64,000 nucleotides of DNA. Origin: Paenibacillus sp. FSL R5-0517. Lineage in GTDB: Bacteria > Bacillota > Bacilli > Paenibacillales > Paenibacillaceae. How positions within the stretch are numbered: the first letter of the stretch is position 1; each line of letters opens with the position of its first letter. Location: NCBI RefSeq assembly GCF_037974355.1, contig NZ_CP150235.1:1178001-1242000 (forward strand), given 5' to 3'. Below are positions 1-64,000 of the stretch, piece after piece. The position numbers and the translations under genes are program-made. The notes below the pieces were generated by a model. The model was not told where the DNA came from and made no database searches. It worked only from the letters and a program-made list of their open reading frames with translations.

Positions 1-772
1 GTCCGGTAAGCAGCACATCGATGCCTTCGATGTCCCGACAGATGGCATAGCCTTGATTTTCTCCAGTTAACCGTTCGGCAGGCTCTCCTGTTTCCAGATC
101 ACTCTCAAACCCGCCATGATAACTGACAACCATTACATCTGGTTGTTCATGCTCGCGTATATAGTTAACCCATGTACGAATGGTCTCCAAGGCATCAAGG
201 AACTGCAAACCTTCAATATTCTTCGGATGCTCCCAGTTCGGGATATAATGTGTCGTTGCACCCAAGAGTGCAATTCGAACACCGGAGGAGAGTGTCTTCA
301 TTAGATAGGGAGGGCCGAAGGCTGGCAGAGCTGCACCTGTTGGAAGATCTCTCGAAGATTCTGATTCATTGGCTCTGTCGTGCTCAGCATGAACAATGTT
401 GGCTGACAGCCAAGGGAAGTTGGAAGCTTCAACTGCTCGGCGCAGCAGATCCTGACCATAGTTGAACTCGTGGTTACCCATCACCGCAGCATCATAACCG
501 AGTTCATTCAGAACTGTGATGAAGGGATGCCCTTCGTTGTTGGAAATCTGTGAAGCTGCATAAGAGGCCAAGGGTGATCCTTGCAGCAGATCCCCGTTAT
601 CCACCAGCATCAGTTCAGGTGAACGCTCGCGTTCCTTACGAATCAGGGAAGCCAGCAAGGCAAGCCCAGCCGGGCGGTACGCATTGGTATTGTAATGAAT
701 GGGGCGAATTGCCCCGTGCAGATCACTGGTATACAGAATATCGAAGCTTGCCGTAGGGTGTATGGATGTCAT
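1..772 (-). CDS. 5'-nucleotidase / 2',3'-cyclic phosphodiesterase family metallophosphoesterase (C-terminus cut by window)
   Basis: The minus strand is open from an ATG at 772 to the window edge (257 codons). The translation carries the calcineurin-like phosphoesterase motifs in order: SDLHG (about residues 16-20), DNGDLLQGS (about 57), GNHEFNYG (about 98) and SYHGGFE (about 215), which supply the two-metal site of the UshA/YfkN/CpdB group. No signal peptide is visible in this N-terminus, so this form may be cytoplasmic. AGGAGATT lies just upstream of the ATG. It diverges from the phosphonate transporter, which fits a shared role in obtaining phosphate from organic phosphorus. The C-terminal nucleotidase domain is outside the window, so nucleotide specificity cannot be judged. 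Family call is firm; substrate is inferred. Confidence 0.9.
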   Translation of the reverse strand, partial: MTSIHPTASFDILYTSDLHGAIRPIHYNTNAYRPAGLALLASLIRKERERSPELMLVDNGDLLQGSPLASYAASQISNNEGHPFITVLNELGYDAAVMGNHEFNYGQDLLRRAVEASNFPWLSANIVHAEHDRANESESSRDLPTGAALPAFGPPYLMKTLSSGVRIALLGATTHYIPNWEHPKNIEGLQFLDALETIRTWVNYIREHEQPDVMVVSYHGGFESDLETGEPAERLTGENQGYAICRDIEGIDVLLTG

Positions 773-967
773 TTTACAATCTCCTCTAATATATAAGTTC
801 TTCCCATATCTTCAACCATAATGAGCCTATTTTAACAGACTACAAGTCGCGCTGACAGCCTGACAGGAAACTTTACAAAACTCCAAATTTCGTTTCACAT
901 CGCGCAAATATTTGGCAATTATAGTAGACAAGTACTGAAAAATAGAAACTCTTTGGAGGGTGTTCGT

Positions 968-1951
968 TTGAAGAAGTCTGCTTTATTCTTACCATTGTTG
1001 ATTTTGGTTCTGTTTCTGAGTGCTTGTGGGTCTAGCAGTAGTACAACAGGTTCGGCTAACGGGGGTAATGCGAGTCCGAATGCATCCGGTACGTCTACGG
1101 CAGAGACAGAGAAAGCTGTCGAAGGTTATGTGCCAACGGAATTGACGGTTCAATTTGTTCCTTCCCAGAATGCAGATACGCTTGAAGCCAAAGCGAAACC
1201 GCTGGAGAAGCTGCTTGGTGACAAACTGGGCATTCCGGTAAAAGTCAGCGTATCCACCGACTACAACACAATTATTGAAGCAATGGCTTCCAACAAAGTA
1301 GACGTAGGTTTCTTGCCTCCAACAGCTTATGTACTGGCAAAAGAAAAAGGCGCTGCACAAGTTATTCTGCAAGCACAACGTTTTGGTGTAAATGATGAGA
1401 CAGGTGCTCCAACCGAACAGTTGGCGGATTCCTATAAATCCATGTTTATCGTGAAAAAAGATTCGCCGATTCAATCCATCGAAGACCTAAAAGGTAAAAA
1501 AGTTGCTTACCAAAACGTAACGTCTTCCGCAGGTTATGTATGGCCAGCAGGTCTGTTGCTCGACAGAGGCATTGATCCATTGAAAGATGTAACACCTGTA
1601 ACGTTGAAAGGTCATGACCAAGGTGTGATCGCTGTATTGAACGGCGATGTTGATGCGGCAGCTATCTTCCAAGATGCCCGCAACACGGTAGCCAAAGACT
1701 ATCCGACTGTATTTGAAGATACACGTGTACTGGCGTTCACTGAGCCTATTCCTAACGATACCATTGCCGTTCGTACAGACATGAATGCTGATTGGACTGC
1801 GAAGATCAAACAAGCCTTCATCGATATCGGTAAAGATACGGAAGGTCACCAGATCATCAAAGAAATCTATACGCATGAAGGTTATGTAGAATCCGATGAT
1901 AGCAAGTTTGAGATCGTTCGTCAGTATGGCGAAAAAGTGAAAGGTGAATAA
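968..1951 (+). CDS. phnD: Phosphonate ABC transporter substrate-binding lipoprotein PhnD
   Basis: PhnD-family periplasmic-type binding protein that would capture phosphonates or related phosphorus compounds outside the membrane and deliver them to PhnE. The N-terminus is a lipoprotein signal with lipobox LSAC followed by a Ser/Gly/Asn-rich linker. The body shows the family pattern: LTVQFVPSQNADTLEAKAKP, a DVGFLPPTAYVLA segment and a SYKSMFIVKKDS strand. I place the start at the TTG at 968, because GGAGGG (955-960) sits 7 bases before it. An upstream in-frame TTG at 953 overlaps that ribosome site and is unlikely. First gene of phnD-phnC-phnE-phnE. A 178-base gap with a hairpin separates it from phnC. 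Ligand (phosphonate, phosphite or other) cannot be read from sequence. Confidence 0.93.
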   Translation: MKKSALFLPLLILVLFLSACGSSSSTTGSANGGNASPNASGTSTAETEKAVEGYVPTELTVQFVPSQNADTLEAKAKPLEKLLGDKLGIPVKVSVSTDYNTIIEAMASNKVDVGFLPPTAYVLAKEKGAAQVILQAQRFGVNDETGAPTEQLADSYKSMFIVKKDSPIQSIEDLKGKKVAYQNVTSSAGYVWPAGLLLDRGIDPLKDVTPVTLKGHDQGVIAVLNGDVDAAAIFQDARNTVAKDYPTVFEDTRVLAFTEPIPNDTIAVRTDMNADWTAKIKQAFIDIGKDTEGHQIIKEIYTHEGYVESDDSKFEIVRQYGEKVKGE

Positions 1952-2030
1952 TTTGGATCCAAAAGTAGTTCGGGATCTGTTCACTTTGTAGTCGCTCTCT
2001 TGGATGGGAACAGCTTAATCGTAGCAATGG

Positions 2031-2069
2031 ACAGGCCAGTTCAGCGTGATCTACGCTGCGCTGGCTTGT
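2031..2069 (+). other. Intercistronic hairpin between phnD and phnC
   Basis: An imperfect inverted repeat pairs 2031-2047 with 2053-2069 around the loop GATCT (outer ACA.GCCAG with CTGGC.TGT, inner CAGCGT with ACGCTG). No T-run follows, so it is probably not a terminator. It may stabilise the phnD transcript or limit read-through, raising binding protein over transporter. Confidence 0.55.
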
Positions 2070-2129
2070 GCCATTATAGCAAGGACTTAGGTATGGTTGA
2101 TCATTATGAATGAAAGAAGGATTATTGCC

Positions 2130-2927
2130 ATGATTGAGCTTCATAACGTTACCAAAACTTACGCTAACGGCACCAAGGGCCTGGATAATATTAATCTAAA
2201 ATTTGAGCAGGGGGAATTCATTGCTGTAGTGGGTCTGTCGGGTGCGGGTAAATCAACTCTCCTGCGATCCATTAATCGGCTGCACGACATTAGTGAGGGC
2301 GAGATTCTGATTAACGGAAGTTCCATCACGAAGGCACAGGGCAAACGGCTACGCATGATCAGACGTGACATCGGCATGATTTTCCAAAGCTTCAATCTGG
2401 TGAAGCGGTCTAGTGTACTCCGTAATGTACTTGCTGGACGCGTTGGATACCATTCCACCATGCGTACCATTCTGGGTCGTTTTCCCAAAGAGGATATTGA
2501 ACTTGCATTTACGGCGCTGGATCGGGTTAACATCTCGGAGAAAGCCTATTCCCGTGCAGATCAGCTATCCGGTGGACAACAGCAGCGTGTGGCTATTGCC
2601 CGTGTACTGGCACAGGAAGCAAAAATCATTCTGGCTGACGAACCAGTTGCTTCACTCGACCCGCTTACAACGAAACAGGTCATGGATGACCTGAAACGCA
2701 TTAATCAAGACCTTGGGATTACCACGATTGTCAATCTTCACTTTATTGATCTTGCGAGAGAGTATGCGACCCGTATTGTCGGATTGCGAGCAGGCGAGGT
2801 CGTATTCGATGGCCCGGTGGAAGAGGCAACGGATGAGCGTTTTGCAGAAATATACGGCAGACCGATTCTCGCTGACGAATTGCTGGACAAGCAGGCTGTG
2901 CATGAGCAGGGAGAAGTTGTGGTATGA
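2130..2927 (+). CDS. phnC: Phosphonate ABC transporter ATP-binding protein PhnC
   Basis: ATPase subunit that powers phosphonate import. Walker A is GLSGAGKST, the signature is [17 protein letters not shown], Walker B is [12 protein letters not shown], and the H-loop reads NLHFIDLA, the form typical of PhnC. Length is 265 residues. I choose the ATG at 2130 because GAAAGAAGG ends 9 bases upstream and the protein then begins [11 protein letters not shown], the usual first beta strand. The longer start at 2097 adds 11 unconserved residues. The stop overlaps the phnE start as ATGA, indicating translational coupling. Confidence 0.94.
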
Positions 2928-3775
2928 AGGGGCAGTCCAACGTTCCACTTCAGAATGTAGGCGGAGTGGGGAAGGAACCTGGTTCCAGCCCGGCTCAGGT
3001 TGTGAATCGCCCGAAACCGCCTGGGCGTACGAAACATCTGCTCACCCTAGTGATCATTCTGCTCCTTCTGTGGGCCAGTGCCAAGCAGACGGATGCCAGC
3101 TTTACGGAGTTGTATGAAGGTTTCCCCAACATGCTGGATTTACTGAAGGAGATGTTCCCACCTCGGTGGAGTTACTTTGATAATATCGTGCAAGGCATGC
3201 TGGAAACGATCCGAATGGCCCTGATCGGAACAACCATTGGTGCCATTATTGCAATCCCGATCTCGATCATCTGTGCCGGTAACCTGATGCCGAGTCGCTG
3301 GATCTATTATCCGGCGCGCTTTCTGCTGAACCTGATTCGGACTGTACCGGATCTGCTGCTTGCTGCTCTATTTGTAGCTGTGTTTGGTCTGGGTCCAATC
3401 CCCGGAATCTTGGCACTGGCTGTGTTCTCGGTTGGTCTGATTGCGAAGCTCACGTATGAGACGCTGGAAACCATTGATCAGGGGCCGCTGGAAGCGATGA
3501 CGGCTGTGGGTATGAACCGGATTCAGCTCATTGTATATGGCGTGGTGCCGCAATTGGCTGCTCAGTTCACATCCTATGTGCTGTATGCCTTCGAAATTAA
3601 TATACGTGCTGCTGCCATTCTCGGACTGGTGGGAGCCGGAGGAATTGGACTCTATTATGAGGCCACACTTGGATTCCTGGAGTATGACAAGACCAGCGTA
3701 ATCATTCTGTTTACCCTCGTCATTGTTCTGGTCATTGATTATGTAAGTACTAAGCTGCGGGAGAAATTGCTATGA
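2924..3775 (+). CDS. phnE: Phosphonate ABC transporter permease PhnE, first copy
   Basis: Integral membrane permease of the PhnE family, 283 residues. A short charged N-terminus precedes a membrane helix ([13 protein letters not shown]), then the permease core. The coupling-loop motif [25 protein letters not shown] segment (after [11 protein letters not shown]) contacts PhnC, and the [10 protein letters not shown] signature lies near the C-terminus. It overlaps phnC upstream and the second phnE downstream, both by ATGA. The two unlike permeases probably form a heterodimeric channel, an arrangement known for phnCDEE operons. Confidence 0.93.
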
Positions 3776-4578
3776 TGAAAAATGAAACAAGCCGCATCCG
3801 GCCAAAACCACGGAAGAACCCGCTACGCTGGGTCATTGTGTTACTGCTAATCCTTGTATATGTCTGGGCTCTCGCTGGTGTACCATTCACTGGCTTTAAG
3901 GAAACCGCTGCTCAGATTATGAAGGCTATTGTAGCCGGAATATTCTCACCGGATTGGGATTTTGTATACTTGCCAGAGGGAGAAGACCTACTTCGGGGAC
4001 TGCTCGATACACTGGCGATTTCCGTGTTGGGTACCGTAATCTCGGCAGTACTCTGTATCCCGTTTGCATTCTGGTCTGCCCGCAATATGAGTGGGCATCG
4101 TTCCATCTCGGGTGCAGGGAAAATGGTACTCAGCTTCATCCGCACGTTCCCTGAGATTATTATGGCCTTGTTGTTCATTAAGGCCGTAGGCCCAGGTTCG
4201 TTCGCAGGGGTACTCGCCCTTGGATTACACTCCATCGGCATGTTGGGTAAATTGTACGCAGATGAAGTCGAGAATATCGACTACGGCCCATCTGAGGCGC
4301 TGCTTGCCTCCGGAGCCAATCGCATGCAGCAGTTGTGGTTCGCCATTTTGCCGCAGGTTATGCCAGGATTCCTGAACTATACGTTGTATCGGTTCGAGAT
4401 TAATGTACGTTCTGCGACTATACTCGGCGTAATTGGAGCAGGGGGGATTGGAACCCCGCTGATTTTTGCACTTAGCACACGGAACTGGCCGCGAGTAGGT
4501 ATAATCCTGCTGGGAATTATCGTGATGATCACGATTATCGACTTGATCTCAGGGTATATTCGTAAGAAGCTGGTGTAG
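3772..4578 (+). CDS. phnE: Phosphonate ABC transporter permease PhnE, second copy
   Basis: Second PhnE-family permease, 268 residues, diverged from the first. It has an N-terminal helix (VIVLLLILVYVWALAGVPF), the coupling motif EALLASGANRMQQLWF and the GAGGIGTPLIF signature. It starts within the stop of the preceding phnE. It is the last gene of the operon and is followed by a terminator hairpin at 4669-4711. No carbon-phosphorus lyase or phosphonatase gene follows, so compound breakdown must be encoded elsewhere. Confidence 0.92.
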   Translation: MMKNETSRIRPKPRKNPLRWVIVLLLILVYVWALAGVPFTGFKETAAQIMKAIVAGIFSPDWDFVYLPEGEDLLRGLLDTLAISVLGTVISAVLCIPFAFWSARNMSGHRSISGAGKMVLSFIRTFPEIIMALLFIKAVGPGSFAGVLALGLHSIGMLGKLYADEVENIDYGPSEALLASGANRMQQLWFAILPQVMPGFLNYTLYRFEINVRSATILGVIGAGGIGTPLIFALSTRNWPRVGIILLGIIVMITIIDLISGYIRKKLV

Positions 4579-4920
4579 GCTAATGTGAGGCTACGAGGCA
4601 TAAAGATAGTGGTGCCATAAAGTATATTAGATAATTAAGTAAGGTTAGACGATAGAGTAAGAGGAGAGGGCTATTCGCTGCCAGAAATATGGCCAGGGAT
4701 AGTCTTTTTTTGTGTCTGCAAATCAACAACAGAATGTTTTATTGCCGTGCTGATCATTATTCATAAGGATGTTCAAAGAATATGCAGACCGAGGATTGAA
4801 TTAATTTCCAATGACATGTAGTATTAATAGATTCCTATATAAAGGGAATTAAGGATATTAATCAATATTCCTCATAGATAACCATTACAAGTAATCAGTT
4901 TTTCAAAAGGAAGGTGACTT
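4579..4920. other. Intergenic region after phn operon
   Basis: It holds the phn terminator (4669-4711), then AT-rich sequence that probably contains the promoter of the small membrane protein at 4921. I see no supported coding sequence and no riboswitch-like structure. Confidence 0.6.
4669..4711 (+). terminator. Rho-independent terminator of the phn operon
   Basis: GGCTATTC pairs imperfectly with GGGATAGTC around an internal CTG/CAG segment, and a run of seven T follows. It lies about 90 bases after the second phnE. Confidence 0.7.
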
Positions 4921-5181
4921 ATGGAAATATTTTATTATATATGGATTGGGTTTATCGTGCTCCTGTTACTCTACAGAATGTTCTTTCAGAAGTTTAAAAA
5001 GCATAACATAGAGAATATTGGACTCAGTGCAATCCTAATCGTTTTCACGGGAAGAAGTTATCCGTATCCCCACATAAACTGGATTTTTGTTATCAGTGTT
5101 ATCGCCGTGGCTGTTTATGCTGCTGTATGGAACAGTATTCTAGGTTGGAAGAAATGGAATGGGCCTGAACGTTTGAAATGA
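4921..5181 (+). CDS. Small membrane protein of unknown function
   Basis: 86 residues, preceded by AAGGAAGGTG at good spacing. There are two hydrophobic segments: about residues 4-21 (YIWIGFIVLLLLYRMFF) and about 57-75 (INWIFVISVIAVAVYAAVW), with a basic stretch (QKFKKH) after the first, suggesting a cytoplasmic loop. I do not recognise the family. It stands alone between the phn terminator and a dispersed repeat. The strong ribosome site and plausible topology argue that it is real. Confidence 0.6.
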   Translation: MEIFYYIWIGFIVLLLLYRMFFQKFKKHNIENIGLSAILIVFTGRSYPYPHINWIFVISVIAVAVYAAVWNSILGWKKWNGPERLK

Positions 5182-5238
5182 ACCTACGTTCTGCATTGCT
5201 TTTACAATATGTAACCAAAGTAGCGTCGCAGGAGCTGG

Positions 5239-5435
5239 TCTAACGAACTTGAGAGTCCTTATTTGGTAACATGAGGCGTCACTGGCATTCTAACGAATCG
5301 TAGTGACGCTATTTGTTGAGTCTAACCTGAATTAACCCTCTTGGAGCGGAAATATAGTTAAATAGCGACACTGAGGTTCGTTAGATTTTAGAATTCCGTC
5401 AAAATGGCTGAATAAGATCTGTCAGATTCGTTAGC
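5239..5435. repeat. Four-module palindromic intergenic repeat, copy 1
   Basis: Four related 26-base units begin with (T/G)CTAACGAA and end with CTTATT or GCTATT plus one base. Two are direct (5239-5264, 5289-5314) and two inverted (5360-5385, 5410-5435). Unit starts are spaced 50, 71 and 50 bases. The inner pair matches as an inverted repeat at 22 of 26 positions. The same architecture and spacing recur at 19312-19508. Confidence 0.85.
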
Positions 5436-5620
5436 CGCGTTAAGGGGGAAGGGTATCACGTGAAATTCCCAATACATAAGCGCACGAGGCAATGAGCCGA
5501 GAAGCCCACGATCCCAAGAGCGTCAGCCCCTGAGATTCATAAGTAACAAGTCACTTTAGCGTCATGAGTGAATTGGTACCGTATAAGTCAAAGTATTCCG
5601 ATGTTCCTCTGCTCAACTAA

Positions 5621-5673
5621 AAAAAACCGAAACCAGGTTGCCCTGAATCAGGCAATGTTGGTTTCGGTTTTTT
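5621..5673 (-). terminator. Terminator of the secreted multidomain protein gene
   Basis: A 15-base inverted repeat, AAAAAACCGAAACCA (5621-5635) with TGGTTTCGGTTTTTT (5659-5673), has A/T runs on both sides, so it could work in both directions. It lies about 40 bases beyond the stop of the minus-strand gene. Confidence 0.85.
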
Positions 5674-5710
5674 AGTAGCTTGGTTAAAAGTCAGGCTTCT
5701 TTATTAAGAC

Positions 5711-8515
5711 CTAGCTAGCCAAAGGCAACGCTTTGGTTACTTGAACTGTAATTGTCTCTGTGCTGGTTACGCCTGCGGCGTTGATCAGCTCAGCGCGGTA
5801 CGTGTATGTTCCGTTAGCACGACCGGACAATTCCGTAACCGCACTTTGAGAAGCGGGTGTAGCGGCTTTCAATGCTTGTGTATCAATCAATACATCATTC
5901 TCATAGAGACGGTATTCGGTAGCGTTCGTACCCCACCAGAGGTTCATAGATACGCTGTAGTTGCCATCACCATCCCAGTTGTTTTGGGACAATGTTGCTT
6001 TGTCTGGAGTGGCATTGGTTACTTGTACTGTCAGTACCTCACTGCGTGTTGTGCCTTTGTCATTGGTCAGCTCGGCAACGTAAGTATACGTGCCATTCGT
6101 TTTGCCAGTAATGGCGGTTTTAGCAAACTGTGAAGAAGGTGTAGCCGCAGTCAACTTCTGCGTATCAATGAGAACGCCGTTCTCATACAGTTTGTATTCA
6201 GAACCATTTTCGCCCCACCAGAGGTTCATGCTTACGTTATACGCACCTTCGAACAGGCCAGTCGTATATCCATTATCAGAAGAAAGCACCGGTTTACCCG
6301 GCGCTTCTGCAGCTGGAGTGGAAGGCTGTTCGCCTCCACCTTGATCCTCAGCAGGTACAAAATCATTCAAGCTTCTAGGTTTCAATTGATATACGTCTTT
6401 GAAAATAGCAGAAACGCCTGTGATATCAATTTTGTCCCCAGCAGTATAAGGGAAGGAAGTATCTGTCACACCTGTACGGGTGTCTACACGGATGTGTGTA
6501 GTTGCTCCGTCCGCAGCCACTGCGTCAAATTCGAAAGATCCAGCCGGTGTAGCACTGATGATATTCTCAATCGTTACATCTTTCAATTGAACCAGTTGAC
6601 CCTGGTTCGCATCTGTAATGGCTGTAACTTCAATTGGAGCAGGTACGGAAGCCGTACCTGTTTTCTCAATCGCAACGATGTCGGTAAGCTCGAACTCGCT
6701 GTTATAGATGGTTGTTGCTGCCGTTACTTTCACCGTGTCACCTGCATGAAAGCCACTTGTGTGTTGGAAGACATAAATTCCGGCAGTTTCATCTTGAAGA
6801 TAAAAGGCTTGTCCACCGAATGCACCTGGTTCTGTCGTTACAACACCTTCGATGGTTACGGTCGTACCGACAGCTTTGGTGCGTGCTTCAGCAACGGTAA
6901 TCGCTGCTGGAATCGGTCCTTCTTCTTCCGGAAGCTGTTCAGCTGGCACATTGCCAACAGTCACGGCATTGGTAATCAGGTTACTGCCGTTCAGACGGAG
7001 ACGCAGGCTTGCAGCGCCAGTTGTACCCGGTTTGATACGTACATTCAGATCTTTGATCCCGCGACCTTGGCTATCCGAGGTTACACTGAATGTGGAGCTG
7101 TAACCGTACGATGTCGGCCAACTACCACTTTCATTCTGAATCATGGCTACCTGTGTTCCGCCAGTCAGATAGATACCAGCACTATAACCGGATACGGTTG
7201 TGTTTGGAGCCATGTTCTCCACAACGACACGAATCTGGAAGTCTTCTGCATTCGGAAGCGTATCCTGTTTCACGAAGCTGTAAGAAGCATTTGCGCTGGA
7301 TGCAGGGCCGCCGTAAGAACCAGCCTTGAACGTGGAACGATCGTACCACTTGTATCCGGCAGCAGGTGCGGCCCAAGGTTCAGCCTGTGGTTCTGTAGAA
7401 GCAGCCGGCTCTTCGAATGGCAACAGCGCTGTAGCTGTATCCAGTTCAAGTCCGTTTACTTGAGTGAAGTCCGTGTAGTTCTCTTGTGTAGCAAGCCAGT
7501 TCACCGTGTTCACGAGCAATACGGCATCATCGACTTCTTTGAATCCGTCATAGGTTGTTTTGCGTGTGCCCGTCTCTTCACGCAAGTATTTAGGCGATGC
7601 ATCTTCTACTGGAGAGGAGTCACCGATGAAGGCAGCCTTACCTGCTCCAAGCTTGGATACGGCTACGTAAGGACCTTCTTCGATCCCGCCGCCGTTGTAT
7701 ACGCCTTGGTCCACCGCGTTGTTCCATTTTGCGTTGGTTTTTGGCAGGTACACAATGCCTTTTGCCTTTTCCGGATCAGTGATTGCGAGGGTTGAGCCGG
7801 CATGCATGGCTACAGCCGACACACCTTCTGTGATGCCGAAGGCTTGATCTGCCGGTACAATGATATTGGCATTGATATCGCCAAGTGCGTTATAGCGGAA
7901 TCGTACGCCAAAATTATCGGACAACCAGTCCGAGCTGGTGATGTTTTGCATGGCTTCAGAATTACGCTCATCTGTGCTCATGCCTTTGGCTGGATCTTCG
8001 AATGCTCCACGACGATAGCCGTTGATAACTTCAGAGCCATCCCAGCGGTTTTTATTACGGTCTGCATTATAGTGATCTCCAACGAAGAAGATGCTGCCGC
8101 CTGTTTCAACATATTGTTTGAGTGCTGCCTGTTCGGATGTTTTGAAAGGAATTTGAGGCTCTGCAATAACGAATACGTTATACTCTTTCAGATCATCATA
8201 GGTAAATGGAGTCGTCTTGCGAAGTTCTTTGACATAATAACCATCATTCGCGAGTGCATTCCCGAAGTCAGAGAAACCTCCATCGATGACCCAGTCTGCT
8301 GCTCCAGCCGTCTGGCCGTGTGAGTTGTCGAACAATACTTTCTTGCCTGCATTTTGGTTCACAACCTTCGCTTGGATGAATGGTGCCGGGTCTGTCGGTC
8401 CTTCCGCATGAACCGATGCATCTCCGTTCCATAATCCGATCTGAAGCGGCAAAGCCATGGACAATGCGAGGAGTGATTTTAGAAATACTCCGCGCATACC
8501 TGTTAATTTACCCAA
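5711..8515 (-). CDS. Secreted multidomain protein: GATase/ThuA-like domain, OB-fold modules, two C-terminal Fn3-like modules
   Basis: 934 residues. The TTG start at 8515 is supported by GGGAGGGA 7 bases upstream. An export signal ends near VHAEG (about residue 38). Residues about 58-365 form an alpha/beta domain (KKVLFDNSHGQ, VFVIAEPQIPF, GGSIFFVGDHYNADRN) resembling the DUF4350/ThuA glutamine-amidotransferase-like fold. Residues about 545-735 resemble YhcR-type OB folds (TVTIEGVVTTEPG, FYLQDETAGIYVFQ). The C-terminus carries two related modules of about 95 residues with the SMNLWWG..YKLYENGVLIDTQ pattern seen in chitinase and glucanase accessory domains. No recognised hydrolase active site is visible; polysaccharide or cell-wall binding is inferred. 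It lies behind the ECF sigma gene on the same strand. Confidence 0.7.
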   Translation of the reverse strand: MGKLTGMRGVFLKSLLALSMALPLQIGLWNGDASVHAEGPTDPAPFIQAKVVNQNAGKKVLFDNSHGQTAGAADWVIDGGFSDFGNALANDGYYVKELRKTTPFTYDDLKEYNVFVIAEPQIPFKTSEQAALKQYVETGGSIFFVGDHYNADRNKNRWDGSEVINGYRRGAFEDPAKGMSTDERNSEAMQNITSSDWLSDNFGVRFRYNALGDINANIIVPADQAFGITEGVSAVAMHAGSTLAITDPEKAKGIVYLPKTNAKWNNAVDQGVYNGGGIEEGPYVAVSKLGAGKAAFIGDSSPVEDASPKYLREETGTRKTTYDGFKEVDDAVLLVNTVNWLATQENYTDFTQVNGLELDTATALLPFEEPAASTEPQAEPWAAPAAGYKWYDRSTFKAGSYGGPASSANASYSFVKQDTLPNAEDFQIRVVVENMAPNTTVSGYSAGIYLTGGTQVAMIQNESGSWPTSYGYSSTFSVTSDSQGRGIKDLNVRIKPGTTGAASLRLRLNGSNLITNAVTVGNVPAEQLPEEEGPIPAAITVAEARTKAVGTTVTIEGVVTTEPGAFGGQAFYLQDETAGIYVFQHTSGFHAGDTVKVTAATTIYNSEFELTDIVAIEKTGTASVPAPIEVTAITDANQGQLVQLKDVTIENIISATPAGSFEFDAVAADGATTHIRVDTRTGVTDTSFPYTAGDKIDITGVSAIFKDVYQLKPRSLNDFVPAEDQGGGEQPSTPAAEAPGKPVLSSDNGYTTGLFEGAYNVSMNLWWGENGSEYKLYENGVLIDTQKLTAATPSSQFAKTAITGKTNGTYTYVAELTNDKGTTRSEVLTVQVTNATPDKATLSQNNWDGDGNYSVSMNLWWGTNATEYRLYENDVLIDTQALKAATPASQSAVTELSGRANGTYTYRAELINAAGVTSTETITVQVTKALPLAS

Positions 8516-8701
8516 CCAAATCCCTCCCAGATATTAGTTAATTCATGAGTTCGTCCATATTCTACCACATGAAAATCTCACATAGTCATAACAATTTGTA
8601 AAAATTAACTCGATATTTGTAAAATTGGGTCTTTTGACATATCCATAGGTATTTCGGTCCTGTCTTAACACTCCCATCCGGCGTCACTGTTGATTTTGCA
8701 T

Positions 8702-8727
8702 AAAAAAAGCCATCTCTATGAGATGAC
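8702..8727 (-). terminator. Terminator overlapping the end of the ECF sigma gene
   Basis: GCCATCTC (8709-8716) pairs with GAGATGAC (8720-8727) with one G.T wobble, and on the minus strand it is followed by a seven-T run. The hairpin includes the sigma-factor stop codon (8716-8718), an unusually tight arrangement. Confidence 0.8.
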
Positions 8728-9192
8728 TTTGGCCCGAATTCGATTGACGGCATGGAAGACAGAAGACTTAATCATGCCTTCACTGCGATTCACCAGCTCT
8801 GCTGTTTCCTTGATGGAGTATCCGTGGATGAGGCGAAGTTCTAATATTTTTCGGTGTTCCGTGTTGTTGATATGGGAGACAAGATCATGAACGCCTTCAT
8901 TAATTTCAAGTTGGGGTGTATCGAGGTGATGGGTAGGTACCTCCAGACGGCTGTCACGTTTAAGTGTACGGGTTCGCCTGCGGAAACTGTCCATGGCAAG
9001 GTTTCGGGCAATCCGTTTGAGATAATAGAGGAGTCGATCTTCAGGGATATCTACGGTCACATTCATCAGTCGAATGAAGCAATCCTGAGCCAGATCTTCT
9101 GCGTCTTGTGGCTGTTTGACGATATGGGATAGATACCGTGTGATTTCTGATTTATAGTTGACATAAGCATCGTTGATTTGTGCATTGTTCAT
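8716..9192 (-). CDS. ECF-type RNA polymerase sigma factor
   Basis: 158 residues with the sigma-70 region 2 pattern (YLSHIVKQPQDAEDLAQDCFIRLM, then YYLKRIARNLAMDSFRRR) and a region 4 helix-turn-helix (LRLIHGYSIKETAELVNRSEGMIKSSVFHAVNRIR). No anti-sigma gene follows; the next gene on the strand encodes the secreted multidomain protein, but a terminator intervenes. It diverges from the response-regulator operon. The regulon and inducing signal are unknown. Confidence 0.92.
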   Translation of the reverse strand: MNNAQINDAYVNYKSEITRYLSHIVKQPQDAEDLAQDCFIRLMNVTVDIPEDRLLYYLKRIARNLAMDSFRRRTRTLKRDSRLEVPTHHLDTPQLEINEGVHDLVSHINNTEHRKILELRLIHGYSIKETAELVNRSEGMIKSSVFHAVNRIRAKVIS

Positions 9193-9292
9193 ATGATGTG
9201 AATCCCCCTTGGATACAGATCAGGCTTGGGTCCGGTCTGGTATGAGTCTCTTATGATCCAAGTATATCGGGAGGTTGTTTCCAAACGGTTCA

Positions 9293-9316
9293 GAGTTGTA
9301 TCGAAGTTGTAACATT
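9293..9316. promoter_or_regulatory. Candidate response-regulator operator upstream of the two-component operon
   Basis: GAGTTGTATC-GAA-GTTGTAACATT holds two AGTTGTA half-sites 11 bases apart (9294, 9305), the helical phasing usual for OmpR/PhoB proteins. Nearly the same sequence occurs in reverse orientation at 12832-12854 in front of the ABC operon, which supports autoregulation plus control of the exporter. Confidence 0.6.
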
Positions 9317-9403
9317 TCGTGCTTCCCTCTATTCAAGCACAAGGCTTGGGATACAAAATATAGGCAGATGAAATTCATAGAGCAGGGAGATTACGAGGGT
9401 ATC

Positions 9404-10117
9404 ATGAGACCAAAAGAGATTTTAATTATTGAGGACGAGGAGTCCATTCGAGATATTTTGTCCTATTCGTTACGCAAGGAAGGATTTGAGATCAAGGAAG
9501 CAGCTACGGGTAAAGAGGGGTTGAATCTGCTTCGGGATTCGAAGCCGGATCTGATCCTGCTGGATCTGATGCTGCCGGATATGAGCGGTTTTGATGTGTG
9601 TCGGCAACTGTCTGTGAACTCCAAGATACCCGTCATCATGATCACTGCGAAGTCTGACATGCTGGACAAGGTACTTGGCATGGAGCTTGGGGCGGATGAT
9701 TATATCACGAAACCTTTTGATATCCGTGAGGTGGTTGCGCGCATTCGGGCGATCTTTCGCCGGATTGATCTCATCAGCGAGACACTGGAGAATCAGTCCT
9801 ATGAGGTGGTCAGGCTTGGCAAGCATATTGAGATTCGCAAGGATGAACGGGAAGTGTGGAAAGACGGGGAACGCGCAGGACTCACCAATAAGGAATATGA
9901 CCTGTTGTTATTTCTCGTGACCCATCATCGTAAGGTACATACACGTTCTGAACTGCTGGACAAGGTATGGGGATTTGATTTTGCAGGAGATACCCGAACG
10001 GTGGATATTCATATACAACGGATTCGCAAGAAATTGGATAGTGGTGTGCAGGGCATTTCGATGATAGAGACTGTATTTGGTGTAGGGTATAAGCTGAATA
10101 TTCAGGTGCAGACATGA
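9404..10117 (+). CDS. OmpR/PhoB-family response regulator
   Basis: 237 residues from the ATG at 9404. The receiver domain has acidic residues E10/D11, phospho-acceptor D54 (LILLDLMLP) and the MITAKSD lysine; the C-terminal winged helix has TNKEYDLLLFL and VDIHIQRIRKKL. I prefer 9404 because the protein then starts MRPKEILIIEDE; GAGGG is close and AGGGAGA somewhat far, and an ATG at 9368 remains possible. The longer reading from 9275 has no support. It overlaps the kinase by ATGA and probably regulates itself and the ABC operon at 12949. Confidence 0.92.
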   Translation: MRPKEILIIEDEESIRDILSYSLRKEGFEIKEAATGKEGLNLLRDSKPDLILLDLMLPDMSGFDVCRQLSVNSKIPVIMITAKSDMLDKVLGMELGADDYITKPFDIREVVARIRAIFRRIDLISETLENQSYEVVRLGKHIEIRKDEREVWKDGERAGLTNKEYDLLLFLVTHHRKVHTRSELLDKVWGFDFAGDTRTVDIHIQRIRKKLDSGVQGISMIETVFGVGYKLNIQVQT

Positions 10118-11580
10118 AGTGGACCATCCAGTTCAAAATGGTGGTGCTCTTCTCGGTCATCGTCTTTATCGGATTCTCCGTTCTGCTGATTCTGTCCAAT
10201 AAGGTGGCACAGGAGAATATGTACCGGGAAGTGCATGAGGACATGGTGCAATCGAAGAAAAATCTGGATATCGCGCTGAATCAGTACTTCCTGATTCATA
10301 ACAAACGCATGAGCAGAGACTCGCTCGAAGCAGGAAGCCGCGAGCTTGCGGAGCAGATTGGTTCAGCCGTTGGGGGAAAAATTACCGTATATCGCCCTGA
10401 TGCTTCACCATACGGATCTACTGGCAGTGAAGCTAATGTCGCTATGCGGTCTGACCATCCTGATGTGAAGGCGGCCATACAATCCAAGATCGCGTATACC
10501 ACAGTTGTGGATAAAGGTCGGGTCACCTCCAGTCTGTCCTTTCCGCTTCAGATGGATCAACAATTGATCGGAATTGTGCAGATGGAGAAGGATTACACGG
10601 ATTTGTTCAAACGCAACCTGCGTTTTCAAAATACGATCAAACTGTTCGCGGCGGTGATTTTCGTATTTGTATTTATCGCCTCCATCTTTATTTCCCGGAA
10701 AATCACCCAACCTATCCGTGTACTCACGAAACGTTCTGCGGAAGTGGCTCAGGGGAGTTTGAATGCAGACATTCAGATAACCACTAAGGATGAGATTGGT
10801 GAACTGGCTTCAAGCTTCACCATCATGATTGATCGTGTGCGGGAGCAGATTGATGTGATTGAGCGAGAACGGGACGAAGTGAATCAAGTACAGGCGCGAA
10901 GCAAAGTCTTTTTTGACAATGTGACACATGAACTGAAGACACCACTAACGACCATTCTGGGATACGCCCAGATTTTGCGGGATAACGGATTTACCGATCA
11001 GGATTTTTTTGACAAAGGCATGAATTATATTATCAAGGAAAGCCAGCGTCTCAACACGATGGTTGCGGATATCCTGGAGGTCTCGGTCTCCTCTGCGGTC
11101 ATTCAGGCGTACCGATTCGAACGTATCGATGTATCGGATGTTATTCGTGAAGCTTGTGAAGACATGTCGATTAAGGCGGGCAAGTACAATATAGGCATTC
11201 ACTATGAGCTGGAGGAACATCAGTATCTACAGGGAGATCGGGACAAGCTGAAGGAGGTATTCCTCAACGTTCTGGATAATTCGGTTAAATATAGTGATGT
11301 CAATTCAATCATTGAAGTACAATCCTTCCGGTTAGGTGAGACCATCGCTATTGTGATTCGTGATCAGGGGGAAGGAATCGGAGCTGAAGCACTCCAGCAT
11401 GTATTTGAACCCTTTTACCAGGATAAAGGAATCAACAGGGTGGAGAAGGGCAGCGCAGGACTGGGCTTGTCTATTGTGAAGAACATCGTGGAGCGTCATG
11501 GAGGAACAGTGGAGATGAAGAGCATCATGCGGCAAGGGACACAAGTAAATATCAGTCTTCCGGGGGAAATGAACGCATGA
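10114..11580 (+). CDS. Membrane sensor histidine kinase
   Basis: 488 residues. Topology is helix 1 (about 9-27), an extracellular sensor segment (about 30-165), helix 2 (about 172-192), HAMP ([20 protein letters not shown]), the DHp domain with phospho-acceptor H272 in [15 protein letters not shown], and an ATPase domain with [24 protein letters not shown] and [10 protein letters not shown]. It starts and stops with 4-base overlaps (10114 and 11577), forming a coupled operon with the regulator and a membrane-anchored protein. The signal is unknown. Confidence 0.93.
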
Positions 11581-12746
11581 GACATCCAGGATTCTGGCGA
11601 AAGCACCGTGACAAATTGATGTTGTCAGGGCTGTTAATCGCATTTGTCAGTGGAATTTTCGGAATCGGCAGTCTGTTCAGTATGGGGAATCTCAAACCAA
11701 GAACGGTGATTATGCCAAGCGAGCAATTCAACAGCCGTCTGGCGCCGCCGCCCAGCAGTACGATTCAAGTCGAGTCGGCAACAAAGATTCCGAATGACTT
11801 CGCAATCTATGATTTTGAAGTGGTAGACCGAAATACAATTATATTAAATCAACCGGAACCTTCCTATTCAGGGCTGCGGCTGTCTCTCCTGCATCTGGAT
11901 GATAATGAAGTGAAAAATATTGCAACGAATACGGATTACGGTGTAGTCATCAGCCCGGATCACAAGAAGTTGATATACTCCCAATATCGGGCGGGTCAAG
12001 CGCAGAAGACGACGTATGAGTATATGATTCAGAGCGGGGAACGTCGCAAACTTTCGAACGATAACTCGTATTACAGAGTGTTTACAGGGAATGAATCCTA
12101 CATCGGTCAGGATGATCTCTTATTCAAACAAGTCGATCTAAAGCAGGAAACGAGTCAGACCATCTACACGCATGATGAGCTGATGGGCATGTTTGCTGGA
12201 ACAGGACAAGGACGAGAAAAAGGATCGAGTGATACATTTATCGTTATGGATGTCTTTGAGGTCAGTGAAGATCTGAAGCAGTTCTATATGCTGGTGATGT
12301 TGAAAGAAAACTATGCCATATATCGTGTGTCGCTTGAGGATGCGCATGAAGTGAAGGCATATGCGGCAATGGAAGAGATTCAACAGTACAAGTTACTGAA
12401 GAACGGGGACATGCTCATCCAGGGAACGATCAATAAGGTGCAGGGATTATATCGGTATCGTGCAGAACAGAAGCAATATGAACTGGTCCTGAAAGGGTCC
12501 ATCTGGAGCTTCGAACTGGATGCAGATCAATCGCGAATTGCTTATTTTTTGCCAATGGATAATCAGAATCAGAAGAATGAATTGCATATTGCCTATCTGA
12601 ATGACAGCAAGCTTTCGTCAGATACGGTGATCTACCGTAATATTGATAGCTTCATCAAACTCAGATGGAATGATGACGAACTATTTGCAGTAGGAAGCAC
12701 CATGGATAAAAGTGAAATGTACCGCTTTAGTTTCAGAGCCTGGTAA
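11577..12746 (+). CDS. Membrane-anchored extracytoplasmic protein, possible beta-propeller, co-translated with the kinase
   Basis: 389 residues: a basic N-terminus ([13 protein letters not shown]), one membrane helix (about 14-35, [21 protein letters not shown]), a Pro/Ser linker, and a long outside region of repeated short strands with dividing aromatic and Asp positions ([44 protein letters not shown]). The pattern recalls WD40/TolB-like propellers, but I do not recognise the family. The ATGA overlap with the kinase suggests its product works with it, perhaps as a signal-modulating or cell-wall sensing partner. A terminator follows. Confidence 0.6.
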
Positions 12747-12768
12747 GCTATGGAAGGCATATGAAGAT

Positions 12769-12824
12769 AAGACCTTGGTCTGGATGAGGCTGGCGACAGC
12801 TCCCATGCGGACAAGGTCTTTTTG
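12769..12824 (+). terminator. Terminator of the two-component operon
   Basis: AAGACCTTG (12769-12777) pairs with CAAGGTCTT (12812-12820), followed by a T-run. The long loop holds a further GCTG/CAGC pairing. Confidence 0.75.
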
Positions 12825-12831
12825 TTATGAC

Positions 12832-12886
12832 AATTTACAAATTGGATACAACTCCGGTCAGCCTGGATACATCTCCACTCTATACT
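12832..12886 (+). promoter_or_regulatory. Candidate activator-dependent promoter of the ABC exporter operon
   Basis: A TATACT -10 (12881-12886) has no good -35. In its place are two direct repeats, TGGATACAACTCC (12843-12855) and TGGATACATCTCC (12864-12876), 21 bases apart, which is two helical turns. The reverse complement of 12832-12854 matches the site in front of the response-regulator gene. This fits activation by that regulator. Confidence 0.6.
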
Positions 12887-12948
12887 AAAAGGGAATATGC
12901 TACGCGAATCTATACATACTTGGCAAGTAGAAAGGAAGACATGCAGTA

Positions 12949-13632
12949 ATGCTTCAAGTTGATCAATTATCCCACTCGTTCCGTAATAGCCAGGGAATCG
13001 TACCGGTGCTTCAAGACATCAACCTGACGATTGCAGAAGGCAAGATGGTGGCGCTGCTGGGAAGTTCAGGTTCAGGCAAGTCCACGCTGCTGAATCTGAT
13101 GGCGGGGCTGATGAAGCCGGATCAAGGCAGGATTCTGATTGCGGGACAAGATATTGTTCGTTTCAGTGAGAATCGCCTGGCTGAGTTCAGGCGCAGTCAT
13201 ATCGGATTTATTTTCCAGTCGTATGAGCTGCTGTCCAATCTCACGATTCGGGAAAATGTAGAGTTACCGTTGGTGTTCATGGGGATCAGCCCTTCGAAGC
13301 GCAAAGCAAAAGCATTGAAACTATTGGATCAGGTTGGACTAAGTGAAAAAGCAAACTTGTTCCCGTCCCAGTTGTCGGGCGGTCAACAACAACGTGTCAG
13401 TATTGCACGCTCACTCATTACCGAACCCTCGGTGATCTTCGCAGATGAGCCTACCGGGAATCTGGATACCGAGACAGAGGAAGAGATTATTGCAATTTTG
13501 CAGCAGCTTAACCGGGAGCTGAATACCACCTTTGTTATTGTGACACATGAAGCAGAAGTCGCGGAACAGATGCAGGTTGTACTTACATTGCAACATGGAA
13601 TATTGGTTGAAGAGGCTGTAAGGGAAGTTTGA
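12949..13632 (+). CDS. ABC transporter ATP-binding protein, MacB/LolD class
   Basis: 227 residues. Walker A is GSSGSGKST, the Q-loop region is IGFIFQSYELL, the signature is [15 protein letters not shown], Walker B is VIFADEPTGNLDT, and the H-loop is VTHEAEVAEQM. The SYELLSNLTIRENVELPL segment is characteristic of the LolD/MacB/YknY group that energises FtsX-fold permeases. AAAGGAAG precedes the ATG. It is the first gene of an ATPase-permease-adaptor operon, like B. subtilis yknXYZ-type systems, and probably exports or protects against an envelope-active compound. Confidence 0.93.
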   Translation: MLQVDQLSHSFRNSQGIVPVLQDINLTIAEGKMVALLGSSGSGKSTLLNLMAGLMKPDQGRILIAGQDIVRFSENRLAEFRRSHIGFIFQSYELLSNLTIRENVELPLVFMGISPSKRKAKALKLLDQVGLSEKANLFPSQLSGGQQQRVSIARSLITEPSVIFADEPTGNLDTETEEEIIAILQQLNRELNTTFVIVTHEAEVAEQMQVVLTLQHGILVEEAVREV

Positions 13633-13650
13633 GGCAAAAGGAGAGGAAAT

Positions 13651-15021
13651 GTGAGAATACGGGATGTAGCACGTATGGCCTGGGGACAGATCATTCGCAG
13701 GAAAATGGTCACGCTGCTGTGCATGATGGGGTTGTCCATCGGTTCTGCCGCCATGATCATTGCACTTAGCGTGGGGCAGTCCGTACAGGCCTATAGCGAG
13801 AAAACATTGAACGACAATTACAAGATGGATGAGATCACAATTACGCCCAATGAAGGCATACGTACGGGGAACGGCAAGGGGGGCGGTCAGAGCTCGACAT
13901 TTGAACGCGGTGCGCTGACGCTGGAGAAGATTCAGATTATTCAGAGAATTCCCCATGTGGTTGCTGTGGCACCCATGTTAAAGCTGGATTCGTTGGAGAT
14001 GGTGCTTCCGGATGGTCGCAGTACATACGTTGAAGTTATTGGCACGGAACTGCAGACCCTGGGCGGGTTCGGATATAAATATGCCGAGGGACGTGCGGCG
14101 GAGGATGGTCGTATGGCGGTGACCAGCTATGGGGCCGCATTCGGACTTGTAGACCCGAAAGTAACTCAGAAGTTATTCGAGCAGTTGAATGCTGATCCAT
14201 ATAACAATGAGCTCCTGCAGCAGTATACGGAAATGTCATCCAAGCAGGATCAGTTGGTTCAGCAGCGTGTCCAGTTCCGATATGAAGATTATGCGGATGC
14301 GAGTAAAACCAAAATGAGTGGCTCTGTACGTGTATCAGGCGAGCTTACGAAACCTTCCAACATGGATGAGATGAGTGCTCAGGGCGACAAAAAAGTATAT
14401 CTGCCGCTGGACACAGCACGTGCATTGCAGGATGAGCTTGGATTGCAACAGGCGGATAGTAGTGCAGCCAAGCGTCTGAACTCAGCCTTGGTCAAAGTGG
14501 AGGATAAACGCTATGTATCCCAGGTTGAAGAACAGATCCAGAAGCTGACGTTAAATACACAGAGCAATCTCTTCCAGGAGGAAGCAATGGCTGGCCAACT
14601 GGCGATGTATCAACAAGCGGCATTGGGCATCGGTGGTTTTATCATGTTGCTGGCCTCGTTGTCCATTGTTGTAGCGATGATCATGTCTACGCATCAACGG
14701 CGCAAGCAGATTGGTGTAATGAAGGTGCTGGGGGCGAATCTGTGGCAGATCCGCCAGATGTTTATAACGGAAGCAGCGATGCTTGGATTAATGGGCGGCA
14801 TGGCAGGTGTTGGAATTGCCTTTGCTGCCCTCGACGGGGTGAACAGTCTGCTCGCGAGTCAGATGGCAGATCAGGTCAATGGTCCGATGACCGTGGTTAT
14901 TCAGCAGTCCGCTCTGCCGCTCGGCATCGTGTTTGCTGTGCTGGTCGGTGTTGTATCGGGAATATATCCGGCAATTAGCGCATCGCGGACCAACGCATTA
15001 ACTGTGATCAAATCAATGTAA
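13651..15021 (+). CDS. MacB/FtsX-family ABC permease
   Basis: 456 residues, GTG start with AAAGGAGAGG upstream. One helix at about 19-42 is followed by a large extracellular MacB-like domain (about 43-325), then three C-terminal helices: about 328-348 (LGIGGFIMLLASLSIVVAMIM), 375-400 and 417-440. The cytoplasmic QRRKQIGVMKVLGANLWQIRQMF motif after the second helix and the ending IYPAISASRTNALTVIKSM are FtsX-permease hallmarks. Works with the preceding ATPase and following adaptor. Confidence 0.92.
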   Translation: MRIRDVARMAWGQIIRRKMVTLLCMMGLSIGSAAMIIALSVGQSVQAYSEKTLNDNYKMDEITITPNEGIRTGNGKGGGQSSTFERGALTLEKIQIIQRIPHVVAVAPMLKLDSLEMVLPDGRSTYVEVIGTELQTLGGFGYKYAEGRAAEDGRMAVTSYGAAFGLVDPKVTQKLFEQLNADPYNNELLQQYTEMSSKQDQLVQQRVQFRYEDYADASKTKMSGSVRVSGELTKPSNMDEMSAQGDKKVYLPLDTARALQDELGLQQADSSAAKRLNSALVKVEDKRYVSQVEEQIQKLTLNTQSNLFQEEAMAGQLAMYQQAALGIGGFIMLLASLSIVVAMIMSTHQRRKQIGVMKVLGANLWQIRQMFITEAAMLGLMGGMAGVGIAFAALDGVNSLLASQMADQVNGPMTVVIQQSALPLGIVFAVLVGVVSGIYPAISASRTNALTVIKSM

Positions 15022-15049
15022 TTTTATCAGCGAAAGGGAAATTGGGCAC

Positions 15050-16126
15050 ATGAAGAAATGGATTAAAATCATCATCACGGTTGTACTTTTGGCAGGTGTG
15101 GGGTACTGGCTGTATGAAAAGTACAAACCAAAACCGGAGGCACCTGTTGAGATCCCGCCGCCAATTACGTTTGATGTTACACAAGAAACGATGACGCAAA
15201 CGATTCAGGTAAAAGGGAAATCCGTATATACCGATCAGACGGATATCTATGCTCCATATGCTTCGAACATCCAGCAGTGGCATGTGAAAAGTGGTGAGCA
15301 GGTGAGCAAGGGGGATATCCTGTTTACACTCGACACGTCCACGTTACAAACGGAAGTCGAGCAATTGCAGAGCGATCTGGAGAAAGCCCAGCTTGAAAAT
15401 AAGATGAATCAGGTTAGCCTGGATCAGGCGAATATGAGCGAACCGCTTGGCGTGACGGAAGAAGAGCGCAAGAAGGCATTTGCGGACCGGGAAGCCAAAC
15501 GCCTGACGTATGAATTGAATCAAAAAGCACTGGTCCTGAGGGAGAAGGAGATACAGAAAAAGCAGGCCGTGATGAGCAAGTCCACTGTGTATGCTTCCGC
15601 CTCCGGTATATTTCAGATGAATGAAGAGGACAGCAAGACACGTGCAGTGACGGAAGGACAGCTAATCGGGTCCATTACCAATATCAGCAAACTGAAATTC
15701 ATGACGATTGTTGGTGAAGAAGAGATGTTCAGACTTAAGGTGGGTATGCCGGTTAAGGTACGAATGACAGCGCAGAAAGACCTGCAATTCACCGGGAAGG
15801 TAAGCAAGGTGTCCAAGTTCGCCCGGAAGAGTACCGATACCGACCTCAAGCAGGCTTCCCAGTTTGACGTGGTCATTGATCTGAAGCCGGATGCAAGGAT
15901 GTATGGAGGCGTGAGTCTGGAAGGCGATATCGAGACGATGCGTAAGGATAAAGTGACGGTTGTGTCCAGCTTGGCCATCATGCGGGATCAGACCGAACCT
16001 TACGTCCTGTTAGACAAAGGGAACGGACTGACAGAGCCGCTGACCATTAAGGCTGGAATGGAATCGGGGGACAAGACGGAAGTGGTAAGCGGGTTAAAAC
16101 CGGGAGATGTCGTTGTTCTGCCCTAG
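15050..16126 (+). CDS. Membrane-fusion (HlyD/RND-adaptor-like) protein
   Basis: 358 residues with an N-terminal membrane anchor (IKIIITVVLLAGVGYWLY). Then a lipoyl half-motif (ADIYAPYASNIQQWHVKSGEQVSKGDILFTLD-like), a coiled-coil hairpin (about 100-175; LQSDLEKAQLENKMNQVSLDQ), and beta-barrel and membrane-proximal domains (VGMPVKVRM, GMESGDKTEVVSGLKPGDVV). This is the YknX-like adaptor of Gram-positive MacB-type systems. Last gene of the operon; a weak hairpin (GAGGTTCATT with AATGAGCCTC, 16159-16193) follows without a T-run. Confidence 0.9.
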   Translation: MKKWIKIIITVVLLAGVGYWLYEKYKPKPEAPVEIPPPITFDVTQETMTQTIQVKGKSVYTDQTDIYAPYASNIQQWHVKSGEQVSKGDILFTLDTSTLQTEVEQLQSDLEKAQLENKMNQVSLDQANMSEPLGVTEEERKKAFADREAKRLTYELNQKALVLREKEIQKKQAVMSKSTVYASASGIFQMNEEDSKTRAVTEGQLIGSITNISKLKFMTIVGEEEMFRLKVGMPVKVRMTAQKDLQFTGKVSKVSKFARKSTDTDLKQASQFDVVIDLKPDARMYGGVSLEGDIETMRKDKVTVVSSLAIMRDQTEPYVLLDKGNGLTEPLTIKAGMESGDKTEVVSGLKPGDVVVLP

Positions 16127-16651
16127 ACAAACGGGTGAAATTCGACCTTGATCAACACGAGGTTCATTGTGGTATAAGGCCAGAATGAGCCTCTGGTGTG
16201 ATTAGGGGCAAGGGGTGTCCAGATTCCTGCCTGAATTATGGAAAAAAATATAATTAAATTTATTTAATTCAATTTACAGTAATATTTACATGTCGTATAA
16301 TCATACATAAGGAGGTGACACCGAACATCAAGTTTGTAGATGGGCAGGCGATGGCCTTTTTTTAAACCGCTTAAAGAAAGCGCTTACCGAAGCGGAAGAT
16401 TCAAGTATCCTGTAAATCCATCTCCACACTTCTTCATGTCTAACACACAATCACCCACACCCACCACATTATACTCATTCTCATGGTTCGCCCTCACACA
16501 ATTTGTTTGTTCAAGTTTCCAGTTATACAACCATTTCTTATGGAGGTGATACAACCAACTCATCCGAACGTTCTCTTCGTGCTAAGCATCATCATGACAC
16601 AGAGGATCAGACATGAGTACAACCCAATCTAACTAAAGGAAAGGTGGAACT
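16127..16651. other. Promoter and long leader of the GH6 cellulase gene
   Basis: No supported coding sequence. The stretch 16301-16651 would be a leader of roughly 340 bases. It contains GGAGGTGA at 16311, an imperfect hairpin ending in seven T near 16362, a CCGCTT/AAGCGG hairpin (16367-16395) whose loop carries a cre-like AGAAAGCGCTTACC, a C/A-rich unstructured stretch (about 16440-16475), and a second GGAGGTGA at 16542. Neither GGAGGTGA is followed by a usable start. Confidence 0.6.
16273..16301 (+). promoter_or_regulatory. Sigma-A-type promoter of the GH6 cellulase gene
   Basis: TTTACA (16273-16278), 17-base spacer, perfect TATAAT (16296-16301). Transcription from here gives the long leader described separately. 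Confidence 0.75.
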
Positions 16652-19096
16652 ATGAAGACTACATTGAAAACCAGATCAAGAGGTAAGAAGATCCTGCGCA
16701 AAGGAGTAAAGCAAATGTTGGCGGCAACACTGCTGGCGGCGGGGATTTTCCCGGGAATGTCTCCGGGCCTGACTCAGGCGGCTGAAGCACATGTGGATAA
16801 TCCATTTGTAGGGGCAACAGCTTATTTGAATGAGGACTATTCGGCTCTTGTGGATACGTCCATTGCGTTGACCAATGATGCATCGCTGAAGGCACAGATG
16901 GAGACGGTCAAATCGTATCCAACCGCAGTGTGGATTGACCGGATTGCTGCGATCTATGGCGGTACGGACAATGCGGGTCGCAAAAGCGTTGAGGAACATC
17001 TCGATGCTGTTCTTGCCCAAAAGAAACCCGGGACACCAATAACGGCTTCATTCGTTATCTATAACTTGCCAGGTCGGGATTGTCATGCCCTTGCTTCGAA
17101 TGGTGAACTTCCACTAACACAGGCTGCACTACAGACGTATAAAACGGATTATATTGATGTGATTGCAGATATCTTCGCAGATCCGAAGTATCAGGATATT
17201 CGCATTATCGCTGTCATTGAACCGGACAGTCTGCCTAACCTTGTGACCAACCTGAGTACACCAGCTTGTGGTCAAGCCAGCTCAACAGGTATCTATGAGG
17301 CCGGTGTGAAGTATGCATTGGACAAGCTGCACGCGATTCCGAATGTGTACAACTATCTGGATATCGGTCACTCCGGCTGGCTTGGATGGGATAACAACCG
17401 TTCTGCGGCAGTTGCGTTATATACGGACGTAGTTAATGATACTGCGGCAGGTCTGCAGAGTGCAGATGGCTTCATTACGAACACGGCGAATACCACACCG
17501 CTGGGAGAGCCGAACCTGTCCAACCCGGATCTCAATATCGGTGGACAACCGATTAAATCAGCCAAGTTTTATGAGTGGAATCCGTATTTTGACGAAACCG
17601 ATTTCACCGCCGCGCTGTATACCGATTTCGTACAAGCCGGCTGGCCAAGCAGCACAGGTTTCCTGATCGATACTAGCCGGAACGGCTGGGGCGGGGTAGA
17701 CCGTCCAACATCGGCTACGGGCAGCAACATCAACGATTATGTAAATTCCGGACGTGTAGATCGCCGGGAGCATCGAGGGAACTGGTGTAATGCCAGTGGA
17801 GCTGGCATAGGGGAAGTCCCTAAGGCAGCGCCAGGACCAGCGCATCTGGATGCGTATGTCTGGGTGAAACCTCCGGGTGAATCCGATGGCTCCAGTTCCG
17901 AAATTCCGAATAACGAAGGCAAAGGTTTCGACCGGATGTGTGACCCGACCTTCACCACTCGGGATGGTGTACTAACAGGTGCATTGCCCAATGCTCCGGT
18001 ATCGGGTCACTGGTTCCATGATCAATTCGTGGCACTGGTGAAGAACTCATTCCCTGTGCTGCCTGCAAGTAATGGTGGAGGCAATCCTCCGGGAGGTAAT
18101 ACAGCTCCGGCTGCACCCACAACTTTGACGGCTACTGCCGGTAACGCTCAGGTCTCCTTGACGTGGACGGCTTCTGCAGGTGCGACCAGTTATAGCGTGA
18201 AGCGGGGACTGAGCGCATCAGGTCCATTCACAACGATCGCAGCCAATGTGAGTGGAACATCCTACACCAATACTGGCTTGATCAATGGTACAACCTATTA
18301 TTATGTGGTCACGGCAACCAATGCTGTAGGTGAAAGTGTTAATTCTGCCACAGCAATTGCTACACCGGTTGCAGGGGTAACGGCGCCAGCTGCACCGACT
18401 GCGCTCACAGCAACCGCAGGTAATGCACAGGTGAGTCTGACGTGGACTGCCTCTACAGGTGCAGCAAGTTATAATGTGAAACGGGCGCTGAGTGCAGCAG
18501 GTCCGTTCACAACAATCGCGACGAATGTGAGTGGTACGTCATACACCAACACTTCCCTGACGAACGGAACAACGTATCATTATGTGGTAAGTGCAGTGAA
18601 CACAGCAGGGCAAAGTGCCAATTCTGCTGTAGCTTCCGCGACACCTCAAAGTGTCGTTGTACCGACAAGTGATCTTGTCCTGCAATATCGTGCTGGAGAT
18701 ACCAATGCGCTGGACAGCCAGATCAAACCGTATTTCAACATTAAAAATCTGGGCAGTACTGCTGTGAATCTGAGTGATCTGAAGATCCGGTATTACTTCT
18801 CCAAAGAAGGATCGGCTGCAATGGATTCAGCCATTGATTACGCTCAAGTTGGCGGAGCCAATATTCAGCGCACCTTCACAGACTCGTATGTAGAGCTGAG
18901 CTTCACAGCTGGCGCTGGCAGCATTCAGGCTGGTGGACAGACTGGCGATATCCAGCTTCGCATGTACAAAACAGACTGGTCCAACTTTGACGAGACGAAT
19001 GATTACTCCTTCGATCCAACGAAAACATCCTATCAGGATTGGAACAAGGTAACACTCTATCAAGGTGGAAACCTGGTATGGGGCATTGAGCCTTAA
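16652..19096 (+). CDS. Secreted GH6 cellulase (cellobiohydrolase-type) with two Fn3 modules and CBM3
   Basis: 814 residues; start supported by AAAGGTGG. A long export signal ends near QAAEA (about residue 46). Residues about 50-475 are a GH6 catalytic domain: VWIDRIAAIYGG, VIYNLPGRDCHALASNGE, the general-acid segment VIEPDSLPNLV, YLDIGHSGWLGW, and the substrate-lining AYVWVKPPGESDGSS. The insertions around the last motif resemble exo-acting family members, so cellobiohydrolase is more likely than endoglucanase. Two Fn3 modules (about 484-572 and 578-665) are close duplicates, followed by a CBM3 (about 671-814, LVLQYRAGD..IKPYFNIKNLG). It attacks crystalline cellulose outside the cell. Confidence 0.93.
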   Translation: MKTTLKTRSRGKKILRKGVKQMLAATLLAAGIFPGMSPGLTQAAEAHVDNPFVGATAYLNEDYSALVDTSIALTNDASLKAQMETVKSYPTAVWIDRIAAIYGGTDNAGRKSVEEHLDAVLAQKKPGTPITASFVIYNLPGRDCHALASNGELPLTQAALQTYKTDYIDVIADIFADPKYQDIRIIAVIEPDSLPNLVTNLSTPACGQASSTGIYEAGVKYALDKLHAIPNVYNYLDIGHSGWLGWDNNRSAAVALYTDVVNDTAAGLQSADGFITNTANTTPLGEPNLSNPDLNIGGQPIKSAKFYEWNPYFDETDFTAALYTDFVQAGWPSSTGFLIDTSRNGWGGVDRPTSATGSNINDYVNSGRVDRREHRGNWCNASGAGIGEVPKAAPGPAHLDAYVWVKPPGESDGSSSEIPNNEGKGFDRMCDPTFTTRDGVLTGALPNAPVSGHWFHDQFVALVKNSFPVLPASNGGGNPPGGNTAPAAPTTLTATAGNAQVSLTWTASAGATSYSVKRGLSASGPFTTIAANVSGTSYTNTGLINGTTYYYVVTATNAVGESVNSATAIATPVAGVTAPAAPTALTATAGNAQVSLTWTASTGAASYNVKRALSAAGPFTTIATNVSGTSYTNTSLTNGTTYHYVVSAVNTAGQSANSAVASATPQSVVVPTSDLVLQYRAGDTNALDSQIKPYFNIKNLGSTAVNLSDLKIRYYFSKEGSAAMDSAIDYAQVGGANIQRTFTDSYVELSFTAGAGSIQAGGQTGDIQLRMYKTDWSNFDETNDYSFDPTKTSYQDWNKVTLYQGGNLVWGIEP

Positions 19097-19116
19097 ACTT
19101 TATTTGTAACTGTCTT

Positions 19117-19156
19117 AACCGCGATCCTCAGTGTGTTAGAGGATCGCGGTTTTTTG
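19117..19156 (+). terminator. Terminator of the GH6 gene
   Basis: AACCGCGATCCTC (19117-19129) pairs perfectly with GAGGATCGCGGTT (19139-19151), followed by TTTTT. Confidence 0.92.
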
Positions 19157-19262
19157 CTATGCATTACAAGAGTCATTCTAGATTGAAGTTCTCACTTGAA
19201 CAATGTATGTATAATCGCTTGAAGATCCGTAATTAGGGATGTAAGAGCGGGCGTATCAGGCT

Positions 19263-19312
19263 GGGCTGTCCTCTGTTCATGAAAATGAGCAGGGGACAGC
19301 CCTATTTCTTTT
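19263..19312 (+). terminator. Orphan strong hairpin with GAAA loop and T-rich tail
   Basis: Eighteen bases (19263-19280) pair, counting two G.T wobbles, with 19285-19302 around a GAAA tetraloop; TATTTCTTTT follows. The cellulase already has a terminator 110 bases upstream, so this either backs it up or ends a separate short transcript. Confidence 0.65.
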
Positions 19313-19508
19313 CTAACGAACAGAGGACACGCTATTCAGTTGAATTGATGCATTTGATAAATCTAACGAATCGTAGACACGCTATTTAGTTAATTTGGGT
19401 AGATTTTGATCCTCTTAGACTCGTTTTGGTCCAAATAAGGTTACTGAGATTCGTTAGGATTCGTTGTTGCAGTTTCACCACCTAATAGGGTGCGTGGGAT
19501 TCGTTAGA
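19312..19508. repeat. Four-module palindromic intergenic repeat, copy 2
   Basis: Units of 26 bases at 19312-19337 and 19362-19387 (direct) and 19433-19458 and 19483-19508 (inverted) share the CTAACGAA start and (C/G)(C/T)TATT end with copy 1. Spacings are again 50, 71 and 50 bases and total length is again 197. Confidence 0.85.
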
Positions 19509-19891
19509 AAAACTTGGCGGTGAGTGGGAATCATGCTTCAGCTTGAATCGTTCATCGGTTTGATTTCCAAAATGACTCCTAAAAACACTGAATATTGATC
19601 GTTTTGGACGGATATTTGCCTAGGGTCTGGCAGGCAGGATGTCTATAATAGAACCGGATGGGCGGGATCACCTCGCTCAGATTGGAAAGAGAATGAAAGG
19701 AGGACCGCACTCTGGTAGTCGGGCAAGCTGATTTCTCTTTTTTAATTTTGTAAGCGTAATCATTAAAGTTTGGAATCAGTCGTTGAAGAGGTCTACATGG
19801 GTGATTGAATGCCTGTACGGGTAATTGAATGCTCAATCATCATCGAAGTGTATCAGCATCATCTATTCTGTCTCAAGGAGCGTGAAGGTGG

Positions 19892-22303
19892 ATGAACTCA
19901 GAAACAACAGTGCCGGTACATAAGGGATCGGCTTCAGGTCAGCAATCCGGTCGCAGGAAGGCACGGTTGCCACTTGCAGCCAAGGTGCTCTCTTCGGCAC
20001 TCAGCGTAGCTTTGCTTATTGGAGGAACAGCGGGAGTCACTGGAGCCGAAGCTTCGAATGGAAATAGTACAACGGAGAGTGGCCTGCAATCACATAAGGG
20101 GGGCAGTCACTTGAAAGAGATTCAACTGGAATATCTGGATCGCGGTCTGGTAGCTGCATCAACATCCGAAGGTGTTTTTCTTAGCTGGAGATTGCTTGGT
20201 GACGAGGCCACAGGGTATAGCGATAAAGGGCTGACAGGTACGGACTTTAACGTCTATCGTGATGGCAAAAAGATCACTACGGTTACGGATAGCACCAACT
20301 ATGTAGATGCCAAAGGTAAATCTTCTTCCCGTTATGAAGTGGCAGCGGTGAACAAAAAGGGTAAGGAGAGCAAACGCAGTGCATCCGTCAAACCTTGGGC
20401 GAACGGCTACGTGGATATTCCACTGCAAAAACCGGCCGATGGGGTGACGCCTGCCGGCGAAGCCTATACGTATTCCGCCAATGACATGAGCGTGGGTGAT
20501 GTGGACGGGGATGGCCAATATGAGTTTTTTGTGAAATGGGACCCTTCCAATGCCAAGGATGTATCGCAAAAAGGATACACGGGTAAAACCTACGTAGATG
20601 CTTACACCCTGGACGGACAATTGCTGTACCGGATTGATCTTGGAGTCAACATTCGCGCAGGTGCTCATTATACACAGATGCTTGTTTACGATTTTGACGG
20701 GGATGGCAAGGCTGAGATGATGTTCAAGACTGCTCCGGGCACGAAAATAATCCAATATAACAAAAAAGGAAAAGTGACATCCGAGAAGTATATCACCTTA
20801 CCGAAGGAAGACCGCAAGGCAGGCGTGAAGAACGAGGATGATTATCGTTTAAGTGCTGACGGTTACTACGATCACGTGGTGGATATGTTCAGAAACTGGC
20901 ATAAACACGAAGAGGTAGTGAAGGGCAACTGGCCTGCGACATTGGAAGAGGCATTTGGAATGGAGAAAAAGTATAACTATCCATTATCTCAGCAGGATGC
21001 CGAGAGCTTGGCCGATTACTTCATTGATGTCTACGCGGTAGAACGCAGCAACCGAAATGAGTTGCGCAAGTTCGAAGGCTTTATCGTGGACGGACCGGAG
21101 TACGTTACGGTATTTGAAGGGAAATCAGGCAAAGAGCTGGAGACGATCCCCTACGAACCTGAACGTCATGATGATGGCTTGATGTGGGGCGATTATGCTA
21201 TGGCACGGATTGAACCGGGCAATCGGGTGGACCGTTTCCTGGCGGGCGTGGCTTATCTGGATGGCAAGAAACCATCTGCAATCTTTGCACGCGGATACTA
21301 TACACGTTCGACCATGGTTGCTTATAACTGGGATGGCAAGAAGCTGAAAAAGGAATGGAAAGTGGACAGCGGCTGGACACCGATGAAGAACCCGTTCAAT
21401 GATGGGCCGCATGGCGTGGATGGCACAGATCCGGAGTATGGCTCCATTACAACCCAAGGCGCGCACTATTTCAGTGTGGCGGATGTGGATGGAGACGGCA
21501 AACAGGAGATCATCTATGGCTCAGCCACAATTGATCATGATGGTAGCGTACTGTATAGCTCCACAGACCTGATGCCAGCCGAAAGTGCTGCACCGGGAAC
21601 GATTGCCCGTCTGGGTCATGGGGATGCCCTTCATGTGGCAGATATCGACCCGGATCGTCCGGGACTCGAGATCTTCATGGTTCACGAGGGTGGTCCGTGG
21701 GCTCCATATGGCTACTCCTTGCGGGATGCGAAGACCGGAGAAGTGATCTATGGCGGATACACAGGGAAAGATACGGGACGCGGCATGGTGGGGGATGTTG
21801 ATCCAACCCGTCGCGGTCTGGAGACATGGGCTGTAGGCTTATGGACAGCACAGGGTCAGAAAATCAGTGATCAAGCCCCGGGAACGAATATGAATATCCG
21901 TTGGTCTGGTGATATGACGACACAGATCGTAGACGGTGCGATTGATGTTACTCCAACCATCAAGGATTGGAATCGTGGCACGTTGCTGACGGCAACAGGC
22001 ACATTGACTAACAATTACACCAAAGGTACACCTTCTCTTGTAGCTGATATCTTCGGGGATTGGCGGGAAGAGATGCTGGTGAGAACCACCGACAGCTCAG
22101 CAATCCGCATCTATCTGAGTACCGAGAAGACAGACCGCAAGTTGTACACGCTGATGCATGATGCGATGTATCGCGTGGGCATTGCTGGACAGAACAGTGG
22201 ATACAACCAGCCTTCCTATCCGTCCTTCTATATGGCATCGGATATCGACTGGTCGAAGGTAACGCTGCCCAAATTCTACACGCCAGGGAAGGGCGGAAAG
22301 TAA
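19892..22303 (+). CDS. Secreted rhamnogalacturonan lyase, PL11 family
   Basis: 803 residues; AAGGAGCGTGAAGGTGG precedes the ATG. An Arg-rich N-terminus and hydrophobic segment (about 36-50) form an export signal ending near GAEA. The mature protein shows the PL11 (YesW/YesX) pattern: N-terminal LEYLDRGLVAAST..FLSWRLLG, then an eight-bladed propeller with calcium-binding DVDGDGQYEFFVKWDPSNA, DFDGDGKAEMMFKTA and DVDGDGKQEIIYGSA loops, and VADIFGDWREEMLVRT near the end. It cleaves the rhamnogalacturonan-I backbone of pectin by beta-elimination outside the cell. With GH6 upstream it indicates plant cell-wall use. Endo versus exo action cannot be decided by eye. Confidence 0.92.
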   Translation: MNSETTVPVHKGSASGQQSGRRKARLPLAAKVLSSALSVALLIGGTAGVTGAEASNGNSTTESGLQSHKGGSHLKEIQLEYLDRGLVAASTSEGVFLSWRLLGDEATGYSDKGLTGTDFNVYRDGKKITTVTDSTNYVDAKGKSSSRYEVAAVNKKGKESKRSASVKPWANGYVDIPLQKPADGVTPAGEAYTYSANDMSVGDVDGDGQYEFFVKWDPSNAKDVSQKGYTGKTYVDAYTLDGQLLYRIDLGVNIRAGAHYTQMLVYDFDGDGKAEMMFKTAPGTKIIQYNKKGKVTSEKYITLPKEDRKAGVKNEDDYRLSADGYYDHVVDMFRNWHKHEEVVKGNWPATLEEAFGMEKKYNYPLSQQDAESLADYFIDVYAVERSNRNELRKFEGFIVDGPEYVTVFEGKSGKELETIPYEPERHDDGLMWGDYAMARIEPGNRVDRFLAGVAYLDGKKPSAIFARGYYTRSTMVAYNWDGKKLKKEWKVDSGWTPMKNPFNDGPHGVDGTDPEYGSITTQGAHYFSVADVDGDGKQEIIYGSATIDHDGSVLYSSTDLMPAESAAPGTIARLGHGDALHVADIDPDRPGLEIFMVHEGGPWAPYGYSLRDAKTGEVIYGGYTGKDTGRGMVGDVDPTRRGLETWAVGLWTAQGQKISDQAPGTNMNIRWSGDMTTQIVDGAIDVTPTIKDWNRGTLLTATGTLTNNYTKGTPSLVADIFGDWREEMLVRTTDSSAIRIYLSTEKTDRKLYTLMHDAMYRVGIAGQNSGYNQPSYPSFYMASDIDWSKVTLPKFYTPGKGGK

Positions 22304-22411
22304 GCAGGCTGATCAGCAGTAGTAAGATAGCGTAGAACTGATTTGGATCAGACTGTAACCTAAAGCAGCATCAATGGATATGAGCGGTACTGAAGCATTT
22401 TGAAGTATTCT

Positions 22412-22468
22412 AAAGCTCTGGAGTCTCCCGTGTGTCTCGGCACATGGAGACTTCAGAGCTTTTTTACA
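22412..22468 (+). terminator. Terminator of the PL11 gene
   Basis: AAAGCTCTGGAGTCTCC (22412-22428) pairs with GGAGACTTCAGAGCTTT (22446-22462) with one mismatch, followed by a T-run. Confidence 0.88.
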
Positions 22469-22525
22469 TGAGAATCTGAGGGAGTTGGGAATAGAGCTTG
22501 GCATGTTCGGGCGATCCGCGTTACA

Positions 22526-23152
22526 TCATTCTTGTTTATCCGTTAAGTCCAGATGCGCGGTAGAAGCGAACGCTTCAATGGTGTATTTACCTTGATCATG
22601 GATCAAGGTGGTGATGGAGCATTCGGGGATCAATTGGTTCTGCATCGCTATAAAATCGGGATGCCAGACATTAAGCTCGCGCTCGGTGAAGGTTTGCACC
22701 AGGAAATCCGTAATGAGTCCACCATGTGTAACCACAATAATGTTACTGTTCTCCTGCTCTTCATTCGTCAATTCGGTTAAGCGGGAGGCCAGACGTTCAC
22801 CAGCCTGTTTGGCCGAGTCTCCCACAGGTGGAATGTAATCTGGGTCAGACGTGCATCGATCCCACATCGCAATGAATTCTTCGAATGACTGATCGGGGCC
22901 ATCTCCCCAATTGGCACGTTCACGCAGGCGAGGCTCTACTATTATGGGGGATTGAGTATGGCTGGCAATCATACTTGCAGTTTCTTGGGCACGCCGAAGT
23001 GGGCTGGTAAGAATTTTAGTAACAGGAAAGGCAGCTCTGGCAAAATGAAGTGCTGTGGCTTCGGCTTGTAAAACCCCTTCGGAAGTGAGGGGGACATCAC
23101 CGATTTGTCGTTCTTTAAGTCCGTGTCTTACCAGATGAAAGGTGATACTCAT
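22526..23152 (-). CDS. Histidine phosphatase family protein
   Basis: 208 residues with the phosphoglycerate-mutase-like RHG motif LVRHG (catalytic H10), TSPLRRAQETA carrying the second phosphate-binding Arg, a Glu-containing RLRERANWGD segment and the second His in VVTHGGLI. The fold is that of small cytoplasmic phosphatases such as PhoE/CobC; the substrate cannot be told. It is convergent with PL11 and divergent from the AraC gene. Confidence 0.9.
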   Translation of the reverse strand: MSITFHLVRHGLKERQIGDVPLTSEGVLQAEATALHFARAAFPVTKILTSPLRRAQETASMIASHTQSPIIVEPRLRERANWGDGPDQSFEEFIAMWDRCTSDPDYIPPVGDSAKQAGERLASRLTELTNEEQENSNIIVVTHGGLITDFLVQTFTERELNVWHPDFIAMQNQLIPECSITTLIHDQGKYTIEAFASTAHLDLTDKQE

Positions 23153-23333
23153 GCGTAGGAACCTCCTTTAAGTATAGATAATTCACATAAATGATTAGAT
23201 CATATACTAATTATATATTTATCTAATTATAAAATACAATCATCATTTGAGTCAGGACGTTTATATCCAACCTACATAATTGTTACAATGGAGAAAAGTG
23301 AGGATCGATCGTTGAAGGACTGGAGGTATGGAC

Positions 23334-24347
23334 ATGAGCATCTCGAAGCGCTGGACAGGAAGCCTGTATCAGGAGGCATTGCGAACAGAGGATTGTGGGC
23401 CGCGTTTTTATGCGTACTATTATAAGCAATGGGACAACTACCGTATGTCCTATCACCATCATGATTCCATGGAGATTATGTATATTATTTCGGGAATGTG
23501 TCGTGTGGACGTACTGATGCCGGATGGGAGCTCGGAACAGGCTGTTCTGAAAAAAGGGCAGTTCATTATGCTCGATGCCGGCGTCCCGCACCGTCTGCTG
23601 GTGGAAGATGGCGTGCCTTGCCGGATGCTCAATGTAGAGTTTGGATTCTCGGGAACACCAGCCGGTCAGCTGTCCATTCGACAGCTCGTACAGGAAGAGG
23701 AAGAAGTCCACACTTTGCTGGCCAATGCCTCGCCATATCTGGTACTGCCTGACCCGGAAGAGGTGTATTACATTATGAAAAGTCTGGTGTTGGAGCTCGA
23801 TCAGCGTGGTCTATTGGAGCAGGGAAGATCCTCTGGCCCATTAGGCGTTATTCCCAGAGAGGACCGTGCACAACATCGCGAAGCCCGGAATCTGTCGTCC
23901 CCGGAACAGGGAATGCTGGTGCGCACGTTGTTCATCCAGTTGATCGTCCGTGTAGCACGTCTGCGCGGAGAAATGAACCGGAGTGCGCCAGATCAGGCGG
24001 AGCTGTATGTCAAACGAACAATCGAATTCATGCATCACAATATGGACCGCAATATTCAGATGAAGGACATTGCCGCAGCCGTCAATCTGCATCCGGGTTA
24101 TTTGCATCGCATTTTCCGTCAGCACACGCAGCGTACACCAACCGATTACCTGACCATGCTTCGGATGGAGAAGGCCAAGATGCTGCTACAGCAGACGAAT
24201 ATTCCGATTTCTGAGATCTCCGACTATGTTGGAGTAGGGAGTCGTCAGTATTTTCATATGTTATTCAAAAAATATACCGGCTGTACGCCTGTTGAATTTC
24301 GCTCCTCGATGGAACGACATGTGAGTCAATATCCGAAGGATGAATGA
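23334..24347 (+). CDS. AraC-family transcriptional regulator with N-terminal cupin domain
   Basis: 337 residues. GGAGG (23322-23326) is 7 bases before the ATG at 23334 but only 1 base before the ATG at 23328, so the second is chosen. Residues about 35-110 form a cupin effector domain (YHHHDSMEIMYIISG, KKGQFIMLDAGVPHRLLV). The C-terminal AraC DNA-binding pair has MKDIAAAVNLHPGYLHRIF and ISEISDYVGVGSRQYFHMLF. It lies 188 bases before the GH4 gene on the same strand and is its likely sugar-responsive regulator. Confidence 0.92.
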   Translation: MSISKRWTGSLYQEALRTEDCGPRFYAYYYKQWDNYRMSYHHHDSMEIMYIISGMCRVDVLMPDGSSEQAVLKKGQFIMLDAGVPHRLLVEDGVPCRMLNVEFGFSGTPAGQLSIRQLVQEEEEVHTLLANASPYLVLPDPEEVYYIMKSLVLELDQRGLLEQGRSSGPLGVIPREDRAQHREARNLSSPEQGMLVRTLFIQLIVRVARLRGEMNRSAPDQAELYVKRTIEFMHHNMDRNIQMKDIAAAVNLHPGYLHRIFRQHTQRTPTDYLTMLRMEKAKMLLQQTNIPISEISDYVGVGSRQYFHMLFKKYTGCTPVEFRSSMERHVSQYPKDE

Positions 24348-24535
24348 GTCATTTGCAGTAATTTCGAAAACAAGTGTATTAGTGGATCTGGTGTTTAAAA
24401 GTTAGGATTTTTGACAACAGGGACTTGAACAGGTCATGATTTTGATAACGCTTCCCCTATTGGCGTTGGTACAATGATTTCATGAAGAGAGTCATTAACC
24501 GAAGCGAAATATTCGGATAAGGGGAGGATATAAAC

Positions 24536-26041
24536 ATGTCGTTTAAAGTGGCGTTTATCGGGGCAGGAAGTATCGGATTCACTCGGGGATTGCTGCGGGA
24601 TTTGCTCACGGTACCGGAGTTTAACAACATCGAAATTGCGTTCTGCGATATTAGCCAGCACAATCTGGACATGGTGACGGAGCTGTGTCAGCGGGATATC
24701 CGTGAGAATGGATTGAATATTCAGATTCATCCGACAACGGATCGGAAAGAAGCGTTAAAAGATGCGAAGTATGTACTGTGTACGATTCGTGTTGGTGGAC
24801 TGGAAGCTTTTGCAACGGATGTGGATATTCCACTTAAATATGGGGTAGACCAATGTGTCGGCGATACGCTGTGTGCAGGTGGCATCATGTACGGACAACG
24901 CGGAATTGCCGAGATGCTGGACATTTGTAAAGATATTCGTGAACAGAGCGCACCGGATGTACTTCTCTTGAACTATTCCAATCCGATGGCGATGCTCACA
25001 TGGGCATGCAATAAGTATGGCGGTGTGCGGACGATCGGACTGTGTCATGGCGTACAGCATGGTCATCATCAGATTGCGGAAGCTTTTGGCTTGAAAAAGA
25101 GTGAAGTGGATATTATCTGTGCCGGCATCAACCATCAGACCTGGTATATTCAGGCTTCTCATGAAGGCAAAGATCTTACAGGTGACCTGCTCGAAGCCTT
25201 CGAAAAACATCCCGAGTACAGCCGCACCGAGAAAGTGCGGATCGATATGCTGCGCCGCTTCGGATATTACAGTACAGAATCGAATGGTCATCTGAGTGAA
25301 TATGTGCCGTGGTACCGCAAACGTCCGGAAGAGATTAACGAATGGATCGACTTGGGCAACTGGATCAACGGAGAGACAGGTGGGTATCTGCGGGTATGCA
25401 CCGAGGGGCGCAACTGGTTTGAGACGGATTTCCCTAACTGGATGAAGGATGAACCGATGCAATTTATTCCCGAAAAACGGGGCGAGGAGCATGGTTCGTA
25501 CATTATCGAAGGGCTGGAGACCGGACGTGTCTATCGCGGACATTTTAATACCGTTAATCAAGGAGTCATCTCGAACCTGCCGGACGATGCGATTATTGAA
25601 GCACCAGGATATGTGGATCGCAACGGCATTTCTATGCCACATGTAGGTGATCTGCCACTAGGACCAGCCGCGGTATGTAATGTGAGTATTTCCGTGCAAC
25701 GTCTGGCAGTTGAAGCTGCGGTGAACGGAGACGACCAATTACTTCGTCAGGCGTTCATGATGGACCCGCTCGTAGGTGCCGTATGTAATCCAAAAGAGAT
25801 CTGGCAGATGGTCGATGAGATGTTGGTTGCACAGGCTCAGTGGCTGCCACAGTACGGGGATGCGATTGCTGCCGCAGAAGCAAGACTTGCTGCGGGTAAT
25901 CTTATTCCGACGAAGGAGTATGAAGGTGCAGCACGTCTTAAGGTGAAAACCGTTGAAGAGATGCAACAGGATCGTGATGCTGCCAACAAAAACGCAGGTG
26001 AATCCGATAAAGGCAAGGATCGTGAGAAAGTGCAGCAATAG
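24536..26041 (+). CDS. GH4 family NAD-dependent glycosidase (alpha-galactosidase / alpha-glucuronidase type)
   Basis: 501 residues. The Rossmann motif GAGSIGF (9-15) and the GH4 metal-site motifs are present: NYSNPMAMLT, and C170-H171 in LCHGVQ, plus GINHQTW. GH4 enzymes use NAD+, a divalent metal and redox elimination chemistry. The CHxV type of site points to non-phosphorylated alpha-glycosides; CHSV is usual for alpha-galactosidases and CHG for alpha-glucuronidases, so CHGV leaves either open. There is no export signal, so it acts on imported oligosaccharides. An odd charged C-terminal tail of about 25 residues follows the fold. Terminator at 26055-26095. Confidence 0.88.
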   Translation: MSFKVAFIGAGSIGFTRGLLRDLLTVPEFNNIEIAFCDISQHNLDMVTELCQRDIRENGLNIQIHPTTDRKEALKDAKYVLCTIRVGGLEAFATDVDIPLKYGVDQCVGDTLCAGGIMYGQRGIAEMLDICKDIREQSAPDVLLLNYSNPMAMLTWACNKYGGVRTIGLCHGVQHGHHQIAEAFGLKKSEVDIICAGINHQTWYIQASHEGKDLTGDLLEAFEKHPEYSRTEKVRIDMLRRFGYYSTESNGHLSEYVPWYRKRPEEINEWIDLGNWINGETGGYLRVCTEGRNWFETDFPNWMKDEPMQFIPEKRGEEHGSYIIEGLETGRVYRGHFNTVNQGVISNLPDDAIIEAPGYVDRNGISMPHVGDLPLGPAAVCNVSISVQRLAVEAAVNGDDQLLRQAFMMDPLVGAVCNPKEIWQMVDEMLVAQAQWLPQYGDAIAAAEARLAAGNLIPTKEYEGAARLKVKTVEEMQQDRDAANKNAGESDKGKDREKVQQ

Positions 26042-26054
26042 ACAAAACGAGTAT

Positions 26055-26095
26055 AGGGCTTCTCCATAATTGGAGGAGCCCTGTTTTATTTTTTT
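26055..26095 (+). terminator. Terminator of the GH4 gene
   Basis: AGGGCTTCTCC (26055-26065) pairs with GGAGGAGCCCT (26072-26082), followed by a T-rich tract. Confidence 0.85.
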
Positions 26096-26246
26096 GGACG
26101 CCGCGGACAAAGGCTAAAGTAACGTTCACATCGTACTTATGAATTGTATTATAACCACCTCTTTATTCCTTCCATGCGAAAAGCAAGAGAGGAATATTGC
26201 AACGTTGCTCACTTTGAGGCATATTTACCATGTGATGCATATTACC

Positions 26247-26275
26247 TTTACAGACATAGTAATATGTCTTATAGT
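26247..26275 (+). promoter_or_regulatory. PadR-operon promoter with overlapping operator
   Basis: TTTACA (26247-26252), 17-base spacer, TATAGT (26270-26275). The spacer plus one base is an inverted repeat AGACATA-GTAA-TATGTCT (26252-26269), with perfect arms. An operator here would let the PadR product block its own promoter. Confidence 0.75.
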
Positions 26276-26311
26276 ATACGAAGGATGGAAGAAAGTTGGT
26301 GAATTTTGCAG

Positions 26312-26671
26312 ATGGATGTTCAAGTAATTAACAGTGATCTGATTCGGGGCAATATTGACCCCATCATTCTGAGTGTACTTATACCTTCTGATAACTATGG
26401 TTACAGCATTATTAAGGAGATCTATCGCAAGAGTGGAGAGCAGTTTGAATTGAAGGAACCTACGCTTTATTCCAGTTTGAAGAGGCTGGAGAAGAGTGGA
26501 TATGTGGAGTCTTACTGGGGGGAAGAGACGCAGGGAGGACGACGCAAATATTACCGGATTACAGTGCAAGGCCTCGAAGCCTATAGAGAGCAGGTTCAAG
26601 CTTGGCAGGCAGCCAAGGCACTGATTGATTGTATGATTGTCACTGGAGAAAAAGGAGATGAAGACCTATGA
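26312..26671 (+). CDS. PadR-family transcriptional regulator
   Basis: About 119 residues from the ATG at 26312. GTTGGTGA lies 9 bases upstream, while the alternative TTG at 26306 is too close to it. The winged-helix PadR pattern is complete: LIRGNIDPIILSVLI, YGYSIIKEIYRKSGE, LKEPTLYSSLKRLEKSGYVESYW, GGRRKYYRITVQGLEAYRE. The gene overlaps the next by ATGA. PadR proteins usually repress their own operon and respond to membrane or phenolic stress; the inverted repeat in the promoter is the likely target. Confidence 0.93.
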   Translation: MDVQVINSDLIRGNIDPIILSVLIPSDNYGYSIIKEIYRKSGEQFELKEPTLYSSLKRLEKSGYVESYWGEETQGGRRKYYRITVQGLEAYREQVQAWQAAKALIDCMIVTGEKGDEDL

Positions 26672-27363
26672 GATTGGAAGCTCGCATCACCCGTCATGTG
26701 AATCGTCTGTTCGCTCACGCACCAGATACATTGGATAATCGGGAATTAAAAGAAGAGATTCACAGTAATCTCGCTGCGCGGATTGACGATTATATCTCGC
26801 AGGGGATGAGTGAAGATAAGGCGTTCCAGACCGCCATTCAGCATATCGCTGGTATGGATCAAGTGATGAGTGACCATCGGAGAGTGCAACGTGTTCCGTA
26901 CTGGACAGCGTTATTACAGTCTGCTCTGATATATTGCCTTATAGCCTGGATCATAACCATTCCAACGAGAGTGGTGATGCAAGGCTCCGCCATAAACAAC
27001 CTGCTTATGCTCGTGAGCCTCCTTGTTGGGGGATCATATGTATTGTATATGTTGACCAACAGGACGAATGATCCGGCAACTTCAGTGAAAACTACAGTGA
27101 TTCAAACCGATGCCTTTATGCGGTGGAATCGCAGAATTTGGTGGTTATGGGCGGTGTTCATGATTGTACTATGGGGAACACAGGCGGCGTTGCGATTTGG
27201 AAGCAACATCTGGTTTAATCGACCCATTCAGGTGGATGGACCTTATCAGTTTGCTATGATGGCCATTGCCTTTGCTATCCCGCTACTGAGCGTTATTATT
27301 CCTTTGGTAGTGCATCGGGCGTATCGGATCATTAGCAAATATGAAGTGAGTGATGTGTCATGA
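26668..27363 (+). CDS. Membrane protein with N-terminal permease-prefix/HAAS-like domain
   Basis: 231 residues. The N-terminal 75 residues (LEARITRHVNRLFAHAPD, then ELKEEIHSNLAARIDDYISQGMSEDKAFQTAI) match the short helical domain that commonly accompanies PadR regulators and is often fused to permeases. Four hydrophobic segments follow (about 90-108, 110-128, 160-178 and 197-217). No enzymatic motif is seen. Translational coupling to padR and to the next gene indicates one signalling unit, perhaps with this protein binding or sequestering the regulator. Confidence 0.75.
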   Translation: MRLEARITRHVNRLFAHAPDTLDNRELKEEIHSNLAARIDDYISQGMSEDKAFQTAIQHIAGMDQVMSDHRRVQRVPYWTALLQSALIYCLIAWIITIPTRVVMQGSAINNLLMLVSLLVGGSYVLYMLTNRTNDPATSVKTTVIQTDAFMRWNRRIWWLWAVFMIVLWGTQAALRFGSNIWFNRPIQVDGPYQFAMMAIAFAIPLLSVIIPLVVHRAYRIISKYEVSDVS

Positions 27364-27917
27364 GAGGGAAAAATATATGGATTATTGCACTCGTTGTTCT
27401 CGGTGTGGTTGGCCTTGTGTTCGTGGAGGGTTTCGTTAATCCGAGGATCGAGGCACAGCAGGATCAGTATGAAGCAGAGCAGAATGATCCGCTGACGCAT
27501 GATTTTGCCGCTTTAGTGAAATATCGCAGTCCCTACATGGGTGATAATTCCAACCTTAGTCATTTGAATCAAGCCTTACCTTTACAAGAAAGATTGAATG
27601 GTTACCAACTGTACCCGGAGACGTTCACGGCTCAAGTGAATTATAGCTTGGATACGCACGAGATGGATACAGAGGAACTTGAGCGAATACTGGTATATAA
27701 TGCGATTGCGAACTTTGTGATGATCGATAATCTGGAGCAGGTTGTCTACCAGTTAGAGAATACCAGCTATACCTTACGTCGTGAATCTGCCCAACAATGG
27801 ACAGGTACGGAATTAGAGAAGCTTCAGAACGTGGAGCTATGGAATTCGATTGTACGCGAGAAGCTCGTGGAAATGGCACAAGTGAAAGCAGCTTTTTCAC
27901 AAATTGTTGACAATTAA
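27360..27917 (+). CDS. Membrane-anchored DUF4825-like protein
   Basis: 185 residues with one N-terminal membrane helix (IWIIALVVLGVVGLVFVEGFV) and an outside domain whose KYRSPYMGDNSNLSHLNQAL pattern matches DUF4825, a family of unknown function in Bacillales. Third gene of the PadR operon, overlapping its neighbour by four bases. It probably acts outside the membrane as a sensor or adaptor; that is inference from context. Confidence 0.7.
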   Translation: MRGKNIWIIALVVLGVVGLVFVEGFVNPRIEAQQDQYEAEQNDPLTHDFAALVKYRSPYMGDNSNLSHLNQALPLQERLNGYQLYPETFTAQVNYSLDTHEMDTEELERILVYNAIANFVMIDNLEQVVYQLENTSYTLRRESAQQWTGTELEKLQNVELWNSIVREKLVEMAQVKAAFSQIVDN

Positions 27918-28048
27918 GTTGCATGAAATAGAAGGAAATAGGCAAGAGACTCGACTCTTCTTCCATGCTATGTTATTATAAATCTCTGATAACGTGGTAA
28001 CGAACTAAAGCGTTTGGTTTTGGTTATAGACATGGAGGGGTTCGAGAG

Positions 28049-28819
28049 ATGAGAAAAAAAGCGATTCTACTATTATTCATTAGTATATGTGTATTGATTG
28101 TAGCGGGTTGTTCCAGTTCCGCAAGCAAAGACGATAACACGATTGTTGTAGGCATTGACGATAAGTTTGCTCCAATGGGTTTCCGGGACGAGCAGAATGA
28201 AATTGTTGGTTTTGATATTGATTACGCACGAGCTGCAGCGGAGAAAATGGGTAAAGAAATCACATTCCAGCCGATCGACTGGTCTTCCAAAGAATCAGAG
28301 CTGAACAGTGGTCGAATCGACATGATCTGGAACGGATACACCATTACGGATGAGCGCAAGGAGAAAGTGCTCTTCACGAAGCCTTACCTGGAAAACAGTC
28401 AGGTCGCGATTACCTTGGCAGACTCGCCAATTACAAAGCTGGATGAACTTGATGGTAAAAATGTGGGATTACAGGCATTGTCCTCAGCGGCAGATGCACT
28501 GGCAGCTAGTCCCCTGAAGGATAAAGTAAAAGCTTCCGAATTCAAGGATAACGTGCTTGCTCTGACTGACTTGAAAACAAAACGTCTGGATGCGGTCATC
28601 ATCGATGAAGTGGTCGCGAGATACTACATGTCCAAGGAAGAGGGAACATTCAAACTGCTGGATGAATCTCTTGCACCGGAACAATATGGAATAGGTATCA
28701 AAAAAGGCAATGAAGAGCTTCTGAATCAGCTGCAAAAAGCGCTGGATGAGCTCAATGCAGATGGAACAGCAGCTAAAATCTCCACCCAATGGTTGGGTGA
28801 AGACAAGGTTCTGAAATAG
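28049..28819 (+). CDS. Amino-acid ABC transporter substrate-binding lipoprotein
   Basis: 256 residues with a lipobox (IVAGC) and the SBP_bac_3 pattern: NTIVVGIDDKFAPMGFRDEQNEIVGFDIDYARA, IDMIWNGYTITDERKEKVLF, and RLDAVIIDEVVARYYM. This family binds polar amino acids or cystine. Good ribosome site (GGAGGGG). First gene of an SBP-permease-ATPase set; a hairpin separates it from the permease. Specificity cannot be assigned by eye. Confidence 0.92.
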   Translation: MRKKAILLLFISICVLIVAGCSSSASKDDNTIVVGIDDKFAPMGFRDEQNEIVGFDIDYARAAAEKMGKEITFQPIDWSSKESELNSGRIDMIWNGYTITDERKEKVLFTKPYLENSQVAITLADSPITKLDELDGKNVGLQALSSAADALAASPLKDKVKASEFKDNVLALTDLKTKRLDAVIIDEVVARYYMSKEEGTFKLLDESLAPEQYGIGIKKGNEELLNQLQKALDELNADGTAAKISTQWLGEDKVLK

Positions 28820-28858
28820 GCAGGTTACACACCTGATATATAGTTTGAACAAAACGGA

Positions 28859-28905
28859 CCCCGTATTCCACGCTGGAGCGATACATGCCCCAGAGGAATG
28901 CGGGG
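28859..28905 (+). other. Intercistronic hairpin between binding-protein and permease genes
   Basis: CCCCGTATTCC (28859-28869) pairs with GGAATGCGGGG (28895-28905) through one G.T wobble, with an inner CTGG/CCAG pairing. No T-run follows. Same position in its operon as the phnD-phnC hairpin. Confidence 0.65.
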
Positions 28906-28930
28906 TTAACAGATTAGAGGAGATAAAATA

Positions 28931-29590
28931 ATGAGTTGGGATTATATATTGACCATTTTAAAACCTATGCTAGAGGGTGCACAGACCACCATTTTCATGT
29001 TCTTACTGGCGATCGTGTTATCTGTACCGCTTGGATTTGCGGTCACGCTCGCGATGAGAAGCCAGATTAAACCACTGGCGTGGATTGCTCATACCTACGT
29101 CTACGTGATGCGAGGAACACCACTGCTGCTCCAAATTCTATTCTTCTGCTTCGGTTTACCGTTGCTTCCGGTGATTGGAGAGTACCTGGTGTTTGATCGC
29201 TTTGTAGCAGCGGGGATTGCATTCATCCTGAACTATGCGGCGTACTTTGCTGAAATCTTCAGGGGCGGACTGCTGTCCATTGATAAAGGGCAACATGAGG
29301 CGGCAAAGGTCCTTGGATTGACGAAGTGGCAGACGATGACCAAAGTCATTATTCCTCAGATGATTCGTGTAGTGTTGCCTGCAACGGCCAATGAGTCCAT
29401 TACTCTGATCAAGGATACGGCACTGCTCTATGCCGTGGCTGTACCCGAGCTGTTGTATTACGCCCAAGCGGCAGTGAATCGGGATTTGCAGTTAATCCCG
29501 TTCTTCGTAGCGGCGATTATGTATCTGCTCATGACTCTCGTGCTTACTTTGCTGTTCAAGGCGCTGGAGAAGCGGTTTTCATATGAATAA
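28931..29590 (+). CDS. Amino-acid ABC transporter permease
   Basis: 219 residues of the HisM/GlnP type: MLEGAQTTIFMFLLAIVLS, YVYVMRGTPLLLQILFFCFG, the coupling loop EAAKVLGLTKWQTMTKVIIPQ, and NESITLIKDTALLYAVAVPEL. Five membrane segments are predicted. As the only permease gene it probably forms a homodimer. AGAGGAG precedes the ATG. Confidence 0.93.
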   Translation: MSWDYILTILKPMLEGAQTTIFMFLLAIVLSVPLGFAVTLAMRSQIKPLAWIAHTYVYVMRGTPLLLQILFFCFGLPLLPVIGEYLVFDRFVAAGIAFILNYAAYFAEIFRGGLLSIDKGQHEAAKVLGLTKWQTMTKVIIPQMIRVVLPATANESITLIKDTALLYAVAVPELLYYAQAAVNRDLQLIPFFVAAIMYLLMTLVLTLLFKALEKRFSYE

Positions 29591-29623
29591 AATAAAACTG
29601 ATCAATCAAAGGACTGTCTGCAT

Positions 29624-30379
29624 ATGACACATATAATAGAAGTAAATCAGTTGAGAAAATCATTCGGCACACTTGATGTGCTGAAGCAGGTATCCTTCAA
29701 TGTGGAACCAGGCGAAGTAATTGCCGTGATTGGGCCCTCGGGTTCAGGTAAAAGTACGATGCTGCGCAGCCTGATTCATCTGGAGGATATCTCGGGCGGA
29801 ACGATTCGCATTCAGGATCAGACATTGGTCGATAATGGTCGTTACGCGGGTGCCGCAGATATTCGCAAGATGACGGATCGTATGGGTATGGTATTCCAGC
29901 ATTTCAACCTGTTCCCACACCTGACCGTACAGGCTAATCTGGAACTCGCACCGAAGACTTTGAAAAAAGAAAGTTCAAGTGTCATCCGGTACCGCAGTCT
30001 GGAATTACTCGGCAAAGTAGGACTGTCGGACAAGGCAGACGCGTATCCAGCCAATCTGTCCGGTGGACAGAAACAACGTGTAGCTATTGCCCGCGCACTC
30101 ATGATGCAGCCTGACATTCTTCTGTTTGATGAGCCGACATCGGCCCTCGATCCGGAGCTGACCGGGGAAGTGTTACGCGTAATCAAACAACTTGCGCAGG
30201 AAAATATGACGATGATGATTGTCACGCATGAGATGGGCTTCGCCCGTGATGTTGCGGATCGTGTGTTCTTCATGGATAACGGGGAAATCGCAGAGGCGGG
30301 ACCGCCAGAACAGATCTTCGGCAATCCAAAGCTTGCACGTACTCGGACATTTTTGCAGCGGGTGGAAGTGGAAGGATAG
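29624..30379 (+). CDS. Amino-acid ABC transporter ATP-binding protein
   Basis: 251 residues of the GlnQ/HisP class. Walker [11 protein letters not shown]-loop [12 protein letters not shown], signature [19 protein letters not shown], Walker [16 protein letters not shown]-loop [11 protein letters not shown]. Ends with [20 protein letters not shown], typical for this class. A strong terminator follows at 30406-30447. Confidence 0.95.
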
Positions 30380-30405
30380 AAGACATTGCATCTAAGAAAT
30401 GTGGA

Positions 30406-30447
30406 AAGAACGCAATCCTATGAGTAGTAAGGGATTGCGTTCTTTTT
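30406..30447 (+). terminator. Terminator of the amino-acid transporter operon
   Basis: AAGAACGCAATCC (from 30406) pairs with GGATTGCGTTCTT (30432-30444), followed by TTTT. Confidence 0.9.
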
Positions 30448-30763
30448 TAATAATAGCTTATGTCCACAGGTATGTATTCCAGATAATTAATACCATGGTC
30501 AACACGATATAAGTCACTACATTCCAATGTGTTCGAATTGCATAAGTGGTGTAACTCATAATTCCAAACAAAAAATACTAAAACACAACGAGTTCTAAAC
30601 TTTATATTCTAGAAGTACAATGTTTAAGCTTACGCTTCAACTATGTGTTCAGAGGATGGATACAATAAAATTAATAACAACTCGCTATTTACAAAATATG
30701 GTACACTCATTCCCTCTAAAACATTATAATGAACATACTTATTAAACAGGGAGGGGTTCTACG
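30448..30763. other. AT-rich intergenic region
   Basis: Probably holds the promoter of the gene at 30764. The minus strand can encode 33 residues at 30458-30559 (a hydrophobic TM-like stretch, VVTYIVLTMVLIIW, ending in a stop) but without a ribosome site; it may be a gene remnant or chance. Nothing else stands out. Confidence 0.45.
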
Positions 30764-31111
30764 TTGGAACATCGCGATCGCGAAAATGATGTGAATCGTT
30801 ATTATAACGACACACTTCCACCACCACCTTATGTAATACCAAAAACCAATAGTAAATCGATTGCAGCTCTTGTTTTGGGCATATTGTCCATCGTAATTCC
30901 ATACGTGGGATTACTGATTGGTATTGTTGCCATCATCATTGCCTCTATATCGCTCAAAGAAATGAAGACCCGCATGGAACAGGGCAGAGGATTAGCCATT
31001 GCTGGCCTTGTCTGTGGAATTATCAGTGTAGCGTTGTATGTATTACTGATTACGCTCGCGCTGTTATTTTCTTTTGCTGTCTCGAGTTCTGATATGTACT
31101 CTACATACTAG
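30764..31111 (+). CDS. DUF4190-like small membrane protein
   Basis: 115 residues; TTG start with GGGAGGGG upstream. A Pro-rich cytoplasmic N-terminus (YYNDTLPPPPYVIPK) precedes two hydrophobic segments (about 27-58 and 77-108) flanking a basic EMKTRMEQGRG loop with GLAIAGLVCGII, the pattern of DUF4190 proteins of unknown function. The next gene follows after 23 bases and is probably co-transcribed. Confidence 0.75.
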   Translation: MEHRDRENDVNRYYNDTLPPPPYVIPKTNSKSIAALVLGILSIVIPYVGLLIGIVAIIIASISLKEMKTRMEQGRGLAIAGLVCGIISVALYVLLITLALLFSFAVSSSDMYSTY

Positions 31112-31134
31112 GAAAAGGAATAGGAAGAATATAA

Positions 31135-31512
31135 ATGCTATTGATCACTAGAAAATCTATATACCGTTTAGCTGAACCATACAGAGAACCTGATATGCTG
31201 GCCTGTTACGCCATTTCACAGACGATTTCATCACCGACGAGTAAAGCGATTTTACTAATCAATAGAGACAGATTAAAAGTTCTCTTTCTCAATGTATTTT
31301 CCTCGAAAGTTGTAGAAATAATTGATTTTGCTTTGGATGATCTGAAAAATCAAAAATTAAAATCTGGAATGGGGCTCTCCGCTATATGGTCATTCCAGCT
31401 CAATGGTACCCATTGGCGATTTAGCATTATCAAGAAAATGCTTACCCTTGGCTCCATGCAAGGTGATTTTCTGAGTTTTCTGAACCAACACATTGTGAAG
31501 GATCTTGGCTAA
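31135..31512 (+). CDS. Hypothetical protein, possible PH-like fold
   Basis: 125 residues with AGGAAAAGGAATAGGAAG upstream of the ATG. It is rich in beta strands (KAILLINRDRLKVLFLN, GTHWRFSIIKKMLTLGS), with no signal peptide or membrane helix. The strand pattern is suggestive of a PH-like domain, but I do not recognise the family. It follows the DUF4190 gene closely and is closed by the bidirectional terminator at 31537-31613. Confidence 0.6.
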   Translation: MLLITRKSIYRLAEPYREPDMLACYAISQTISSPTSKAILLINRDRLKVLFLNVFSSKVVEIIDFALDDLKNQKLKSGMGLSAIWSFQLNGTHWRFSIIKKMLTLGSMQGDFLSFLNQHIVKDLG

Positions 31513-31536
31513 ACTCAATATCAAAACTAACAAAAA

Positions 31537-31613
31537 GACAAAGGCATATCCCTTTAGCCCAGACTTGCGAACATCCAGCGAGTCAGGACAAGGGGATATG
31601 CCTTGTCTATTTT
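31537..31613. terminator. Bidirectional terminator between converging genes
   Basis: GACAAAGGCATATCCC (31537-31552) pairs with GGGATATGCCTTGTC (31593-31607). A-rich sequence on the left and TATTTTTT on the right let it serve both the plus-strand gene and the minus-strand YhgE gene. Confidence 0.85.
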
Positions 31614-31619
31614 TTCATA

Positions 31620-33809
31620 CTACGCGTGAAGTGCAACTTCATTGCTCACGTTTTCGTTCTCTGTGGTACGGTGCATCAGGAAGTACGTTAGAGTTCCTCC
31701 AAGACCAATTACCGCAAAGATGCACAGTATACCGAGCTGATCCCAAGCCACGCCGAACTGTCCGCTTGAGATAACTGCTTTATAACCTGTTACCGAATAG
31801 GTCATAGGCAGCCATGGATTAAACACCTTCAACCAGTTTGGAATCAGTTCGAGCGGGAAGGTACCCGCGCTGGTCGTAAGCTGGAAGATCAACATCAGAA
31901 TTGCGAGGAATCGTCCCGGATTTTCCAACCAAGTCACCAGTGCCTGAATGATGTACATGAAGCTTAGGCTGGTCACAAAGCTGAACAAGAGGAACAACGG
32001 AACGCTCTGAACATTCAGACCCAAGCCGTACAATACGAGCCACGAAGCAAGTAGGGATTGCACAGCACTCATAAGTGTGAAAGCCAGCGTTTTACTCACA
32101 AAACGATTCCAGCCACTTGCCTCGCTAACCGTGCTGCCGCGTGTTGGCACAACCAACGTGGCGATCAATGCCCCGACAAACAGCCCCAGTGACAGGAAGT
32201 ATGGCGAGAATCCTGTACCATAATTGGGTACCTCATTATATTTATGCTCATCGACCTGAACAGGCTCCGCATACATCGTTACCAGTTCATCGGTCTTTTT
32301 CACACTCCCCGTCTGCTCAGCCGCTTCATTCAGCTTGGTGGCAAGTTCACCAGAGCCATCCGTTAACGTCAACGTACCTTCTTTTAACTGACCGGCACCG
32401 TCATCCAGCTTATGTGAGCCATCTGCAAGTGTTGAGATTCCGTCTGTGAGCTGGCTTACACCCGCAACCAACTTGCCTGCACCAGCATCCAATTGACCTG
32501 AACCGTCCGCAAGTTTAGCTGCTCCAGACGCTGCTTCGGATAATTTGGAATTGAATTGCTGTAGGCCCATCGCAAGCTTTTCGTGTCCGGCGGATAATTG
32601 CGTAGCACCTTGTACCAGTTGTTGTTCACCCTGTACCAACTGGCTGCTGCCTTGATGCAGTTGCTGCTGTGCAGCGTACAGGTTTTGGCTGCCTGCGACC
32701 AACTGCTGTCCGCCCTGATACACTTGTTCACTGCCAGCGGCTACGGCCTGACTTGCTGCCAGGAGCTGCTGAACAGCAGGACTTGCGGCCAGTTCCGGAC
32801 TGGCTTCAGCCAATTGGGCGAGCCCTTGTGCAACCGCTTTGGCACCCTCGCTAACTTTGCCGCTGCCCTCAACAGAGCTTTGCAGTCCAGCATTCAGCTT
32901 CGCACTACCTTCCTCGGAAGCCGCAAGTCCTGCATCCAGCTTAGCCGCGCCTTCTTGAGCAGATTGAAGACCAGCCTGTAACTGTTTGCCGCCCATTTCG
33001 GCCTGGGTTGCTCCATCACTCAGCTTCGTGCCTGCTGCTGCGAGTTGGGATAGCCCACTGGAAAGGGCACTTGCGCCAGTATGAAGATCACCTGTGCCTT
33101 GGGCGAGAGTGGACGTACCTTCTTCTAACGAAACTATGCCCGTTTCGAGCTTGTCGGTGCCAGCGGCCAGTTTAGAGAGGTTCTCTTTTAATGTAGCAGC
33201 ACCCTCATCCAGTTTGATCGCACCATTATGAATCTGACCTGCGCCATCCCCGGCATCCGCCAAACCACCAGAGATTTTTTCAACCTGATCCAATAACGTT
33301 TCGGTATACGATTCTGTGACTTTGGCAGCAACTTTGGAGCGAATTTGTTTAACCGCCGTGCCACCGATCTGACCCGCGAGGAAGTTGTATCCTTCATTGG
33401 GTTCGTAGATCAGATCTGCTGGCTCAGGGTGCTCATCCATCAGGGTCGTTGCTTTGGAGGAAAAGTCCTCCGGAATAACAATCGTCATATAATATTTATT
33501 GTCTTCCATGCCTTGATCTGCTTGTTCACGAGTGACGAATTGCCAGTTGAAATCATCGCTTTTTTTCAATTCATCGATCAGATTCTGACCGACCTCCAGT
33601 GATTTGCCGTTGTAGACTGCACCCTGATCCGTGTTGACCACGGCTACAGGTAATTCATTCATTTTGCCATAAGGGTCCCAGAATGCATTCAGGAACAGGC
33701 CGCTATACAATACCGGAATGAACAGTACAACGAGAATCGGAATAAATACTTTTGGTTTCTTGAAGGCGGACTTCAGATCCTGCCCAAATACGTGGAATGA
33801 TTTCATCAT
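31620..33809 (-). CDS. YhgE/Pip-type ABC-2 membrane protein with long Gly-Leu heptad-like repeat domain
   Basis: 729 residues. One N-terminal helix (VFIPILVVLFIPVLYSGLFL) precedes an extracellular domain with the family motif YGKMNELPVAVVNTDQGA. From about residue 190 to 520 a repetitive region repeats G-x-x-x-L-x-x-G (LAAGTDKLETGIVSLEEG style), expected to form an elongated helical stalk. Five or six C-terminal helices resemble ABC-2 permeases. Relatives include Pip and YueB, known as phage receptors, and the YhgE group. It is 74 bases downstream of the TetR gene on the same strand and probably under its control. Confidence 0.9.
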   Translation of the reverse strand: MMKSFHVFGQDLKSAFKKPKVFIPILVVLFIPVLYSGLFLNAFWDPYGKMNELPVAVVNTDQGAVYNGKSLEVGQNLIDELKKSDDFNWQFVTREQADQGMEDNKYYMTIVIPEDFSSKATTLMDEHPEPADLIYEPNEGYNFLAGQIGGTAVKQIRSKVAAKVTESYTETLLDQVEKISGGLADAGDGAGQIHNGAIKLDEGAATLKENLSKLAAGTDKLETGIVSLEEGTSTLAQGTGDLHTGASALSSGLSQLAAAGTKLSDGATQAEMGGKQLQAGLQSAQEGAAKLDAGLAASEEGSAKLNAGLQSSVEGSGKVSEGAKAVAQGLAQLAEASPELAASPAVQQLLAASQAVAAGSEQVYQGGQQLVAGSQNLYAAQQQLHQGSSQLVQGEQQLVQGATQLSAGHEKLAMGLQQFNSKLSEAASGAAKLADGSGQLDAGAGKLVAGVSQLTDGISTLADGSHKLDDGAGQLKEGTLTLTDGSGELATKLNEAAEQTGSVKKTDELVTMYAEPVQVDEHKYNEVPNYGTGFSPYFLSLGLFVGALIATLVVPTRGSTVSEASGWNRFVSKTLAFTLMSAVQSLLASWLVLYGLGLNVQSVPLFLLFSFVTSLSFMYIIQALVTWLENPGRFLAILMLIFQLTTSAGTFPLELIPNWLKVFNPWLPMTYSVTGYKAVISSGQFGVAWDQLGILCIFAVIGLGGTLTYFLMHRTTENENVSNEVALHA

Positions 33810-33883
33810 GTTCTCTCCCTATCCTTACGCTCATCCATTTGTTCTGTCTCTATTATGTGTTGGATATAGTAGTTTACCTTTCT

Positions 33884-34462
33884 CTAGGTGGGGGATAAGC
33901 CATTCTTGAGAAAGAGGCCCACAAAATCCTTGATCTGATCCTTATGCAGCGTAGGATGCGCTTTGTTCCAATCCGAGGTTAAGGTGACATACAGCTTCAG
34001 CAGGACAAAAGAAACCAGTTTGGGATCGTCTCTGCGAATCTGCTCCAACTCCATGGCACGGCTGACCTGACGCTCCAGATATTCGAGAATGGCTGTCTCC
34101 ACTTGCTGCAAACCTTCCTTGGCTTGCAGTGTACCGAACTCGTTAACCTCCTGAAAAAGCTTAATCAACAACTCATGTTCCTCCCGGTACTCCAGCAGAG
34201 AGTCCATACTCATATGCACGTTATCCAGAAAGGAATTTTCTTCCTTCACGGTCTGCTCTGTAATCTGTCTCATGTCCGTAATGATTGAGCGCAGAATCTC
34301 GCTGAACAGTTCTTCTTTATTTTCGAAAAAAGTATAGATCGTTCCCTTGCCCACATTGGCAAGTCTCGCAACCTGCTCCATCGTTGTGGCCTTGTAGCCA
34401 AACAGGGCAAAGGATTTCTCGGCAGAGTCCATCACCTGTTGCCTTCGATCTATCGTTTTCAT
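33884..34462 (-). CDS. TetR-family transcriptional repressor
   Basis: 192 residues. The N-terminal helix-turn-helix is RQQVMDSAEKSFALFGYKATTMEQVARLANVGKGTIYTFFENKEELF in overlapping parts; the C-terminal ligand domain is all-helical. AAGGAGGTG precedes the ATG. It is first in the operon with the YhgE/Pip gene and presumably represses it and itself through the site at 34515-34544. Confidence 0.93.
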   Translation of the reverse strand: MKTIDRRQQVMDSAEKSFALFGYKATTMEQVARLANVGKGTIYTFFENKEELFSEILRSIITDMRQITEQTVKEENSFLDNVHMSMDSLLEYREEHELLIKLFQEVNEFGTLQAKEGLQQVETAILEYLERQVSRAMELEQIRRDDPKLVSFVLLKLYVTLTSDWNKAHPTLHKDQIKDFVGLFLKNGLSPT

Positions 34463-34514
34463 GGTATTTACACCTCCTTGTGGTTGAAAGGATAAATGGG
34501 AAGATAAACTTTTA

Positions 34515-34544
34515 TGACCGATTTACTATTATGGTCAGTTGGTC
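34515..34544. promoter_or_regulatory. Candidate TetR operator
   Basis: TGACC (34515-34519) faces GGTCA (34533-34537), with a further GGTC at 34541-34544, upstream of the TetR gene. The spacing is wide, as for TetR proteins that bind extended sites. Confidence 0.5.
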
Positions 34545-34743
34545 GTTAACAAATGTAGCACTTGAACAGGGAAGGTGGATGTGATCTTTGTCATAAAAGT
34601 GCTGGGATAGGTTCGATAGGTGCGAATGTGATACTCATATGAAAAAGCGATGACGGAGCGTTTAACGAGTAGAATAGCTGAGCGAAAAAAAGCTTGTAAC
34701 TATGTCTTCGTTGAATCCGTCTAATAGGTTGAGGTGATTGAGA

Positions 34744-35520
34744 ATGAAACCATTTAAATATTGGAGTCAGCGTTTGAGTATGCTTTTGATGCTAGTCATT
34801 ATTGTTGGCTGTGGAATATCGAATAAGGGGGAAATAACATCCAAACCCCATGAAACGAATACGGAAGAAGTGGCAAAGGAATCAACGAAGGGATGCCCGG
34901 GAACCATTGAATGGATTGATTTTCTGATGTTCAATGATGTTACATACTTTCAAAACAACGAAGGGACCAAAGAGGTACCTGCAGAGCAAATTGGGGACAG
35001 GATAGGGGAAGTGAGCTACATGCTGAACGAGCATGTGTGTGCGGATCACGTGACCGAGAATGGAGATGCGGCATATCTTCCAATTGGAACGGTTATGTAT
35101 GAACTAAAAGGTTATAAGTCACATTATCGCGTGGTAGCGAATAATAAGGTTTACGAAGCAAAAGAAAATCCCCATGCGAAGACAATGGGAGACCTGATGG
35201 ACATTGAAGGCAAAGTGGAAAAAGTCAGCCTTGAAAGCGGCAATGATGGCAGCTCAATCGGTGACTTCCCCCAGGAAGCCGCATCTGAATTCATGAACGA
35301 GCTTCTGCCGTTGCGATATGTTGGCTTTGATGAAGTGTATAAGAAATCCAAGCATGAGACAGGAATTTTTTTACGTGTGCATCTTCAAGATGGAACATCA
35401 TTTCGAATGGTTTATTATCCAAAAGCAAATGCTTTCTCAGCAGGAGCATTTGGAACAGAAAAGTTACAATTGTTAATCGTTTCTCAGAGAAAAGAAATTA
35501 AAGCAGCTGCTGGATTATAG
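34744..35520 (+). CDS. Lipoprotein of unknown function
   Basis: 258 residues from the ATG at 34744: GAGGTGA (34731-34737) is 6 bases before it, whereas the TTG at 34738 abuts the ribosome site. A signal peptide with lipobox IVGC is followed by a Thr/Glu/Lys-rich linker. The mature domain contains EWIDFLMFNDVTYFQ, a Cys (NEHVCADHV) and LPIGTVMYELKGYKSHYRVV. I do not recognise the family. It is a single gene, ended by the shared terminator at 35640-35683. Confidence 0.65.
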   Translation: MKPFKYWSQRLSMLLMLVIIVGCGISNKGEITSKPHETNTEEVAKESTKGCPGTIEWIDFLMFNDVTYFQNNEGTKEVPAEQIGDRIGEVSYMLNEHVCADHVTENGDAAYLPIGTVMYELKGYKSHYRVVANNKVYEAKENPHAKTMGDLMDIEGKVEKVSLESGNDGSSIGDFPQEAASEFMNELLPLRYVGFDEVYKKSKHETGIFLRVHLQDGTSFRMVYYPKANAFSAGAFGTEKLQLLIVSQRKEIKAAAGL

Positions 35521-35639
35521 AGTGGAGTGGAGGTTCAACAATTCAGCTACAATGACGAGAAAAAGATGATTATAAATGCAGAAGAATTACTGTCTGTTAA
35601 ATGATACCTGGAACCTATCCACCTACCCTGGTAACAACA

Positions 35640-35683
35640 AAAAACCAAGGCTTCGAGTTAGTCACTCATTAGCCTTGGTTTTT
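35640..35683. terminator. Bidirectional terminator between lipoprotein and chemoreceptor genes
   Basis: AAAAACCAAGGCT (35640-35652) pairs perfectly with AGCCTTGGTTTTT (35671-35683). Confidence 0.9.
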
Positions 35684-35739
35684 ACTGTGTCTTATTATTG
35701 TTATCTGTATCTATCCCTGTATCTGTGTCCTACTTAATT

Positions 35740-37503
35740 CTATTCTGCTCGTACTTTAAAGAATGAGATCAGTTCTTGCAGCTGCTCGGATACAACCGAG
35801 AGTTCATCGGAGGCACTCACAATGGCAGCCATGGAGGCTTCCTGCTCTTCAATGGACTGCTCAATTTGTTTACTGCTATTCGCTGCCTTGCTGACATTGG
35901 CAGAGAGTTCATCCGCCGTAGCAGACATTTCTTGTGTACTTGCCGAGATTTCTTCGGTAGAACTGGAGATATCCTGAATCTGGTTTGCAACTTTATTCGT
36001 AGCAGTCAGAATATTCTCGAAGAATACACCTGTCTCTTGGGTAACTTCCAAGCCTTTCGTTACTTCCTTGGAACCCAACTGCATCGCCGCGGCAGACTGA
36101 GTGATATCCCGCTGGATCTCCTCAATTAACTGTCGAATCTGCTTGGCTGATTCCTGGGATTGTTCCGCCAGATTACGCACCTCGCCTGCAACCACGGCAA
36201 AACCTCGTCCTTCTTCACCCGCGCGTGCTGCCTCAATGGAAGCATTGAGCGCCAGTAAGTTGGTTTGTCCGGCGATCTCCGTAATGAGATTAACAATGTT
36301 GCTAATCTCATTCGAGTTATTTTCCAACGACTGAATCGAGTTCGACGTATTTTGTACTGCACCGGAGATCAAGCGCATCTGCTCAATAACTTGCTGCATC
36401 ACCACATTACCTGTACTGGAGCGCTGCTCCATGCTGAGTGCTTCGTCTGCCACATCAGCTGAACTGCTGGCGATGGTCTGTACGACCGTTGACATCTCTG
36501 TCATGGCACGTGCATTCTCTACCGTTGCTTTGTCCTGAGACACCAGTCCGGTGGATATCTCCCGAATATTGGTGCTGATGGATTGAATGTTCACATTATT
36601 TTTCTCGGAAATGCCCAGTAGTTGTTTGGAGGATTCCGAGAGGTGATGTGAAGTATTCTGTACTTTGTAGATGGTTGTATTGAAGCGATGGATCATCGCA
36701 TTAAACTTCTCGTTGATGATACCCAGATCATCTCGCCCGGTGTCGATGATTACGTCCAGATTACCCGTGCTGACTTCTTCGATACCTTTCATCAGGTTGC
36801 GAATTGGAAGCAACGTTCTTTTCAGCAATATGAATTGCAACACCATGAACAGGATCAGGAATCCGACAAGGAACATCAATCCGTACGTAAGCAATTCCTT
36901 AAGTCCTTTTGGAACGGCACTTGCATCAACATCGAAGTAAAGAGCAGCGTACATGGAGCCATCTGCATTATTAATAGGGTAGATCAGTGTGGTCCAAGTT
37001 CCGTACTCGTCCGTGTAGAAATCACTGAAAGCAGGCTTCCCGTCCTTTTTCATCTGTTCCAGCACCACAACGTTATTTTGAGGTAGAGGATACATGGCAC
37101 CTGCGGGCAGATTACCTTCCTCAAATGGTTGCAACAGGTTCGTTGGAATGGCGATGATGGACGTTCCGTCTCCTTCTTCAAGTTCTGAACCGAAAATGTA
37201 CGCCTGTGCGATATTTGGATAGAACTCATGGATGGAATCAAGGTAAGCTTTCATTTCCTGCTGTACAGGACCGGAGTAGCTTTTTTCCTTAGCCGCTTCT
37301 GCCACTTTGGCAGTGTCGAGATCATCGTACCATTTCTGGGTGATGACGGTAGCCTGGTCGTGCAGCTGTTCAACCAGAATGTTTTTCTGCAATTGATATG
37401 CGGCAGTGATCAGGATTACACCAATCAACGTGATACTGCCGAATGAAATCACCAAATTTTTGATAAAGAAAGGCATGGTACTCCAGCGAAGCTTATTAAA
37501 CAA
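35740..37503 (-). CDS. Methyl-accepting chemotaxis protein
   Basis: 587 residues; TTG start at 37503 with AAGGAG 9 bases upstream. Helix 1 (about 12-32), extracellular sensor domain (about 35-205), helix 2 (about 207-226), HAMP ([19 protein letters not shown]), then a long signalling coiled coil whose hairpin tip reads [19 protein letters not shown], the universal CheA/CheW contact. It senses an outside ligand and signals to the flagellar motor. No che genes lie nearby. The last residues (ISFFKVRAE) give no obvious CheR-binding pentapeptide. Confidence 0.94.
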
Positions 37504-38066
37504 GATGGTTCACTCCTTCTACAAATATGAAAATACACTATACCTGGATGGGGTGCTATACGCTATGTAATCTAACGAATATTTAGTTGGAAATGATTAT
37601 CGTGCAACTTCTATAATTCTTATTTTTACTGTGGTTACGTGACATTCTCTTATGATGCAGTGTGCTTCTTGCATTGTTACAAGTTCTACTTCACTTATAG
37701 GACCCCCAGGTAAGTTACTTCGTAGAATATATCGTTATAAAGTCATATTAATATTAGCTTTTCGTGCAAAAATGGTTCTAAGGTACTGGTTCTGTGGGCG
37801 TGTTTTTCGTTTTCGATCTTTATTATTACGTTTGTTAATGCAAGGTCAGAAGGACTGAAACATGATATAACAAGACGTTGGATTGATGACTAATTTCAAA
37901 ATAAACGGGACTCCCCTTTCATAAAGGGGACCTTTTGGGTTTGTTTGCCATGACCTAAAGAAAACACAAGAGAACGAAAAGACAGTCCATTGTTGCCCTT
38001 ATGCAGGAGCGCTAAGATAAAGTTGTTAAAGCGTTTACATTATGGATTGAAGGGAGCTTAACTCGG
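37504..38066. other. Intergenic region with divergent promoters
   Basis: It separates the chemoreceptor from the polysaccharide operon. Contents: a CTAACGAAT...ATTTAGTT fragment (from 37572) like one unit of the four-module repeat with an internal deletion; a CCCCTTT/AAAGGGG hairpin (37913-37929); and the regulated promoter at 37951-38039. The open frame at 37652-37858 lacks a ribosome site and is not accepted. Confidence 0.55.
37951..38039 (+). promoter_or_regulatory. Promoter module of the polysaccharide operon: activator box, -35/-10, cre-like site
   Basis: In order: a 19-base box TGACCTAAAGAAAACACAA (37951-37969); TTGTTG -35 (37990-37995); 17-base spacer; TAAGAT -10 (38013-38018); and cre-like TTAAAGCGTTTACA (38026-38039), one mismatch from the CcpA consensus, over the expected start. 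The same arrangement occurs at 46468-46554. It fits activation by the local YesN-type regulator and catabolite repression. Confidence 0.65.
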
Positions 38067-38276
38067 ATGCCAGAAATTACGATCAGGCTGTATGAAGGCA
38101 GGACGGATGAGCAAAAGCAGGAGATAGTGGAGGTGTTCACACGCGAGCTCTCGCGTATTATCGACCGTGAGCCGAATTATATTTCCGTTGAATTTAATGA
38201 AATCCCATGGGACGAGAACGTTCCTGATAATTTGAGAGCCATGCAAACACAGAAGCAGGGAGGGGAGAAGACGTGA
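38067..38276 (+). CDS. 4-oxalocrotonate tautomerase family protein
   Basis: 69 residues beginning MPEITIRLYEGRTDEQKQ. The Pro directly after the initiator Met is the catalytic base of this superfamily, so Met must be removed. The length matches the small 4-OT subunits, which assemble as hexamers. In this context it could isomerise unsaturated or keto-sugar acids released from a uronate-containing polymer; that is inferred from the neighbours. It heads the operon and overlaps the next gene by GTGA. Confidence 0.85.
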   Translation: MPEITIRLYEGRTDEQKQEIVEVFTRELSRIIDREPNYISVEFNEIPWDENVPDNLRAMQTQKQGGEKT

Positions 38277-39250
38277 AGCCGACGGATATCGTGCCACCAA
38301 GCCGGGGAACAACCGGACTTCACTCGTCTGGTCTGGGCACCCGGCTCGGAGATACAGGACGTTATCTGTGGCGATACCGGATCCTATATCTGCTCTCCGT
38401 ACCGGGTATCCTGTATTTTTTCCTCTTCAAATATGTGCCTCTCTTCGGCTCCATCATTGCCTTTCAGAACTACAACATTTTCAAAGGTATCACCGGCAGT
38501 GATTGGGTAGGATTGGAACATTTCCAGAAGATGTTCAGCCATTATGACTTTTTGCGAATTCTCAATAATACACTTCTGCTTGGACTATATGATCTGGTAA
38601 TTGCATTCCCGGTACCGATCTTACTGGCCATTCTGCTAAATGAAGTACGGATGATTGTATTTAAGCGGTTGCTGCAAACGATTGTATACATGCCTCACTT
38701 TCTATCCTGGGTCGTTATTAGCGGAATTTTCATGGGCATTTTCTCGATGGATGCCGGGGTGGTGAACAAGGCACTTGGGTTTCTGGGGATGCAACCAATC
38801 TACTTTCTTGGAGAAGACTCGTATATTCGTTCCATTCTGATTGGTTCCGGCATCTGGCGTGACTCCGGGTATGGAACGATTATTTTCCTGGCAGCCATTG
38901 CCGGCATCAATCCCGATCTGTATGAGGCGGCAGAGGTGGATGGAGCCGGACGTTTGAAGCAAATATGGTCGATTACCCTGCCATCCTTGCTGCCGACGAT
39001 TATGATCCTGCTCCTGCTGCACATTGGGAAGTTCCTCGATCTGGGCTTTGAGCGTGTGTTTGTATTCCTGAATCCGCTCAATCTGGAATCGGGTGAAATT
39101 CTCGATACGTATATTTACAAAGCCGGGCTTCTCTCACAGCAATACAGCTATACAACGGCCATCGGATTGTTCAAGTCGGTCGTGGGTTTGATGCTTGTTC
39201 TACTCGGTAATTTCTTCAGCAAAAAAACAACCGGCGAAAGCCTGTATTAG
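38273..39250 (+). CDS. LplB-type carbohydrate ABC transporter permease
   Basis: 325 residues; GTG start within the tautomerase stop, with GGGAGGGGAG upstream. Six membrane helices start with YLLSVPGILYFFLFKYVPLFGSI, a segment typical of the LplB/YteP/YtcP subgroup that imports complex oligosaccharides. Coupling loop: EAAEVDGAGRLKQIWSITLPS. It pairs with the LplC-type permease that follows. There is no ATPase gene in the locus; such importers commonly share an MsmX-type ATPase. Confidence 0.93.
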   Translation: MKPTDIVPPSRGTTGLHSSGLGTRLGDTGRYLWRYRILYLLSVPGILYFFLFKYVPLFGSIIAFQNYNIFKGITGSDWVGLEHFQKMFSHYDFLRILNNTLLLGLYDLVIAFPVPILLAILLNEVRMIVFKRLLQTIVYMPHFLSWVVISGIFMGIFSMDAGVVNKALGFLGMQPIYFLGEDSYIRSILIGSGIWRDSGYGTIIFLAAIAGINPDLYEAAEVDGAGRLKQIWSITLPSLLPTIMILLLLHIGKFLDLGFERVFVFLNPLNLESGEILDTYIYKAGLLSQQYSYTTAIGLFKSVVGLMLVLLGNFFSKKTTGESLY

Positions 39251-39262
39251 GAGGCGAGCTCT

Positions 39263-40141
39263 ATGCGTACCCCCAGTGTCCGTTACCGTATATTTCGCAT
39301 TGGTAATCTCGTTTTTCTAACGCTGCTCTCGTTGACGATGATTCTGCCTTTCATTAATGTGCTGGCCCAATCACTCAGCAGCTCGGAAGCGATCATGGGT
39401 GGAAAGGTTAGCTTCTGGCCTGTTGATTTTACCTGGATCAATTATGAATATGTATTCGGGGATGCTGCATTCTGGCGGGCATTTGCGGTATCGGTTGGGG
39501 TGACGCTGTTCGGGACGCTAGTCAATCTTGCTGCAACGGCATCTCTTGCGTATCCTGTGTCTCGTCCCGAGTACAAGGGACGCTCTCTCGTTGTCATGTT
39601 TGTTCTGGTAACCGTCGTATTCTCGGCGCCGCTCATTCCGAACTTTATCCTGATGAAGGAACTGCATCTGGTCAACAATCCACTGGTGCTGATTGTGCCG
39701 GGAGCGATTAATGCCTTTAATTTCTTCGTTATGCGCTCGTTCTTCGCACAGCTGCCGGGTGAGCTGATTGACGCTGCTCGTATCGATGGCTGTGGAGAAT
39801 TCGGTATCATCTGGCGTATCGTCATCCCATTGTCCAAACCGGCCATGGCATCACTCGGTATTTTCTATGCGGTAGGCCACTGGAATGCGTATTCCACGGC
39901 GCTCTATTATCTGAATGATCCGGCCTGGTGGCCGATCCAGGTAACACTCAAGAAGCTGTTTGAAAGTGACGATATTTCCGTCGATCCAGGTTCTGCCGTC
40001 TATAGCACCCTTGCGCATACATCGCCGGAAGGCATCAAAATGGCAACCATTATTATCGCCACCTTGCCGATCATTATCATTTACCCTTTCCTGCAAAAGC
40101 ATTTTGTAAAAGGAATCATGGTCGGCTCCGTCAAATCTTAA
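39263..40141 (+). CDS. LplC-type carbohydrate ABC transporter permease
   Basis: 292 residues; TAGGAGGCGAG precedes the ATG. Six-helix MalG-like permease with LSSSEAIMGGKVSFWPVDFTW, the LplC/YtcP subgroup sequence, the coupling loop DAARIDGCGEFGIIWRIVIP, and the family ending QKHFVKGIMVGSVKS. Partner of the LplB-type permease and of the binding protein encoded at 46602. Confidence 0.94.
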   Translation: MRTPSVRYRIFRIGNLVFLTLLSLTMILPFINVLAQSLSSSEAIMGGKVSFWPVDFTWINYEYVFGDAAFWRAFAVSVGVTLFGTLVNLAATASLAYPVSRPEYKGRSLVVMFVLVTVVFSAPLIPNFILMKELHLVNNPLVLIVPGAINAFNFFVMRSFFAQLPGELIDAARIDGCGEFGIIWRIVIPLSKPAMASLGIFYAVGHWNAYSTALYYLNDPAWWPIQVTLKKLFESDDISVDPGSAVYSTLAHTSPEGIKMATIIIATLPIIIIYPFLQKHFVKGIMVGSVKS

Positions 40142-40183
40142 GTACAAGCAACATACAGATCTGACGGAAACGGGGGAATGGCG

Positions 40184-41221
40184 ATGTTCAGAATCTTGAT
40201 TACGGACGATGAGCCCATGATTCGAATGGGTCTGGCGAAGATGATCAAACAAGCGGGACTGTTCGACTGTGAGATTCGGCAGGCTGCACATGGGGAAGAA
40301 GCTCTCCAGATGATGGGAGACTTTCGGCCGCACATCCTGTTTACGGATATCCGCATGCCAACGATGGACGGTATTGAACTATGCCGTCGTTTATCCGAGC
40401 AAGGCAGTACGATACGCATTATTGTGGTTTCCGGTTATTCGGACTTTGAATATGCAAGAGCCTGTATGGATTATGGGGTAAAGCGATATTTGCTGAAACC
40501 TGTGGGAAGACAGGAGCTTCATGAACTGCTGCTCAAATTGCTGGCATCCGAAGAGGATAAACCTACGGTTTCTCTTGTACCCGTGAGGGAGCTGAACGAT
40601 TGGGCGATGCGTCTGGAAGAGGCGATATGGGAGCTAAGGCAATCCGATGTGACGGAGTTGCTCGCAGCATGGTCAGATCGTTATCCGGCATATGCCCTGA
40701 TGCCTGAGCAGACAGCGGAGCTTTTTCAGGAATTGCTGGAATTGATTGTAGCCAGAATGAATGCACGGGGAAACGGAACGATGAGTACGTCCAGCCAGAT
40801 TAATGAAAGCGCTTCCTCAAAAGAGTGCTTCAAGGCTCTGGGCAACGAAATCCAGATGTTGATGAAAACGATCAAGGAAAAGCGCAGCGGCAAGCGCAAG
40901 CATCCGGTGGAAGAAGCTAAGGCTTATCTGGAACAGCATTTGCGCAGGGAAGTGTCACTGGACGAGATTGCCGCCAAGTTGGGACTGAACCCGTCCTACT
41001 TCAGCCAACTGTTTAAACAGACGACAGGTCAGACCTTTATTCAATACCGGATACGCAGCAAAATGGAACTGGCCAAACGCATGCTGGAACAGCCGGGCAA
41101 CCGGATTACGGATATATCCTACGAAGTGGGGTATGCGGATCATCCCCATTTTACCAAGACATTCAAGAAGATTACCGGACTGACCCCGTCCGAATACCGT
41201 AGCAAGTTGGGCATTGAATGA
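40184..41221 (+). CDS. YesN-type response regulator with AraC DNA-binding domain
   Basis: 345 residues. The ATG at 40184 is chosen because GGGGGA is 6-7 bases upstream; the ATG at 40178 abuts it. Receiver with D8/D9 and phospho-acceptor D55 (FTDIRMP), then VVSGYSDFEYA and LLKPVGRQEL. The AraC pair is VSLDEIAAKLGLNPSYFSQLFKQTTGQ and ITDISYEVGYADHPHFTKTFKKITG in parts. Coupled by overlap to the YesM-type kinase. Likely activator of both operons of the locus through the box at 37951 and 46468. Confidence 0.94.
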   Translation: MFRILITDDEPMIRMGLAKMIKQAGLFDCEIRQAAHGEEALQMMGDFRPHILFTDIRMPTMDGIELCRRLSEQGSTIRIIVVSGYSDFEYARACMDYGVKRYLLKPVGRQELHELLLKLLASEEDKPTVSLVPVRELNDWAMRLEEAIWELRQSDVTELLAAWSDRYPAYALMPEQTAELFQELLELIVARMNARGNGTMSTSSQINESASSKECFKALGNEIQMLMKTIKEKRSGKRKHPVEEAKAYLEQHLRREVSLDEIAAKLGLNPSYFSQLFKQTTGQTFIQYRIRSKMELAKRMLEQPGNRITDISYEVGYADHPHFTKTFKKITGLTPSEYRSKLGIE

Positions 41222-43056
41222 TGAAGCGCAGCCTGTCGATCCGCCTGTTCTTTCATTTTGCCATCGTAATTACGTTGTCCCTGTCTGCTATCGGCTTGTT
41301 TACCTACACCTATGCCTCAACTGAGATGAACGACCAGTTGGCGGGCAACATCGCCCAAACGATGCGTAATACGGCGTACCAAACCGACCTGTATTTGCAA
41401 AATTATGATCGCTCAACGTACTCTATCCTCTCTAATGGAAGTGTGAAGCATTTCCTCGATATGAATTGGGAGGATAGTTATGCCTATTACGAGTACAGCC
41501 GTCAGATTAAAAGGAACGTGTTCCCGCCTGTATTTATGTTATATCCACAGATCAAGTTCCTGTATGTTATCGGGGAGAACGGGCGGGTTGTCATCGATGA
41601 CAACCAGAATTCAGCGGGCATACCCGATATCGATGCTGCCCAGCAGTATAAGGAGCTGCTCGCTGCAACCCCTGCGAATGGCGAATCGACGTTGCTCACC
41701 CGCAGTATTCGCAGTGGACAGAGTTCGAATGTCATTACGATTGCACGCCGGATCAGGGGGATGTCCTCCTACACACCAAACGGAGTGCTGGCGATGGAAG
41801 TGAATGTGCTGGAGCTTGACAACATCTGGGGAGAACTCGATCTCGGTCAAGGGGGATATCAGTATGTGATGGATCAGAACGGAAATGTCATCTACCTTCC
41901 TGCGGTCGAGGAGGCGCAAACCGTGATGTCATCCAGCACCGTGGACAGACTTATGCACATGGAGGCAGGGTCACTGGAACAGAACACGGATGGCACCAAA
42001 CGGCTCTTTATATCGGAACTGTCTGCCTATTCGGGCTGGCGCTTTGTCGCTTCCGTGCCGCTGTCGGAGCTTCAAAGGCCGATTGCAACGATTCGCTCAG
42101 CTACATTATGGGTTGGTGCAGGAACCTTGCTCGCTGCGCTTGTTGTGGCGTATCGGATCGGAGCATCTCAAGTGGAACCCATTCGGGTGCTGATGAACGG
42201 AATGAGACAGACGGAGAAGGGAATCTGGAACAAGGTGGAGATGAAGGAAAGGCGTGATGAGATCGGCGTGCTGATCCGCAGCTATAATCTGATGGTCAGC
42301 CGTCTGTCGGACATGATTGAGAGTGTATACGAGTCGGAGCTGCGTCGCCAGAAGTCGGAAATTGAGCTACAGCAGGAGGCGTTGGAACGACACCGTGCGG
42401 AATTTCAGGCGCTCCAGTTGCAGATCAATCCGCATTTTCTCTACAACACGCTGGAGACGATCAAATGTTATGCCGTTGTACAGGACTCCGAAGAAATTGC
42501 ACAGATGGTGGAATCGATGGCCCATATGCTCCGTTATTCCATTCAGACCAATCTGGAGGAAATTACGGTGGCCAATGAGTTGAAGCATGTGCTCGCCTAC
42601 CTTTCTATCATGAAACATCGCATGGATCGGGAGCTTGAAGTGGAGGTCATCATTGCACCGGATCTGTTGCTAGAAAAAATGGTTCGTCTCACCCTCCAGC
42701 CCCTGGTGGAGAATGTGCTGCAACATGCGTTTCCACAGGGCATGGAACCGGGTCATTATATCCGCATCGATGCTCGGCGCCTGGAAGATCGCTTCCTTGT
42801 GATCGTGCAGGATAACGGCATGGGCATGAACGATGAACGCCTGAAGAAGCTGCGTGACCGTCTGGAATTAAATCGTCTGGCAGGGGAAGATTCCGATGAT
42901 GTCTACCATCGTGGAGGCATTGGTCTTATGAATGTCCATCGACGGATTCAACTGGTATTTGGAGAAACGTATGGCTTGATGATTGAGAGTGAGCGAGGCT
43001 TGGGAACGACCATTACGATGGCGCTTCCGGCCGATCAGCACAGCAAGCGGATTTAA
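41218..43056 (+). CDS. YesM-type sensor histidine kinase
   Basis: 612 residues. Helix 1 (about 8-28), large extracellular Cache-like sensor (about 35-285), helix 2 (about 293-315), HAMP (VEPIRVLMNGMRQTEKG), then a His_kinase domain with H406 in QINPHFLYNTLE and an ATPase domain (LQPLVENVLQHAF, QDNGMGM, GGIGLMNVHRRI). This family reads extracellular oligosaccharide status, often with the cognate binding protein. Its start overlaps the regulator stop. Confidence 0.94.
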   Translation: MMKRSLSIRLFFHFAIVITLSLSAIGLFTYTYASTEMNDQLAGNIAQTMRNTAYQTDLYLQNYDRSTYSILSNGSVKHFLDMNWEDSYAYYEYSRQIKRNVFPPVFMLYPQIKFLYVIGENGRVVIDDNQNSAGIPDIDAAQQYKELLAATPANGESTLLTRSIRSGQSSNVITIARRIRGMSSYTPNGVLAMEVNVLELDNIWGELDLGQGGYQYVMDQNGNVIYLPAVEEAQTVMSSSTVDRLMHMEAGSLEQNTDGTKRLFISELSAYSGWRFVASVPLSELQRPIATIRSATLWVGAGTLLAALVVAYRIGASQVEPIRVLMNGMRQTEKGIWNKVEMKERRDEIGVLIRSYNLMVSRLSDMIESVYESELRRQKSEIELQQEALERHRAEFQALQLQINPHFLYNTLETIKCYAVVQDSEEIAQMVESMAHMLRYSIQTNLEEITVANELKHVLAYLSIMKHRMDRELEVEVIIAPDLLLEKMVRLTLQPLVENVLQHAFPQGMEPGHYIRIDARRLEDRFLVIVQDNGMGMNDERLKKLRDRLELNRLAGEDSDDVYHRGGIGLMNVHRRIQLVFGETYGLMIESERGLGTTITMALPADQHSKRI

Positions 43057-43092
43057 TGTAATTGAAACCAATAACAGGGAGGAAGATCAAAC

Positions 43093-43860
43093 ATGAATAT
43101 TAACTTGCAGAACAAAATTGCGTTGGTAACAGGTTCCAGTGGAGGGATTGGCGCTGCTATTGCCGGGTCATTGGCTCGCTGTGGGGCAAAGGTGGCTGTG
43201 AATGGTCTGCATAATATGGAGCGGGCGGAGGAGGTCGTGGCAGCGATTCGGAATGCTGGCGGTGAAGCGGCGGCATTTCAGGCCGATGTGACCGATATGG
43301 ATGCCATAGAATCGATGGTTGGGGATATCACGCTTCGTTTCGGCGGTCCAATTGACCTGTTGATCAATAATGCGGGGCATCTGGTGGAGCGGAGCCCTAT
43401 TGAAACGATGAGCGAGGAGCTTTACAGCCGGATTATGGATGTCAATCTGAAGAGCGCCGTATTTGTCTCCAAAGCGGTCATTCCTGGCATGAAGGCGGCT
43501 GGAGGCGGACGAATTATCAATCTAACCTCGGTAGCGGCTCATAACGGGGGTGGGCCGGGTGCAGCTATTTACGCAGCCTCCAAGGCGGCTGTCATTGCGT
43601 TAACCAAAGGGCTTGCCAAAGAACTGGCTCCTGGGGGGATTACGGTTAATGCCCTTTCACCGGGCTTCATTGGACAGACGGCATTCCATGCTACGTTCAC
43701 CTCTGCAGAAGGCCGGTCTTCTGCAGTAGGCAGTATCCCGCTTGGACGGGAAGGGACTCCCGATGATGTTGCAGGAGCGGCGCTGTACCTGTGTTCTGAC
43801 CTGGGGGCTTTTATCACCGGAGAGACGATAGAAATCAATGGCGGAATGTACATGCGTTGA
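43093..43860 (+). CDS. KduD/FabG-like short-chain dehydrogenase
   Basis: 255 residues of the classical SDR type. The NAD(P) motif is TGSSGGIG (14-21), then NNAGH, the catalytic Ser in INLTSVAA, and Y160/K164 in IYAASKAA. SDRs of the KduD branch reduce keto-deoxy-uronates after lyase action. Placement between the YesN/YesM pair and a heparinase-type lyase suits that role, but annotation as generic FabG-like reductase is equally compatible with sequence alone. Confidence 0.88.
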   Translation: MNINLQNKIALVTGSSGGIGAAIAGSLARCGAKVAVNGLHNMERAEEVVAAIRNAGGEAAAFQADVTDMDAIESMVGDITLRFGGPIDLLINNAGHLVERSPIETMSEELYSRIMDVNLKSAVFVSKAVIPGMKAAGGGRIINLTSVAAHNGGGPGAAIYAASKAAVIALTKGLAKELAPGGITVNALSPGFIGQTAFHATFTSAEGRSSAVGSIPLGREGTPDDVAGAALYLCSDLGAFITGETIEINGGMYMR

Positions 43861-43894
43861 GGCTACAACATTGCGATAAGGAGGAAACGATACG

Positions 43895-46264
43895 ATGGAA
43901 GTGAAACGGAAGCTTGCAGAAAGACCGTTGTACCAACCTATTAGCGGGCCGTTCCATGTGGACTATGCACCTGATGAACATACCATTCTGGCAGAGAATC
44001 CGCCAAGGTTTACCTGGATGGCGGCACAGCAGGAGGATGAGAATGCCTATCTGCTGCAAGTATCGGCGAGCCCTTCTTTTCAGAAAGAAGAGACGATGAC
44101 CTTTACGCCGCTCCCGTATAATTTTTTCACACCTGACCGGGTGTTTGAACCTGGAGAGTATTATTGGCGATATGCGCTGCTTGTGGATCATCCAGTGCAG
44201 CAAGGAAGCGAAGCCGAAACGGATGCCGTGCAGGAGAAACAGCAGGAAATGTCATCATGGAGTGAGGTACGGCGGTTTACGGTTCCAGCGGGACTACCGG
44301 AGACACCTCTACCCTCCCGGGCACAGCGATACGTTTGCACAGACACATCTCACCCACGGCTGTGGCTTGGTGAGCGTGGACTGAATGCGCTTGCCGATGG
44401 TGTTGCGTCCGACTCCACGTATTGCGGCTGGGATGTGTTTATGGCAAATTCCGTGGAACCGTGGGCAGACCGTGAGCCAATTCGTGAACCGCTGCCTTAC
44501 CCGGAGAACAAACGTGTCGCCACGTTGTGGAGACAAATGTACATTGACTGTCAGGAAGTGTTATATGCCATTCGTCATCTGAGTATCGCTGGGCGGGTGC
44601 TTCGAGACGAACGGCTGCTTGAAGCGGCGAAAACCTGGCTGTTGCATGTGGCGGCCTGGGATACGGAGGGAACAACCTCCCGCGATTATAACGATGAGGC
44701 AGCCTTTCGGGTCGCAGCGGCGCTTGCTTGGGGCTATGACTGGCTGCATGATGAGTTGAACAGTGAAGAGCAAGATGTGGTAAGACGCAGTTTGCTGCGG
44801 CGGACAGAACAGGTAGCCCAGCATGTAATGGTCCGCTCAAAGATTCATCATGTGCCCTATGACAGCCATGCAATTCGTTCATTGTCTTCCGTACTTGTAC
44901 CGTGCTGTATGGCTTTGTTGCATGAGGAGCAGCAAGCTGCAGCGTGGCTGGATTATGCGATCGATTATTATGCCTGTCTGTACTCCCCTTGGGGTGGCAG
45001 TGATGGGGGTTGGGCCGAAGGACCGATGTACTGGACAACAGGCATGGCCTATGTAACCGAAGCGATGAATCTGCTGCGAAACTATGCGGGCATCGACTTC
45101 TTCCGTCGACCGTTCTTCCAGCGTACCGGGGATTTTCCACTCTACGTGTACCCGCCTGATGCACGGCGCGCCAGCTTTGGGGATCAGTCTACGCTGGGTG
45201 ACCCGGTCAATTTGAAAACAGGCTATCTTGTGCGCCAACTGGCAGGTGTTACAGGCAACCGCTGGTACCAGTGGTACTTTGAGCGTGTACGCCAATCCGA
45301 TCCGGGGACAGAGGGAGCCTTTTATAACTACGGCTGGTGGGATTTTAACTTTGACGAATTGGTATATCGCCACGATTATCCGCAGGTGGAGGAAGAGTCA
45401 CCTGTGAACATCGAGCCGCTCAAATGGTTCCGGGATGTGGGATGGGTAGCTATGCATCACCGGATGGATGATCCGGATGAGCATATGATGCTGCTACTCA
45501 AGTCAAGCCGTTACGGCTCTATCAGCCATAGCCATGCGGATCAGAACAGCTTTACCCTGCATGCATTCGGTGAGCCGCTTGCGGCGGATACCGGCTATTA
45601 TATCGCGCATGGAAGTTCCTTTCACCGGGAATGGCGCAGGCAGACACGCTCCAAAAACAATCTGCTGATTGGCGGAGCAGGTCAGTATGCCGAGAACAAC
45701 AAAGTGCTGAACATGGCGGCAACCGGGCAGATCGAAGATGCCTATTGGCGAGACGGTGATGGTTATGTGCGCGCGGTAGCGACCGATGCCTACGCCAGCA
45801 CCGTACCGCATGTGAAGCGTGTTGTACGGGAAATACATTTTCTGCAATCATCCTACTTCGTCATTGTGGACCACATTGACCTGAAGAAGCCGGACAGTGT
45901 TCAATGGCTATTCCATGCACTACACCCGTTACAGCTGAAAGGGCAGACCTTCCGTCTGAACGGTACTAAGGCAGGGCTTGAGGGGACATTTGTCTATGCT
46001 TCCTCCGGTGAACTGTCGCTCAGCCAGACGGATCAATTCGCAGAGGTGGACCCGGCAGAGTATGAAGGGCTGGACAGACATTATCATCTAAGCGCGGAAA
46101 CACGGCCTGCTTCAAGCCATAGAATTGTAACGCTGCTTGTGCCATATAAGATTGAGGAGCCGAAGTATGTCCCTTATTTCATCGATGACCAGGATCACGG
46201 CATTCATCTCTATTTTACCGACAACGGTATAACAAAGAAGATCGAGGTATCCAAGACGTACTAG
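43895..46264 (+). CDS. Heparinase II/III-type polysaccharide lyase with N-terminal DUF4962-like domain
   Basis: 789 residues without an export signal, so probably cytoplasmic and acting on imported oligosaccharides. Residues about 20-150 look like the DUF4962 beta-sandwich (ILAENPPRFTWM); then HPRLWLGERGLNALA opens an alpha-toroid. The C-terminal beta-sandwich carries the heparinase II/III signature SISHSHADQNSFTLHAFGEP..ADTGYY (about 542-567). AAGGAGGAAA precedes the ATG. These enzymes beta-eliminate uronosyl linkages; the exact polymer (alginate, glucuronan, glycosaminoglycan, other) is not readable. Last gene of the first operon. Confidence 0.87.
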   Translation: MEVKRKLAERPLYQPISGPFHVDYAPDEHTILAENPPRFTWMAAQQEDENAYLLQVSASPSFQKEETMTFTPLPYNFFTPDRVFEPGEYYWRYALLVDHPVQQGSEAETDAVQEKQQEMSSWSEVRRFTVPAGLPETPLPSRAQRYVCTDTSHPRLWLGERGLNALADGVASDSTYCGWDVFMANSVEPWADREPIREPLPYPENKRVATLWRQMYIDCQEVLYAIRHLSIAGRVLRDERLLEAAKTWLLHVAAWDTEGTTSRDYNDEAAFRVAAALAWGYDWLHDELNSEEQDVVRRSLLRRTEQVAQHVMVRSKIHHVPYDSHAIRSLSSVLVPCCMALLHEEQQAAAWLDYAIDYYACLYSPWGGSDGGWAEGPMYWTTGMAYVTEAMNLLRNYAGIDFFRRPFFQRTGDFPLYVYPPDARRASFGDQSTLGDPVNLKTGYLVRQLAGVTGNRWYQWYFERVRQSDPGTEGAFYNYGWWDFNFDELVYRHDYPQVEEESPVNIEPLKWFRDVGWVAMHHRMDDPDEHMMLLLKSSRYGSISHSHADQNSFTLHAFGEPLAADTGYYIAHGSSFHREWRRQTRSKNNLLIGGAGQYAENNKVLNMAATGQIEDAYWRDGDGYVRAVATDAYASTVPHVKRVVREIHFLQSSYFVIVDHIDLKKPDSVQWLFHALHPLQLKGQTFRLNGTKAGLEGTFVYASSGELSLSQTDQFAEVDPAEYEGLDRHYHLSAETRPASSHRIVTLLVPYKIEEPKYVPYFIDDQDHGIHLYFTDNGITKKIEVSKTY

Positions 46265-46281
46265 TTAAGATGAACTGAATA

Positions 46282-46470
46282 TTTACACAAGAACGAAGAA
46301 TGCAGAACCCATCTGAAGAAGCGAAGCGTTCGCTAAAGCTTTCTGTAAGAAAGCTACATCGGAAGCATACGCTTATCCCCGGATTTTCCCCTCCGAAAAG
46401 GGAATCAAAAAAATCTGGGGATAACTAGCGATCGGAAGAGGGTACTGCAATCGCAGTGGCAGAGTGTTGA
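46282..46470. repeat. Hairpin-forming intergenic repeat with inverted ends, copy 1
   Basis: Begins TTTACAC and ends GTGTTGA. Shares with 52621-52772 the blocks TGCAGAACC, TGAAGAAGCG-AGCGTT, CCGGATTTTCCCC, AAAGGGAAT, AAAATCTGGGGATAA, AGCGATCGGAA and GGTACTGCAATCG. TATCCCCGGATTTT (46374-46387) and AAAATCTGGGGATA (46410-46423) form the central stem. It has an extra segment of about 37 bases compared with copy 2. Confidence 0.8.
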
Positions 46471-46554
46471 CCTAAAGAAAACGCAATCTAATCTAAAACA
46501 TCCCCATTGTTGCAGGCGGTGGGGATGTTTTAACATCTATTTGAAAGCGCTTCA
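46468..46554 (+). promoter_or_regulatory. Promoter module of the binding-protein/esterase operon
   Basis: The 19-base box TGACCTAAAGAAAACGCAA (46468-46486) differs at one position from that at 37951. TTGTTG -35 (46507-46512) lies at the same distance; an 18-base spacer leads to TAACAT (46531-46536), and a cre-like TGAAAGCGCTTCA (46542-46554) follows. The match to the first operon indicates a shared regulator. Confidence 0.65.
46495..46531 (+). terminator. Hairpin likely terminating the heparinase operon
   Basis: AAAACATCCCCA (46495-46506) pairs perfectly with TGGGGATGTTTT (46520-46531). It overlaps the -35 and spacer of the next promoter, so termination and initiation signals are interleaved. 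Confidence 0.65.
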
Positions 46555-46601
46555 CCAACGAGTGGTACCTAAATCTAAATCAGGATGAAAAGAGGGGTAG
46601 C

Positions 46602-48152
46602 ATGAAAAAGTGGATGGTCACAGGCATGGCGCTATTGCTGGCGACAACCGTCATGGCGGGATGCAACACTGGAAGCGGGGCGAAATCCGGTGAGAATGGG
46701 GGAGACGGCAAGACGAGGTTCTCCATGTCACTGCGAACGCTGGCGTATACGTATGTGGAGAAGTCGCCCGACATCAACCAGGATAAATGGGTGAAAAGGC
46801 TGGAGGATCTGACCAATACCGATCTCAAAATTGTCCTGGTGCCTCATAAGGAATATGAGCAGAAAATGGTGCAAATGTTTGCCACCAATGATATTCCTGA
46901 TGTGGTGCAGGGTGACGGCGGCGTCAACGGCAAGGAGATGGCCGGCTCGGTCGAAGCCGGAGTATTTCAGCCACTGGATGAGTTGTTGCAGCAGTATGGG
47001 CAAGATTTACTGAAAGCCGTGCCGAAGGAAGCCTGGGACCAGGTCACCCATGACGGCCAGATCTATGCCATCCCTGAATATTTATCCAATCCATCCCGCC
47101 GGGCAACCTGGATTCGTAAGGATCTGCTGGATCAAACCGGATTGCCGGTGCCTACTACGGTGGAGGAGACAATGGAAGTGCTGCGCGCCTTTAAAAAGCT
47201 TGGCGTGGAGAATCCATATATGGGGCGTGAGGATTTCAAATATGCGGATACCTTCTTTGGTGCCTATGATGTGCAGCAGTTCTTGTCCATGATGGAGCAG
47301 CAGGGCGACCAGATTGTACCGAAGTTCATGGATAACGAGAATATGCAGCAAGCCCTGACGGTGTATAAGACGATGTATGAGGAAGGGCTTATCAACAAAG
47401 AGTTCGCAACGATTAATTCCACCGTATTCAAAAATACGATCCTCTCCGGCAAAGCGGGCATGTGGTCCATGAATGCCAACGAACTGATCCAGTGGGAGAA
47501 GCAGATTAAAGCGTCGGTTCCCGATGCCAAAATCGAGATTATCCCTTCCCCTGTCGGCCCGGACGGAAAAGGCGGTTATTATCTGTACGGTCCTGTGACA
47601 CGTGCCTACTTTATTAATAAGGATGCGGCCGATCCGGCTTCCATTATCCGTTTCTTCAACTGGATGGTGTCTGACGAAGCGGAGAAGTTCTTCACGTACG
47701 GTACGGAAGGAGAGACCTATACAGAGGATAATGGTGTGATTTCATATACAGCTCCGACAGACTCTGCTGGCGTGGACGAGGAGCGTTACCGTCAATCGTT
47801 CTTATGGTTCGTACAGGATACAACATACAACAAAGGCTCCCTATCCCTGACTGAAGAAGGCAAAAAGCTGATGAATATTTACGATACGGTTTTAGCCAAA
47901 GAAGGTCGGGATGGCATTAACTTTGATCCGCGTTTGGAAGCTTTTGTACAGAATCCCGATATTGCTCCCAATTCGGATACACCTCCTCAGGTATTGCTCA
48001 CACACATGATCAAGATGGTATATGGCAAGGAGCCGATCTCCGATTGGCCGAAGGTAGTTGAAGAATGGAAATCCAAAGGCGGGGATCAGGCCATCAAGGA
48101 AGCCACAGAGAAGTTCAAGAACGGTGAAGGCGTGTCGGCACCGCGTCGATAG
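46602..48152 (+). CDS. LplA-type carbohydrate-binding lipoprotein
   Basis: 516 residues, lipobox VMAGC, then a Gly/Ser linker. The long (over 500 residues) extracellular solute-binding type used with LplB/LplC permeases: VPHKEYEQKMVQMFATNDIPDVVQGDGG in parts, YAIPEYLSNPSRRATWIRKDLLDQTG, GKAGMWSMNANELIQWE, and YGKEPISDWPKVVEEWKSKGG. It presumably feeds the permeases at 38273 and 39263, although it is in a separate transcription unit. AAGAGGGG precedes the ATG. Confidence 0.93.
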   Translation: MKKWMVTGMALLLATTVMAGCNTGSGAKSGENGGDGKTRFSMSLRTLAYTYVEKSPDINQDKWVKRLEDLTNTDLKIVLVPHKEYEQKMVQMFATNDIPDVVQGDGGVNGKEMAGSVEAGVFQPLDELLQQYGQDLLKAVPKEAWDQVTHDGQIYAIPEYLSNPSRRATWIRKDLLDQTGLPVPTTVEETMEVLRAFKKLGVENPYMGREDFKYADTFFGAYDVQQFLSMMEQQGDQIVPKFMDNENMQQALTVYKTMYEEGLINKEFATINSTVFKNTILSGKAGMWSMNANELIQWEKQIKASVPDAKIEIIPSPVGPDGKGGYYLYGPVTRAYFINKDAADPASIIRFFNWMVSDEAEKFFTYGTEGETYTEDNGVISYTAPTDSAGVDEERYRQSFLWFVQDTTYNKGSLSLTEEGKKLMNIYDTVLAKEGRDGINFDPRLEAFVQNPDIAPNSDTPPQVLLTHMIKMVYGKEPISDWPKVVEEWKSKGGDQAIKEATEKFKNGEGVSAPRR

Positions 48153-48238
48153 AATTGTACTGGATAAGCAATGATTACCATCAGCAATCGCAAGGGTATA
48201 ACGTCAGGAGATTGGACTACCGTGCGGAGGGGATACAA

Positions 48239-51200
48239 GTGAATAATTTGTTCAAAACGTGGAAAAAACGCGTTGTCCTTGTTGCCATGTCTATGATTCT
48301 CATTAACGGCACCATCGTTCCCATGCATGAAGTCCGGGCGATGGAAGATGTTGTTCCTAGCTCTATTCGTAACCCTATACAGGAAGAAAGAGAGAACGTC
48401 CCGGAGCCGGAGGGCCCGGAGCTGGAGATTTACGCGGAAAACTTTGATGACCCGGACAATTTTGGCTCTACAGGTGGAATTGCATTGAGAGCTCCCTGGT
48501 CGCAGGAAGGGGCAGGTGGAAGCAAGGCCAAGACGTCATCTTCCACCACGGCTCCCTCGCTGCCCAATATGATCAAGATGGACGGAACCGATGCGCTTGC
48601 ACTACCTCTCAACTTGACTGGATACGGAAATATTCGGCTGAGCTACTACACTCGTGCTTCCTCCTATATAACTGGAAGTGTGATTATCGAATGGTCGAAG
48701 GATGGTGGCACATCCTGGACGACGCTGGAGACATTTGAACTTCCCCCGGGCACCCCGGACCTGAAGAATAAGGAAGGCAATACGCTAAAAAGCTGGACGC
48801 TGGGTTCGGAAGCGAACAATAACAGCACGGTCAAAATTAGATTTCGGACAGGAGATGCCATGCAGGCCAACATGTATATCGACAATGTTGCCATTTACGG
48901 TCAGGCTATTCCCGGAATAACGCCTGCCCCATCCCCGGTGCCACCTGGAGAGGGGAATACTGAATTCACGCCACCGCAAGGAGTGACTTTATATGAGGAT
49001 GTGGAGATCGGTACGGCTGGTGGGCGGGCGATGTATTCATCCATTGCCGTTCCCGAGACAGCGGCAGCAGAACCGATGCCAGTCATGGTCTATATCCATG
49101 GAGGTGGATGGAATCACGGGGACCGGAAGCAGGCACTGAACTCCATATGCAACTATGTACTCAAACGTGGTTACATCGGTGTGTCTCTGGACTACCGACT
49201 GACGCCTGAGGCACCTTTCCCTGCCCAGATTCAGGATGTAAAGCTTGCTATTCGATACCTGCGAGCTCACGCTGAGCAGTACAATCTGGACCCAAGCCGT
49301 ATTGGTGTCTGGGGATCATCGGCGGGCGGACATCTCGCTGCATTGCTCGGTACAACAGGGGACATGGTCGCTGGTGACACTGTAGAGCTCGATACAGGGG
49401 TGACAGTAGATATACCTGATCTGGAAGGTTCAGGCGGATGGTCTGAGTATTCCGACAAAGTGCAGGCGGTCGCTGACTGGTACGGACCTGCTGATTTTAC
49501 AACGACATTTGCTAATAACTATAGCTCGGTCACAGCTCTGCTTGGCGGGCATCGCGCGTTCGATGTTCCGGAGCAGGCCAGACTTGCCATGCCGGGCACG
49601 TATGCCTCACCAGATGATCCACCATTCTGGATTCGGCACGGTGATGCTGACGCCACTATTCCCTATACCGACAGCGTTACTTTCGCGGGACAGCTTCAAT
49701 CTGCGGGTGTGCCGATTGTGGATATGAAAGTCGTGCCTGGTCAGGGCCATGGATTTACAGGAACCGCTTCCGAGACTGCGAATGCAGAGGCATGGGCTTT
49801 CATGGATGAACATGTGAAGAACCGGATCGTTACGGAGCCTATTATTTTCAAAAGCAATCCTGAAGACACTTCGCCTGAAGATGAAGAAGTGGCTGAAGAA
49901 AAACCGTTGATTGAAAAGGTCATCGCCAGTAAGCTGCCAAGCGACGATGCGGCGATTGACAGCAGCAAGTCTGACCTGAATTTCAATCAGGCCACGGGCT
50001 CCAGTACCGGATTACTAAGCATCTCTTCCACTTCTTCAACCAAGAAATATGTGTACTTCAAATTTGATATGTCCGGAAATGAGCCGGAAGGAGATCGGTA
50101 TCGATTGCGGATTGCAGCCAAGAAAGGCACATCAAATATCGATACCACGTTGTCTCTGTACGGTTTGAATGTAACAGACTGGAGCGAATCATCGTTAACC
50201 TGGTCGAATGCTCCGGTCCAAAGTCTGAGCGAAGGTTCGCTGCTCGGCACATTCCAGGTTACGGCAGATCGGAATGGAAGTCCGGCCGTCTACGAAGTGG
50301 ATGTAACCGATGTTGTGAAGAATCGTCCAGATGCGGATCAGGTTGCATTTTTGCTTGCGGATGCGGAATCAACGGGTGTTTCCGTGAACGTATACACCAA
50401 GGAAGCGAACGGAACGAGCAATCCGCGTCCACAGTTAGCAGTCATTGCTTTGATCGAAGAAGGCAGTGACACGCAGTCACCCGAATGGGAGCAGGGAGCT
50501 GAGCTTGAGATTCGCAACTGGGGGACAGATTTTGCGGAACTGAGATGGCCAGCGGCCAGCGATGATACAGCTGTATCTGCCTACCGAATTTATCGAGATG
50601 GAGTCCTGCTGGCAGAACAAAGTAAGCGGTCATTTCATGACAGCGAACTTGCAGCTGGGACATCGTATACGTTTCAAGTGAAAGCAATTGACGAGGCGGG
50701 CAATATCAGCAGTGCTTTATCAACCGAAATGACAACCCTAGACGTCCCGTTATCGTCCCTGCCTGTGGCTTCTGTAACGGCAAGTGGCAGCGACGGCAAC
50801 CTGGCGACCAATACCCTCGACAATAACAGCTATACACGCTGGTCTGTTGCCGGGGAGGGGCAATGGATCACATTTGATCTGGGTCAGATACAGTCAGTGG
50901 GTTATGTGGGGATTGGTTTTTACAAAGGGGATGTCCGAAAGACCTTTTTTGAGATGGAATCGTCTGTTGACGGTGAGCAGTGGACCCAGGTATTCAACGG
51001 CGAAAGCAGTGGGGATACAATCGAAATGCAGGCATTTGATATCCCAGACACTTCTGCACGTTATGTACGAATCACAGGGCATGGCAATTCAGATGCGAGT
51101 ATTTACACAAGTCTGACCGATGTGCATCTGTATGCCCCTTTTGCAGGGGGAGGGACACCTGTGGCTCTGATTCCATATATCGTGCCACAACCACCTGAAG

Positions 51201-52570
51201 GGACGATGCCCTTTATCGCCCCAGGTCTGACGGAAACAGATGGCACACCACATGTTGTCCATGTTCCACATGCCGTGACCGGACGTACAATTGATGTACG
51301 GGATTTTGGAGCAAATCCTGCCGACAACACGAGTGATGACCGACCAGCAATACAGGCTGCTATTGATGAGGCTGAGGTGGGTGATGAAGTGTTTTTACCC
51401 AATGGAGTGTACAATTTGTTATCCGGGCCGGATGGAACCACCAACCTGATGCTCAAATCCGGCGTGAATCTGAGAGGAGAGAGCCGTGAAGGAACCGTGC
51501 TCAAGACATCGCTGGATCAGGTAACGGGCAGTGCCGTTCTGAAGGCATCAGCTCAGCATAGCATTCTCGTATCCAACATGACCCTAACTTCATCCTGGTC
51601 CGGCAGCTACACGACGGATCATCAATCCAATAATCCCTCCGCTGGGGGGCCGGATAGTCTGATTCACATCGCCAATTATGGTGAGTTACCATCGTATGAC
51701 ATTACAATTGAAGGCGTAATTGTGGAGAAGTTCAAACGAATGGCGATCCGAATTGAGCACAGCCGCGATGTTGTTGTGAAGCATGCAACCTTTCGCAATG
51801 CAACAGATCTGGGCCCCGGAGGTTCAGGATACGGAATTTCGATTCAGGGAACGGCCAAGACCGATCGACTTGGTTTTGATAATGATACGTTATGGAATGT
51901 GGTGGAGGACAGTGCATTTGAGGGTCCTTATCTCAGACATGGAGCACTGATTCAGTTTGTGGCTCACAATAACGTGTTACGCGGCAATACATTTAATGGA
52001 ACCAAGCTGGATGCCATTGATCTTCATGGTGAACTGGAGTATTTGAATGAAATCTCCGGCAATGTCATTACGGATGTGCTGACAGGTGCAGGGATTGGGC
52101 TTGGCAATACAGGGGGTTCAGCGCCCAGCAACCACAGCAAGTCTGGCAAAGGAAACTACATTCATGACAACACAATCAAGAACAGCCGGATCGGTATTTC
52201 GGTGACGATGGGTACTCCCGATACTCTAATTGAAGATAATCTCATCGAGAATACAACCACGATTGCAGATGCGGCTGGAATCAAAGTATTAAATGGACCA
52301 GGTACGGTAATTCGCGGCAATGTGATTCGTAACAATACTGCCAGTGGATACTGGGGCGTACGGCTTGAGCGCGACAAAGGCGATGCTGGAGCTGGCAATA
52401 TAGGCGAAGGGAATCCCGAGAATGTGTTGATCGAGGATAACCGAATCGAAGGTAACACAAACGGAATCGGCTTGTTTGCCGGAGTCGGCATTCTGCTAAA
52501 CGCTAACATTCTAAACAACGTGAATGAGGACTACTACCAAGCAGAAGGTGTGACCGTTACCGAACTATAA
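48239..52570 (+). CDS. Secreted carbohydrate esterase / CBM / right-handed beta-helix (pectate-lyase-like) fusion
   Basis: 1443 residues from the GTG at 48239, which has GGAGGGG 6 bases upstream and opens with a signal peptide (KKRVVLVAMSMILINGTI); the longer reading from 48155 adds 28 unsupported residues. Approximate order: beta-sandwich (60-220); alpha/beta-hydrolase of the BD-FAE esterase type (248-525: VYIHGGGW oxyanion loop, nucleophile in GSSAGGH, Asp in HGDADATIP, His in GQGHGF); DNRLRE/CBM96-like (560-735); Fn3 (750-834); F5/8-type C CBM32 (839-965); and a beta-helix beginning IDVRDFGANPADN (1016-1443), as in pectate-lyase-3/GH28-like enzymes. It combines de-esterification, binding and chain cleavage in one secreted protein. 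Confidence 0.87.
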   Translation: MNNLFKTWKKRVVLVAMSMILINGTIVPMHEVRAMEDVVPSSIRNPIQEERENVPEPEGPELEIYAENFDDPDNFGSTGGIALRAPWSQEGAGGSKAKTSSSTTAPSLPNMIKMDGTDALALPLNLTGYGNIRLSYYTRASSYITGSVIIEWSKDGGTSWTTLETFELPPGTPDLKNKEGNTLKSWTLGSEANNNSTVKIRFRTGDAMQANMYIDNVAIYGQAIPGITPAPSPVPPGEGNTEFTPPQGVTLYEDVEIGTAGGRAMYSSIAVPETAAAEPMPVMVYIHGGGWNHGDRKQALNSICNYVLKRGYIGVSLDYRLTPEAPFPAQIQDVKLAIRYLRAHAEQYNLDPSRIGVWGSSAGGHLAALLGTTGDMVAGDTVELDTGVTVDIPDLEGSGGWSEYSDKVQAVADWYGPADFTTTFANNYSSVTALLGGHRAFDVPEQARLAMPGTYASPDDPPFWIRHGDADATIPYTDSVTFAGQLQSAGVPIVDMKVVPGQGHGFTGTASETANAEAWAFMDEHVKNRIVTEPIIFKSNPEDTSPEDEEVAEEKPLIEKVIASKLPSDDAAIDSSKSDLNFNQATGSSTGLLSISSTSSTKKYVYFKFDMSGNEPEGDRYRLRIAAKKGTSNIDTTLSLYGLNVTDWSESSLTWSNAPVQSLSEGSLLGTFQVTADRNGSPAVYEVDVTDVVKNRPDADQVAFLLADAESTGVSVNVYTKEANGTSNPRPQLAVIALIEEGSDTQSPEWEQGAELEIRNWGTDFAELRWPAASDDTAVSAYRIYRDGVLLAEQSKRSFHDSELAAGTSYTFQVKAIDEAGNISSALSTEMTTLDVPLSSLPVASVTASGSDGNLATNTLDNNSYTRWSVAGEGQWITFDLGQIQSVGYVGIGFYKGDVRKTFFEMESSVDGEQWTQVFNGESSGDTIEMQAFDIPDTSARYVRITGHGNSDASIYTSLTDVHLYAPFAGGGTPVALIPYIVPQPPEGTMPFIAPGLTETDGTPHVVHVPHAVTGRTIDVRDFGANPADNTSDDRPAIQAAIDEAEVGDEVFLPNGVYNLLSGPDGTTNLMLKSGVNLRGESREGTVLKTSLDQVTGSAVLKASAQHSILVSNMTLTSSWSGSYTTDHQSNNPSAGGPDSLIHIANYGELPSYDITIEGVIVEKFKRMAIRIEHSRDVVVKHATFRNATDLGPGGSGYGISIQGTAKTDRLGFDNDTLWNVVEDSAFEGPYLRHGALIQFVAHNNVLRGNTFNGTKLDAIDLHGELEYLNEISGNVITDVLTGAGIGLGNTGGSAPSNHSKSGKGNYIHDNTIKNSRIGISVTMGTPDTLIEDNLIENTTTIADAAGIKVLNGPGTVIRGNVIRNNTASGYWGVRLERDKGDAGAGNIGEGNPENVLIEDNRIEGNTNGIGLFAGVGILLNANILNNVNEDYYQAEGVTVTEL

Positions 52571-52620
52571 AGGATCAGAATAAGTAGCCTAGCAGGTATC
52601 TATATAAGTTGAAGCTCAAT

Positions 52621-52772
52621 TTTACACCTAAACGGAGAGTGCAGAACCAATTTGAAGAAGCGTAGCGTTAGCCTTTTATCACCGGATTTTCCCCATAAAC
52701 AAAGGGAATGATGAAAATCTGGGGATAAGAGCGATCGGAAAATGGTACTGCAATCGGAGTGATAAGGTGTAA
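52621..52772. repeat. Hairpin-forming intergenic repeat with inverted ends, copy 2
   Basis: Ends TTTACACCT and AGGTGTAA are inverted repeats. The interior matches 46282-46470 block by block, including the stem TATCACCGGATTTT / AAAATCTGGGGATA. It lies directly after the esterase/beta-helix gene, so the two copies bracket the binding-protein and esterase genes. Confidence 0.8.
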
Positions 52773-52791
52773 CATTCATAGTTCAACTTAT

Positions 52792-52813
52792 GTAGCCTGA
52801 TGGGCTACTTTTT
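52792..52813 (+). terminator. Terminator after the esterase/beta-helix gene
   Basis: GTAGCC pairs with GGCTAC around TGATG, followed by TTTTT. Confidence 0.65.
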
Positions 52814-52928
52814 GTTGTAGTCGTTTTTTTGTTGTAGTCGTTATTTAAGATTCACTAAAGGTTCGTCCTCTACCATGGTTACATAAGCCTCAGTTGCTTA
52901 ACAGAAACCAAGAAGGAGGATTCATCAT

Positions 52929-54911
52929 TTGAATATACTATTACGAAAAGTTGCAGTAACGGCATTATCCGTGACTATGGTAACGTCATCTTTTGGCCTG
53001 ATGGCAGGTCCAAATACGGCATTTGCCGCAGAGAGCACAGCGACAACCGCGAGTGCAGGCGTGACACAAGCTTATGAATCGTTGTTCCAGACGGACAACG
53101 TGATTGATGTGAATGTAACGATTGATGATGCAGACTGGAAGAGTATGCTTGAAAGTCCGCTCGATAAGGATTACAAGAATGTGAGTGTGGACGTGGACGG
53201 CAACAAGCTGGACAACGTTGGTTTCTCCACCAAGGGGAATCTGACCTTGAAAGCCGTAGCCTCGATGGAGGATTCGGATCGATACAGCTTCAGACTGAAG
53301 TTCGATAAATACGACAAAACACAAACCTTGCTCGGACTGGACAAAATGGTGCTCAATAACAACTATGCAGATCCATCCTATATGCGTGAGGTACTTCACT
53401 ATGAAGCGCTTCGCAGTATTGGCATGGATGTGCCGATGACAAACTATGTTAATCTGTATGTTAATGGCGAACTGGTCGGTTTCTACACCGGGGTTGAAGC
53501 CGTAGATGACAGTTACTTGGAACGCAACTACGGTGAGGATTACGAAGAAGGCGTGCTATATGATACAGATGAGAAGAGTTATCTTCAATATGAAGAGGGC
53601 AGTGACTACAGTACAATCACCAAAGACTTGGGTACGGATAAGGACAAAGCCAAACTAAAAACCTTCATCCAAACGCTGAACGAGATGCCAGAAGGTGAAA
53701 AGGGTGATATCGAGAGCGTGCTGGACGTGGATTCGGCGCTTCAATATATTGCAGGCAACATGGTTTTCGGCAACTATGACAGCTATAGCGGCGACAAAGG
53801 ACATAACTACATGCTCTATGGCGATGAGGATGGCAAGTTTACCGTTGTACCTTGGGACTTTAACATGTCCTTCAACGGATACTCGGGTGGAGGCGGACGT
53901 GGCACAACAACCGGATCAACCACGACCAACACCAACGCAACGAACGTATCTGTGGACGAGCCTGTACTAGGCATTAGCATGGAAAATGTACCGATGATTA
54001 ACAACCTGCTTGCTGTACCGGAGTATAAGGAAAAATATATGAGCTACGTCAATGAACTGACGGACTATATGGAAGGCATTCAGAATCGTATTACTGATCT
54101 TGCCAATGAGATTCGTCCTTATGTAGAAGCAGATCCAACGAAATTTTATACGACCGAACAGTTTGAATCCAACATTGCTTATTCTGCCAATGCAGATGTC
54201 GCAGGGGGGATGGGCGGTACACCACCTGAAGGATTTGAGGGAATGACACCACCTGAGGGTATGGAAGGCATGACACCGCCGGAAGGTTTCGAAGGAATGA
54301 CACCTCCAGATGGAGCAACACCTCCGGATGGCACAACGGGAACAGGAACAACAGATAGCACAGGCAATACGCAGACGCGTCCTGGCGGTAACTTTGGCGG
54401 TGGAGGCGGAGGTATGGGTTCCATGGCAGCCGGGTCACTAACTACATTTGCACTGAATCGTCTTGCAAATCTGCAAGAGCAACTTGGGCGTGAAGTAACG
54501 CCACTGCCTGAGACCTCGGAAGAGACAGGCTCGAATACTTCATCTGGAACAACCGACAAAACCATTACCGTAACACTCGATGGTAAATCAATCACCTTCC
54601 CGGATCAGGACCCACTGCAGCAAAGTGGCCGAGTGATGGTACCTGTGTATGCAATCCTCGAAGCACTTGGTGCAGAAGTGACTTGGGACAAAACGGCGAA
54701 GACCGTAACAACCGTTCTGAATGACCAGACTCTTGTGCTCAAGATCGGAAGTAGCACAGCAACGGTAAATGGAGAGACAATTGAAATTGATGCCCCCGCG
54801 ATCATTCAAAACAGTCGTACACTCGTACCCGTTCGCTTCATTTCAGAAGGACTGGGATTAGCCGTGGATTGGGATCAAGCTGCTGCACAAGTAAGCCTTA
54901 CATCCAAATAA
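52929..54911 (+). CDS. Secreted CotH-family protein with Pro-Gly-Glu repeats and C-terminal stalk domain
   Basis: 660 residues; TTG start with AAGGAGGA 8 bases upstream. Signal peptide ends near AFAAES. Residues about 50-410 are a CotH atypical kinase fold: STKGNLTLKA with the nucleotide-binding Lys, YMREVLHYEALRSIGM, NYVNLYVNGELVGFY, NYDSYSGDKGHNYMLY and VVPWDFNMSF with the metal-binding Asp. A low-complexity stretch (about 428-475) repeats TPPEG(F/M)EGM. Residues about 545-660 are a copper-amine-oxidase-N/stalk domain (VMVPVYAILEALGAEVTWD, TLVPVRFISEGLGL), which often anchors proteins to the surface. Function outside spore-coat relatives is unknown. Confidence 0.9.
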   Translation: MNILLRKVAVTALSVTMVTSSFGLMAGPNTAFAAESTATTASAGVTQAYESLFQTDNVIDVNVTIDDADWKSMLESPLDKDYKNVSVDVDGNKLDNVGFSTKGNLTLKAVASMEDSDRYSFRLKFDKYDKTQTLLGLDKMVLNNNYADPSYMREVLHYEALRSIGMDVPMTNYVNLYVNGELVGFYTGVEAVDDSYLERNYGEDYEEGVLYDTDEKSYLQYEEGSDYSTITKDLGTDKDKAKLKTFIQTLNEMPEGEKGDIESVLDVDSALQYIAGNMVFGNYDSYSGDKGHNYMLYGDEDGKFTVVPWDFNMSFNGYSGGGGRGTTTGSTTTNTNATNVSVDEPVLGISMENVPMINNLLAVPEYKEKYMSYVNELTDYMEGIQNRITDLANEIRPYVEADPTKFYTTEQFESNIAYSANADVAGGMGGTPPEGFEGMTPPEGMEGMTPPEGFEGMTPPDGATPPDGTTGTGTTDSTGNTQTRPGGNFGGGGGGMGSMAAGSLTTFALNRLANLQEQLGREVTPLPETSEETGSNTSSGTTDKTITVTLDGKSITFPDQDPLQQSGRVMVPVYAILEALGAEVTWDKTAKTVTTVLNDQTLVLKIGSSTATVNGETIEIDAPAIIQNSRTLVPVRFISEGLGLAVDWDQAAAQVSLTSK

Positions 54912-54953
54912 GCAATATCTTCTGCGGAGCAACGTTGTGGTACGGAGAGAGAG

Positions 54954-54986
54954 AAGGGATTCGATGGTCAGATCGAATCCCTTTTT
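54954..54986 (+). terminator. Terminator of the CotH gene
   Basis: AAGGGATTCGAT (54954-54965) pairs perfectly with ATCGAATCCCTT (54972-54983), followed by TTT. Confidence 0.9.
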
Positions 54987-55151
54987 GTTCTGCTTTTGTA
55001 GATTAGAAAGGAGCGAAGACATATCTAATTTATCGTTCCAGATTGATATTTAATTTCCAACCAGCAGATCATTCTCACATAATTACGGAGAAAGCGGAAA
55101 AACTTTGATTTTTAATTTCAAATAAATGTGATAAAAGTCACTGAAATATTA

Positions 55152-55179
55152 TAAAAAATGTGAATACTCCTACCGATAT
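55152..55179 (+). promoter_or_regulatory. Candidate sigma-D (motility) promoter
   Basis: TAAA (55152-55155), 16-base spacer, ACCGATAT (55172-55179), six of eight matches to the sigma-D -10 GCCGATAA. It is 82 bases before a chemoreceptor, the class of gene this sigma factor controls in Bacillus. Confidence 0.6.
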
Positions 55180-55260
55180 GACTATAGTGATATTCGAAAC
55201 AGACTCGAAATCGGCTTGAATATCCCCACAATTACATAGGGAAAAGGGTGGCTCACACAC

Positions 55261-56949
55261 ATGCGAAGCATGAGCATCGGTACCAAAATCAGTTTGATCG
55301 TTATCAGTATATTTATCGTCTTCTCCTCAGCCGTGGCGGTAAGTGTAATCATGGAGATGAGACAGGGGATTACGACATTCGCTACAGAGAAGGCGAAGCG
55401 AGATTTGGAGATGGCGAATAGTATCATTACATATAAGTATCCAGGAGAGTGGGCCATTCAAGACGGACAATTATTCAAGGGAGATATCGCGCTGGAAGGT
55501 AACTTCGAACTGGTGGATGAGATTGGACAAGCATCTGGGGACACGGTGACCATCTTCCGAGGTGATGAACGTGTCGCTACGAATGTTATGATAAACGGGG
55601 AACGTGCTGTTGGCACGAAGGTATCTGAAGAGGTCGCCCAGATCGTTTTGCAGCAAGGGGAAAAATACTTCGGTGAAGCCGTGGTTGTGGGTCAGAAATA
55701 TCAAACGGCCTATGAACCCATCAAGAATGCATCCGGGGAGATTATCGGCATTTTCTATGTTGGTGCTTCTCAATCATTAATTGATGTGATTATCTCCTCG
55801 TTCCTCAAGACATTCCTGATCGTATTCCTGCTCGCAATGTTGGTCGCAATTACCCTGATCCTGTGGTACGTTCGCAGGGTGAGAGTACGAATCGAACGGG
55901 TATCCGTGGCAATTAAGCGGGCGGGCACAGGTGATTTTACACAGCCTGTAGTCGATAACGTCCAAGATGAAATTGGCATGCTGGGCACGGGATACAATGA
56001 GATGAGAAGCAATCTGCAGATGATCATTCAGGGTGGACTTCAAGCTGCGGAGAAAGCAGAGCATTCGACTGGATTGCTGCTCAAGATTGCGGATCAGACG
56101 GGTAATGAATCGGCACAGATCGCCTCTTCTGTTGAACAAGTCGCGCAGGGAGCCGAGCGTCAGACGGTCAGTACGGAAGAAAATCTGCAGGCGATGGAAG
56201 AAGTGGCTATAGGCGTACAACGTATGGCAGACAAGGCCTCCAGCATTTCTGACTCTGCTATGTATTCACGCAACCAGGCAGAGACCGGAGGTGAAGCGGT
56301 GCAACGTACCGTTCAGCAGATGTCTACGATTGAATCCTCCGTTACCAGAACGGATGAAGTCATTCGCATGCTGGAAGGGAAGTCGGCACAGATTAGCCAG
56401 ATGGTTTCCACCATTCATGAGATTGCAAATCAAACGAATCTGCTCGCCCTCAATGCATCCATTGAAGCGGCAAGAGCCGGGGAACATGGTAGAGGATTTG
56501 CCGTGGTATCTACCGAGGTTCGTAAACTGGCTGAACAAGCGGGAGACTCTTCAGATCGTATTGAAGAACTGGTCAAAGCCATGGAACAAGATATGCAGCA
56601 ATCGCTATCGGCCATGTCAAAAGTGAAGGATGAAGTGCAAGAAGGGCTGCGCTTGACCCGGGAAACGGAACAAAACTTCAGACTGATCCGGGATACGAAC
56701 TTGCGTATGGCGACAGAGATTGAGGACATGGCTGCGACGAGTGAAGAGATGTCCGCAGGCGTGGAGCAGATTGTGGCTTCCGTACATGAGATCGCTCGCC
56801 ATGCGCAGACGGCCAGTACCAATTCACAGCAAGCTGCCGAATCTGTTCATGAACAGCTCAAGTCGGTAGAGCAGATCAAGGCTTCTGCGGCTATTTTGTC
56901 TGATGTGTCGACGGAACTCCAGACTTCACTTCGTCCGTTTAAGATATAA
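55261..56949 (+). CDS. Methyl-accepting chemotaxis protein with single-Cache sensor
   Basis: 562 residues. Helix 1 (about 9-29), extracellular Cache domain (about 33-180; [32 protein letters not shown] typical of the Cache_3 type), helix 2 (about 183-205), HAMP, and a signalling domain with [21 protein letters not shown] at the tip. The ligand is unknown; related Cache domains often bind small organic acids. Start supported by AAAAGGGTGG. Confidence 0.94.
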
Positions 56950-56984
56950 TATCTGTTACAATAGGGAAAAGGAGGGACTTCAAT

Positions 56985-57629
56985 ATGGCCCCTGATAAAA
57001 CAAAACTTTTCCCCAATGAGAATATCCGCACCGTATGTTACATTCAAAACCTGCCGCCTCGTTCCAACGTGGACATCGGTGATTATACGTATTATAGCGA
57101 TAACAGCAATCCGCCAGAGCAATTCTATGACCGGATACAACATCATTATGACTTTATTGGTGATCGCCTGGTTATTGGCAAGTTCTGTGCAATTGCGGAA
57201 GGTGTGACATTCATTATGAATGGCGCGAATCATCGGATGGAGGGCATGACGACGTATCCTTTTAACATTTTCGGTGGAGGATGGGAGCGCGTGACACCTA
57301 CACTTGAGCAGCTTCCATATAAGGGTGACACGATACTGGGGAACGATGTATGGCTTGGACACCATGTGACGATCATGCCTGGTATCACGATTGGAGACGG
57401 GGCAATCGTTGCCTCCAATTCAACTGTTGTGAAGGATATCGAACCCTATACGATTGTTGGTGGTAATCCAGCCAAAACTGTTAAAAAGCGTTTTGATGAA
57501 GAAACAATTGCACTGCTGCTGGAATTGAAGTGGTGGGATCAGGATGAGGAGTGGCTGGATACGCACCTGGAACGTCTTGTCTCTACATATGATCTAGAGA
57601 TATTACGCGGACTTTTGAACAGCAAGTAG
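56985..57629 (+). CDS. Vat-type streptogramin A O-acetyltransferase (hexapeptide xenobiotic acetyltransferase)
   Basis: 214 residues; AAAAGGAGGG precedes the ATG. Left-handed beta-helix hexapeptide repeats are clear (LVIGKFCAIAEGVTF, ILGNDVWLGHHVTIM, TIGDGAIVASNSTVV). The active-site segment NGANHRMEGMTTYPFNI has H83 where Vat enzymes carry the catalytic His, and the loop and length match Vat/CatB proteins. The reaction is acetyl-CoA-dependent O-acetylation of streptogramin A. It is a solitary chromosomal gene with no mobile-element context and resembles the intrinsic Vat genes known in Paenibacillus. Actual resistance is not proven. Confidence 0.87.
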   Translation: MAPDKTKLFPNENIRTVCYIQNLPPRSNVDIGDYTYYSDNSNPPEQFYDRIQHHYDFIGDRLVIGKFCAIAEGVTFIMNGANHRMEGMTTYPFNIFGGGWERVTPTLEQLPYKGDTILGNDVWLGHHVTIMPGITIGDGAIVASNSTVVKDIEPYTIVGGNPAKTVKKRFDEETIALLLELKWWDQDEEWLDTHLERLVSTYDLEILRGLLNSK

Positions 57630-57663
57630 AGCAGGTAGAAAGTGTATTTAACCAAAGCAAATC

Positions 57664-57698
57664 AGGCCCTGGACCGTTTTGAGCGGATCAGGGCCTCT
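57664..57698 (+). terminator. Possible terminator of the acetyltransferase gene
   Basis: AGGCCCTG (57664-57671) pairs with CAGGGCCT (57689-57696); the tail CTTGTTGT is T-poor. Confidence 0.5.
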
Positions 57699-57925
57699 TG
57701 TTGTCCAAGATGAAATGTTAGATTAGCGGATGGGGGGACGTAGAGTACAATCAGACTTTGCTAGTGGGGGTTTTGAATGAGTATGAGTTTCTGCATGATC
57801 CGTGTTTGTCTGTTTGCCTGAATAAAAGTTAATGATATCATCAACGGTAGTAAACACGACATTTAAATCCATATTATCATTGTGTGTTTGAATAAAAACC
57901 TCTTTTCAATGGGTTGTTGCGTTGT

Positions 57926-58198
57926 TTAATTTAAAGCTTCTTTCATGCTTAAGCCTGCTGTGAATACAGGAACTTTACCTGCAGGTAGTTGAATTTCTTT
58001 GCCTGTTCTCCGACTTCTTCCCGTTCTTGCCTCACGCTTCTGTACTTCAAATTTCCCGAATCCAACCAGTTGAACTTCTTTACCTTCTTTGAGAGCTTCC
58101 AGAATTGAGTCCAGTACAACGGTTACCGCCTTTTCAGCATTCTTCTTGGAGAAACCGCCAGCCTTGGCTACTTCTGTGATCAATTGTTCTTTATCCAT
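57926..58198 (-). CDS. HU-type DNA-binding protein
   Basis: 90 residues matching HU from end to end: MDKEQLITEVAKAGGFSKKN, GKEVQLVGFGKFEVQKREARTGR with the DNA-intercalating arm, and IQLPAGKVPVFTAG, although the usual arm Pro lies within a TGKEIQLPAG sequence. Nucleoid-organising protein. A second HU gene is common in this group, so it need not be the essential copy. Confidence 0.95.
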   Translation of the reverse strand: MDKEQLITEVAKAGGFSKKNAEKAVTVVLDSILEALKEGKEVQLVGFGKFEVQKREARTGRSRRTGKEIQLPAGKVPVFTAGLSMKEALN

Positions 58199-58263
58199 GG
58201 GGAATACCTCGCTTTCATTGTTGGGGTGTGAAATTCTGTGCTGTACAACCTATGAGTAAATAA

Positions 58264-58291
58264 AAAGCTGCCTTATTAATAAGGCAGCTTT
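58264..58291 (-). terminator. Terminator of the cold-shock gene
   Basis: A perfect 28-base palindrome (AAAGCTGCCTTATT and its complement, 58264-58291) sits just beyond the minus-strand stop, with TTTTT on the minus strand. Confidence 0.9.
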
Positions 58292-58298
58292 CATATAA

Positions 58299-58499
58299 TT
58301 AAAGTTTAGTAACGTTCTCAGCTTGTGGTCCACGGTTACCTTGAGTTACTTCAAATTGAACGCGTTGACCTTCGTCCAAAGATTTGTAACCTTCACCTTG
58401 AATTGCACTGAAATGAACGAATACGTCTGTTCCTTCTTCAGTTTCGATAAAGCCGAATCCTTTATCCGCGTTGAACCATTTCACTGTACCTGTTTGCAT
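58299..58499 (-). CDS. Cold-shock protein (CspA family)
   Basis: 66 residues with RNP1 KGFGFIE and RNP2 VFVHFSA, beginning [17 protein letters not shown]. Small cytoplasmic nucleic-acid-binding beta-barrel that melts RNA structure. TTGGAGGAA precedes the ATG; a long AT-rich leader on the minus strand (58500 onwards) is usual for such genes. Confidence 0.96.
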
Positions 58500-58593
58500 G
58501 TGATTCCTCCAAAAAATAAGTTTTTAGCCGATCATTATGACGAGTATATTTAAAAAATTGACACTCACCTGGTGCATTTAAACCACAGACTTG

Positions 58594-58643
58594 ATGTCCG
58601 CTAATGTATCGATTAATATTATAATACCATGTCCGCTAATATA
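58594..58643. repeat. Direct repeat before the integrase gene
   Basis: ATGTCCGCTAATGTA (58594-58608) and ATGTCCGCTAATATA (58629-58643) match at 14 of 15 positions, 35 bases apart, ending 25 bases before the recombinase start. Possible arm-type or regulatory sites. Confidence 0.6.
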
Positions 58644-58668
58644 AGTCAAGATTTGGAGGTAATTTCTA

Positions 58669-59559
58669 ATGAATCAGTCATCAGGGATTTCGGTGCAGCG
58701 GGAGCCAACGATAGAAGAATTCATTCATATGCTTGCCAATGAGGATGAATTACAGCCCAAAACCGTGAAGGAATATGCAAGTGATCTGAAGCACTTTATC
58801 GAATGGTACAAGGAGAACACCCTGCTCGGGGAAAAGGTTACATTGAGAATTGAAGACATAGATACATCCACTTTAGTCCATTATCGTGAAGATTCACACA
58901 AGGTTATGCTATTGAAACCAGCCACCATTAACCGCAGGTTGATTACGCTGAAGCGTTTTTTCAAATGGGCAGTCCTGGAATCCAGACTCAATCATGACCC
59001 TTCCAAAGCATTAAAATTCATTCCGGAAGACAAAGTCAGTCCACGCCGAATGACATCCGAAGAAGAAGAAGCGTTCCTCGCGGCAGTGGAGTACGTTAAC
59101 TCTCTTCGTGATCGGACTATCCTGACCCTTATGTTCCATACAGGCTTGCGAACGATGGAGGTATGCAATCTCACGCCTGGTGATATTGAACTTGGTAGAC
59201 GAAGTGCTTACCTGACAGTGAGAGCCGATAAACGCAACCGGGAGCGTAAGGTCCCTTTGAATATGCAGTGTATTGTAATATTGAATCAGTACTTATCTGA
59301 TTTTGCTACCGATCATACGTACCTTTTTCCTTCGGAAAAGACAAACGATCGTTTAACGGAGAGAGCACTACGCCATCTGATTAAAAAAGTAATGATTGCA
59401 GCAGGGCTGGAAGGACTGAGTTCACATGATCTGCGTCATCGTTTTGGCTACGCCATGGCAGAGCATACGCCACTGCACCGTTTGGCGGAGATGATGGGGC
59501 ACACCAATCCAGATACGACAATGATTTATATCAAAGCATTAAGTACGAATCAGCGGTGA
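58669..59559 (+). CDS. Tyrosine recombinase / phage-type integrase
   Basis: 296 residues with an N-terminal SAM-like core-binding domain (TVKEYASDLKHFIEWYKE, INRRLITLKRFFKWA) and a complete catalytic set: R161 (HTGLRTMEV), the Lys hairpin (RADKRNRERKVPL), H253-x-x-R256 (HDLRHR), H278 (MGHTNPD) and Y287. TTTGGAGG precedes the ATG. The size is like XerC/XerD, but the N-terminus is divergent. No excisionase, phage or IS genes are adjacent, so it may be a free-standing Xer-like enzyme or a remnant of a lost element. Confidence 0.9.
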   Translation: MNQSSGISVQREPTIEEFIHMLANEDELQPKTVKEYASDLKHFIEWYKENTLLGEKVTLRIEDIDTSTLVHYREDSHKVMLLKPATINRRLITLKRFFKWAVLESRLNHDPSKALKFIPEDKVSPRRMTSEEEEAFLAAVEYVNSLRDRTILTLMFHTGLRTMEVCNLTPGDIELGRRSAYLTVRADKRNRERKVPLNMQCIVILNQYLSDFATDHTYLFPSEKTNDRLTERALRHLIKKVMIAAGLEGLSSHDLRHRFGYAMAEHTPLHRLAEMMGHTNPDTTMIYIKALSTNQR

Positions 59560-59907
59560 AAACATGAATAAAGAATCCATATGATACTTAGAATTAAACC
59601 CCTCTTATTAGAAGTTCTTCGAAATTTCCGTGTTTGTATTACTTTAACCTAACCTTGGCATTCATATACTCTCCTTCACATTTCACTTAGGCACTGCCCG
59701 ACAGGGTTGCCTTACCTCTATTTAAGAAAGCGATTACATATCCCTAATAATATTGTATATTATGATGGCAACCTTGGATCTGATCAACATGATTCCTTAG
59801 CATTTGGCATAAATTCGGTGAGAAATAAGAAATCCAATGATTCACAATATCACACATATATCAGTTGTTAGGGCATACAGCCCATTATAAAAAGGAGGAA
59901 TCCGAAC
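59560..59907. other. Intergenic region before the second YesN/YesM operon
   Basis: Contains the promoter/cre site at 59725-59761 and inverted GGTTGCC (about 59706) and GGCAACC (about 59767) sequences flanking it. No gene is seen. Confidence 0.6.
59725..59761 (+). promoter_or_regulatory. Promoter with overlapping cre site for the second YesN/YesM operon
   Basis: AGAAAGCGATTACA (59725-59738) is one mismatch from the CcpA cre consensus. It overlaps a possible -35 TTACAT (59734-59739); 16 bases later is TATATT (59756-59761). CcpA binding here would block polymerase when a preferred sugar is present. Confidence 0.6.
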
Positions 59908-61641
59908 GTGTACCGGGTACTGCTGGTGGATGATGAAGAAGATGTGCGGGAAGGACTTGTTGTAGAGGTCGATTGGGAAGCGCTCGATCTGCGGATTGTC
60001 GGTTTGGCTGAGAATGGGCGAGAAGCTTTGGAGATGGCGGAGCGGGTGGAGCCGGATATTGTGGTGACCGATATCAGCATGCCCTTCATGAATGGTCTGG
60101 AACTCGCGCAAAGATTGAGGAAGCGTAATCCACTTGTGAAGGTGGTCATCTTAACTGGATATGATGAATTTGATTATGCGAGGCAAGCCATCTCGTTAAG
60201 TGTGGATGAATATCTGTTGAAGCCGTTCTCGGCAGGACATCTCACCGAACTGCTCACAAGACTGCGCGCCCAGATGGCCGCTGAAGTGGCCGAGCGTGAA
60301 GATGTACAGCAGCTGCGTGAGCACTATCATACCAGCTTGCCATTACTGCAAGCAGATCTGATGGCGACCCTGCTCCATCGGCAGAAATCCTCGACATATA
60401 TTCATAGTAAAGCCAAACAATGTGGTTTGGATCTGGCAGGAAAACGCTACGGGGTGTCTGTATTGACACTGCATATGGAAGGAGATGTGCAGAAGGACAA
60501 ACCTGAGGAAGTATTCAACGAGCTGCCGCCGCGGCATAACCAATCAACATCTGAGGAAGCGGATCAGTCTGAGCTATTCGTGCCCGGAGGTTCATTGCGT
60601 CAATCGGAAGATGCTGAACTGAAACGCTTTGCTGCACTTAACATTGCGGCAGAAGTATGGGCGGAACACGGGGCTGGTCATGCCTTTATGCATCAGGAGA
60701 CGATTGTCCTGCTCTATGTGGATCGCTTGGGCGGTACAGATGGCGCGAAGCGACAACAGAAGGCATTGGAAAATGTGATGCGCAGCATCAACCACTACTT
60801 GCGTATCCCGGCTACGGTGGGATCTGGTCAGATCGTGGATACACTTGCGGAGGTGAATCAGGCCTATGAAGATGCCCTGCTCGCCTTGGATTATCGGCTT
60901 GTACCCGGAACGGATTCAATCATATATATCGCGGATGTAGAGCGGCAGACGGCGGGCAAGCTGCGGTTCGACGAGTTGAAGCAGCAGACGCTGACACGTT
61001 GTCTTAAGGCGGGTACACAAGTGGAACTGGAGGAAGCACTGGCGATCATTTTCCGGGAAATTACAGTGGAACATGGGCGCAGTGATATTCAGCTCTATCT
61101 GATTGAAGTGTTAACAACAGTATGGAAGGCAGCGCAGGCATCCGGAGAAGAGATGGAGGACATCTTTGGAGCAGGGTTCCAATTGTATGCTGATCTGTTC
61201 CGACTGCCGGGTCTTACTGACGCACAGAAGAAGGTACGGGAGGTCTGTCTACTTGTACAACATCGCATTGCCAGTGGTCGCCAGCATGTATATAAGGATA
61301 TTGTTGAGCAGGCGTTAGTCTTCACCAAAGAGCATTATGCCGACCCGGATCTGTCCATTCAGAAAGTGTGCGGACATTTGCATATCAGCTCCGGTTATTT
61401 TTGTGGCATTTTCAAAAAAGAAGTGCAGCTTACCTTCCTGCAGTACCTGATGCAGATCCGGATGGAGGCAGCCCGTGAACTGCTTCGCTCGACAGAGCTG
61501 AAGTCGTTTGAGATTGCGGAGCAGGTTGGCTTTGCTGAACCGAACTACTTCAGTTTTTGTTTCAAAAAACATATTGGCGTCTCGCCCAAAGAGTATCGTA
61601 AACAGGCTTCCCAGGCAGCACATGAAGGTTCAATCCGATGA
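59908..61641 (+). CDS. YesN-type response regulator with AraC DNA-binding domain
   Basis: 577 residues; GTG start with AAAAGGAGG upstream. Receiver with D8/D9 and D55 (VVTDISMPFMNGLE), then ILTGYDEFDYARQAI and LLKPFSAGHL; a long central region (about 130-460) of the kind found in large YesN proteins; and AraC helices (LSIQKVCGHLHISSGYFCGIF, FEIAEQVGFAEPNYFSFCFKKHIG in parts). It is coupled to the kinase by overlap. The probable target is an unseen downstream sugar transporter. Confidence 0.94.
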   Translation: MYRVLLVDDEEDVREGLVVEVDWEALDLRIVGLAENGREALEMAERVEPDIVVTDISMPFMNGLELAQRLRKRNPLVKVVILTGYDEFDYARQAISLSVDEYLLKPFSAGHLTELLTRLRAQMAAEVAEREDVQQLREHYHTSLPLLQADLMATLLHRQKSSTYIHSKAKQCGLDLAGKRYGVSVLTLHMEGDVQKDKPEEVFNELPPRHNQSTSEEADQSELFVPGGSLRQSEDAELKRFAALNIAAEVWAEHGAGHAFMHQETIVLLYVDRLGGTDGAKRQQKALENVMRSINHYLRIPATVGSGQIVDTLAEVNQAYEDALLALDYRLVPGTDSIIYIADVERQTAGKLRFDELKQQTLTRCLKAGTQVELEEALAIIFREITVEHGRSDIQLYLIEVLTTVWKAAQASGEEMEDIFGAGFQLYADLFRLPGLTDAQKKVREVCLLVQHRIASGRQHVYKDIVEQALVFTKEHYADPDLSIQKVCGHLHISSGYFCGIFKKEVQLTFLQYLMQIRMEAARELLRSTELKSFEIAEQVGFAEPNYFSFCFKKHIGVSPKEYRKQASQAAHEGSIR

Positions 61642-63464
61642 AGTTCTGGTCCAAGTGGTTGAACTCCATGGGAATTCAATTTCGCTCCAGGCTGCGCTCG
61701 TCCAGAGTCAGCAGTATCCGTTTTATTATTACGTGGTCCTTCTCCGTCTTCATCGTTCTGGTGCTGACCATCATGGCGATGCTTCTGCATGACAAGTTCA
61801 CGCAGGCTGCCGAGCGAAGTGCGGAACTGACGACGAGACAGATTGTGGATCAGGTCAGTTATAACCTGGAGGATTACGTCCGCAGCATGTCTCATCTGTA
61901 CCGTGCCATTGAGGAACATATGCTGCGTGACGGGACATGGGAAGGGGAGTTGGTGGACAAACAGCTCGACACATTGCTCAGCAGTCGTGAAGATATCATC
62001 TCGATTACCCTGCTCGATTCCACGGGTCAATTGCTCAAGAACCGACCTACAGCTGAATTAAAACCGAGTGCCCATGTGACACAGCAAGGGTGGTTTCAGT
62101 CTGCGCTTCGTGTGCCGGATCACCTGAGTTTCTCGTTACCTCATATTCAGAATATGTACACAGGCCCATATAAATGGGTCGTTTCCATGAGCAAAGGCAT
62201 AACGATACGGCAAAATGGTCAGGATCGGCAGGTTATCCTGCTGGTCGATATCAATTTCAAACAGATGGATGAATTGAGCCGCCGGGTCAGTCTGGGGCAA
62301 CGGGGATACGTCTACATCATTGATGAGAGTGCGGGCAATATTGTGTACCATCCGCAGCAGCAATTGATGTATATGGGACTCAAAAGTGAGAATATCGAAC
62401 AGGCATTGGTGGCTTCAGGCAGTTACGAAGATGAGGCAGATGGACAGAAAAGGCTGAATACCGTGAAGTCAGTTGCCAATATTGGATGGAAAATTGTCGG
62501 TGTGGCCTATTTGGATGAAATTATGACAACACGTCAGGAAGTGAACGGATATCTCATTCGTGTACTGGTCGTTGTGCTCGTGCTGGTCATCCTCGTATCG
62601 CTCTTTCTTTCCTCCAGTCTGACTCGTCCGATCCGGCGAATGGAGCGCAAGATGAAGGCTGTGGAGCGCGGGGATTTCAACGTGGAGTTGCCTATCGAAG
62701 GACCGCTTGAAGTGGAACGTTTATCCCGTCGCTTCAACCTGATGGTCAATAAAATCCGAACCCTGATGGATGAGATCATTCATGAACAGGAGCAGAAGCG
62801 TCGTCTGGAGCTGGAAGCCTTGCAGGCCCAGATCAATCCGCATTTTTTGTATAATACGCTGAATTCCGTGGTGCGCATGGTCGGCATGAGCCGCAATGAG
62901 GAAGTGATCACGATGATCACGTCTCTTTCGCGCCTATTCCGCATCAGTCTCAGTCAAGGTAAAACGATTATCACGGTCAGGGAAGAGCTGGAGCATGCGC
63001 AGCATTATTTGACGATTCAACAGATGAGATTCAAGCGAAAATTCAACTTTAACATTCAGGCAGATGAGACGCTCCTGGAATGCCTGACCTTAAAGCTGGT
63101 GCTTCAACCCCTGATTGAGAACGCCATTGTTCATGGCATCGAGTACCACATGGACGAAGGAAGTATTGAGGTCGATGTTTATTGTGAGGACAACAAGCTG
63201 GTGTTTCGCATTACAGATAATGGGGTCGGCATGACGGAAGAACAGATGTCGGGATTGTTAAGTGGCCGTCCGGTTGTCAAAAGCGGTGCAGGATCAGGTG
63301 TCGCGGTACGCAATGTACATGACCGAATCCGGCTCTATTACGGGGAGGGTTATGGTCTTGAATTTGCAAGTGAGCTGGAAGAAGGCACCACGGTCTGGAT
63401 TCGAATTCCCATTCAATCGCAGCAGAAGGAGGTCGAGCCTGATGACGGACAAACAAGCGAATAG
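61638..63464 (+). CDS. YesM-type sensor histidine kinase
   Basis: 608 residues. Helix 1 (about 30-52), double-Cache-like sensor domain (about 60-300; ITLLDSTGQLLKNRP, VYIIDESAGNIVYHP), helix 2 (about 303-325), HAMP (LTRPIRRMERKMKAVERG), H402 in QINPHFLYNTLN, and ATPase motifs LQPLIENAIVHGI, TDNGVGM and GVAVRNVHDRI. Its end overlaps the start of the following binding-protein gene by 23 bases. Confidence 0.94.
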   Translation: MKFWSKWLNSMGIQFRSRLRSSRVSSIRFIITWSFSVFIVLVLTIMAMLLHDKFTQAAERSAELTTRQIVDQVSYNLEDYVRSMSHLYRAIEEHMLRDGTWEGELVDKQLDTLLSSREDIISITLLDSTGQLLKNRPTAELKPSAHVTQQGWFQSALRVPDHLSFSLPHIQNMYTGPYKWVVSMSKGITIRQNGQDRQVILLVDINFKQMDELSRRVSLGQRGYVYIIDESAGNIVYHPQQQLMYMGLKSENIEQALVASGSYEDEADGQKRLNTVKSVANIGWKIVGVAYLDEIMTTRQEVNGYLIRVLVVVLVLVILVSLFLSSSLTRPIRRMERKMKAVERGDFNVELPIEGPLEVERLSRRFNLMVNKIRTLMDEIIHEQEQKRRLELEALQAQINPHFLYNTLNSVVRMVGMSRNEEVITMITSLSRLFRISLSQGKTIITVREELEHAQHYLTIQQMRFKRKFNFNIQADETLLECLTLKLVLQPLIENAIVHGIEYHMDEGSIEVDVYCEDNKLVFRITDNGVGMTEEQMSGLLSGRPVVKSGAGSGVAVRNVHDRIRLYYGEGYGLEFASELEEGTTVWIRIPIQSQQKEVEPDDGQTSE

Positions 63465-64000
63465 GAACGATGCCCGTAGAGTTAAAGGATTGAATATTTG
63501 TACGTATTGGAAAAAGGTTGCTGCGAGCATCCCGGGATTTCGGAAACGTCGGTTGTTAACTGTGACAGTTGCAAGCTTCTGTCTGCTTATAAGCAGTGCC
63601 TGTGGCCTCTCGAGTCCAGATGCTGCGGCAGTACCATCACGTATTGCACTGATTACACCAGCAGGCACTGGCGAACTTGCGGAAGCCATCCGGCTTGGTG
63701 CCGAAGCGGCTGCCAAAGAGAGTGGGGTGGAACTGATTACCGTGGAAGCATACCCTTCCGAGGGTCATGTGTACACACCTGCCCTTCTGGACGCTGATCG
63801 AAGTCAGATGAAGGTCAAACAGGCAAATCCGAACAGCCAAACGTTGTCTCGCAGTGTGCGAGAGCAGGCACAGGTTGAAGCAGCCGCATTGGCTCTGAAG
63901 CAGGGGGCATCAGCTCTATTGGTTGATCCCCTGAGTGAGAAGGCACTTAGCAATATTATTCAGGAGGCACAGACATCAAATTCCGATGGAACCATCGTTC
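63442..64000 (+). CDS. Sugar-binding lipoprotein of the RbsB type (C-terminus cut by window)
   Basis: An ATG at 63442 follows GGAGG (63428-63432) and lies inside the end of the kinase gene. After a basic N-terminus comes a hydrophobic signal (LLTVTVASFCLLISSACG) with a plausible lipobox Cys, then IALITPAGTGELAEAIRLGAEAAAKESGV-type sequence in parts and ALKQGASALLVDPLSEKA, as in type I periplasmic binding proteins (Peripla_BP_4). It is open to the window end. It may act as a co-sensor with the YesM kinase or as the transporter's binding protein. Confidence 0.85.
   Translation, partial: MTDKQANRNDARRVKGLNICTYWKKVAASIPGFRKRRLLTVTVASFCLLISSACGLSSPDAAAVPSRIALITPAGTGELAEAIRLGAEAAAKESGVELITVEAYPSEGHVYTPALLDADRSQMKVKQANPNSQTLSRSVREQAQVEAAALALKQGASALLVDPLSEKALSNIIQEAQTSNSDGTIV

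Follow-up and report, generated by a model that had tools for sequence, protein, structure and literature searches.

A dispersed four-site DNA element in Paenibacillus with a candidate nuclease and winged-helix partner protein

We propose that a Paenibacillus chromosome carries about 65 copies of a four-site DNA platform that is likely bound by a dedicated protein with a predicted nuclease domain and winged helix, and that platform and protein likely form a self-maintaining repeat system resembling REPIN-RAYT. We judge this reading to be a probable one. If true, it represents a second, unrelated solution to the REPIN-RAYT problem, namely how a chromosome keeps a matched repeat population in the long term. 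Further, natural dialects with visible agreement between residues and bases would make protein-DNA co-evolution directly testable. Among the papers listed by searches of an open-licence library, we recognised no description of the repeat or its protein.

Layout and recurrence of the element

The window, that is, the whole stretch of 64,000 nucleotides analysed (positions 1,178,001-1,242,000 of a complete 6.92-Mb chromosome, here G000), contains two 197-base elements, each a dyad of four units of about 24-26 bp in the order u1+, u2+, u3-, u4-. Element 1 (5239..5435) comprises outer unit u1 at 5240..5263 (+ strand; CTAACGAA...TTATT), inner units u2 at 5290..5313 (+) and u3 at 5361..5384 (-), and outer unit u4 at 5411..5434 (-). 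Element 2 (19312..19508) is the same four-unit dyad, with outer unit u1 at 19313..19336 (+), inner units u2 at 19363..19386 (+) and u3 at 19434..19457 (-), and outer unit u4 at 19484..19507 (-). As the initial annotation had it, units start at 0, 50, 121 and 171 in both, a spacing of 50/71/50. CTAACGAA occurs ten times in the window against 1.07 expected (maximum of 100 shuffles, 4), and eight of these occurrences are units of the two elements. The annotation had also placed a one-unit fragment at 37572. This is unsupported, because it has two mismatches and lacks the TATT end, and chance alone would give about one CTAACGAA per window.

The observation of a repeated element is confirmed, and it was understated. 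The spacing that the annotation proposed to look for elsewhere recurs in many further copies across the genome, where exact units of the form CTAACGAA-N12-TATT number 83, against three for a control pattern. We took 49 neighbourhoods (48 from exact-unit matches and one other), as well as the dnaA region. When units in the 49 were listed freely, the 50/71/50 spacing was kept to within one base. A four-unit scan with little tolerance for deviation located 47 elements, spread over 46 of the neighbourhoods, and none at L051, L074 and L082; 34 of the 47 are spaced at exactly 50/71/50 and a few have one degenerate unit. A half-element model, built from 79 halves, gave 123 half matches at E <= 0.1 in the whole genome, which by our own count correspond to about 65 places, some of them partial. 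Element ends are sharp, and u1 and u4 form terminal inverted repeats, as in MITEs.

What is conserved in these elements is the units, their spacing and phased A/T tracts, not a hairpin. Unit cores evolve more slowly than the gaps between units, which are little conserved, yet A/T rich every 10.0 bp (a peak reached by 0 of 2000 permutations). In G036, a genome from another family, the distance between half-elements is 110-111 rather than 120 bases, one helical turn shorter, and the centre spacing is 61 there versus 71 in G000. Shorter half-element spacing was also found in G046 (one pair among the matches listed) and in the congeners G064 and G065. This pattern fits what a protein-DNA complex with bent, or perhaps wrapped, DNA would leave.

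The initial annotation had suggested selection on architecture, either through protein binding or through a cruciform or RNA fold. Protein binding agrees with the fixed spacing, the phased A/T tracts, the one-turn change in spacing and a dialect switch that matches the recognition helix described below. The fold is not supported: in the 34 exact-spacing elements, covariation between the mirror pairs u1/u4 and u2/u3 was not beyond that of shuffles (z 0.3 and 0.5), and on this test an RNA hairpin was rejected. A structured RNA would explain why element 1 folds with a z of -6.3 in single-sequence folding (element 2, -2.0), but the one-turn spacing change and the failure of Rfam covariance models to match at gathering score within the window also speak against it, and we leave a structured RNA or cruciform next to no probability.

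Sites occupied by the element were compared at 27 named loci sampled from the P. amylolyticus/xylanexedens/taichungensis/pabuli group. Gene names here (walH, walI, htrA and rlmH, and dnaA throughout) are those we presume from reading the protein sequences. Between walH and walI, 10 of 27 loci have an element (six A-type, three B-type and one truncated B-type) and L162 has a degenerate one, the remaining loci having another repeat or none. The htrA-rlmH gap holds a full, interrupted or degenerate element in 17 of 23 loci, deletion remnants in five and nothing in one; it is also occupied in G036, from another family. Four species at the rlmH site, and three at walH-walI, have T as the eighth base of all four units. 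Among 75 congeners, five have CTAACGAT in place of CTAACGAA in nearly all exact units, including those at two orthologous sites, and the dialects are mutually exclusive: these five genomes carry 107-250 T-type and 2-3 A-type units, whereas the other 70 carry at most four T-type units each. The change from CTAACGAA to CTAACGAT is thus a genome-wide dialect switch. In the gaps, A and B orthologues have an identity of 0.50-0.51, no more than a modest excess over paralogues (0.40-0.44), and the case for descent in place therefore draws on the shared flanks as well.

Some copies have clearly been duplicated at unrelated sites, and copy number and recent duplicates vary widely among genomes. The annotation's alternative of a non-autonomous mobile repeat is supported in part by these duplicates, but other sites are of long standing and have passed down by vertical descent. 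Inspection by eye of the flanks of the 47 elements and of the youngest subfamily, a sample that includes no dated insertion with a clean empty site, showed no target-site duplication.

A candidate partner protein and its dialects

The candidate partner is a 217-aa protein whose gene (G000, 5,927,555-5,928,205) lies between two elements; its homologue in G036, 62% identical, lies beside a triple element. It was chosen after the fact among about 40 homologous pairs of proteins near elements in G000 and G036. The gene is outside the window, millions of bases away, and could not be seen when the initial annotation was made. In the loci read, it stands beside elements.

Across the 75 congeners, with kinship uncorrected, the partner gene is present in 24 of 42 element-rich genomes versus 1 of 33 element-poor ones (the sole one counted being a fragment, and G018 having only a 26% relative), and genomes with the gene carry more units. 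All 20 near-full-length congener copies have a unit no more than 0.85 kb away, a closeness of the REPIN-RAYT kind. Against our reading, the gene is undetectable in 18 of the 42 element-rich congeners, some of them rich in units (75, 65 and 49). We read these as putative gene losses with slowly decaying repeats. Two near-full-length copies have an in-frame TGA.

The structure model predicts an EDxHD/Vsr-type nuclease domain joined to a winged helix. It matches an EDxHD-type domain and winged helices, and other structure matches are mostly winged helices. Foldseek returned no match to the model at E <= 0.001 (TnsA ranks 33 among the weak matches), and no nuclease emerged when the PDB was searched with a sequence profile; both outcomes weigh against our reading. 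PHROGs and PADLOC gave marginal matches only. In 70 of 70 loci, charged residues within the nuclease domain do not vary. E39 and D98, candidates for the E and D of an EDxHD active site, are kept in 55 and 53 of the 70 and vary in distant paralogues, and this weighs against our reading.

The family is widespread: of the 198 genomes of the order that were searched, 150 have homologues, up to at least 15 per genome (15 being the number scored), yet the two members tested, the partner and its G036 homologue, have no Pfam or NCBIfam match above cut-off. A large protein database holds 959 homologues, and public records name the best 120 of these transcriptional regulator or hypothetical protein. We assembled 60 distinct homologues: that of G036, those of congeners, the 30 best matches in the order and 20 further hand-chosen paralogues. 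With a scan given the layout but blind to the motif, a four-unit dyad (score > 60) was found within 700 bp of 43 of them. The 17 without an element at this score and distance count against our reading; eight are paralogues of 38-41% and four are the congener copies L262, L268, L269 and L271. When spacing was left free, 15 of the 20 hand-chosen paralogue windows beat the null, 12 of these at an arm of 50-52. Of 181 control windows, almost all drawn from G036, 22 exceeded a score of 60; the G036-type motif is present in 21 of the 22, which marks them as elements. In the six loci not selected for elements, 1 of 44 windows exceeded 60, also with the motif. In other genera, homologues have repeats with other dialects as neighbours, and further dialects beside homologues have GAC, GAAC, AAAC, CTTG or GTTG after CG.

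Protein and dialect vary together. Between 15 A-type and five B-type proteins, a comparison that represents one evolutionary switch, eight positions are fixed for different residues, five of them within the recognition helix (184-197 in the structure model; p 2.6e-5). In 32 representatives, the residue at 186 agrees with the base directly after the CG of CTAACG: Gln goes with A in ten, and Arg with G in 15 of 15. Similarly, Tyr 187 goes with AAC in six of six. Exceptions that count against us are two Gln-186 paralogues with T or C (once each) instead of A, and one His-187 protein that also has AAC. In a tree built without the helix, there are three supported independent Gln/Arg pairs, all concordant; three pairs are too few for significance in a sign test (p 0.25). 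Putative recognition of the element by the predicted partner is well supported.

We suggest that the dedicated 217-aa protein would bind the four 24-bp units, its winged helix reading the bases after CTAACG. Several copies might sit on one element and wrap its DNA, as the phased A/T tracts and the one-turn shift in centre spacing would lead us to expect. The nuclease domain could cut DNA and so allow copying of the element. New copies would mostly come to lie between convergent genes. Old copies are inherited, and selection would keep them matched to the protein. To our knowledge, a nuclease alone cannot join DNA, which counts against this scheme. More tentatively, and as a possibility we put at somewhat below even, this may be a new kind of repeat system resident in genomes, with a large, uncatalogued EDxHD-nuclease/winged-helix family in which each member keeps its own dialect of four-site wrapped platforms. 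Such a family would have a simple residue-base code (at 186, Gln for A and Arg for G; at 187, His or Tyr setting the next bases), a spreading polarity set by the replication fork, and co-evolution of each protein with all copies at once.

Known systems and rival explanations

RAYTs are REP-associated tyrosine transposases, the Y1/HUH transposase being Pfam PF01797. Excerpts of PMC3116915 describe REPIN-RAYT as dispersed intergenic repeats in inverted arrangement, with repeat groups each near a specific gene, and an excerpt of PMC8049555 states that REPIN populations persist for millions of years. Judged by these excerpts, our element is alike in being a dispersed intergenic repeat population of inverted layout close to a specific gene. 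It differs in having four helically spaced 24-bp sites where a REPIN has two palindromic REPs that form a hairpin, and in a partner with a predicted EDxHD/Vsr-type nuclease and winged helix instead of a Y1/HUH enzyme. Consequently, with another protein fold and no conserved hairpin, it is not a RAYT system. The partner also differs from EDxHD homing endonucleases such as I-Bth0305I in ending in a predicted winged helix and in being tied to a dispersed repeat, and it is not a proven homing endonuclease.

Transposons offer a further comparison. PMC10122671 describes IS21 ends as two direct repeats that lie 23 bp apart and are wrapped on a tetramer, every repeat having a pair of conserved blocks spaced by about 10 bp. 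By that account they are much like u1-u2, with two direct sites per end, two blocks per site and DNA wrapping of the kind we propose here. This resemblance, along with TnsA among the weak Foldseek matches, would suit a miniature transposon with a DDE transposase of the IS21, Tn7 or Mu kind binding two direct sites at each end, the nuclease being incidental or a TnsA-like helper. However, only 45 bp separate the ends of our element, and the fold predicted for the linked protein is a different one. With no istA or istB in the 45-bp centre of the elements read, it is not an IS21 element. Neither did the copies read hold a DDE gene between half-elements, nor was a target-site duplication seen by eye, and it is the adjacent gene that goes with the dialect; we give the miniature transposon little probability. 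An autonomous transposon was also considered and rejected: the 1.76 kb between the halves of three G036 elements is a gene, which from its protein we take to be IS110-like, inserted at a unit.

Two rivals concern the host chromosome. A sequence-specific architectural factor, comparable to MatP at matS and using its nuclease fold for binding only, might organise the chromosome, with elements marking the origin half. Indeed, 54 of 65 places in G000 lie in the half nearest dnaA, as do 26 of 28 elements listed in G036 (dnaA at 1.544 Mb; 14 of 16 clusters, p 0.004) and six of six places among the matches listed in G106 (a partial list of 26 matches). The A/T phasing, the htrA-rlmH site occupied in two families and the preference for convergent gaps (22 of 47 elements in G000, against 6 divergent, by an ORF-length heuristic) would also follow. 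Yet G179, from another family, has no such bias (97 places among the matches listed; KS p 0.995), and the general role of origin-region marker was rejected on this account. The invariant charged residues and the widely varying copy number and recent duplicates likewise disagree with an organising platform, which we regard as unlikely. Alternatively, the elements could be operators of a transcriptional regulator, the name that many of the best 120 of 959 homologues bear in public records and one that suits a predicted winged helix. The excess of convergent over divergent gaps runs counter to this, both in G000 and in a deliberately stratified G179 sample (19 discordant and 20 concordant of 97 loci), where 18 of 39 gaps are convergent and four divergent; we allow operators very little probability.

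MatP-matS is a system of dispersed chromosomal sites for one protein. Our reading of a self-maintaining repeat with its own protein shares with it the dispersed sites for one (predicted) protein and a regional bias, here in three of four genomes and absent in G179, whereas site architecture and predicted fold differ. A further hint comes from replication polarity. G000 shows no replication polarity by the half-strength measure (p 1.0). In G179, where gene direction was rejected as a cause (at 17 loci of the stratified sample, those with co-directional flanks, the orientation of the strong half shows no tie to the gene strand; p 0.58), the stronger half-element points against the advancing fork in 77 of 97 places among the matches listed (p 4e-9; 143 of 150 scored matches, with arrays collapsed to places).

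Insertions within the repeats

The four-unit repeat seems to be the target address of an IS110-like element in G036, a genome from another family, because insertions lie at or within a unit in four different repeats (loci L233, L236, L243 and L247). The point of insertion in L233 and L243 falls between CTAA and either CGAA or GGAA, and the inserted element in all four is one that we take to be IS110-like from a reading of its encoded protein. At the rlmH site of strain PAMC 26794, the element is split by a transposase-like gene (L153:14700-16600), presumably IS4/Tn5-like on our reading. The walH-walI gap of species without the element holds a different hairpin-like repeat, CAGAATAACC...GGTTATTTCTG, near 7.5-8.0 kb in L149-L151, L154, L156-L158, L166, L167, L169, L170, L174 and L175.

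Dialects within single genomes

G036 encodes five homologues of the partner protein and carries, at L235:12300-14350, a four-unit dyad with a different motif, TAGCGATAACG, which may represent a second dialect within that genome. The congener G061 has one lone B-dialect element (C1:338091-338285) against 119 units of the A dialect.

Arrays, polarity and flanking sequence

Contig C1 of G179, a genome likewise outside the Paenibacillus family, contains tandem arrays in which elements recur about every 243 or 302 bp (for example, 5322148-5323668 and 2108835-2111026), and the strong half points against the direction of replication in 77 of the 97 places listed. Within the Paenibacillus sp. FSL R5-0517 genome, a five-copy subfamily (419477, 503711, 3826303, 4971887 and 5729721) has flanks that are alike for ~55 bp past the units on both sides.

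A terminator-like hairpin lies at window positions 19263-19302, immediately upstream of element 2 (19312-19508), and similar hairpins, identified by eye, precede several further elements.
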